A DNA stretch of 35,815 nt, taken from NCBI GenBank assembly GCA_905479705.1, contig CAJQNP010000095.1, positions 1 through 35,815 on the forward strand. Direction: 5' to 3'. Shown piece by piece: positions 1 to 35,815 of this stretch (positions within the stretch are counted from its first letter, which is position 1; each line of letters begins with the position of its first letter). The notes under the pieces were generated by a model. The model saw nothing but the letters and a program-made list of their open reading frames with translations. It was not told the DNA's origin and did no database searches. Made by a program: the position numbers and the translations under genes. The stretch comes from an uncultured Gammaproteobacteria bacterium. GTDB taxonomy: Bacteria; Pseudomonadota; Gammaproteobacteria; UBA9214.

Positions 1-42
1 CAGCCCGATCAGCCCGATGATGAATCCTCGCTGTTGTTGCAT
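1..42 (-). CDS. Start of an unidentified protein (partial, runs off the window)
   Basis: Only the first 14 codons are in the window, reading MQQQRGFIIGLIGL on the minus strand. The stop codon of the ChaN-like gene lies one base upstream of this ATG, so the two reading frames are almost contiguous and the gene is probably co-transcribed with chaN. The hydrophobic run after the arginine suggests a signal anchor or first membrane segment. Nothing can be said about function. Confidence 0.45.
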   Translation of the reverse strand, partial: MQQQRGFIIGLIGL

Positions 43-43
43 G

Positions 44-1216
44 TTAATGCAGCATGATGTCGTAGCTCTGTTTGCTGTCCGGCAACAGCAGGCGTTTGCG
101 CACGGTATCCAGCTTGATGGTGTCACCGGGCTGCTTGTCCCACAGCGCCAGTCGCAGGTCGGTGAGGCTGTTGATGGCCGTGTTGTCGATGCCGGTGATC
201 TGTTCTCCGGCCTGAACACCCGCGTCAGCGCAGGCCCCCTTGCTGAAGACGACGGAAATGGTAGTCGCGCCATTTTCGTCTTTCAGCACCACGCCCAGTT
301 TTCCGCTGGGTGGCAGGGTCTGCTTTTCCGGCATCAGCAGGTAGTCGGCAAGTCCCGGTTTTACCGGGCCGTCCCAGCTGTTGAGGATGCTGGCTGTTGT
401 CACGGGTACACGCCGTTGCAGGCGTTGCGGGATGGCGCTGCCCCAGGCGATGTGCTGGTTGCCTGCGAGGACAACCAGCTGGTGATCCGGGTGTTCCTCG
501 AGAAAGGCAGCGGCACGTTCGGCCATGCTTTCATCCCACAGCAGTTGGGCCTCGAGGAAGTGCTCGAAGTTGTCATGCCCTGCTTCCCTGGGGTGGCTGT
601 CGTATACCCTTTTTATACGCTGGCGATAGGCGTCATCGGCCGGTGCCATGTCGGCGGGGATTTTCCGGCGGTCCTCGGTGCTCAGGCCATCCAGGCCGGC
701 GTGTGCAACACTGTGTGTTACCTCGGACGGGACATTCAAGGCAATGAGCGCCAGTCCGTGCTCACGGGCATAACGCAGTATCGGTGCATACAGCCGGTAA
801 TCCATGCGCCAGCGCTGGTAGTACCCGGTGGCGCGCAGCATGGTGTGTTCGTCGCTATTGCCCGCCACGTATTCATCCAGGGGCTGCTGTGATGGCTGCT
901 GAAACATTTCCATGCCGATGGCCAGTTTCGGATTCAGTGCATGCAGGCGCCGGATGATCTCCAGCTGGGTGAGGTGGTGGTCATAGCGGTCGTGCCGCTC
1001 GCCGATGAAGACCACGCGCTTTTCGGCCAGCGCGGGGATGATCTGCTGCATGGTTGAAAAGGCATTGAGGTCGAGTGCCGGGGAGGCCTCCACGGACAGT
1101 GAGGCTGGCGCTGTTTCCACGGGCTGGTCGGGCGTTCTGATTTCACCAAGAAATGTTTCGGCGTGAGTGAGGACACTGCAGGCCGACAGGATTATCAACA
1201 GGCTGAATTTTGACAT
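44..1216 (-). CDS. ChaN-family lipoprotein with C-terminal PDZ domain
   Basis: The 390-residue product is a ChaN/DUF399-type protein, a family of envelope lipoproteins linked to haem binding and iron uptake. The ORF opens 40 codons earlier, but I place the start at MSKFSLL because a short hydrophobic signal with the lipobox LSAC (Cys13) follows at once. The domain spans about residues 50-290, with the motifs GERHDRYDHH near residue 72 and GNQHIAWG near 273 that are typical of the family. A PDZ-like domain follows (about 305-390, KLGVVL...GVQAGEQITGIDN). ChaN proteins in enteric bacteria lack this tail, so it is a fusion that may localise the protein or recruit a partner. It is divergent from the desaturase gene, and a short ORF follows after one base. 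The family call is firm; the haem role is inferred. Confidence 0.85.
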   Translation of the reverse strand: MSKFSLLIILSACSVLTHAETFLGEIRTPDQPVETAPASLSVEASPALDLNAFSTMQQIIPALAEKRVVFIGERHDRYDHHLTQLEIIRRLHALNPKLAIGMEMFQQPSQQPLDEYVAGNSDEHTMLRATGYYQRWRMDYRLYAPILRYAREHGLALIALNVPSEVTHSVAHAGLDGLSTEDRRKIPADMAPADDAYRQRIKRVYDSHPREAGHDNFEHFLEAQLLWDESMAERAAAFLEEHPDHQLVVLAGNQHIAWGSAIPQRLQRRVPVTTASILNSWDGPVKPGLADYLLMPEKQTLPPSGKLGVVLKDENGATTISVVFSKGACADAGVQAGEQITGIDNTAINSLTDLRLALWDKQPGDTIKLDTVRKRLLLPDSKQSYDIMLH

Positions 1217-1567
1217 GCGGTGATGATAATGGTTTTTGTCGTTGTAATCTTCCTTGACCGGAATTAACCCGTGCGCGACGGGTAAGTGGCGCAACCCGCC
1301 AGTCCCCGGCGGGACTGCCATGAAAAAGAGTGGCATCGCTCAATGTTACCGCAAGCCCGGTAAGGTGACTTGATTGCGGCCTGGCGGTCAACCGGGCATG
1401 CCATCGGCGCAGCTCCCTCACATCGGTTGTGAAGGCGGCCTGTTTACAGAAACCGGGGCACGGCGGAAACCCGTCCTGGCCGGGGCTTGACTGTTTCCGG
1501 AAAGGCATGACCGGCATCCATGGTAAGATGTCCGCCACATAATAATGATTTCAGACGAGACCCGAAC
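1217..1567. other. Divergent intergenic region between chaN-like gene and desaturase
   Basis: This 351-base gap must hold the promoters of both divergent genes. The overlapping minus-strand ORFs have no recognisable content and are extensions of other frames. AT-rich hexamers resembling -10 elements (TAAGAT near 1524 and CATAAT near 1538) lie upstream of the desaturase, but neither has a good -35 at 16-18 bases. No repeat or strong terminator hairpin was seen. Confidence 0.35.
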
Positions 1568-2773
1568 ATGATTGACACCCTCCTGAATTTCCTTGGTACA
1601 GGCGGCATCGCGCAGCTGTCGACTGGCGCGCTGATTCTGACAGGCCTGGTACTGACCCAGGTGACGATTGCAGGCGTTACTGTCTACCTCCACCGGCACC
1701 AGGCGCATCGTGCGCTGGAGCTGCATCCCGCCATTGCTCATTTCTTCCGCCTCTGGTTGTGGATGACAACCGGCATGGTGACCCGCGAGTGGGTGGCTAT
1801 ACATCGCAAGCATCACGCGAAATGTGAAACCGCGGAGGACCCGCACAGCCCCCGGGTGCTGGGGATCAACACGGTCCTGTGGCAGGGCTCCGAGCTGTAC
1901 CGCAAGGAAGCGGGCAGACGCGGCACGATCGAACGCTATGGCCACCTGACGCCGGATGACTGGCTGGAACGCCGTGTCTATGCGCAATTTCCGTACCTTG
2001 GTGTCTCGCTCATGCTGTTGCTCGATTTGCTGCTGTTCGGTATGCCCGGCCTGGTGCTGTGGTCGGTGCAGATGGTGTGGATCCCGTTCTGGGCGGCCGG
2101 CGTGATCAACGGTATAGGTCACTACTGGGGCTACCGCAATTACGAGAGTGCGGATGCCTCGCGCAATATCCTGCCGCTTGGCCTGATAGTCGGTGGCGAG
2201 GAGCTGCATTCGAATCACCATGCCTTCCCGGCATCGGCACGTTTTTCCAGCAAGTGGTGGGAGCTCGATATCGGCTGGCTCCTTATCCGCCTGCTGGAAC
2301 TGCTGGGGCTGGCGAAGGTCAAGCGGCTTGCGCCCAAAAAGGCACTGATCCTGGAAGGCAAGCAGCAGGTAGACCTGGATACCGTGCAGGCCGTGGTGCG
2401 GCATCGCATGTACGTGATGGCCAGTTATGCGCGCGATGTCATTCGTCCGATACTGCGCCAGGAACGCAAGCGCTGTGACAGTTCCTGCAAGCGGACGCTG
2501 CGCCGCGCGCGCAGCCTGTTGACACGTGATGCCTCGTTGATCAACGAGCGCGCCGGTGTACGGCTGGAGCAGATCCTTGCCCGCTTCAATGACCTGCGGA
2601 TTGTCTATCAGTATCGCCAGCAGCTGCAGTCGGTCTGGGCCGGCAAGGTCACCAGCCAGGAGATGTTGCGCAAGGCACTGCAGGAGTGGTGCCAGCAGGC
2701 TGAGGAGACGGGTATTGGCGTCCTCCAGGATTTTTCCCGTCGCCTGCGTGGCTACAGCCTGCAGCCGGCCTGA
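1568..2773 (+). CDS. Acyl-CoA desaturase (delta-9 type) with long C-terminal extension
   Basis: A 401-residue membrane di-iron fatty acid desaturase, predicted to introduce a cis double bond into saturated acyl chains in the inner membrane. The three histidine boxes are intact: HRHQAH (42-47), HRKHH (79-83) and HSNHH (214-218), plus the extra GHYWGYRN histidine at 185. Hydrophobic segments lie near 15-40, 58-72 and 145-182. I start at MIDTLLNF because upstream codons in the longer ORF have no family similarity. The last ~180 residues (221-401) are charged, helical and cytosolic in character. The stretch from about 350 (LQSVWAGK...ALQEWCQQAEETGIGVLQDFSRRL) resembles a helical segment I associate with ISL3-type transposases. 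Desaturase activity is near certain; the extension's role is unknown. Confidence 0.92.
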   Translation: MIDTLLNFLGTGGIAQLSTGALILTGLVLTQVTIAGVTVYLHRHQAHRALELHPAIAHFFRLWLWMTTGMVTREWVAIHRKHHAKCETAEDPHSPRVLGINTVLWQGSELYRKEAGRRGTIERYGHLTPDDWLERRVYAQFPYLGVSLMLLLDLLLFGMPGLVLWSVQMVWIPFWAAGVINGIGHYWGYRNYESADASRNILPLGLIVGGEELHSNHHAFPASARFSSKWWELDIGWLLIRLLELLGLAKVKRLAPKKALILEGKQQVDLDTVQAVVRHRMYVMASYARDVIRPILRQERKRCDSSCKRTLRRARSLLTRDASLINERAGVRLEQILARFNDLRIVYQYRQQLQSVWAGKVTSQEMLRKALQEWCQQAEETGIGVLQDFSRRLRGYSLQPA

Positions 2774-3411
2774 TGATGCGCTGGCCGTTGTGGCCGGGGC
2801 AGGCTGACAGGATATTCCCGCGGTACTGTCAAGAGACCTGTGAACCGGGTGACCGGGCGCCCCGGGGGTATGCCGGAAGAATTAACCGTGTATGCAGGGG
2901 GGCGTGTCCCGGAGTCTGATTGCATCCAGTGCCAGTCATGCGCTACCGAACGGGGGGTGTTTTCAGATTGTCTTGTAAAGTCCTTCATGCGCTGGGCTTA
3001 TATGTCTTTCAGGCAGTAGCAGCGTAGCAGGCAGTCGCAATTTTCCCTGGCGGGATCTGATCACAGGTCCCCGGACGTGTGGCGTGAAATGGCAGGATTC
3101 AGCGCGACCCCTCGATTACATTGCCTGCCGATGCCTGTCTATCTTCCTGCCCCGTGTGTGACCGGTGTCGCCATGCAGTGAACGCCTCCCGGTTTGGTCT
3201 CCCTTGAGACTGGAAAACAGCTCAAGGGTGACTGCCCGGCCAGGCCGGTCACCGGGGGTACCTGTCTGGATGGAATGAAATACACCGATTCAAGCGATGC
3301 GAATATACCTGTAGAAGTGAATCTGGATATCCTCGTGACGACCGCCACTGCTGGTGTATAGTTCTTGCGTTCGTCAAACAGACATTATTTGATCTCTTCA
3401 AGGAGTATGAC
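2774..3411. other. Gene-poor 640-base intergenic stretch
   Basis: Two short minus-strand ORFs (78 and 69 codons) cross this region, but they have no recognisable domain, no good ribosome binding site and unconvincing composition, so I do not call them. The stretch contains GC-rich imperfect palindromes around 2840-2870 and one clear hairpin at 3201-3228 (listed separately). The final 50 bases lead into the solute-binding protein gene, with an AAGGAG ribosome binding site just before its start. Confidence 0.5.
3201..3228. other. Strong isolated hairpin in the intergenic stretch
   Basis: CCCTTGAG pairs perfectly with CTCAAGGG, and inside them CTG pairs with CAG around a GAAAA loop, with one bulged A. 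That makes about 11 base pairs in 28 bases. No T-tract follows, so it is not a classical terminator in either direction. It could be an operator, an RNA structure or a repeat unit. Confidence 0.5.
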
Positions 3412-4227
3412 ATGACAGGCTTTCCCGGTTTTTATTCACGTATCGCTACCCTGATTTTTCTCGTCGTCGGCCTGGCAATTGCGCAGACGGCAACTGCCGG
3501 CAAGGCACTTTCCCGGATACAGGACAGGGGTGAGCTGGTGCTGGGCACCTCGGGTAACATGCCGCCAATGAGTCAGAAGCAGGAGGATGGCAAGGTGGTC
3601 GGTTTTGATGTTGACCTTGCGAGGCTGATGGCCTCCGGGATGGGTGTGAAACTGACTATCAAGACCATGCCGTTCAACGAACTGCTGTCTGCCCTGGAGG
3701 AAGGGGATGTTGATGTAGTGATATCCAATGTGACAGTCAACCCGCAGCGCAACATGAAGGTGGCCTTTGTCGGGCCTTACATGACTTCCGGCAAGTGTGT
3801 CATTACCAGGGAAGAACGCCTGGCCAAGGCCTCGGAAGCGGAGAATCTGAATGTGCCGGAGACCCGGCTTGCTGCGTTGAGCGGCTCCACCAGTGCAGAA
3901 TTCGTCAAGGTGCTGTTGCCGAAGGCCACGCTGACCCTGGTCGAGGACTTCGATGGCGGGGTGCGCATGATCAAGGCCGGCAAGGTCGGCGGACTGCTGA
4001 CGGACTACCCGATTTGCCTGGCGATGCAGAAAAAGTATCCGGATGCGGGCTTCGTCTCGGTGTTTTCGCTGCTCAGCTATGAACCCATCGGTATCGCTAT
4101 TCCCGGCGATGACTCGCTGTATCTCAACTGGACGGAGAACTTTCTGTTGCGTGTTGAAGGGATCGGCCTTCTGGAAGAACTGGCGGTGCGCTGGTTTGGC
4201 AGACCGATCAGCGAGGCTGATGAATAA
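3412..4227 (+). CDS. Periplasmic substrate-binding protein, SBP family 3 (amino-acid type)
   Basis: The 271-residue product begins with a cleavable signal peptide (hydrophobic core about 10-24, likely cut after TATA near residue 29). A family 3 extracellular solute-binding domain follows, starting IQDRGELVLGTSGNMPPM, with the signature GFDVDLARLMASGMG near residue 65 and the hinge segment DVVISNVTVNPQRNMKVAF. Family members bind polar amino acids or related small acids in the periplasm and deliver them to an ABC permease or a signalling receptor. A strong AAGGAG site sits six to seven bases before the ATG. No permease or ATPase gene lies nearby, so this is an orphan receptor here. The ligand cannot be told from sequence alone. 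Confidence 0.88.
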   Translation: MTGFPGFYSRIATLIFLVVGLAIAQTATAGKALSRIQDRGELVLGTSGNMPPMSQKQEDGKVVGFDVDLARLMASGMGVKLTIKTMPFNELLSALEEGDVDVVISNVTVNPQRNMKVAFVGPYMTSGKCVITREERLAKASEAENLNVPETRLAALSGSTSAEFVKVLLPKATLTLVEDFDGGVRMIKAGKVGGLLTDYPICLAMQKKYPDAGFVSVFSLLSYEPIGIAIPGDDSLYLNWTENFLLRVEGIGLLEELAVRWFGRPISEADE

Positions 4228-4269
4228 CCGCCTGGCTTAACGGCCGTCTTTGCTGCCGGAGTTCTTGTC

Positions 4270-5256
4270 ATGAGTGAGACAACGGAAAACGAGAGCGGTC
4301 TGGTGCACGCCTACCTGCTCGACGGTACAGGCGGTGGTCGTCGCCTCGAACTGGCGGAGTTGGCATCCTGGACGCCGGAACAGGGCGTATTGTGGACGCA
4401 TTTCGACTACTCCGACGAGGATGCCCGACAGTGGCTGCGGAATTCCGCCGGACTGGACGAGCTGGTGGTCGCTGCCTTGTTGACGGAGGAGACCCGGCCC
4501 AGGGCCACGCTCATTGGCAACGGGGTGCTGGTGGCGTTGCGTGGTATCAATCTGAATCCCGGGGCAGAACCGGATGACATGGTCTCGGTCCGCCTGTGGC
4601 TGGACAATGAACGTATCATCAGCAGCAGGAAACGGGTCTTGTTGTCTGTCAGCGATATTGCCGAACAGCTGGATGCCGGAAAAGGCCCGGTTGATACGCC
4701 GGATTTCCTGGTTTCCCTCGCCGATCGCATCGTCTGGCGCATGAGTGATACCGTGGACCAGTGTGAAGACCAGGTGGCGGGCCTCGAGGAACAGGTCCTG
4801 GACGAGGGCCACACCGCGCTGCGATTCGACCTGGCAAGCCTGCGCAGACAGACGATCGCGCTGCGCCGTTATCTTGCACCGCAGCGCGATGCCTTTGCCA
4901 AGCTGATTATCGAAAAGATTGCCTGGCTCGATGATGACAGCCGACTGAGGCTCAGGGAGGTGAGTGACCGGCTCATCCGCCATATTGAGGACCTCGATGC
5001 AGTGCGCGAGCGGGCTGCCGTCACCCAGGAAGAACTGCTCAGCAGGCTCTCGGACCAGATGAACACCCGCATGTACGTGCTGTCGGTGGTTGCCGCGATC
5101 TTTCTGCCGCTGGGTTTCCTGACCGGGCTACTGGGTATTAACGTGGGTGGAATCCCGGGCTCGGAAAACCCCTGGGCATTTCTGTTGTTCCTGCTGTTTC
5201 TTGGCGTTGTTGTGCTCGCCCAGGTACTGTGGTTCAGGCATAAGAAATGGTTCTAG
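4270..5256 (+). CDS. zntB: ZntB/CorA-family divalent cation transporter
   Basis: A 328-residue CorA-superfamily protein. The first ~265 residues form the cytosolic funnel with a long helical region (about 155-260). Two C-terminal transmembrane helices follow (about 270-290 and 300-320), linked by the loop LLGINVGGIPG. This GINVGGIPG loop is typical of ZntB rather than the GMNFxxMPE of CorA. ZntB proteins form pentamers in the inner membrane and move zinc, with transport direction debated. A GGAG lies before the ATG. The gene converges on pdxA with a 27-base gap, where rsmA would often sit in related genomes. The subfamily call is good; the metal is inferred. Confidence 0.88.
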   Translation: MSETTENESGLVHAYLLDGTGGGRRLELAELASWTPEQGVLWTHFDYSDEDARQWLRNSAGLDELVVAALLTEETRPRATLIGNGVLVALRGINLNPGAEPDDMVSVRLWLDNERIISSRKRVLLSVSDIAEQLDAGKGPVDTPDFLVSLADRIVWRMSDTVDQCEDQVAGLEEQVLDEGHTALRFDLASLRRQTIALRRYLAPQRDAFAKLIIEKIAWLDDDSRLRLREVSDRLIRHIEDLDAVRERAAVTQEELLSRLSDQMNTRMYVLSVVAAIFLPLGFLTGLLGINVGGIPGSENPWAFLLFLLFLGVVVLAQVLWFRHKKWF

Positions 5257-5283
5257 ACAGTGATTGCGTAGCTGTTGTGCTGG

Positions 5284-6273
5284 TCACGCGCGCCTGCTGC
5301 ATTGCCTGATGGCCGAGTCGATGGCCATCTGCAGGCTGCCGGTATGTATGTTGCCGGTCCCGGCGAGGTCCAGCGCCGTACCGTGATCAACCGAGGTACG
5401 AACAAGCGGCAGGCCCAGGGTAATGTTCACGGCCTCGCCAAAGCCGCTGTATTTCAGTACCGGCAGCCCCTGGTCGTGGTACATCGCGAGGATGACGTCG
5501 CAGTCGGCTGCCTCGCTTGAATTGAAGATGGTGTCCGCCGGCAACGGGCCGACAAGCTTTATGTTCTGTTCGCGCAATGCCTGCAGGGCAGGGATGATGG
5601 TATCGATCTCCTCGCGGCCGAGGTGTCCGCCTTCTCCGGCATGCGGATTCAGGCCGCACACACCAATGCACGGCTGACTGATTGCAAAGCGCGACTGCAG
5701 GTCGCGGTGCAACACCTGGATGACCCGCTGCAAGCGGTCCGCGGTGATGTGTGCGCTGACCTGCGCGAGGGGCAGGTGGGTCGTTACCAGGGCAACGCGC
5801 AATGTCTCGGTCGCCAGCATCATCACCACGTCGCGGGTTCCGGTTCTGGCCGCCAGGTATTCGGTATGGCCGCTGAAGGGGATGCCGGCATCATTGATGA
5901 CACCCTTGTGCAGCGGAGCGGTGACCAGTGCATCGAAGCGGTCCGACAGGCAACCGTCGATGGCGGCATCCAGTGTGTCGAGGACGTAACGTGCATTCCC
6001 GGTGTCCAGCGTGCCGCTGTGTACAGTTGTCCTGGTACTGACCGGCAGGATACACAATTCACCGGGCGCGACTGTTGCCGTGCCGGCCGTGTCAAACAGC
6101 CGGTAGCGAAACGGCAGTTCAAGCTGCGCAGCCCGCCGGGCCAGCAGATCCGGGTCGGCGATGATGATAACCTCGGCAGCGCGTTGCTGCCCGGCAAGCA
6201 GCAGGCACAGGTCCGGGCCGATACCGGCAGGTTCGCCGGCGGTCAGGGCAATTCGGGGTAGACGGGTGGTCAC
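5284..6273 (-). CDS. pdxA: 4-hydroxythreonine-4-phosphate dehydrogenase
   Basis: PdxA oxidises 4-phosphohydroxy-L-threonine with NAD(P)+ in the DXP-dependent pathway to pyridoxal 5'-phosphate. The product spontaneously decarboxylates and is used by PdxJ. The 329-residue length matches the family. Visible signatures are the N-terminal [11 protein letters not shown] and three metal-binding histidines in [17 protein letters not shown] and [12 protein letters not shown]. It lies 32 bases downstream of surA in the same direction, the usual surA-pdxA order. The expected next gene, rsmA (ksgA), is absent, and the convergent zntB takes its place. Confidence 0.97.
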
Positions 6274-6305
6274 GCCGTGCGGCTCATGAAGCAGGATTGC
6301 CCTGT

Positions 6306-7661
6306 TCAGGGCATGTCGATGCGATACTCCACATACGACTCATCACGCAGGCGTCGCATCCAGAGAATCAACTCTTCATCGTATTTACGTGCGCGTAACA
6401 GTTTTTGCACCTTGGCACGTTCATATTCCTCGGTGCTGTCATGGGTGCGGCGCTCCTGTACCTCGATAAGGTGCCAGCCGAATTCAGTTTTCACCGGTGT
6501 GCTGAGTTCGCCGGGTGCAAGCCTGTTCATGGCCTCCTCAAACTCGGCTACCGTGTCGCCCTGGTTGAGCCAGCCGAGATCGCCGCCGCGTGCTGCAGAC
6601 AGGGTATCCTGCGAGTTGGCGAGTGCAATGGTGGCGAAATCCTCACCGCCACGCAGGCGAATCTCCAGTTGCCGAATGCGCGCCTGCACATCGGCATCGG
6701 AGTGGAGTTCATCCGGTTTGATCAGGATGTGACTCGCCCTGGTCTGTTCGACAAAGTGGCGTTCGTCGCCGCGCTTGTCCATCAGCTTGATGATGTGGAA
6801 ACTGCCAGAGCTGCGGATCGGGTCAGAGATGTCACCCACCTGCATGGTCTTGACGGTATCGATAAACATGCTGGGCAACTGGCCCAGGTTGAGCCAGCCG
6901 AGATCGCCGCCTTCCAGGGCTGTCTGGCTGTCGGATGTAACCAGGGCTACTTCGGCAAAGTCGGCACCGCCGCGCAGGCGACCGAGAGTCGAGTTGGCGC
7001 GTGCCTCGGCAGCCCGAACTTCCTCGGGGCTGGCGGCCTCAGGGATGGCAATCAGTATGTGTCCAAGGCGGAATTCGACATCGCCCTGGCCGCTGGCCTT
7101 GAGTGTCGCGAGCAGGTTGTCGATCTCCTGGTCGTTGACCTTTATACGGCTGGCAACCATCTGCCTGCGTACCTGCATGATGGTCATCTGGCGGCGCAGG
7201 TCGTTGCGGAACTGTTGGTAACTGTAGCCGTCACGTTCCAGGATGTCGCGAAACTCGGTCAGGCTGACGCCGTTCTTCTCGGCGAGCCCCTTGATCTCCT
7301 CGTTGAGAACGCTGTCTTCAATCGTGATGCCGTTTGTGGTGGCGAGTTGCAGTTGCAGTGATTCTATCACCAGCTTGTTCAGCACCTCCCTGCTCAGGGT
7401 TGCCTGGTCCGGTATGGGCGTGCCTTTATCATTCAGCTGCCGGGTGATCTGCTGCGTGGCGCGCTCCAGTTCGCTGGCAAGGATGATGTCTTCGTTGGCG
7501 ATGGCCACAATACTGTTGAGCGGGTATTGCGGACGGGCCGCGGGTTCTTGCAGACGTGCCTCTTCAGTCAGCGGGGCTTCGACAGGGGCTTCATCAACGG
7601 CGGTTACAGCGGAAACGGAGAACAGCAGGCACAGGCCGGACAGTGCGGAAAAATACTTCAT
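6306..7661 (-). CDS. surA: Periplasmic chaperone and peptidyl-prolyl isomerase SurA
   Basis: SurA escorts outer membrane proteins, including LptD, from the Sec translocon to the BAM complex. The 451-residue product has a signal peptide ([21 protein letters not shown]) and an N-terminal SurA chaperone domain (about 45-175, beginning [18 protein letters not shown]). Two parvulin-type rotamase domains follow (about 195-295 and 305-405), each with the LGWLN...F motif, and then a C-terminal helix. The N-terminal linker after the signal is rich in acidic residues and proline. The gene starts 21 bases after the lptD stop and is surely co-transcribed with it. Confidence 0.97.
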
Positions 7662-7682
7662 CGGAAACTCTTTCAGGGGTAG

Positions 7683-10577
7683 TTAAAGTGAATCGTAGCC
7701 AAGGATACCACGTTCCAGTGCCTTATCGACGGTGTTCACCAGCCGGCCCAAGCCTTTCAGTTCGACCTGCATGAAGATGGCGTTGTTTCTCTCGTTGCGG
7801 TTCTTGATGAAGCTGCGACCGACCAGCTGTACGGACCAGCAGCAGCTCTCGTAACCAAGGCCACCCATTGCCTCGAGTGTCTCGTTGTCGAGCAGCGAGT
7901 AATACCAGCGGCCCACCAGGTGCCAGGAATTGCCCAGTGGCCACAGTGCGGAGATGTCCGTTTGCTCCTGGATACCCCGGCGATAGCGGTAGGCGAGGTT
8001 GACCAGCTGCCGTGACCCCTTGCGGTACTGCAGGTGCAAGCTGTTGCGTTCTGTCTGCGAGGCATGCGGGTTCCACTGTGTCTCGGCCCTGGCGCGCCAG
8101 TTGTGTGTCAGGCCCAGGGTCAGCTCGCCAATGATGTTCGATGTACTGTCTGTCTCCACCTGTTCACCTGGCAGGGTGACCTCGCGATCGCGAAAGTACA
8201 GCAGCGAGCCCACGCTGATACTGAGCTGCTCCACGCCGCTCGCCGGGTTGAGTAGCCGCGATGTCAGCGCCACCGCCAGCTGGTTGGCATCGCCCATGCG
8301 GTCCGGCCCGCTGAAACGGTTCTCACGGAACAGTGTCCAGTAGTTGAAGTCGTAATCACTGGTGTCGAAGATCGGGATTTCATCCTGGTCGACTTCCGGG
8401 ACATACAGGTAGAACAGGCGTGGCTCCAGTGTCTGTACAAAGTCCGTGTTACCCCAGCGGCTGCTGCGTTCGAAGAAACTGCCGGCGTCGAGGCTGACGA
8501 TGGGCGTGGTTCGCGCGGGATTGTCGTTATCACTCTGAATGTTGTCGGTGAGGTTGTAGGCGGTATAGCGTACCGCCACGGACGGGTCGACATACCAGCC
8601 GGGCCGGTTGACCGGCAGGCTCAGTGTCGGTTGTATATCAAAGCGTGCGCCCTCGACCAGTACGTCGCCGCTGTGCCTGAAGTTGTTCAGTTCGGCGTTG
8701 GCGTCGAACTTCATGCCGAGGTAGCGGCTGGCCGGTTCGACGTTGAGCACAACCCTTGGCAGTTGCTCATACGGCCTGTTCTTTGATTTGATGGTCGGGT
8801 CGATGGTCTGGTAGTTCTGCACCATGACACCGAGGTCCCAGCCGCGTCCGAAATAGTCTGCCTTTGCGGTGCGTTCCAGGTTGGTCTGGCTGGTCTGCAC
8901 CAGGTTCTTGCCGAAGTCATCAAAGTAGAAATCATCCGAGACCTCGCTGGCCTTGACGGACGTCTTGAGTCGCGGCCACGGGTTGCCCTTGTGCTGGAAG
9001 CCGACCAGGTAACGGTCTTCATCATTGAACTTCCTGTCCGAGGGCAGGTACTCGCCGCTCACGCTGCCCTTGTTGTTCTCGTTCTTGTAGCGAAACTCGC
9101 CGCCCAGCATCACACCGCGATCGGTCATGATGCGCGGTACGATGGTGGCGTCACGGTGCGGCGCGATATTCCAGTACCACGGTATGCTGACATCGAAACC
9201 GGTCTCGTCTGTGATGCCGAATTTCGGTACCAGGAACCCCGACTTGCGGCGATCATCCAGCGGGAAGCTCAGGTAGGGGGAATACAGCACCGGAACTCCC
9301 TTGAGTTCGACCTTCGCATGGCGTGCCGTGCCGCTACCGGATTCCTGGTCAAGGTCGACCTTTTTCGCGAAGATCTCCCAGTCGGTGCTCTCTATGGAAC
9401 AGGTGGTATACGACACATCGCGCAGGTGCTGCCAGTCGCGACCCTCGAGTTCCAGGGACGAGGCCACCCCGCGCGCGTGCTGGTCCGGCAGGGCGTAGCG
9501 GGCGTCTTCTACATCGCCGATACCGGTGTCCGGGTAGAGCGTGCCGCGCGCGCCATCGACCAGCAGCTCGGGTGAGGTATAAACCAGGTTTCCGTCGGCA
9601 TCGATACGGCCTTCTTCCTGGTTATACGTCATGCGGTCCGCTTCCAGGCGCTGCCAGTCCATCTCGGCAACGGCATTGCCTTCCAGTATGAAGATATTGT
9701 TGTCGCGTGCCTGCGCGTTGTCGGCCTGCAGTTCGACGGTGCCCGAAGGACCCGCGGGTGCCTCGACGCGACGGTAATCGATTTGCGGACACTGTACCCA
9801 GCGCGAGTAGGCCAGTGCCTCGTCGAGTCGTTCGTCGGCGATACCCGTGATCGTGCCCAGTGTCGACGTCGCGCCACCGGGTTCGACGATGTCTGTGATG
9901 TCTGTAACAGGCCCGGCATCTTCCCCTGTGGTGGCCGCAACGCTGGCCCCGGGCGTGGGTGTGTCCGGGGTCGTTTCCCGGGCGGGTTCTGCCGAAGTTT
10001 GTTCAATGACCGGCTGCTCGATCTCCCCGTCATCTTGCGATGTCCCGGTTGTTGTATCCGCTACCGGCTGCCCGGTTTCCCCGTCCGCTGGTGATTCCCC
10101 GGTCGGCGTGACGGCTGCGGCCGGTTCCGCGGCCGGTTCCGGGGCTATTGGAGTGCTGGAAGATTCCTCCAGCGGTTCTGCGCCCGGGGTGGCCGCGGGT
10201 GAACTGCCCGGGGATGTCGTTGTCGGAAACAGCGGTGCAGCGGTTGCCGGGACGCTGCCGTGTCCAGGGGCGGGTTGTGCCAAGGGTTGTTCCGGGGGTA
10301 GTGCGTCTTGTGCCTGCGGTGTCGTGGGTTCGGTCGTGACTGGTGTGGCGGCTGCCGGATCAGTGTCCGTGTCAACACTGTCATCAGCCCTGGCGGGATC
10401 GATAGCCGGTATGGCTGGCGCCATAGCGGGTTGCCCGGCCGGTGTCAGTGTGCTGGTGCAGTCCCAGGATCCGTCTGCACTGTCCTGGCACTGCCATGGG
10501 CCCGCGTTTGCCGATGCTGTGCCGAGTATCAGCAGTGAGGCGATCGCGACCGGTTGCAGGCGCTGACGGATTAGCAT
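7683..10577 (-). CDS. lptD: LPS-assembly outer membrane protein LptD with low-complexity N-terminal insert
   Basis: LptD is the outer membrane barrel that, with LptE, inserts lipopolysaccharide into the outer leaflet. The ORF opens with a GTG at 10592, but ATG at 10577 is the better start (MLIRQRLQPVAIASLLILGTASANA signal peptide). The 964-residue protein has cysteines at about 30 and 40. A Pro/Ala/Thr/Glu-rich disordered tract of roughly 200 residues (about 45-250) follows, then a further cysteine in VQCPQ. The OstA beta-jellyroll follows (TVELQADNAQARDNNIFILEGNA) and then the LptD barrel to the C-terminus. The adjacent cysteine pair GYESCCW near the C-terminus matches the conserved pair that forms the essential disulfides with N-terminal cysteines. 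The insert makes it longer than enteric LptD. Confidence 0.95.
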   Translation of the reverse strand: MLIRQRLQPVAIASLLILGTASANAGPWQCQDSADGSWDCTSTLTPAGQPAMAPAIPAIDPARADDSVDTDTDPAAATPVTTEPTTPQAQDALPPEQPLAQPAPGHGSVPATAAPLFPTTTSPGSSPAATPGAEPLEESSSTPIAPEPAAEPAAAVTPTGESPADGETGQPVADTTTGTSQDDGEIEQPVIEQTSAEPARETTPDTPTPGASVAATTGEDAGPVTDITDIVEPGGATSTLGTITGIADERLDEALAYSRWVQCPQIDYRRVEAPAGPSGTVELQADNAQARDNNIFILEGNAVAEMDWQRLEADRMTYNQEEGRIDADGNLVYTSPELLVDGARGTLYPDTGIGDVEDARYALPDQHARGVASSLELEGRDWQHLRDVSYTTCSIESTDWEIFAKKVDLDQESGSGTARHAKVELKGVPVLYSPYLSFPLDDRRKSGFLVPKFGITDETGFDVSIPWYWNIAPHRDATIVPRIMTDRGVMLGGEFRYKNENNKGSVSGEYLPSDRKFNDEDRYLVGFQHKGNPWPRLKTSVKASEVSDDFYFDDFGKNLVQTSQTNLERTAKADYFGRGWDLGVMVQNYQTIDPTIKSKNRPYEQLPRVVLNVEPASRYLGMKFDANAELNNFRHSGDVLVEGARFDIQPTLSLPVNRPGWYVDPSVAVRYTAYNLTDNIQSDNDNPARTTPIVSLDAGSFFERSSRWGNTDFVQTLEPRLFYLYVPEVDQDEIPIFDTSDYDFNYWTLFRENRFSGPDRMGDANQLAVALTSRLLNPASGVEQLSISVGSLLYFRDREVTLPGEQVETDSTSNIIGELTLGLTHNWRARAETQWNPHASQTERNSLHLQYRKGSRQLVNLAYRYRRGIQEQTDISALWPLGNSWHLVGRWYYSLLDNETLEAMGGLGYESCCWSVQLVGRSFIKNRNERNNAIFMQVELKGLGRLVNTVDKALERGILGYDSL

Positions 10578-10610
10578 GCCGCTGGTTTCCACGGGCTGTC
10601 ACAGGGGCTG

Positions 10611-10639
10611 GGTATCGTCAGGCCGGTAATCATTGTCAG
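10611..10639 (-). promoter_or_regulatory. Possible sigma-70 promoter for lptD-surA-pdxA
   Basis: On the minus strand, CTGACA (5 of 6 matches to the -35 consensus) is followed after exactly 17 bases by GATACC (3 of 6 to the -10). This would start transcription about 25-30 bases upstream of the lptD ATG. Spacing and position are good but the -10 is weak. I see no clear sigma-E motif, which controls lptD in enteric bacteria. Confidence 0.3.
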
Positions 10640-10733
10640 GGTACAGGATCGGATTTTCCGGGCAGCGGGTCGCTGGCGGGCGCGAGGTAAAATCGCATAG
10701 AATGGCCGTAACTTCAAATATTTTAATATCAGT

Positions 10734-11906
10734 GTGTTATCTATCAAATCACGTAGACAAATAGGCGTCATTGCCGGCCTTGTCGGGGTAGTCATCCTGC
10801 TTGTCCTGACCGCGCCGGACAGCGAGCCCGAGCTGGAAGAATCCATCGTGCCCGCGGTTCAGGTGGCCATGGTCGGCTTGCATGATCTGCTGCCCACCGA
10901 GACCGTCAGCGGCAGACTGCAGCCGGCCCGCAAGGCGGCATTGCATTTCGAGCTGGCCGGGCAGGTTTCCGAGCGACCGGTTGAGCCGGGGCAGGCGGTC
11001 GGGCAGGGTGCCCCCCTGCTGCAGCTGGCGTCCGGTGATTATGAAGATGCGCTGGCCGAGGCCGGGGCCATGCTGTCGCAGGAGAAGCGCAACATCCAGC
11101 GCGATCGCGAACTGCTGGCGCTGTCGCGCAACAACTACACCCTGCAAAAAAACGACCTCGATCGTCTCCTCAAACTCGGTGAGGATTCACTGGTGTCGAA
11201 GTCGCGGCTGGATGAAACACGCATCAAGCTGATCCAGCTGGAGTCGGAGGTGGCCCGGCTCAAGTCAAGCGTGGCCACCGCGGAATCGCGCATCGCGCTC
11301 AAACAGGCTGCCCGTAACCGGGCCGCACGCAACCTCGAGCGCACGCAATTACCGGCACCCTTTGCCGGCACCGTGAACGCGGTGAATGCGCAGGTCGGTG
11401 ACTACGTGACGCCCAGCCAGGTCATGGTGGACCTGATCGATGCGGCCTCGCTGGATCTGTATGCCGAGGTGCGTGGCAGTGTGGCGCAGTCACTCAAGCA
11501 GGGCCAGGCCATCACGGTCGAGGTCGATGGCATGGCGTTACAGGGCACGCTGATTGCACTGCAGATGGATCCCAGTCCGGACACGTTTACGCATGCCCTG
11601 CGTGTGCGTATTGACGGCGACAGCGCGCGGCCAGGCCAGGTCGCACGGGTACGTCTGCCATTACAGCAACGCCGGCGTGTTACCGCGGTGCCGTCAACCG
11701 CCGTGCTGTTTGATGAAGGCCGGGCCTTCGTGTTCCGGCTTGACGGCGACAGCCTGCAACAGGTCCCCGTGATAACAGGCGAGCGGGTCGACGGTCTGCA
11801 GGTCGTGCTGCAGGGCCTGGACGAGAATGACCGCGTGGTGTCCCGTGATGTCTCGGCGCTCAGTAACGGCCAGCGCGTGCAGGTCCTCGAGCCGGACGCA
11901 CGCTGA
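10734..11906 (+). CDS. RND efflux periplasmic adaptor (membrane fusion protein)
   Basis: A 390-residue HlyD/AcrA-family adaptor that would link the inner membrane pump encoded next to an outer membrane channel. An N-terminal membrane anchor (about 9-24, IGVIAGLVGVVILLVL) precedes a first half-lipoyl/barrel strand (TVSGRLQPARKAALHFELAGQV). A coiled-coil hairpin follows (about 105-195), then the second lipoyl half (LPAPFAGTVNAVNAQVGDYV) and beta-barrel and proximal domains. Translation seems to begin at a GTG; no good Shine-Dalgarno precedes it and AT-rich sequence runs right up to it. The stop is 32 bases before the pump gene. It is divergent from lptD across 156 bases. No TolC-like gene is present, so a channel must be shared from elsewhere. 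Confidence 0.92.
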   Translation: MLSIKSRRQIGVIAGLVGVVILLVLTAPDSEPELEESIVPAVQVAMVGLHDLLPTETVSGRLQPARKAALHFELAGQVSERPVEPGQAVGQGAPLLQLASGDYEDALAEAGAMLSQEKRNIQRDRELLALSRNNYTLQKNDLDRLLKLGEDSLVSKSRLDETRIKLIQLESEVARLKSSVATAESRIALKQAARNRAARNLERTQLPAPFAGTVNAVNAQVGDYVTPSQVMVDLIDAASLDLYAEVRGSVAQSLKQGQAITVEVDGMALQGTLIALQMDPSPDTFTHALRVRIDGDSARPGQVARVRLPLQQRRRVTAVPSTAVLFDEGRAFVFRLDGDSLQQVPVITGERVDGLQVVLQGLDENDRVVSRDVSALSNGQRVQVLEPDAR

Positions 11907-11938
11907 GCCTCGCGCCGTACACCTGATCCTGTCTGCAC

Positions 11939-14900
11939 ATGGGCCTGATACGCTTTTCCATCAACAACCCGCTGATCACCAACCTGTCGTTGCTGATCGT
12001 GATCATCCTTGGCGTGTTGTCATGGAACTCGATGCCGCAGGAGATGTTCCCGTCCTTTGAGCTGGACGCGGTCAGTATCGCCATCAAGTTTGAAGGCGCC
12101 TCTCCGGAGGAGGTGGAACGCCAGGTCATCATTCCTGTTGAAGAACAGTTCGAGGGCATGCCCGAGATCGATGTCATGAGCTCGGTCAGTAACGAGGGGC
12201 TGGGTACCGTCATCATCAAGCTGAAGAGCGGTACCAATGTTGACCAGTACATGCGCGATGCGCAGACCGCGATTGACCAGATAATGGATCTGCCCGACGA
12301 GGCGGAGGAACCGGAGCTGGTACGTATCAAGGCGCGCTTCCCCGTCATCAGCATGAGCCTGTACGGCGACGTCGCGCGCGGTTACCTGTATGACCGTGCC
12401 GACGAGATCAAGCAGCGCATGGCAAAGATTCCGGGTGTCGCCAGTGTCGGTATCGCCGGTTACCGCGAGTGGGAGCTGTGGGTCGAGGTGGATCCATTCA
12501 AGCTGGCTGCGCACTCCGTCTCCCTGGGGCAGGTTTTGAGCGCCATTCGCGGTAACCTGCGTGATTTGCCAGGCGGCTCCCTGAAGGCCAGCGAGGGCGA
12601 TATCCTGCTGCGCGGCAAGGGCGTGGCACCCGACCCGGAAGACATCGGCAAGATTGCGGTGCGCAGCAACGAGCGTGGTGGCCAGTTGCTGCTTGGCGAG
12701 ATCGCCAACATCGAGCTGCGACTGGAGGAGGCCGTGACCATTGGCCGCTTCAATGGTCGCCCTGCCGTCAACCTGACGGTGACCAAGACATCCGATGCCT
12801 CGACCACCACGGTGGCCGATGCCGTGCGCGAGTTTGCCGATCAGTTGCGCACGGAGTTGCCCCCCACCATCGAGATCGGCATGTTCAACGACCTCTCGGC
12901 CTACGTGAAGACGCGCCTCAACACGGTGAAGTCCTCGGGGCTGGTCGGCCTGTTCCTGGTGCTGCTGTCGCTGTACCTGTTCCTGAATTTTCGGGTTGCC
13001 CTGATCACTGCCATGGGCATCCCGGTGTCTTTCCTGTTTGCCGTGATCGCGATCTTCTATCTCGGCTACACCATTAACATGATCTCCCTGTTTGCCTTTC
13101 TCATCGCGCTGGGCCTGATCGTCGATGATGCCATCATTGTCAACGAGAACATCTATCGTCACATGGAGCAGGGCCTGCCGGCCCCGGAGGCCGCCCGCAT
13201 CGGAGCACGCGAGGTATTCTGGCCGGTCATGGCGAGTACCGCGACCACCATTGCGGCCTTCATGCCGATGTTTGCCATCAAGGGCATCATGGGTGCATTC
13301 ATTGCCGTGATACCGGTTGTCGTGACTGCCTCGTTACTGGGTTCACTGTGGGAGGCCTTCGGTGTGTTGCCGTCACACGCGGCCGAATTGCTGCACACCA
13401 GACGGGCGGCTGCGCGCACGCACGAGCGTAGCGTTGACTGGAGTGCCTTGCTGGAGCGCTATATTGGCTGGCTGCGCTGGTCCCTGCATAACCGCTATTT
13501 TGTCGCGCTGGTGTCCATCATCGTGCTGGTTATTTCAGCGACCTATGCAACCACGCGCCTGCCGTTCCAGCTGTTTGACGACGTGGAACTGGGGCAGTTC
13601 TTTATCAACGCCGAGGCGCCGCAGACCTACAGCCTGGAAGACACGGCCAAGCTGGCCTCGCAGATGGAACAGGTCGTGCTCGAGTCGTTGTCCGATGACG
13701 AGCTGAGTTCCCTGCTGACCAACGTCGGCGTCACCTTTATCGATTTCAATCGCTTTGAACTGGGCAGCAAGTATATCCAGCTGGTGATCGATCTGAAGAA
13801 ACCGGTACCGGAGGGTTTTATCGAGCGCTTCATCTCGCCACTGGTCAGTCTCAAGTTCAAGTGGGAAGGCACGCGTACCCGCCCGACCGAGGACATTGTC
13901 AACGAGCTGCGAGCCAGGCTGCGCAGGATTACCGGCATCAGCCGCATCTCCATACAGCGGCCACAGGGCGGACCGGCCGGTGCGGATATCGAGGTCGGTG
14001 TAACCGGGCCGGACGTGAACGTGTTGCGTGAACAGGCCGAGCGCATGCTGGAATACCTGCAGCGCCTGCCGGGTGTGCACGATGTGCGTCAGAATCTCGA
14101 GAGCGGCAAGATCGAGTACCGGTATTCACTGAATGATCGCGGCCGCGAGCTGGGCATCGACCAGAACCAGCTGGCCGACGCGGTGCGTACCGGTTTCCTC
14201 GGTGTCGAGGTGGTCTACGTGACGCTGGGTAACAAGCGTACGCCGGTGCGCGTGATCTACCCGGAGCGAATCCGTCAGACCAGCGATCTCGCGAGCCTGC
14301 CAATCGTGCTCGATGACGGTCGCCTCGTGTACCTCGGCGATGTCGCGGACATTACCCCCGGCCGTGCCATGAACACCATCAGCCGGCGCGATAACCAGCG
14401 CCTTGGCCTGGTCACGGCCGAGGTGGACGACCAGGTGACCACCCCGCTGGCGGTGACCGAGTTGCTGCGCAGTGAATTCGAGCACATCGAGGCCGAGTTG
14501 CCCGGCTACACGCTGGTGTTCCTCGGCGAGAAGAAGGATGCGTCGGAATCGTTCAGCGGTATGCGCGATGCCCTGCTGATCTCCGGTGCCCTCATTTTCT
14601 TTATCCTGGCGGCCCTGTTTCGCTCCCTGCTGGATCCGCTGGTGGTGATGTTTGCGATCCCCTTCGGCATGATCGGCGTGGTGTTCGGGCACATGCTGTT
14701 TGGTTATAACCTGCAGTTCCTGTCGGTCATCGGTTTCCTGGCGCTGACCGGCATCGTGGTGAATGACTCGCTGATTCTCGTCAACTTTGCCCAGCGCATG
14801 CGTGCCGAGGGCATGAGCCGTGTTGATGCCATGATCGAGGCGGGCAGGGTGCGTATCCGGCCGATCCTGCTGACCTCGATTACCACGTTCCTGGGCATTT

Positions 14901-15100
14901 CGCCGCTGATCTTTTTTGCCACGGGACAGACGGCGTTTCTCTCGCCGATGGCGGTCAGCCTGGGTTTTGGTTTACTGTTCGCGACCGGTATCATCCTGAT
15001 CGCGATCCCATGCTTCTACATGATTGCCGACGATATGCGCGTGCGTGTGCGCAACAGGCTGCGCCGGCTGCTGCCCCCGTCTGCCCGTGATACCGACTGA
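11939..15100 (+). CDS. RND efflux transporter permease (AcrB superfamily)
   Basis: The 1053-residue proton-driven inner membrane pump is the right length for the hydrophobe/amphiphile efflux family. TM1 is near 10-28 (NPLITNLSLLIVIILGVLSW), a large periplasmic loop runs to about 335, and TM2-6 span about 337-490. The proton-relay segment LIVDDAIIVNENIYRHME holds the paired aspartates in TM4. The second half repeats the plan with TM7 near 525-543 and TM8-12 from about 875 onward. The N-terminal FPSFELDAVSIAIKFEGASPEEVE is typical. Substrate cannot be predicted. It forms an operon with the adaptor and is followed 37 bases later by amgK. Confidence 0.95.
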   Translation: MGLIRFSINNPLITNLSLLIVIILGVLSWNSMPQEMFPSFELDAVSIAIKFEGASPEEVERQVIIPVEEQFEGMPEIDVMSSVSNEGLGTVIIKLKSGTNVDQYMRDAQTAIDQIMDLPDEAEEPELVRIKARFPVISMSLYGDVARGYLYDRADEIKQRMAKIPGVASVGIAGYREWELWVEVDPFKLAAHSVSLGQVLSAIRGNLRDLPGGSLKASEGDILLRGKGVAPDPEDIGKIAVRSNERGGQLLLGEIANIELRLEEAVTIGRFNGRPAVNLTVTKTSDASTTTVADAVREFADQLRTELPPTIEIGMFNDLSAYVKTRLNTVKSSGLVGLFLVLLSLYLFLNFRVALITAMGIPVSFLFAVIAIFYLGYTINMISLFAFLIALGLIVDDAIIVNENIYRHMEQGLPAPEAARIGAREVFWPVMASTATTIAAFMPMFAIKGIMGAFIAVIPVVVTASLLGSLWEAFGVLPSHAAELLHTRRAAARTHERSVDWSALLERYIGWLRWSLHNRYFVALVSIIVLVISATYATTRLPFQLFDDVELGQFFINAEAPQTYSLEDTAKLASQMEQVVLESLSDDELSSLLTNVGVTFIDFNRFELGSKYIQLVIDLKKPVPEGFIERFISPLVSLKFKWEGTRTRPTEDIVNELRARLRRITGISRISIQRPQGGPAGADIEVGVTGPDVNVLREQAERMLEYLQRLPGVHDVRQNLESGKIEYRYSLNDRGRELGIDQNQLADAVRTGFLGVEVVYVTLGNKRTPVRVIYPERIRQTSDLASLPIVLDDGRLVYLGDVADITPGRAMNTISRRDNQRLGLVTAEVDDQVTTPLAVTELLRSEFEHIEAELPGYTLVFLGEKKDASESFSGMRDALLISGALIFFILAALFRSLLDPLVVMFAIPFGMIGVVFGHMLFGYNLQFLSVIGFLALTGIVVNDSLILVNFAQRMRAEGMSRVDAMIEAGRVRIRPILLTSITTFLGISPLIFFATGQTAFLSPMAVSLGFGLLFATGIILIAIPCFYMIADDMRVRVRNRLRRLLPPSARDTD

Positions 15101-15137
15101 GATTGCCTTGTCTTTGCACTGATACAGGACCACCCGC

Positions 15138-16139
15138 GTGCCCGAACGAATTGAACAACTGAAGAACTGGCTGAGCAGCGAACTCGATTTCAGCGAGTAC
15201 ACGCTCGAGCCGGCATCATCCGACGCCAGTTTCCGGCGCTACTTTCGCGTGGTCCATGCAGGCGAGAGCCTGGTCGTCATGGATGCGCCGCCGGCGCAGG
15301 AAGACACCCGGCCGTTCGTGCAGGTGTCCGGCATGCTCGCCGGGCTGGGGCTGAATGTGCCGCAGGTCATTGATGAAGACCCGCAGCAGGGTTTCCTGCT
15401 GTTGTCCGATCTCGGTTCAAGGCCCTACCTGGAAGCGCTCACCGAGGAGACCGTGGAACGACTCTATGGTGATGCGCTGGGCGCGCTGGCAACCATCCAG
15501 GCGTGTACCCCGGGCGACGCACCGCTGCCTGCCTATGAGCGGACGCTGCTGCTCAATGAGATGGAGCTGTGCCGGGAATGGCTGATCGGCAAGCACCTTG
15601 GCCTGGCGCTGACGCAGCAGCAGTCAGCCCTGCTCGATGCGGCCTTTGACCTGCTGGCGGACAGTGCACTGCAGCAACCGCAGGTGTGTGTGCACCGTGA
15701 CTATCATTCGCGCAACCTCATGCTGACGGAATCCAACAACCCGGGCATCCTCGACTTTCAGGATGCCGTGATAGGGCCGGTGACCTACGACCTGGTATCG
15801 CTGCTGCGCGACTGTTACATCGACTGGCCGCGCGAGCAGGTCGAGGACTGGGCGCTGGGTTACCAGACGCTGGCGCTGCAGTCCGGTGTGTTGCAGGCGG
15901 GGCACGATGATCCGCAGCAGTTCCTGCGCTGGTTTGACCTGATGGGGATACAGCGTCATCTCAAGGCGGCCGGAATCTTTGCACGCCTGAATCATCGTGA
16001 TGGCAAGCCGGGTTATCTCGGCGACATACCGCGCACCCTTGGCTACGTCGTCGAGGTTGCCACGCGTCACGAGGACCTGGCTGCCTTTGGTGCGTTTATC
16101 GAGTCCGCCGTGCTCGCGCGCCTGCCTGATGCGAACTGA
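15138..16139 (+). CDS. amgK: N-acetylmuramate/N-acetylglucosamine kinase AmgK
   Basis: AmgK phosphorylates the anomeric carbon of MurNAc (and GlcNAc) recovered from peptidoglycan turnover. MurU then makes UDP-MurNAc, bypassing de novo synthesis and thus fosfomycin. The 333-residue protein has the aminoglycoside-phosphotransferase fold. SSDASFRRYFRV is the nucleotide-binding start (28-38), HRDYHSRN (187-193) holds catalytic Asp188 and Asn193, and LDFQDAVIGP contains metal-binding Asp206. The start codon is GTG. In Pseudomonas amgK and murU are adjacent and lie beside lptD. Here an RND operon separates it from lptD, and four other genes separate it from murU. Confidence 0.92.
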   Translation: MPERIEQLKNWLSSELDFSEYTLEPASSDASFRRYFRVVHAGESLVVMDAPPAQEDTRPFVQVSGMLAGLGLNVPQVIDEDPQQGFLLLSDLGSRPYLEALTEETVERLYGDALGALATIQACTPGDAPLPAYERTLLLNEMELCREWLIGKHLGLALTQQQSALLDAAFDLLADSALQQPQVCVHRDYHSRNLMLTESNNPGILDFQDAVIGPVTYDLVSLLRDCYIDWPREQVEDWALGYQTLALQSGVLQAGHDDPQQFLRWFDLMGIQRHLKAAGIFARLNHRDGKPGYLGDIPRTLGYVVEVATRHEDLAAFGAFIESAVLARLPDAN

Positions 16140-16184
16140 AGGACACGTTATCGGCTTCATTGTGGCAACCCGGCAGGTGAACAG

Positions 16185-16787
16185 ATGACGCGACTCTGGC
16201 TGCTGGTGTTTACGCTGGTGTTTGTCTGGTCAGCGATTAATCCCGCGGACTTCCTGACCTGGCTGCTGGAGGTGTCACCGGCCGTGCTGGCGCTGCTGGT
16301 ACTGGTCGCCACGCGCAAGGTGTTTCCCCTGACAGGGCTGGTCTACAGCCTGCTCCTGCTGCACTGCATCATATTGATGGTTGGTGGACACTATACCTAC
16401 GCAGAGGTACCGGCCTTTGACTGGATACGGGACACCTTTGGGCATGCACGCAACAACTATGACAAGGTTGCCCATTTCGCACAGGGTTTCGTGCCGGCGA
16501 TGGTCGCGCGCGAGGTGCTGCTGCGTTTTCAGGTGGTCAACGGTCGTGCCTGGCTGAATTTCCTGATCGCGTGTTTTTGCCTGGCCGTCAGTGCCTTCTA
16601 TGAACTGGTAGAATGGCTTGTCGCCGTGATCGTCGGCGGACCTGCCGAGGCGTTTCTGGGTACCCAGGGTTATGTCTGGGATACGCAGTCGGATATGGCG
16701 TTCGCACTGCTGGGCGCCATCAGCGCATTGCTGCTGCTTGGCAGGGTACATGACAGGCAACTGCAACAGCACGGCTGGTTGCCGTGA
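16185..16787 (+). CDS. DUF2238 / YjdF-family inner membrane protein
   Basis: A 200-residue polytopic membrane protein with about five to six hydrophobic segments (roughly 4-20, 28-43, 52-66, 104-118, 126-148, 166-184). The conserved block HYTYAEVPAFDWIRD...NNYDKVAHFAQGF and the later FYELVEWLVA, WDTQSDM motifs mark the DUF2238 family, of which YjdF of Escherichia coli is a member. No biochemical role is established that I can state. It starts 45 bases after amgK, in the same direction, and is probably co-transcribed. Confidence 0.85.
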   Translation: MTRLWLLVFTLVFVWSAINPADFLTWLLEVSPAVLALLVLVATRKVFPLTGLVYSLLLLHCIILMVGGHYTYAEVPAFDWIRDTFGHARNNYDKVAHFAQGFVPAMVAREVLLRFQVVNGRAWLNFLIACFCLAVSAFYELVEWLVAVIVGGPAEAFLGTQGYVWDTQSDMAFALLGAISALLLLGRVHDRQLQQHGWLP

Positions 16788-16808
16788 AACGAAGCAACGA
16801 GGTGGATA

Positions 16809-17108
16809 ATGGGTAATCTGGGTTTTCCGTGGCTGGCGCTGGGACTGGGACTGCTGGTTGCCGTCGGGCTGGTGTTCTCCGGGGCACTGTCGCCTGAAGG
16901 GCGCTATGACCTGCCGCTGCTGACCATGCTGATCGTCAACGAATTCGGTTTTTTCGTGACCGCCATCGGTGCCGGTGTCGGTATCAACACCTTGAGCCGG
17001 GACGGGATACAGCAACCCCTGCTCACTGTCGTGATCGCCTGCGGCATCCTTGCCGCAGGTTTTCTCTATGTTGCCATCAAGCTATGGCCGGGGATGGGAA
17101 CAGCATAG
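16809..17108 (+). CDS. Small membrane protein of unknown function
   Basis: The 99-residue product has three predicted transmembrane helices, at about 6-26, 36-56 and 72-92. The middle one, LLTMLIVNEFGFFVTAIGAGVGI, carries an unusual Asn-Glu pair near its start. A GAGGTG ribosome binding site lies eight bases upstream, and the gene follows the DUF2238 gene by 21 bases, so it is likely real and part of the same transcript. I do not recognise the family. Confidence 0.7.
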   Translation: MGNLGFPWLALGLGLLVAVGLVFSGALSPEGRYDLPLLTMLIVNEFGFFVTAIGAGVGINTLSRDGIQQPLLTVVIACGILAAGFLYVAIKLWPGMGTA

Positions 17109-17282
17109 GGGCTTGCGGGCGATCGTCTCGGTGCACTTCTTCTTCATTACCGGGGTCTTTGTTGATGTGGTTGTTATGGCGCTGTGTAAGGGTTGTGTGG
17201 CTGTTGTAACCAGCTGCACAATGCCGCGGAACTGCTTGATCTCGATATGTTTCAATGGCTTGTAAGTATGCGGGCTCGACCA

Positions 17283-17939
17283 ATGGCGACTGATCTGCCT
17301 GTGCTGTACTCCTTTCGCCGCTGCCCCTACGCGATGCGGGCGCGCATGGCCCTGTCCTATAGCGGGATTTCCGTCGAGCTCCGCGAGGTGCTGCTGCGTG
17401 ACATGCCGGCAGCGCTGTTGAGCTGCTCGCCGAAGGGGACGGTGCCGGTGCTGGTGCTGGAGGACGGGCGGGTGATCGAGGAGAGCCTGGATATCATGCG
17501 CTGGGCGCTTGCGGCCCGGGACCCTGATCACTGGCTGGCTGTCGATGCAGCGACACAGCTCGCGGATATAAACGGCCTGGTAGACGCCAATGACCGCTCG
17601 TTCAAGCCACAGCTGGATCGCTACAAGTATGCCGAGCGCTACCCGGAACAACCGGCCGCTGCATACCGCCGTGCGGGTGAACGGTTTCTGCAGCAACTGG
17701 AACAGCGCCTGGCAAGGACGGCGTGGTTGTGTGCCGGCCGCATGACGCTGGCGGATGTTGCCATCTTCCCGTTTGTTCGCCAGTTCGCCTTTGTCGACAA
17801 GCCGTGGTTTGACGCCGCAGCGTATCCTCGCCTGCAGGCATGGCTGGACGGTCTGCTTGAGTCGGTGTTGTTTCTGGGGGTCATGCAAAAGTACCCGCAG
17901 TGGCATGCGGGCGATGTGCCCACGGTGTTTCCCGATTGA
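17283..17939 (+). CDS. Glutathione S-transferase-like protein
   Basis: A 218-residue protein with an N-terminal thioredoxin-fold GST domain (about 1-78) and an all-helical C-terminal domain (about 90-205). VLYSFRRCPYAMRARMAL near the start places a cysteine at the usual catalytic position of omega/beta-like GSTs. KGTVPVLVLEDGRVIEESLDIM holds the cis-proline and the Glu-Ser pair that bind the glutathione gamma-glutamyl group. The ORF could open 90 bases earlier, but MATDLPVLYSF is the natural domain start; an ATG five codons earlier is possible. No strong ribosome binding site helps decide. The substrate is unknown. Confidence 0.88.
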   Translation: MATDLPVLYSFRRCPYAMRARMALSYSGISVELREVLLRDMPAALLSCSPKGTVPVLVLEDGRVIEESLDIMRWALAARDPDHWLAVDAATQLADINGLVDANDRSFKPQLDRYKYAERYPEQPAAAYRRAGERFLQQLEQRLARTAWLCAGRMTLADVAIFPFVRQFAFVDKPWFDAAAYPRLQAWLDGLLESVLFLGVMQKYPQWHAGDVPTVFPD

Positions 17940-17989
17940 TCTGCATTTCTGTAGGATAGCCGTTCATAACAGGCTTGCTGCATAACTCC

Positions 17990-18385
17990 ATGTCCGGGAA
18001 AATACTGTTTTCAATTATCGAGTCGCCCATGCATCCGGATTTCTCCGGGCTCTACAGGCGGCTCGGGTTTCAGCAGGTCAAACTGGCCTCCATGCGCAAG
18101 GCCATCAGCGCATTAAAGACGCAAACACCGGCAATCGTGGTCGCTGAATTCATGTATGGTTATGGCAATAACTATGCCGGGGTCAATGTCAGTAATCTCG
18201 ATGTATTCCTGTACAGCCTGCAAAAATATTCACAGGACAGTGACATCGTTCTGCTGGTGGACAAGAGCGAGCTGCAGTACGTTGACAAGCTGCGTGCCCT
18301 GTTTCCTGTGTATGCAGTCTTGCAGCAGCCGGTGAATGAAGCTGCCATGGAGCGGTGTCTGACGAGGGGGGAACCAGCGGAATGA
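17990..18385 (+). CDS. Conserved-looking cytosolic protein of unknown function
   Basis: The 131-residue product, starting MSGKILFSIIESPMHPDFSGLYRRLGF, has alternating hydrophobic strands and helices (KILFSII, PAIVVAEFMYG, DIVLLVDK, VYAVLQQPV). These look like a small Rossmann-like or receiver-like alpha/beta fold, but the phospho-acceptor Asp pattern of a response regulator is not evident. It lies between the GST gene and murU on the same strand, with 61 bases to murU. I do not recognise the family and assign no function. Confidence 0.7.
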   Translation: MSGKILFSIIESPMHPDFSGLYRRLGFQQVKLASMRKAISALKTQTPAIVVAEFMYGYGNNYAGVNVSNLDVFLYSLQKYSQDSDIVLLVDKSELQYVDKLRALFPVYAVLQQPVNEAAMERCLTRGEPAE

Positions 18386-18425
18386 AAACAGGCGGACAGA
18401 GGTTGTTGCCAAGGCAGCGTGTTGA

Positions 18426-19115
<690 letters not shown>

Positions 19116-19188
19116 CGACCCATGGCGCTGTATATATAGAGAGAGTCGTGTTGCAGTGACTGTAATCGGTGACGGTGGGTAAGACACT

Positions 19189-20622
19189 ATGGGCCAGGAA
19201 ATCGAGGCGGTACGTTTTACCCCGGATAACTTCGTGGAGTATGCAGAACGTCTCCGCGAGGAGACCCTGTTGCTGGCTGAATGGTTTGCCTCGGACATGT
19301 TTTCACACCGTGATCGCATGGGCGGCTACGAGCTGGAGGCCTGGCTGGTTGACGGCAATGCGCGACCCGCGCCGCTGAATGAAGTCTTTCTGAAGAACCT
19401 CGACAACCCCATGGTTGTGCCGGAGCTGGCACGTTTCAATGTCGAGCTGAACGATCACCCGCAACATTTATGGGGTTCCGCATTCAGCCGTTTCGAGGCC
19501 AGCCTCGGGGCGACGTGGAAGCAATGCAACAAGTACGCAGCCGAGTTGCACACCCACCTGGTCATGATCGGGATTCTGCCGACGCTGCAGGAAGGTGAAC
19601 TGACACAGGCGAACATGTCGGATCTGAAGCGCTACCGCGCCCTGAATGAACAGGTGTTGCGGCTGCGCGAGGGCCGGCCTCTGGAGCTTGATATCAGCGG
19701 GCGGGAGCATCTCAAGGTGTCACACAGCAGCGTCATGATGGAGGCGGCCACGACCTCGTTTCAGCTGCATATCAAGGTGCATCCACGCAAGGCACTGCGT
19801 GCCTACAATGCCTCGATGATTGCCTCTGCACCGATGGTTGCCGTTACGGCCAACTCGCCCTACCTGTTTGGACATGAGTTATGGGATGAGACGCGTATCC
19901 CGTTATTCGAACAGTCGGTTGCGGTCAGCGGATTCGCCGGCGCGAGTCACGGGCCATTGCGACGCGTGACGTTTGGTTCCGGCTATGTGCGCGACTCGAT
20001 CCTCGAGTGCTTTGTCGAGAACGAGCAACACTATCCTGTCTTGTTGCCCATGCGCTTTCATGATGGCCTGGAACAGATGTCGCACGTGCGCTTGCACAAT
20101 GGCACAATCTGGCGCTGGAACCGGCCGCTGATCGGTTTTGATTACGACGGCATTCCGCATCTGCGTATCGAGCACCGCGTCGTCCCGGGTGGCCCCACCA
20201 TTCTCGACATGATTGCCAATGCGGCATTCTTCTACGGCTTGATGGAGGCGCTGATGGGGGCGGAGACCCCGCCGGAGCAACAGCTGGATTTTTCGGTGGC
20301 GCGCGATAACTTCTACACTGCCGCACGCCATGGACTGGAGGCGCACATTACCTGGCTGGACGGTACGCGGGGGACGGTGCGGCACCTGCTGCGGACGCGC
20401 TTGCTGCCGATGGCGCGCCTCGGTCTGGAGCGGCTGGAGATTGATGTGGCTGACATTGACCGCTATCTCGGTATCATCGAGGCACGTGTCCAGACGGGGC
20501 AGACGGGGTCGGTCTGGCAGCGGGCCTATGCGCAGCAACACGGCGGGGATCTGGTTGAGATGACGCAGGTGTATCGCCACAACCAGGACAGCGGAACGCC
20601 CGTACACCAATGGGCGCTCTGA
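19189..20622 (+). CDS. Glutamate-cysteine ligase-like carboxylate-amine ligase (GCS2-like)
   Basis: The 477-residue protein resembles the GCS2/GshA-type ligase superfamily, which joins a glutamate carboxylate to an amine using ATP. Family-like features are the acidic metal/ATP-site stretches GGYELEAWLVD (near 44) and FNVELNDHPQ (near 85), and the later histidine and arginine clusters RIEHRVVPGGPT and SHGPLRRVTFGSG. The usual start fits, though only a weak GGTGGG lies upstream. The next gene is an M14 deacylase, a coupling I recall from other gammaproteobacteria. The exact substrate is unknown; true glutathione synthesis is possible but not shown. Confidence 0.72.
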   Translation: MGQEIEAVRFTPDNFVEYAERLREETLLLAEWFASDMFSHRDRMGGYELEAWLVDGNARPAPLNEVFLKNLDNPMVVPELARFNVELNDHPQHLWGSAFSRFEASLGATWKQCNKYAAELHTHLVMIGILPTLQEGELTQANMSDLKRYRALNEQVLRLREGRPLELDISGREHLKVSHSSVMMEAATTSFQLHIKVHPRKALRAYNASMIASAPMVAVTANSPYLFGHELWDETRIPLFEQSVAVSGFAGASHGPLRRVTFGSGYVRDSILECFVENEQHYPVLLPMRFHDGLEQMSHVRLHNGTIWRWNRPLIGFDYDGIPHLRIEHRVVPGGPTILDMIANAAFFYGLMEALMGAETPPEQQLDFSVARDNFYTAARHGLEAHITWLDGTRGTVRHLLRTRLLPMARLGLERLEIDVADIDRYLGIIEARVQTGQTGSVWQRAYAQQHGGDLVEMTQVYRHNQDSGTPVHQWAL

Positions 20623-20853
20623 TGGTGTTTTTCGCCGTTATTAGAAGAATATAGGCTAATATGTAGCCATTTGATCAACAATTTACGGGTTTTTAGCTAG
20701 GCCCGGATTTGTCCCCGCGGGTTGCCAGAAAGGCGCCCGTCGGCCGGACAGGGTACATAAATCAAGTCAGATGTTAATCCGTCAATTAGCAACTAATCAG
20801 GGCATATAGCAGCAATTGAATACTAATAAACCCATGAAAGCGACCAATATCCC
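20623..20853. other. AT-rich intergenic region upstream of the M14 gene
   Basis: These 231 bases are clearly richer in A+T than the neighbours, with several TAAT-containing runs (for example GGCTAATATGTAGCC, a 5-base palindrome around ATATG). The region probably carries a terminator for the ligase gene, a promoter for the M14 gene, or both, but no -35/-10 pair stands out and no T-tract hairpin was found. Confidence 0.35.
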
Positions 20854-21867
20854 ATGCTGAACGAGATCGAATTCCTGCCCGACGGGCTGCTGGGCACGCC
20901 AGCGGAGAAGCTGGAGGCCCTGCTGGGTGGGCCAACGCTGATGCACCTGCCCGGGCGCCGCCCGGAGCCGTTGTTTGTCACGGTGCTGGCGCACGGCAAC
21001 GAGGGGACCGGCTACTGTGCCGTGCAGCAGCTGCTGCAGGCCTACCAGGACCAGGAGCTGCCGCGTGCCTTATCCGTGTTCTTTGCCAATGTCAGCGCTG
21101 CCAGCAAAGGTCTTCGCTTTCTCGACGGCCAGGCGGACTTCAACCGGGTCTGGCCGGGCACCGAGACCCCTGATGTGCCCGAGGCGCAGATGATGCAACG
21201 GGTCGTCGACAGCATGCAGGCGCGCGCAGCGTTTGCCAGTCTCGATGTTCACAACAACACCGGGATCAATCCGCACTACGCGTGCATCAACCGGGTGGAC
21301 AACCAGTTTCTGCACCTCGCCGCGCTGTTCAGTCGCACGGTGGTGTATTTCATTCGTCCGCTGGGTGTGCAGTCCATGGCGATGTCCTACGTGTGCCCGT
21401 CGGTAACGATCGAGTGCGGCAAACCTGACCAGGAATACGGTGTGGCGCATGCGCGCGATTACATCGATGCCTGCATGCATCTGAGCGAGTTGCCCGAGCA
21501 CCCGGTGGCCTCGCATGACGTGGACCTGTTTCACACGGTGGCGACCGTCAAGGTACCTGAAGCGGTCAGTTTCAGTTTTGAGGATGATGCTGTCGACCTG
21601 CGCCTGGTCGGTAACATCGATCACCTCAATTTCCGTGAACTGCCGGCCGGTACCCGGCTGGGTGGCGTGAACCCCGGTGCGTCTGTGTCGCTGGACGTGT
21701 GTGACGAAAACGGCCACCAGGTGAGCCAGCATTATTTCGCGATCGAGGATGATGCACTGCTGACCACGCGCCCACTGATGCCGTCGATGTTTACCCTGGA
21801 TGAGCGCATTATTCGCCAGGACTGTCTCGGTTACCTGATGGAGCGACTGCTGCCGGAGCGTGGCTAG
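20854..21867 (+). CDS. Succinylglutamate desuccinylase/aspartoacylase-family M14 metallo-hydrolase
   Basis: A 337-residue zinc carboxypeptidase-fold enzyme of the AstE/AspA group, which cleave N-acyl or peptide bonds on amino acids. Zinc ligands are visible as H47 and E50 in LAHGNE and H133 in SLDVHNNTG. DFNRVWPG (95-102) supplies the substrate-carboxylate Asn-Arg, and Glu187 in TIECGKP is the likely catalytic base. A C-terminal beta domain (about 240-337) completes the AstE plan. Its TAG stop lies inside the terminal repeat of the palindromic element that follows. Together with the preceding ligase it could form a make/break pair acting on an acyl-amino acid or gamma-glutamyl compound, which is only inference. 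Confidence 0.85.
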   Translation: MLNEIEFLPDGLLGTPAEKLEALLGGPTLMHLPGRRPEPLFVTVLAHGNEGTGYCAVQQLLQAYQDQELPRALSVFFANVSAASKGLRFLDGQADFNRVWPGTETPDVPEAQMMQRVVDSMQARAAFASLDVHNNTGINPHYACINRVDNQFLHLAALFSRTVVYFIRPLGVQSMAMSYVCPSVTIECGKPDQEYGVAHARDYIDACMHLSELPEHPVASHDVDLFHTVATVKVPEAVSFSFEDDAVDLRLVGNIDHLNFRELPAGTRLGGVNPGASVSLDVCDENGHQVSQHYFAIEDDALLTTRPLMPSMFTLDERIIRQDCLGYLMERLLPERG

Positions 21868-22134
21868 TACTCCTTCAACATGATATTGCCGGGTTCAGTT
21901 GGTCTGTCAGCGTTCAGGACAAGGCGCACCTCGCAGGGAATGGCCATAGTCCTTTCCAAGAGGTGCAACGCAGGCATGGGCGCTGACAGACCAACCCTTC
22001 GGGCGCGCATGTGGCGCCCTGCAGCGGTGTTACCGCGCTTGACAAGGACTAAGGCCATTGCCCGCGCACGGCGCCTTGCTGCAAAACACCACATGCGAGC
22101 TGAACCCGGCAATATCATGTTGAAGGAGTACTAG
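21864..22134. mobile_element. Symmetric 271-base nested palindrome, MITE-like, with two structured arms
   Basis: A perfect 35-base terminal inverted repeat (21864-21898 and 22100-22134, starting CTAGTACTCCTTCAACATGA) encloses two 96-base arms in opposite orientation (21899-21994 and 22004-22099), separated by CCCTTCGGG, itself a mini-hairpin. Count each arm from its outer end as positions 1-96. Both arms have an outer stem pairing positions summing to 97 (left 1-14 with 83-96, perfect; right 3-11 with 86-94), an inner stem 28-34 with 62-68, and an apical stem 38-42 with 55-59. Stem sequences differ between arms, but pairing is kept by compensatory changes. The loop TGGCCWTAGTCC is nearly identical. 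CTAG or TA at both edges may be a target duplication. No transposase is encoded; the 84-codon ORFs on both strands are by-products of symmetry. Confidence 0.85.
22123..22128 (+). promoter_or_regulatory. Ribosome binding site supplied by the palindromic element
   Basis: AAGGAG in the right terminal repeat lies 11 bases before the ATG of the glycosyltransferase-like gene and is the best Shine-Dalgarno match for it. The same sequence on the other strand faces into the end of the M14 gene and has no role there. Confidence 0.6.
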
Positions 22135-22139
22135 TCATC

Positions 22140-23240
22140 ATGCCGGCCACGGCTGTTGAGCGCCCGCATGTGTTGCTTGCCCTGTCGGCGCATGGCTACG
22201 GTCATCTCGCACAGTGCGCCCCGGTTATCAATGCCCTGTCGGTCGTGGTGCCGGCGCTGCAGCTGAGTGTATGCAGCACCCTGCCGCAGTCTGTTATCGC
22301 TGATCGAATCAGTATTCCTTGCGATGTGCATGCCGTTGAGCTCGATCCCGTGTTGCAAATGCACTCCGCCTGGGAGGTCGATGCGCCGGCGTCACAACAG
22401 GTCTACCGCGCCTTCCATGAGGACTGGGAGGCGGGCCTGCAGCGTGACCGCCAGCTGTTGCGCGAACTCAATCCGGATGTGCTGCTGGCGGATATCCCCT
22501 ACCGTATCCTGCTGGCGGCAGAACAACTCGGTGTGGCGACGATCGGCCTGTGCTCGCTGAACTGGGCTGCGATCTATTCGGCCTACTGTGCAGGCGATGA
22601 CATGGATACCCGCATGCTGGCACAGATGTTATCGGGCTACCGTGCAGCCGATGTGTTTCTGATGCCGCAACCCGCCATGGCCATGCCGGAACTGGACAAT
22701 GCCCGGGTGATTGGCCCGATCGCGCGCAGCGGCGTGCAGCAGCGCTCCGCTCTGCTAACAGGCGGTGGAATCCCTGTCGATGCCAGGGTGATACTGGTCG
22801 CGCTGGGTGGTATCGAGAGCGAAATGCCGCTGGCGAACTGGCCACGGCTTGAAAACACATGCTGGATTTTTGCCGACGCGGTGCATGCCGAACGGGATGA
22901 CATGCTTGATCTGGATGAACTGTCGATGTCCTTTATCGATGTGCTTGCCTCGGTCGATGTCGTGCTCACCAAGCCGGGTTATGGCACCTATGCCGAGGCT
23001 GTCTGTCACGGTGTGGCGCTGCTTGTGCTGGCGCGCCGCGACTGGCCGGAAACCGCGATGCTGAACCGGTGGGCACAGCAACACGGGCACATCGCCACGA
23101 TCACGCGTGAGCAGTTTCACGGCGGTGGGTTTGTATCCGAGATCGAGGCACTGCTTGCATTGCCGCCCGGGGCCGGGCTGGAACCCACGGGTATCGGCGA
23201 TGCCGTCGCGGTGTTGCGCGAGGCGCTGTCTGCTGATTGA
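22140..23240 (+). CDS. GT-B-fold glycosyltransferase-like protein
   Basis: The 366-residue protein has the two-domain layout of MurG/UGT-like (GT28/GT1) glycosyltransferases. The N-terminal Rossmann domain begins VLLALSAHGYGHLAQCAPVINAL, with the Gly-His loop used by these enzymes. The C-terminal domain has VILVALGGIESEMP (near 221) and the donor-binding-like VVLTKPGYGTYAEAVCHGVALLVLARRDWPE (near 278-305). Substrates are unknown. Translation probably uses the AAGGAG in the right end of the palindromic element. The gene converges on lipA with a 32-base gap. Alternatives are a non-catalytic sugar-nucleotide-binding relative; the fold call is solid. Confidence 0.78.
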   Translation: MPATAVERPHVLLALSAHGYGHLAQCAPVINALSVVVPALQLSVCSTLPQSVIADRISIPCDVHAVELDPVLQMHSAWEVDAPASQQVYRAFHEDWEAGLQRDRQLLRELNPDVLLADIPYRILLAAEQLGVATIGLCSLNWAAIYSAYCAGDDMDTRMLAQMLSGYRAADVFLMPQPAMAMPELDNARVIGPIARSGVQQRSALLTGGGIPVDARVILVALGGIESEMPLANWPRLENTCWIFADAVHAERDDMLDLDELSMSFIDVLASVDVVLTKPGYGTYAEAVCHGVALLVLARRDWPETAMLNRWAQQHGHIATITREQFHGGGFVSEIEALLALPPGAGLEPTGIGDAVAVLREALSAD

Positions 23241-23272
23241 GGGACCGCGAACTGCGGGCCTGCACAGCCGGA

Positions 23273-24217
23273 CTAGCTTTTCTCGAGCGTGTCCTTTGCC
23301 TGCTGGTCGGCGTGATAGGAGGAGCGCACCATGGGTCCACTGGCGACGTGGCTGAAACCCAGTTCGTTACCCAGTTCACCCAGCCGGGCAAACTCATCCG
23401 GGTGTACGTAGCGATCCAGCCGCAGGTGATGCACGCTTGGCTGCAGGTACTGTCCCAGTGTCAGCATGTTGCAATCATGGGCGCGCAGGTCGCGCATGAC
23501 CTGTTCCACCTCGTCGATGGTCTCCCCCACGCCCAGCATCAGGCCCGACTTGGTCGGTACCGAGGGGTACATTGCCTTGAAGCGTTTCAGCAGCTGCAGT
23601 GACCAGGCATAGTCCGAGCCCGGGCGAACCTTCTTGTACAGCGACGGCACGGTTTCAAGGTTGTGGTTGAATACATCGGGCGGTGATTTAACGAGGATGT
23701 CCAGTGCGCGGTCCATGCGGCCGCGAAAGTCAGGCACCAGTATCTCGACCTTGATGGCAGGGCTGTAGTGACGAATCGCCGCGATACAATCGGCGAAGTG
23801 GCCGGCGCCACCGTCGCGCAGGTCATCGCGGTCAACCGAGGTGACCACGACGTAACGCAGTTGCATGTCGCGGATGGTGCGACCCAGGTTATCCGGTTCA
23901 TCCGTGTCGAGCGGGTCAGGCCGGCCGTGTGCAACGTCACAGAACGGGCAGCGGCGGGTGCAGATGTCGCCCATGATCATGAAGGTCGCGGTACCACCCG
24001 AGAAACACTCGCCGATGTTCGGGCAGGAGGCCTCTTCGCACACGGTGTGCAGGCGGTTCTCGCGCAGCACGTCCTTGAGGCGTGCAACTGCGGGATCGGC
24101 AGGCGAGCGCGCACGAATCCACGCCGGTTTGCGCAGCGGTCGCGTGGTTACCTCGATCTTTACCGGTATGCGCGCCGTCTTGGCGGCGCCACGCTGTTTT
24201 CTGATGTCTTCACTCAT
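23273..24217 (-). CDS. lipA: Lipoyl synthase
   Basis: LipA inserts two sulfurs into protein-bound octanoyl chains to form lipoyl groups on 2-oxoacid dehydrogenases and the glycine cleavage H protein. The 314-residue radical SAM enzyme shows the auxiliary cluster cysteines C60, C65 and C71 ([12 protein letters not shown]), the SAM cluster C86, C90 and C93 (CTRRCPFCD), and the C-terminal RSSY with its serine cluster ligand. Its ATG overlaps the lipB stop in a 4-base ATGA, implying translational coupling. Confidence 0.97.
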
Positions 24218-24843
24218 GGTGTTGATGTATCCAGCAATCGTTCCAGGTGTTTCTGTAACTGTGTACTCACGTTCTCCATCGAGGCGTCGACGCCGAGCTG
24301 GCGCAGCTGTGTGACCTCCATGCCCTGGTAGCCGCAGGGATCGATCAGCGCAAACGGTGCCAGGTCCATGTCGACATTGAGGCTCAGGCCGTGAAAGGCG
24401 CGGCCCTTGCGGACACGCAAACCCAGTGCGGCGAGCTTGCGATTGTCCACGTAGACGCCGGGCGCGTTGTCGCGACGCTGTGCATGGATGGCATGGTCAC
24501 TGCAGAGGTCGATGACAGCCTGTTCAAGCAAACGAACAAGTGATTGTACACCGAGTTGGCGTCGATTGATGTCCAGCAGGGTGTAGACCACCAGTTGTCC
24601 GGGGCCATGATAGGTGACCTGGCCGCCACGATCGACGTTGATGACCGGTATCCTGCCCGTGTCGTGCAGGTGTTTCTGCTTGCCGTTGCGCCCCAGGGTA
24701 AACACCGGCGGATGCTGCAGAAACCAGAGTTCGTCCGCGGTATCTTGGTCGCGATTATGGGTGAAGACCTGCATGTCATGCCAGGCTGTTTCGTAGTCCA
24801 GCACCCCGGGGTGGCGGATAACCAGCGTGTCGGCGCTAATCAT
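24214..24843 (-). CDS. lipB: Octanoyl-[ACP]:protein N-octanoyltransferase
   Basis: LipB moves octanoate from acyl carrier protein to lipoyl domains, the step before LipA. The longer ORF overlaps ybe[14 protein letters not shown], 19 bases past the ybeD stop, is the natural start and gives 209 residues. [16 protein letters not shown] (72-87), the catalytic Lys137 in NRKLAALG and Cys170 in DPCGYQG are all present. It is between ybeD and lipA in the classic order. Confidence 0.96.
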
Positions 24844-24862
24844 GCGAATGCTGTGACCGGGT

Positions 24863-25132
24863 TCAGATTGCCATGATGACTGACTCGCAGTCGACCAGGT
24901 CCTGGTAGATGGCATCCAGTTGTTCGCGGCTGGTGGCATTCACAACCACGGTGACCGAGGTGTAGTTACCCTTGCTGCTGTCACGGTTGTAGACCGCGCC
25001 CTCGCCCAGGTCGGGGGCGTGCTTGCGTACGATCTCGACCACGATAGTGTCCAGTCCGCAGTCGGATTTTCCCATCGCCTTGATAGGGAATTTACAGGGA
25101 AACTTCAGCGGGCTTTCTGCTTGCTCGTTCAT
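24863..25132 (-). CDS. ybeD: YbeD-like DUF493 protein
   Basis: An 89-residue ferredoxin-like-fold protein of the DUF493 family, usually found just upstream of lipB. Family features are the start LKFPCKFPIKAMG and the segment NYTSVTVVVNATSREQLDAIYQDL. An allosteric role has been proposed from structure, but no firm function is established. The start MNEQAESP was chosen because the upstream part of the ORF is low-complexity and off-family. The PBP5-type gene that often precedes it elsewhere is missing; a DUF4124 gene takes that place. Confidence 0.9.
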   Translation of the reverse strand: MNEQAESPLKFPCKFPIKAMGKSDCGLDTIVVEIVRKHAPDLGEGAVYNRDSSKGNYTSVTVVVNATSREQLDAIYQDLVDCESVIMAI

Positions 25133-25178
25133 GCGCACAGTGTAACAACCAATCGCGGCGAACTCACGGACCGGCAGT

Positions 25179-25700
25179 TTATCTGCGAGGCATGCCGGGT
25201 GTCTTGCCGAGTGACGTGCGCGGGTTTTTCGGTCGTGTATGCCCCGGATGGATCGGCTGTACCGGCCTGGGTTTGTGGCCGTGGCCCGGTTTCCAGGGAT
25301 GGTGAGCATAGCGAGGGTAGTATGAAAACACGGGGTAGTAGCGTGTGCTGTCGTGGTAGGCGCCTTGCTGAATCGCGCTGGCCTCTGCGCGCGCCTTGCG
25401 TGCCTCGGCATAGGCCTGTTTTTTCTCTGCGGCCAGTTTCTCGTTCTCCAGTCTGCGGGTCTGCATGCGTGCTGCCTGGTTGATCACGGAATAGAAGTCA
25501 TCACCCGTCCTGTCCGGTCCGCGCGGGGCCGGCATATCGAGATCGAGGAGCCGGGAATCCGCCGTGTCATCCGCTGGTGGCGTCTCGCTGAAATGGGTCA
25601 CACCCGTGTCATCGACCCATGTGAAGACCTGTGCGGCACCGGCAAGGGGTGCGCTGAGAAGCAGCAGCAGGATCAGGCTGAGTGGGGCGCTGGAGTGCAT
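25179..25700 (-). CDS. Exported DUF4124-domain protein
   Basis: The 173-residue protein has a clear signal peptide (LSLILLLLLSAPLAGAA), then a DUF4124 domain (about 24-60, VFTWVDDTGVTHFSETPP). A charged helical region likely forming a coiled coil follows (about 80-115), then a Pro/His/Tyr-rich tail with repeated PGH/HPG motifs. Such proteins are common periplasmic or surface proteins of unknown role in gammaproteobacteria. The tail may be disordered. It lies 46 bases upstream of ybeD and may share its transcript. Confidence 0.8.
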   Translation of the reverse strand: MHSSAPLSLILLLLLSAPLAGAAQVFTWVDDTGVTHFSETPPADDTADSRLLDLDMPAPRGPDRTGDDFYSVINQAARMQTRRLENEKLAAEKKQAYAEARKARAEASAIQQGAYHDSTRYYPVFSYYPRYAHHPWKPGHGHKPRPVQPIHPGHTRPKNPRTSLGKTPGMPRR

Positions 25701-25990
25701 TACAGGCGTCTGGCTACGGTTCCGTGTGTTGTTACTAACAGTCTAGCCGAAGCGCAAGGTGGCTGTGGCCTGCACGGCTTCCGGCGCAGCGGGCCGGCCT
25801 TGGACGGTAAATTATAAATATGAATAACAGAAAGATAGCGACCAGTCATGAATTCCTGTCGAGGTGCTGGCGGCCCTCGGAATCCTGCGGATGTGGGGTC
25901 TCTAAAGGCCTATTTCATTATGGCCGATAGGGTTTTTACGCTCCCTTGTGAGGCAAGGCAGTGGGGTACCAACCGCCAAGGAGACAACTT
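25701..25990. other. Intergenic leader of the 61-residue protein gene
   Basis: This 290-base gap separates the minus-strand DUF4124 gene from the plus-strand 61-codon gene. An AT-rich patch around 25808-25828 follows TTGGAC at 25800, a possible -35, but no -10 at correct spacing is convincing. The patch could start a leader of about 150 bases. Only short dispersed complementarities, such as GGCC...GGCC near 25910, were seen. Confidence 0.3.
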
Positions 25991-26176
25991 ATGAGTGCTG
26001 TAACCCATGACGTAGTCCTGAAGACCAAGTCGGGCAAGAAGCGCCGCAAGAGCGTGTCCGCGCTGCGCAAGATTCGCAATGCCCTGGCCCGGCGCAAGCT
26101 CGAGGAGATGCACGAGGAAGAGGTACTGAAGGAACAGATTTATGATGTCTTCGCAGACCCCGATGATGGCAAGTAA
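25991..26176 (+). CDS. Small basic-acidic protein of unknown function
   Basis: A 61-residue protein starting MSAVTHDVVLKTKSGKKRRKSVSALRK, preceded by a strong AAGGAG eight bases before the ATG. The N-terminal half is very basic (KSGKKRRK, RKIRNALARRK) and the C-terminal half acidic (EEMHEEEVLKEQIYDVFADPDD), so it is probably a single long helix. Size and charge pattern recall small putative regulatory proteins such as the PA3496 group of Pseudomonas, but I am not sure of that match. The excellent ribosome binding site supports translation. Confidence 0.65.
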   Translation: MSAVTHDVVLKTKSGKKRRKSVSALRKIRNALARRKLEEMHEEEVLKEQIYDVFADPDDGK

Positions 26177-26237
26177 ACCCTGAACATCTTTGCATTTTCC
26201 TTGAACAATTCAGGCCGTCCTGATTAATCCGGTTATC

Positions 26238-26385
26238 TGTCATCCCCGCGAAACCGGGAATCCATACCGAATTGAATGTAACCCCCTGGATGACTCGCCG
26301 CGCACGCCCCGCGGGCTGCCCTCCAGGCGTTAAACACGCTACGCACTCTTGTCCGGGTTTCCGCTACGCTCCACCCGGAATGACG
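26238..26385. repeat. Composite intergenic repeat with two hairpins
   Basis: The stretch opens with GTCATCCCCGCGAAACCGGG, close to a very common bacterial intergenic repeat (GTCATTCCCGCGAAAGCGGGAATCC-like), and ends with the inverted GGAATGACG. Near the right end, TCCGGGT (26352-26358) pairs perfectly with ACCCGGA (26373-26379). It thus looks like an imperfect inverted-repeat element with remnants of two repeat families, placed between two convincing small genes. Confidence 0.6.
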
Positions 26386-26473
26386 CATGCATCAGAATTA
26401 CCCTGATCACCCGGTTGGTCACTGAATTCCCCGCACGCCTGTTCGTGCGGCCTGATTGAATTATGATTCAGCC

Positions 26474-26845
26474 ATGGCCGCAAAAAAGATCACCCTGCGC
26501 TGCGATGTCCCCGTCAGGGACATTGTCTGTTGTGCCATTCGCGATTATGCCCGTGCCGCCTATCCGCAAGGGGGCTCCGAGTGTGCGCAGGTAGCACGCT
26601 ACACCCTGCTGGAACTGGCGGACGAGATAAACACCGGTATCAATGATGAAAGCCATGCCGTCGAGATAAGCCGGCGGCCACGTGCCATGGTGAGGGCGGC
26701 GTTTGAATATTATTTCAATCGCCTTGACGACACCGGGGGCGCAACCTCCAGCCGTCAGCGCCAATTGTTTGATGAGCTACTCGGGGAACAACCGCTGACG
26801 CTTGCCGAACTGCAGGCGGCTGCTGAACAAGACCGCGCCGGCTGA
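26474..26845 (+). CDS. Small cytosolic protein of unknown function
   Basis: The 123-residue product starts MAAKKITLRCDVPVRDIVC; a TTG six codons earlier is an alternative. It is mostly helical, with DIVCCAIRDYARAAYPQGGSECAQVARYTLLELADEI in the middle and an amphipathic C-terminal LFDELLGEQPLTLAELQAAAE. There is no clear Shine-Dalgarno. Composition resembles real coding sequence here and no competing frame is better. I do not recognise the family. Confidence 0.55.
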   Translation: MAAKKITLRCDVPVRDIVCCAIRDYARAAYPQGGSECAQVARYTLLELADEINTGINDESHAVEISRRPRAMVRAAFEYYFNRLDDTGGATSSRQRQLFDELLGEQPLTLAELQAAAEQDRAG

Positions 26846-26883
26846 TCTTGATCTGCTGTGCAGCCGGCGTGGTGTCGGCGTGC

Positions 26884-27165
26884 TTACTTGATCCAGTCCT
26901 GCAGGGCCTCGATGATCTTTTCCGCCTGATCCTTGCTGGAAATGTTGAACTTGGATTTTGGCAGGTACTGGCCATTACGCTTCTGGTAGCGGCGGATGGA
27001 ATACTTGTCCGGGCCGTACTCTTCCTTGCTGCGGTTCCAGTCCTGGTAACGGAAGATCACGGTTGACCAGGCGCCCTTGGTCAGGATCTTCTTGTCGAGC
27101 TCCTTGACGGTTTCAATGCCGTCTTCCTCGTACCGGATAGTCAGTTCATCTACAGTTTCAGCCAT
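26884..27165 (-). CDS. Small conserved-looking protein, possibly PC4-like
   Basis: A 93-residue protein, MAETVDELTIRYEEDGIETVKELDKKILTK..., with several beta strands rich in aromatic residues (GAWSTVIFRYQDWNR, YSIRRYQKRNGQYLP) followed by a helix (SKDQAEKIIEALQDWI). The plan of strands then one C-terminal helix resembles single-strand-binding PC4/YdbC-type domains, but this is only a pattern resemblance. It is convergent with the preceding small gene and divergent from the peptide transporter across 161 bases. Confidence 0.68.
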   Translation of the reverse strand: MAETVDELTIRYEEDGIETVKELDKKILTKGAWSTVIFRYQDWNRSKEEYGPDKYSIRRYQKRNGQYLPKSKFNISSKDQAEKIIEALQDWIK

Positions 27166-27326
27166 GCCGCCCTCCGCGGGATCTTGATCGGGTTATTTGC
27201 TGCACCGGATGCAGGTCCGGCAACGCCGGCCATCATACTGATTTATTCATTCCGCGGAAGTCCCGGCAACAAGGCGCTGATTTTTCAGGGTATCATCTGC
27301 GGCTTCAGGTTCAGGGACCCGCGCAC

Positions 27327-28670
27327 GTGTCAAAATACCTCACCGCACCGCTTCCCGCGCAGGGTATGCCCGGTGGCATGCCCTTTATTATCGGCAATGA
27401 GGCCGCCGAGCGTTTCAGCTTTTACGGCATGCGTGCCATCCTGGTGGTGTTCATGACCCAGTACCTCGTCGGCTCCGGCGGGGCGCTGGACGTGATGTCC
27501 GAGGAGGAGGCCAAGGGCTGGTACCACCTGTTTGTCTCTGGCGTGTATCTCACGCCCGTGCTGGGTGCGCTGCTGTCCGACGGTGTGCTGGGCAAGTACC
27601 GCACCATCATCCTGTTATCGCTGGTGTACTGTGCCGGTCACGCCGCGCTGGCGCTGGATGACAGCCGTGTCGGTCTGGTCGTCGGGCTGGGTCTGATTGC
27701 CATCGGCGCGGGGGGGATCAAACCCTGCGTGTCCTCGCACCTGGGCGACCAGTTTGGACAGAGCAACCAGGGACTGTTGTCGCGCGCCTTCTCGTGGTTC
27801 TATTTTTCCATCAACCTGGGTGCGTTCGTGTCCAGTCTCGCGACACCCTGGCTGCTGGCACACTATGGCGCATCGGTGGCCTTTGCCGTGCCCGGTATTC
27901 TGATGTTGCTCGCGACCCTGATGTTCTGGGCAGGTCGTCATCGTTTTGTGCATATCCCGCCGGGTGGCCGCGAGTTCCTCAGGGAGACCTTCAGTCGCCG
28001 CGGTCTGGGTACGCTGGGCAGGCTGGTCATCGTTTATCTGTTTGTCGCGGTGTTCTGGTCGCTGTTCGACCAGACCGGTTCGTCATGGGTGTTGCAGGCG
28101 GCCCATACCGATAATGTGCTGCTGGGTATCGAACTGTTGCCTGCCCAGATACAGGCGGCCAACCCGCTGCTGGTGATGCTGTTGATCCCGCTGTTCTCCT
28201 ACGTGATCTACCCGGCGATCGACAGGGTGTTTCCACTGACGCCGCTGCGCAAGATAGCGATTGGCCTGTTTCTGGCTGCGGCTGCCTTCAGTATTCCGAC
28301 CCTGATCCAGATGTCGATTGACCGCGGTGGCTCGCCCTCGATCGCCTGGCAGCTGCTGGCCTATATCGTGCTGACCGCGTCCGAGGTCATGGTCTCGATC
28401 ACCTGCCTGGAGTTTTCCTATACGCAGGCACCCAGGACCATGAAGTCATTCGTGATGGCCTTCTTCATGTTGTCGATTTCGCTTGGCAACCTGTTTACCA
28501 GTGCGGTCAACTTCCTGATCCAGAGGCCCGATGGCAGCAGCGCACTGCAAGGCGCGGACTATTTCCTGTTCTTCACCGTGCTGATGCTGGTAACAGCGAT
28601 ACTGTTTATTATCGTGGCACGCTATTACCGCGGCGAGACCTATATCCATGCCGAGCAGGCGGCGGCCTGA
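27327..28670 (+). CDS. POT/PTR-family proton-coupled oligopeptide transporter
   Basis: A 447-residue MFS transporter of the POT family that takes up di- and tripeptides with protons. The ExxER-type motif is present as NEAAERFSFYGMRAILVVFM (near 24-43). The second family signature is SWFYFSINLGAFVSSLATPWL (near 156-176). About 12 or more hydrophobic helices are visible. Translation begins at GTG with an AGGGA about eight bases before; the first ATG, 13 codons later, is close to TM1 and less likely. The next gene starts 14 bases after its stop. Confidence 0.93.
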   Translation: MSKYLTAPLPAQGMPGGMPFIIGNEAAERFSFYGMRAILVVFMTQYLVGSGGALDVMSEEEAKGWYHLFVSGVYLTPVLGALLSDGVLGKYRTIILLSLVYCAGHAALALDDSRVGLVVGLGLIAIGAGGIKPCVSSHLGDQFGQSNQGLLSRAFSWFYFSINLGAFVSSLATPWLLAHYGASVAFAVPGILMLLATLMFWAGRHRFVHIPPGGREFLRETFSRRGLGTLGRLVIVYLFVAVFWSLFDQTGSSWVLQAAHTDNVLLGIELLPAQIQAANPLLVMLLIPLFSYVIYPAIDRVFPLTPLRKIAIGLFLAAAAFSIPTLIQMSIDRGGSPSIAWQLLAYIVLTASEVMVSITCLEFSYTQAPRTMKSFVMAFFMLSISLGNLFTSAVNFLIQRPDGSSALQGADYFLFFTVLMLVTAILFIIVARYYRGETYIHAEQAAA

Positions 28671-28684
28671 ACCCGGGCGACGCC

Positions 28685-29782
28685 ATGCGCATCCTGCTCC
28701 TGTCAGCCTATGACGCACACAGCCACCGCCGCTGGCGCGAGGGACTGGTTGCGGCATTCCCGGATTGGCACTGGACGGTGCTGACGCTGCCGCCGCGACA
28801 TTTCAGCTGGCGTGTGCGTGGCAACAGCCTTGGCTGGGCGTTTGCCGAGCGCGATACCCTGCAGCAACCCTATGACGTGCTTGTTGCCACGTCGATGACT
28901 GACCTGTCAGCCCTGAAGGGCATGGTGCCGGCGCTGGCATCGCTACCCGGCCTGGTGTACTGCCATGAAAACCAGTTCGCCTACCCGGACCGGCGCGAGT
29001 CGCTGCGCCTCGAGCCGCAGTTCACCAGCCTGTACGCGATGGTATCGGCCGATTGCGTGTTGTTTAACTCGGCGTACAATCGCGACACGTGTCTCGCCGG
29101 CGCACAGGCACTGTTGCGAAAGATGCCGGATGCCGTACCCGCGGGGGTGATTGAATCCATTGCGGACAAGAGCCGTGTCCTGCCTGTCCCGATCGAGAAT
29201 CACTGGTATGAGGAAGCACACCGCAGCATGGATAGCGCACAGCCACTGACCATCGTGTGGAACCACCGCTGGGAATACGACAAGGCACCGGAGCGCATGC
29301 TGGCCGCGCTGCTAGCATTACATGAAGCCGGTATCAATTTCAGCGTGCACGTGATCGGTCAGCAGTTTCGCAAGCAGCCAGAGGTATTTGCCGAGATGTA
29401 TCCGCGCCTGAAACAACACATCGGTGAGTGGGGCATGGTTGAGTCTGCGCAGGACTACAAGGCATTGTTGCAGAACGCGCATGTGGTGCTGTCCACCGCG
29501 CTGCATGAGTTCCAGGGACTGGCCGTGCTCGAGGCGGTTGCCAGTGGCTGCGTTCCGCTGGTGCCGGACCGCCTGTCCTACCCGGAACTGATCCCCGCGG
29601 CCTGTCGATTTGCCTCGTCACCGGAGGATGCCGGGGCAGAGAGCCGTGCGATCGCGGCTCAGCTGGGGCTACTGGGCCGGCAGTACGCGCGGGGTGAACT
29701 GCCCGCGGCGCCGGATGTCGGAAGACTATCCTGGCAACATCTTGCCGCAGACTACCGGGAAGTCATTCATGGTCTCGCGTAA
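28685..29782 (+). CDS. DUF3524/QTMAN-type glycosyltransferase (tRNA-queuosine mannosyltransferase-like)
   Basis: The 365-residue GT-B protein begins MRILLLSAYDAHSHRRWREGLVAAFPDWHWTVLTLPPRHFSWRVRGN, the hallmark of the DUF3524 domain (about 1-170) that defines animal GTDC1/QTMAN. In vertebrates that enzyme mannosylates queuosine at the wobble base of tRNA-Asp. YCHENQFAYP (near 97-106) and DCVLFNSAYNRDTCL are family blocks. The C-terminal GT4-like half has VWNHRWEYDKAPE and ALHEFQGLAVLEAVASGCVPLVPDRLSYPEL, the donor-sugar site. A bacterial homologue implies sugar modification of queuosine or of another substrate; the donor is not predictable. Confidence 0.88.
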   Translation: MRILLLSAYDAHSHRRWREGLVAAFPDWHWTVLTLPPRHFSWRVRGNSLGWAFAERDTLQQPYDVLVATSMTDLSALKGMVPALASLPGLVYCHENQFAYPDRRESLRLEPQFTSLYAMVSADCVLFNSAYNRDTCLAGAQALLRKMPDAVPAGVIESIADKSRVLPVPIENHWYEEAHRSMDSAQPLTIVWNHRWEYDKAPERMLAALLALHEAGINFSVHVIGQQFRKQPEVFAEMYPRLKQHIGEWGMVESAQDYKALLQNAHVVLSTALHEFQGLAVLEAVASGCVPLVPDRLSYPELIPAACRFASSPEDAGAESRAIAAQLGLLGRQYARGELPAAPDVGRLSWQHLAADYREVIHGLA

Positions 29783-30650
29783 CAAGGAGCAGTTTCACGG
29801 TGGACGTAATGCGCAGCGCGCCATGCCACTGTCACTGCGCGCCATTCGCCTTGCCTTCTCGACCCTGGGTCCCGTCTTCCCGCGCCTGATGGGACGGCGC
29901 GCATTTGACCTGTGGTTTCGTACCCGCCGTTTTCCCGAGTCGGCTGCCGGCAAGCGCTTTACCCGTGAGGCGCAACGCGAGACGCTGATGGTGGAGGACT
30001 TGCCGGTGGCGGTCTATACCCTGGGCGAGGGACCGATTGTGCTGTTCGTGCACGGCTGGTCGGGGCGTGGCAGCCAGGTGGCGGCGTTTTCCGGACCGCT
30101 GGTCGCTGCGGGCTACCGGGTCATGGCTGTCGATGCCCCGGGTCACGGAGACACCCCCGGAGACCGGACCAACATCCTCGAATGCACGGCCGTGCTGCAG
30201 GCGTTCGCGCACAAGTACGGCAACGTGCATGCGGCGATTACCCATTCTTTCGGGGGCATGGTGCTGGCCTATGCGATGCACAACGGTGTGCATATCGACC
30301 GCGTGGTATGCATCAGCGCGCCCGCCCATGTGGATTACCTGCTGGACAGTTTTGCACAGACCCTGGCAATCCCCGACACGGTCATCGAGGATGTGCACCG
30401 GCGCATGGACGAGCGATTCGAGGAGGGTTTCTGGCAAACCATCTCCACCGTGGTCAACGTGCGTGAGCTGGATGTGCCGGCGCTGGTGATCCATGACGGG
30501 GATGATCACAATGTTCCCTGGGAGCAGGGAAAGATCATTGCGAATGCGTGGCCGGGTGCGCGGTTCATGAAGACCACCGGGCTGGGTCACGGGCGTATAC
30601 TGCGTGATGCCGGTGTCGTCACGGCTGCAGTGGATTTCATCGGCGCGTAA
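29769..30650 (+). CDS. Alpha/beta hydrolase
   Basis: A 293-residue protein with an alpha/beta-hydrolase core. VLFVHGWSGRGSQ provides the oxyanion loop, ITHSFGGMVLAYAM the nucleophile elbow with its serine, VIHDGDDHNVPW the acid and GLGHGRIL the catalytic histidine. The first ~70 residues are basic and partly hydrophobic (LSLRAIRLAFSTLGPVFPRLMGRRAF), perhaps membrane-associating. I prefer the ATG overlapping the previous gene by 14 bases; the next ATG is at 29823. The substrate is unknown, probably an ester or thioester. The genes on either side give no clear hint. Confidence 0.88.
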   Translation: MVSRNKEQFHGGRNAQRAMPLSLRAIRLAFSTLGPVFPRLMGRRAFDLWFRTRRFPESAAGKRFTREAQRETLMVEDLPVAVYTLGEGPIVLFVHGWSGRGSQVAAFSGPLVAAGYRVMAVDAPGHGDTPGDRTNILECTAVLQAFAHKYGNVHAAITHSFGGMVLAYAMHNGVHIDRVVCISAPAHVDYLLDSFAQTLAIPDTVIEDVHRRMDERFEEGFWQTISTVVNVRELDVPALVIHDGDDHNVPWEQGKIIANAWPGARFMKTTGLGHGRILRDAGVVTAAVDFIGA

Positions 30651-30685
30651 ACTACCCGGTCAATGTTTTCAGGAAAATCAGCTTC

Positions 30686-31174
30686 ATGAAACTCTACCTC
30701 GTTCAGCATGGCCAGGCCGTCCCGAAGCAGGAAGATCCCGGGCGCCCCCTGGGCGAGCAGGGCAGGGAAGACGTGCAGCGCGTGGCGGCCTGTCTCGGTG
30801 AGGCGGGTGTCCGGGTGGTGCGTGTCTGGCACAGTGGCAAACTGCGCGCAGCTGAAACAGCCGGGATCCTTGCAGGGAAGGTGTGTTCAGGCAAGCAGGT
30901 CGAGATGATCAAGGGTATCCAGCCGAATGACCCGGTGGACGAGTTTGCCTCGGATGCCGATGTCTGGGGCGAGGATACCCTGGTGGTCGGTCACCTGCCG
31001 TTTATGTCGCGGCTGGTGTCCCTGCTTGTTGCGGGTGACGGCAAGCATGAACTGGTTCATTACACGCCCGGCAGCGTCGTGTGCCTGCAGCGCGATGACA
31101 GCGACCGCTGGGTCATCAGCTGGATGCTGAGTCCCGGCCTGCTGGGCGCGGCCCCGGCTGTGAGTGCGCCATGA
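30686..31174 (+). CDS. sixA: SixA-like phosphohistidine phosphatase
   Basis: A 162-residue histidine-phosphatase-superfamily protein. SixA removes phosphate from histidine residues, as on ArcB or the nitrogen PTS protein NPr in Escherichia coli. The catalytic motif reads LVQHGQA, with His8 intact but Gln7 in place of the usual Arg of RHG. HSGKLRAAETAGIL (near 50) and the second histidine in VVGHLPFMSRLVSLL (near 100) are present. An AGGA precedes the ATG. Its stop overlaps the start of an 82-codon gene by four bases. Confidence 0.85.
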   Translation: MKLYLVQHGQAVPKQEDPGRPLGEQGREDVQRVAACLGEAGVRVVRVWHSGKLRAAETAGILAGKVCSGKQVEMIKGIQPNDPVDEFASDADVWGEDTLVVGHLPFMSRLVSLLVAGDGKHELVHYTPGSVVCLQRDDSDRWVISWMLSPGLLGAAPAVSAP

Positions 31175-31419
31175 GCCTGCGCGGTATCGTGCCACCCGAC
31201 CCCCAGACCAATGTGTCGCAGGAGCGCTTCGCGGTGATCTTTACGCCACGCCAGAACCGCAAACGTTTTCCGGCCGGGTGCGTGGAGATCTTCGATACAC
31301 ACGAGGCGGCCGTGGCCGCGGCCGACCCGGACAATAAGCGTCATGCGGCACGTGTCGTCGGCCCTTCAAAATCATCCGAGGGACAGTTTATCTACTACCT
31401 GATCAACTGGCTGGAATAA
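31171..31419 (+). CDS. Small protein translationally coupled to sixA
   Basis: An 82-residue protein whose ATG overlaps the sixA stop as ATGA. It starts MSLRGIVPPDPQTNVSQERFAVIFTPRQN and contains the segment FDTHEAAVAAADPDNKRHAARVVGPSKSSEGQFIYYLINWL, which looks like a compact alpha/beta domain. Overlap with sixA and conserved-looking composition support it. I do not recognise the family; it may act with the phosphatase. Confidence 0.72.
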   Translation: MSLRGIVPPDPQTNVSQERFAVIFTPRQNRKRFPAGCVEIFDTHEAAVAAADPDNKRHAARVVGPSKSSEGQFIYYLINWLE

Positions 31420-31438
31420 CGGGGCAGGGCACATGGTC

Positions 31439-31600
31439 ATTCGCGCCTGCAAGGCGCTCCTGCGCATGAAGATGCCCACATGATTGGTCGCGGATGCGAT
31501 CCGCTCCTACAAAGATAGCAACGACCTGCAGGAGCGGATCGCATCCGCGACAGGCGTAAACAGTGTGCAGATTTTGTAGGAGCGCCTTGCAGGCGCGAAT
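31439..31600. repeat. Cluster of four REP sequences in nested inverted pairs
   Basis: An outer perfect 23-base inverted repeat (31439-31461 with 31578-31600, core AGGAGCGCCTTGCAGGCGCG) encloses an inner perfect 22-base inverted repeat (31487-31508 with 31530-31551, core AGGAGCGGATCGCATCCGCG). Each unit is itself a small hairpin (GCGCC/GGCGC and GCGGAT/ATCCGC). Two of the four units, the left inner and right outer ones, carry the GTAG head typical of REPs mobilised by RAYT transposases; the other two read GCAG. The arrangement is minus, minus, plus, plus. It sits between the sixA operon and the convergent tlpA-like operon and may also stop transcription. Confidence 0.9.
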
Positions 31601-31658
31601 AGTTATATATACACCCTGACAATCGGGGGGTGCCCATAACCAGGTTAACAGTGCCGGA

Positions 31659-32186
31659 TCATTTGTGGTCTGTCCCCGCCAGTCTGCGCAGGAATGCTAC
31701 ATACGCCGGCTTGTCCCATTCGCGATCACCCAGCGCCAGGTATTGCACCTTGCCCTCTGGATCCACCAGAAACGTCGAGGGCAGGCCCCGCGGCATCCAC
31801 ACCTGGGTCACCGTGCCGTCGGTGTCCATCAACGGCACCAGCTCGGGTGCGACGATGCCGAGAAACTCAAACACCGCATCCTCTGTTTCCGCGGTATTCA
31901 CAATGACAAACTCGAGATCGGTATCCTCGAGCAGCGGCATCATGCGCTGGATACTGGGCATCTCGCGGCGACAGGGGCCGCACCAGCTGGCCCAGAAGTG
32001 AACGAAGCGCCAGTGCCCGCCGGTTGTTGACAGGTCATAGGGATCGCCGTCGATACTGTCGAGTTTCAACCCGGGCGCATCCAGCCCGTTGATGCGCATC
32101 ACGCCCAGTGGTATGTCGTCTGCGGCTGTAGCCAGTGGCGTCTGCAGCAACAGGATGATCAGTAAACCGGCAAGTCGTTGTGTCAT
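31659..32186 (-). CDS. TlpA/ResA-like exported thiol-disulfide protein
   Basis: A 175-residue exported thioredoxin-fold protein. The signal peptide is MTQRLAGLLIILLLQTPLATAA. The redox motif WASWCGPC gives Cys69 and Cys72, with the cis-proline in RGLPSTFLVDPEGKV. This subgroup acts as a periplasmic disulfide reductant in cytochrome c maturation and related thiol care. The start was set at MTQRL, since upstream codons overlap the preceding gene. Its ATG overlaps the stop of the upstream gene as ATGA, so the two exported proteins are coupled. No cytochrome maturation genes are nearby. Confidence 0.9.
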   Translation of the reverse strand: MTQRLAGLLIILLLQTPLATAADDIPLGVMRINGLDAPGLKLDSIDGDPYDLSTTGGHWRFVHFWASWCGPCRREMPSIQRMMPLLEDTDLEFVIVNTAETEDAVFEFLGIVAPELVPLMDTDGTVTQVWMPRGLPSTFLVDPEGKVQYLALGDREWDKPAYVAFLRRLAGTDHK

Positions 32187-32776
32187 GGTTGCGCCTGTGT
32201 CGTTCCACATTCAATATCGGTAAAGCGTACCTGCAGCGGTTCGCCCTGCTTGTCCGCGCCGGTCCTGAAGTTCGCTTCGATATCAAAATGCTCTATGTTG
32301 CCGGGCAGCACGATGTTGCCACCGACGGGCTCATCCGCATGCAGGTCAACCACCGGGGGCAGCTGTGTCCAGAAGAAGGTGGAGCGGAATGCCTGCGGCA
32401 GGTCGATCTGCTCCCAGCTGGCGTCCCAGTATTCACTGCCGAGGATGTCCAGGGTCTTGCCCTGGCTGGTGAGTTGCCAGTTAGCGGTTTCCAGCCAGGT
32501 GATGTGCCGGCTCTTGTTGTCGATGTGGATGGTGACGAAACAGGTCGCTGTCACCGTGTCGATGGCTCGTTGCGGAAAGCCGCGCGCCTCGTAGAAGGCG
32601 GCCATCTGTTCCGCCGTGCGCGGGATAACGACCATCAGCAGCTCATCGTTTTCAAAGAAGGGGCCCGGGTAGGGTTTTTCCATGGCAGCGACGAATGAGC
32701 CAGACGCTATACTGAGTGCCAGCGCCAGTGCGGCGTGAGTGAGTAACGAGAGGCTGTTTATTCTTTTGTTATGCAT
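32183..32776 (-). CDS. Exported protein of unknown function, coupled to TlpA-like gene
   Basis: The 197-residue product begins with a signal peptide (MHNKRINSLSLLTHAALALALSIASGSFVAA). The mature part is mostly beta-rich, without cysteine clusters, containing FFENDELLMVVIPRTAEQMAAFYEARGFPQRAI and FDIEANFRTGADKQGEPLQVRFTDIEC. It has two conserved-looking cysteines (near TATCFVT and DIECGTT) that could form a disulfide handled by the downstream TlpA-like protein, which is inference. The gene is divergent from the HbpS-like gene across 62 bases. I do not recognise the family. Confidence 0.75.
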   Translation of the reverse strand: MHNKRINSLSLLTHAALALALSIASGSFVAAMEKPYPGPFFENDELLMVVIPRTAEQMAAFYEARGFPQRAIDTVTATCFVTIHIDNKSRHITWLETANWQLTSQGKTLDILGSEYWDASWEQIDLPQAFRSTFFWTQLPPVVDLHADEPVGGNIVLPGNIEHFDIEANFRTGADKQGEPLQVRFTDIECGTTQAQP

Positions 32777-32838
32777 GGTCGGCAAACGAGTTGCTGGTTT
32801 ACGCTGAGTGTGCACGCTTTCCCGAAGGAGGACAAGAT

Positions 32839-33327
32839 ATGGTCAGGGTAGTGGCAGGACTGTTGTTTCTGGTGGTTTCCTCGACAGCCGTTGCGGTTGA
32901 CGTGGTGAATGTGAAACTCATGACGCTGGACCTTGCCGTGGATATTGCACAGGCTGCCGTGGAGGCCTGCCGCAAGGACGGATACCAGGTCTCCGTGGTG
33001 GTGGTTGATCGCAGTGGCAGGACCCAGGTGGTGATGCGCGATGTCTATGCCAACCAGTACATGACACAACTGGCGAAGGCCAAGACCAGCGCCGTGGTGT
33101 TGTCGAACACGAGTTCCAGTCTGCTGGGCAAGAACCGTGCTGACATTGCGGCCGAACTGAATCAGCTGGATGACCTGCTTGTGCTGGACGGTGCTGTAGC
33201 GATTACCGTTGCCGGTTCCATGATCGGTGCGGTCGGTGTCAGTGGCGCGCCGGGTGGCGAGCTGGACGAGGCCTGCGCACTGCGCGGTATCGAGGCCGTG
33301 CAGGAACGGCTGGATTTTGCCGACTAG
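32839..33327 (+). CDS. Exported HbpS/GlcG-family (DUF336) protein
   Basis: The 162-residue protein carries a signal peptide (MVRVVAGLLFLVVSSTAVAV) and a full HbpS-like domain. LMTLDLAVDIAQAAVEACRKDGYQVSVVVVDRSGRTQVVMRD and the later GAVAITVAGSMIGAVGVSGAPGGELDEACALRG are family signatures. HbpS binds haem and senses redox stress in Streptomyces, and other members bind small acids or cofactors. An AAGGAGGAC ribosome binding site lies about nine bases before the ATG. Its TAG stop overlaps the stop of the convergent oxidoreductase gene within one CTAG. Confidence 0.87.
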   Translation: MVRVVAGLLFLVVSSTAVAVDVVNVKLMTLDLAVDIAQAAVEACRKDGYQVSVVVVDRSGRTQVVMRDVYANQYMTQLAKAKTSAVVLSNTSSSLLGKNRADIAAELNQLDDLLVLDGAVAITVAGSMIGAVGVSGAPGGELDEACALRGIEAVQERLDFAD

Positions 33328-34355
33328 CAGCTGAGCACCAGCTTGCCGACGGTTTGAGCGGATTCCAGCTGCCGGTGGGCCTCGGCAACCGATTCCAGCG
33401 GGAAGGCGGTCACCGTCGGGACGGCCAGCCGGCCGTCGGCCTGCCACTGCAGGATCTGTTGCATGCCGGCTGCAAGCATCGCGTTGTGCTCGAACAGGTA
33501 GCTGAGATTGAAACCGAGCACGCTGCGGTTTTTCGTGGTCAGGTCAAAGGGGCTGAAACGCGGTGTGCGCAGGTAGTCCCAGGCCAGCCTGAGTTTTCCC
33601 GGCAGGCCGTTGCGGGTGGCAAGCATGCCGTGGAATCCGTAGACCACCAGCCGTCCACGTGGTGCGAGTTGCCGGTAACTGTCTTTCAGGGTGGTGATGC
33701 CGTTGGCATCGAGAACCACGTCATAACCCTCGGGTGCATGGCGTTGTGCGGCGTCCCGCAGTGACTCGACCGACTTGTCGATCACGGCATCGGCGCCGAG
33801 TTCCCTGGCAGCCTCGACCTTGTGTGTCGCCCCGACAACCGCGACGACCCGGCAACCGAGTATCTTTCCCATCTGCACCAGCATGCTGCCGACCCCGCCG
33901 GCGGCTGAATGTACCAGCAGGGTTTCGCCGGCCTGGACATGGGCAGCCTGCTGCAATGCGTACCAGGCCGTCAGTGATACGGTGGGCAGGGCTGCGGCCA
34001 TTGCAAACGAGAGGTCTTGCGGCTTTGTAAACACCTGTGAACGATCGACGCACAGGCGGCTGGCATAGCCATTGAAGCGTGTTACCGCGATGACGGCCGC
34101 ACCTTCCTGCAGGTCTGTCACCTGTGCGCCACACTTCAGCAGCAGCCCGCTGACCTCGAAACCTGGTGTTATCGGGTAACCGACATAGTGCTTCGCCGAG
34201 GCATACAGGCCCATGCGCGTTACGCAATCGGCATAGTTGACACCGATGGCCGAGACAGCAATGAGTACCTCATCGGGTGCGGGTACCGGGTCGGGGTGTT
34301 GCTCGATCGCTAATTGCCGGTAGCCGCCGGGCCTGTGGATGACGACCTTCTTCAT
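33324..34355 (-). CDS. Quinone oxidoreductase-like MDR family reductase
   Basis: A 343-residue medium-chain dehydrogenase/reductase resembling zeta-crystallin, VAT-1 and QorA proteins, which reduce quinones or enones with NADPH. The catalytic GroES-like domain includes AIGVNYADCVTRMGLY. The Rossmann domain shows LLVHSAAGGVGSMLVQMGKILGCRVVAVVG. The zinc-binding cysteine set is absent, as expected for this subgroup. LGFNLSYLFEHN is a VAT-1-like segment. It follows msrA by 33 bases on the same strand, so the two may form an operon related to oxidative damage. Confidence 0.92.
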   Translation of the reverse strand: MKKVVIHRPGGYRQLAIEQHPDPVPAPDEVLIAVSAIGVNYADCVTRMGLYASAKHYVGYPITPGFEVSGLLLKCGAQVTDLQEGAAVIAVTRFNGYASRLCVDRSQVFTKPQDLSFAMAAALPTVSLTAWYALQQAAHVQAGETLLVHSAAGGVGSMLVQMGKILGCRVVAVVGATHKVEAARELGADAVIDKSVESLRDAAQRHAPEGYDVVLDANGITTLKDSYRQLAPRGRLVVYGFHGMLATRNGLPGKLRLAWDYLRTPRFSPFDLTTKNRSVLGFNLSYLFEHNAMLAAGMQQILQWQADGRLAVPTVTAFPLESVAEAHRQLESAQTVGKLVLSC

Positions 34356-34388
34356 GTGCGTGGCCCGGGTATCCGGCGGTCGTGCGGC

Positions 34389-35030
34389 TTACTTTGCGTC
34401 TTGCTGTTTTCCCCAGAGTTCCTCAAGGCGTTTGTCGCGGCCACAGCCGTAACGGTAGAACTTGTAGCGCACGGGATTCTTGGTGTAATAGTCCTGGTGA
34501 TAATCCTCGGCCGGATAAAAGGTCGATGCCCGGGTGATGCCGGTAACGATGTCTGCCTCAAAGGGCTTGAGTTCCAGCAGTGCGGTCCTTGATTGCTCGG
34601 CCTGTGCCTTCTGCGTGTCATCGTGATAGAAGATCTCGCTGCGGTACTGGCTGCCGTAGTCGCAGAACTGGCCGTTGGCGTTGGTCGGATCAATATTGTG
34701 CCAGAACTCGTTGAGTAGTTCCTCGTAACTGACGCGTGCCGGATCGTAAACGATCTGCACGGCCTCGGTGTGCCCGGTACCACCGCTGGAGACTTGCTTG
34801 TAGGTCGGGTTGTCCTTGTGTCCACCGATGTACCCCGAGGTCGTCGAGATCACGCCGTCCAGTTTGTCGAAAGGGGGTTCCATGCACCAGAAGCAGCCGC
34901 CGGCAAAGGTCGCCGTTGCATGTTGTGCCGGGTCGCTGTCACTGGCCGCATGCGTTGCAAACGCGCAGCAGCTGAGCAGCAGTATGCCCAGGGTACGGAT
35001 GAGTCGGGTGAGGGTCCGTGGGTTATGCAT
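34389..35030 (-). CDS. msrA: Exported peptide-methionine (S)-S-oxide reductase MsrA
   Basis: MsrA reduces the S-epimer of methionine sulfoxide. The 213-residue form has a signal peptide (RLIRTLGILLLSCCAFATHAA), so it acts in the periplasm or on the surface. The catalytic TFAGGCFWCMEPPF places Cys46 and Cys49. Family blocks GYIGGHKDNPTYKQVSSGGTGHTEAVQIVYDP and FYPAEDYHQDYY follow. I chose MHNPRTL because the 33 codons before it have no signal-like or family-like features. No msrB is present nearby. The TlpA-like protein encoded 2 kb away is a conceivable electron donor, which is inference. Confidence 0.95.
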   Translation of the reverse strand: MHNPRTLTRLIRTLGILLLSCCAFATHAASDSDPAQHATATFAGGCFWCMEPPFDKLDGVISTTSGYIGGHKDNPTYKQVSSGGTGHTEAVQIVYDPARVSYEELLNEFWHNIDPTNANGQFCDYGSQYRSEIFYHDDTQKAQAEQSRTALLELKPFEADIVTGITRASTFYPAEDYHQDYYTKNPVRYKFYRYGCGRDKRLEELWGKQQDAK

Positions 35031-35247
35031 GGTGGTGTCCTTTACTGTGGTTTGTGTAGCCAATGGACAGCCTGGCTGGTCATTTGTTTCATTTTGGTTT
35101 GCCGCGGGCAGGCTGGCAGGAACGATCATGGCCGCAACCCCTGCTGATGTCTTATCTTGAATTTTATCAACGGGATAAGGGGCTTAATCGCGGAATGCCT
35201 GTGCCGATAAGCAGTATACAGGCAAGCAACGACCCTGGAGGTGTACG

Positions 35248-35493
35248 ATGGATGCAGGTTACCCGGAACCCGGTGAGGTGGGCATCAGGATCCCGCCGCA
35301 CCTCAAGCAGGAGCGCTTCCGTGACGGTTTCAGGCACGGCCTCAGGGGCGGGCAACTGGACAAGGCCATCCATATGCGCCTGTCTTTTCGTGAAGGTTAT
35401 CGCGCTGCAAAGATCTACCTGCGACAGTTGCGTCGCTCGCGCGGCATCCTGGATTTTCCGGCACGCTGGCGTGTGCGCATCCGCAACGCCTGA
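35248..35493 (+). CDS. Small basic protein of unknown function
   Basis: An 81-residue protein starting MDAGYPEPGEVGIRIPPHLKQERFRDGFRHGLRGG, with a very strong GGAGGTG ribosome binding site six bases before the ATG. It is rich in arginine (about 14 of 81), with two short helical blocks separated by glycine. The signal is good for translation, but I do not recognise the family. It is divergent from msrA. Confidence 0.68.
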   Translation: MDAGYPEPGEVGIRIPPHLKQERFRDGFRHGLRGGQLDKAIHMRLSFREGYRAAKIYLRQLRRSRGILDFPARWRVRIRNA

Positions 35494-35533
35494 GCCACCG
35501 CGACCTTCCCCGCTTGCCTTTCTTGACTGCCAG

Positions 35534-35561
35534 CAGACACCGCCCGATATGGCGGTGTCTG
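35534..35561. terminator. Terminator-like hairpin after the 81-residue gene
   Basis: CAGACACCGCC pairs perfectly with GGCGGTGTCTG around a six-base loop, 11 base pairs, about 40 bases after the stop codon of the small gene. No T-tract follows, so an intrinsic terminator is unproven; it may also be one unit of the hairpin series that continues downstream. Confidence 0.5.
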
Positions 35562-35584
35562 TACGTCAGGTCACAATAAACCAG

Positions 35585-35660
35585 TGCAGGTCGAATGAAT
35601 TCGACCCTGCATACCGCCTTGCAGGGCCGGACTCATTCGGCCAATTGGCAGATACGCCAG
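35585..35660. repeat. Series of short palindromes upstream of the SLC13-like gene
   Basis: GGTCGAA-TGAA-TTCGACC sits within flanking TGCA...TGCA, giving a REP-like hairpin. It is followed by CCTGCA...TGCAGG and GGCCG...CGGCC. The first unit resembles the AGGCCGAATGAATTCGGCC-type intergenic repeats I know from other gammaproteobacteria. Three hairpins in under 80 bases suggest a repeat cluster rather than random structure. Confidence 0.5.
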
Positions 35661-35735
35661 GTGCTGCTGCTAACAAAAGCCCCGGGTCTTGATTAGAATG
35701 GTTGCCCTGTCGATTCAATCACGGGAAGTGTCACC

Positions 35736-35815
35736 TTGTTCAACCAGCGCAGCATAGTCGGTTTGTTGCTCGGCCCGGTACTGTTTGTGCTGGTGCTGAT
35801 GATGCCGCTACCCGA
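35736..35815 (+). CDS. Start of an SLC13/DASS-like anion transporter (partial)
   Basis: The last 80 bases encode LFNQRSIVGLLLGPVLFVLVLMMPLP, beginning at a TTG with GGGAAG seven bases upstream. The first helix with the GLLLGPVLF pattern is typical of SLC13-family (divalent anion:sodium) permeases such as dicarboxylate carriers. Only the first membrane helix is present, so substrate and completeness cannot be judged. The ORF is too short at the window edge to appear in the track. Confidence 0.55.
   Translation, partial: MFNQRSIVGLLLGPVLFVLVLMMPLP

Follow-up and report, generated by a model that had tools for sequence, protein, structure and literature searches.

Two of the closest described systems act on queuosine (Q) in tRNA. 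GluQRS (YadB) glutamylates Q34 of tRNA-Asp, and the animal enzyme QTMAN (GTDC1) uses GDP-mannose as its sugar donor. The latter is a tRNA-queuosine alpha-mannosyltransferase according to PMC12518689 and PMC12313893, both of which cite Zhao et al. 2023 for this activity, and sugar-bearing Q has been described together with QTMAN for animals (PMC12518689, PMC12313893, PMC8654956). Further modification of Q34 can abolish its binding in boronate (APB) gels (PMC12313893). A search of a literature collection for bacterial hexosyl-Q or for a biochemically tested bacterial relative of QTMAN found neither; Zhao et al. 2023 or other work outside this collection may mention bacterial homologues.

Here, we analyzed a 35,815-nucleotide stretch of DNA from an uncultured gammaproteobacterium (contig CAJQNP010000095.1; hereafter, the window), which carries a gene with the hallmarks of this family. 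Like animal QTMAN, its product combines a full-length N-terminal domain of family PF12038 with a GT4 C-terminal domain. GluQRS provides a second point of comparison: it also decorates bacterial Q34 and is usually encoded in the same genomes as the QTMAN-family gene, but it is an unrelated protein and adds glutamate, whereas QTMAN adds a sugar.

Domain architecture and conservation

The open reading frame at 28685-29782 on the forward strand is complete, starts with ATG and encodes a protein of 365 aa. Residues 2-170 (28688..29194, forward strand) match all 168 positions (1-168) of QTMAN_N (PF12038.13) with an E-value of 3.2e-53 and a score of 180.5 bits, the curated cut-off being 25, a match well outside what chance would give. 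This family, formerly DUF3524, is described in Pfam as the N-terminal domain of tRNA-queuosine alpha-mannosyltransferase. The C-terminal half contains a GT4-like, putative donor domain (29246..29632, forward strand), in which residues 188-316 match Glycos_transf_1 (PF00534) with an E-value of 7e-8. Both halves had been recognized in the initial annotation, as a DUF3524 block followed by a GT4-like region, and the profile matches bear this out. By analogy with the general layout of GT-B enzymes, the QTMAN_N half would form the acceptor side.

Conserved residues are found in both domains. Among 64 bacterial relatives aligned end to end, 18 positions are invariant, eight of them in the N-terminal domain (S13, H14, Y92, H94, E95, P101, F127 and N128), the remaining ones being W192, H194, R195, W196, D199, K200, P202, G225, G278 and E283. 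Several of the latter fall in a motif of the C-terminal domain, W192-N-H-R-W-E-Y-D-K200. The [E/D]X7E motif of GT4 enzymes corresponds to E275X7E283 in the window protein; position 275 is D or E in 89/89 sequences (D in 63, E in 26) and position 283 is E in 88 of the 89. Comparison with a 70%-identical protein from the same genus gives identities of 0.80, 0.85 and 0.50 at codon positions 1, 2 and 3, respectively, which indicates purifying selection on the protein. The open reading frame is thus a real gene, and on sequence grounds its homology to the QTMAN family can be regarded as solid.

The structure model of the window protein is confident (pLDDT 94, pTM 0.92) and predicts a GT-B fold. The best matches found by Foldseek among solved structures are retaining GT4 enzymes with the GT-B fold (probability 1.00, TM-scores mostly 0.6-0.7), namely, GlgM, MshA, glycogen synthase, sucrose-phosphate synthase, PimB', PimA with GDP-mannose, and BshA. 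PimA and PimB' are GDP-mannose enzymes. Since these structural matches are just 11-18% identical in sequence to the window protein, they do not reveal its acceptor; PimA/PimB', MshA, GlgM and BshA are alike in fold but differ in their acceptors. A sequence search of solved structures with the window protein retrieved no relative, and a profile search of the same collection gave a single distant and partial match, 5i45.

The sequence collections used yielded no animal member, and for comparison with the animal enzyme we used a provisional human GTDC1 sequence, vetted solely by its Pfam score (E-value of 1e-67 against PF12038). This provisional sequence is 31% identical to the window protein overall and 39% identical across 174 alignment columns of the C-terminal part, with a BLASTP E-value of 6e-37 for the C-terminal half. 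It has the same residue at 18/18 of the invariant bacterial positions, which, given the provisional letters, serves as a lead only. PF12038 is named for the animal enzyme, and the match to the animal GTDC1/QTMAN family proposed in the initial annotation holds at the level of this domain; the provisional human sequence agrees with it but is no independent test. In a tree of the family, the provisional human sequence is placed near three Myxococcota proteins on a long branch, its exact position being unresolved, and this placement is not relied on here. The proteins also differ: the window protein is 365 aa long, compared with 458 aa for the provisional human sequence, and lacks the long stretch that separates the two domains in the latter.

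Distribution of the family

With each species represented by a single genome, at least 585 relatives were detected. Among the 80 matches listed, most come from marine Gammaproteobacteria (Marinobacter, Microbulbifer, Spongiibacter, Zhongshania, Nitrincola and others), and the same 80 include Mariprofundus, a member of Myxococcales and a Lujinxingiaceae bacterium. The gene is present in 16/276 genomes of an even sample of the class, in 17 of the 141 genomes sampled from Myxococcota, the phylum of the Myxococcales relative, and in 13/19 genomes of the window's own family. QTMAN-family genes are therefore patchy yet not rare, and because they are common in some bacterial groups the window gene is not unusual. 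It is an ordinary-looking new member of a known and already named family, with a specific predicted function. No plasmid copy of the gene was found in a plasmid search. E. coli, one of the control genomes, gave no PF12038 match; laboratory strain K-12 makes Q and has GluQRS. One relative (G068:C30:38780-39142, L110) has an internal stop codon and is probably a decayed copy.

The occurrence of that copy and the patchy distribution, in particular the low count in the class-wide sample, are what one would expect of a redundant or decaying gene with no present function, but the window gene has an intact frame, a strong codon-position bias of divergence, all 18 invariant residues and a gene order conserved in its genus, which makes such a gene highly improbable here.

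Queuosine pathway and putative sugar donor in carriers

The host genome is equipped for Q in tRNA: it encodes tgt (C79:33782-34870), queA, which directly adjoins tgt, and queG (on contig C240). A genome without queuosine synthesis, named in the initial annotation as grounds for abandoning a queuosine role, is thus not what is observed, and the presumed acceptor is available. Genes for synthesis of GDP-mannose are available in the same genome as well, in the form of two GMP_PMI enzymes over the cut-off (on C171 and C117). The host is unlike animals in that Q is made de novo and gluQRS is present.

The same genes were looked for in other carriers. Tgt is encoded by 16/16 carriers of the class sample and 17/17 carriers from Myxococcota, compared with 245/260 class non-carriers. 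QueG scored over the cut-off in 32/34 carriers, with a fragment at a contig end in a further one; all 17 Myxococcota carriers have QueG (one copy being cut by a contig end), as do 111/124 non-carriers of that phylum. The fragmented genome of one carrier (G086) contains neither QueG nor GluQRS. Because nearly all genomes sampled in these groups have Tgt and QueG, with or without the gene, finding both in carriers cannot reveal an association; it is consistent with a queuosine role. About half of the genomes in the Myxococcota sample gave at least two Tgt-family matches each, and a Tgt paralogue is thus common in this phylum. For GMP_PMI, matches better than 1e-30 are found in all 16 class carriers versus about 193 of the 260 non-carriers (Fisher p = 0.015, uncorrected for kinship or genome size), an excess that is suggestive of GDP-mannose as the donor.

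Proposed reaction and coexistence with GluQRS

The family, the predicted fold, the conserved residues and the presence of Q-pathway and GDP-mannose genes in the same genome are all observed here. On this basis the gene probably encodes a retaining GT-B enzyme of the QTMAN family that transfers a hexose, in all likelihood mannose donated by GDP-mannose and joined in alpha linkage, onto queuosine of tRNA. The host would first make Q on its own tRNA through Tgt, QueA and QueG, and the enzyme would then cap part of this Q with a single hexose. The acceptor site would be a hydroxyl on the cyclopentene ring of Q34, at the wobble position of a tRNA with a GUN anticodon, GDP-mannose would be the most likely donor and the linkage would be alpha.

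Not all parts of this proposal are equally firm. We infer that Q-tRNA is the acceptor, and that the enzyme glycosylates tRNA queuosine in one form or another appears likely. Mannose as the sugar and tRNA-Asp as the target are less sure than the type of reaction. The sugar is probably mannose, and an alpha linkage would fit retaining chemistry. The least certain step is tRNA-Asp as the acceptor tRNA, which would follow from analogy with animals, because most carriers also have GluQRS, whose substrate is that same nucleoside.

GluQRS scored over the cut-off in 14/16 class carriers, to which the window's own genome adds a copy cut by a contig end (G000:C69:3-548, L116), versus 156/260 non-carriers (p = 0.006, uncorrected for kinship or genome size). 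Among all carriers examined, it was over the cut-off in 64/74 genome handles, at least four of which represent the same genome reached twice. GluQRS and the QTMAN-family enzyme are thus usually encoded in one cell and are not alternatives to each other. Mutual exclusion of the two would have been a pointer to tRNA-Asp; it was accordingly rejected. Their wide coexistence speaks against a plain transfer of the animal tRNA-Asp target to bacteria; if both used only tRNA-Asp, the two enzymes would compete. In bacteria with both, Q34 might meet a fate that the literature searched does not describe, namely, mannosyl-Q or another hexosyl-Q, either on tRNA-Asp in competition with glutamyl-Q, or on other GUN tRNAs, or with glutamate and the hexose each on its own hydroxyl of a single Q; we regard this as quite possible, if somewhat short of probable.

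The same coexistence would be compatible with bacterial enzymes that modify queuosine in a way not seen in animals, with a different sugar, a different GUN tRNA (Tyr, His or Asn) or Q that already bears glutamate. The modest identity of the bacterial enzymes to the provisional human sequence, just 27-38%, points in this direction too. However, coexistence is no proof of different targets, because both enzymes could modify tRNA-Asp partially, and the invariant residues are common to the bacterial proteins and the provisional sequence of the animal enzyme. We consider a departure of this kind from the animal reaction unlikely.

If bacterial members of the family share the chemistry of QTMAN, sugar-bearing queuosine is not an animal invention, and the origin of animal QTMAN becomes a question that can be asked. 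Cultivable marine bacteria would then offer simple models for the role of the modification in decoding. The coexistence with GluQRS raises a testable question of its own, namely, how Q34 would be shared between glutamate and sugar within one cell.

Gene neighbourhood

The gene lies between a POT-family oligopeptide transporter (27327..28670, forward strand), which ends 14 bases before it, and an alpha/beta hydrolase on the same strand (29769..30650; open frame 29610-30650). The hydrolase probably starts with the ATG at 29769, within the last codons of the glycosyltransferase gene, which gives a protein of 293 aa, the same length as in a relative (L009). Given the 14-base gap upstream and the overlapping start downstream, the three genes are likely to be co-transcribed, and the order transporter, glycosyltransferase, hydrolase is conserved in the window's genus. 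A SixA-type phosphohistidine phosphatase follows at 30686..31174, also on the forward strand (TIGR00249, 9.6e-31); we do not think that it is part of the gene's function.

Across families, no partner is conserved next to the gene, and the regions of about 4 kb around the relatives' genes contain no tgt, queA, queG or gluQRS. In genomes of the Cellvibrionales type, trpS (tryptophan--tRNA ligase) is located directly 3' of the gene (L039:5174-6187 and about 13 other loci). Elsewhere, MFS/ArsJ and pyruvate:ferredoxin oxidoreductase genes adjoin it. About nine Marinobacter loci (L038, L051, L053, L057, L062, L069, L080, L084 and L089) have upstream genes for proteins resembling mannosyl-3-phosphoglycerate phosphatase and sucrose phosphorylase, together with glucosyl-3-phosphoglycerate synthase (GpgS).

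The latter neighbourhood suggests that the protein might be a GT4 enzyme that works in small-molecule metabolism (on glucosylglycerate-type osmolytes, for example) or in polysaccharide synthesis, with the same fold but without tRNA as a substrate; the fold, indeed, matches GT4 enzymes of many acceptors. However, other Marinobacter have the gene in quite different surroundings, and GpgS is missing from the window's own genome and from 43/59 carriers, so a role in glucosylglycerate metabolism was rejected as the general function. As for polysaccharides, no polysaccharide cluster was present among the recurrent neighbours scanned, and the nearest NCBIfam model, that of the EpsE-type exopolysaccharide GT4 (NF041876), was rejected because its score of 31 bits is far below the cut-off of 400. 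Taken together, a function outside tRNA seems improbable, and we favour transfer of a hexose to tRNA queuosine.

Further upstream in the window, at 5284-19115, genes for PdxA, SurA and LptD are followed by an RND efflux pair (10734-15100). The region also encodes a phosphotransferase of the APH type (15138-16139) and, separated from it by other genes, a nucleotidyltransferase (18447-19115); these two resemble the amgK-murU pair, which is often found near lptD.
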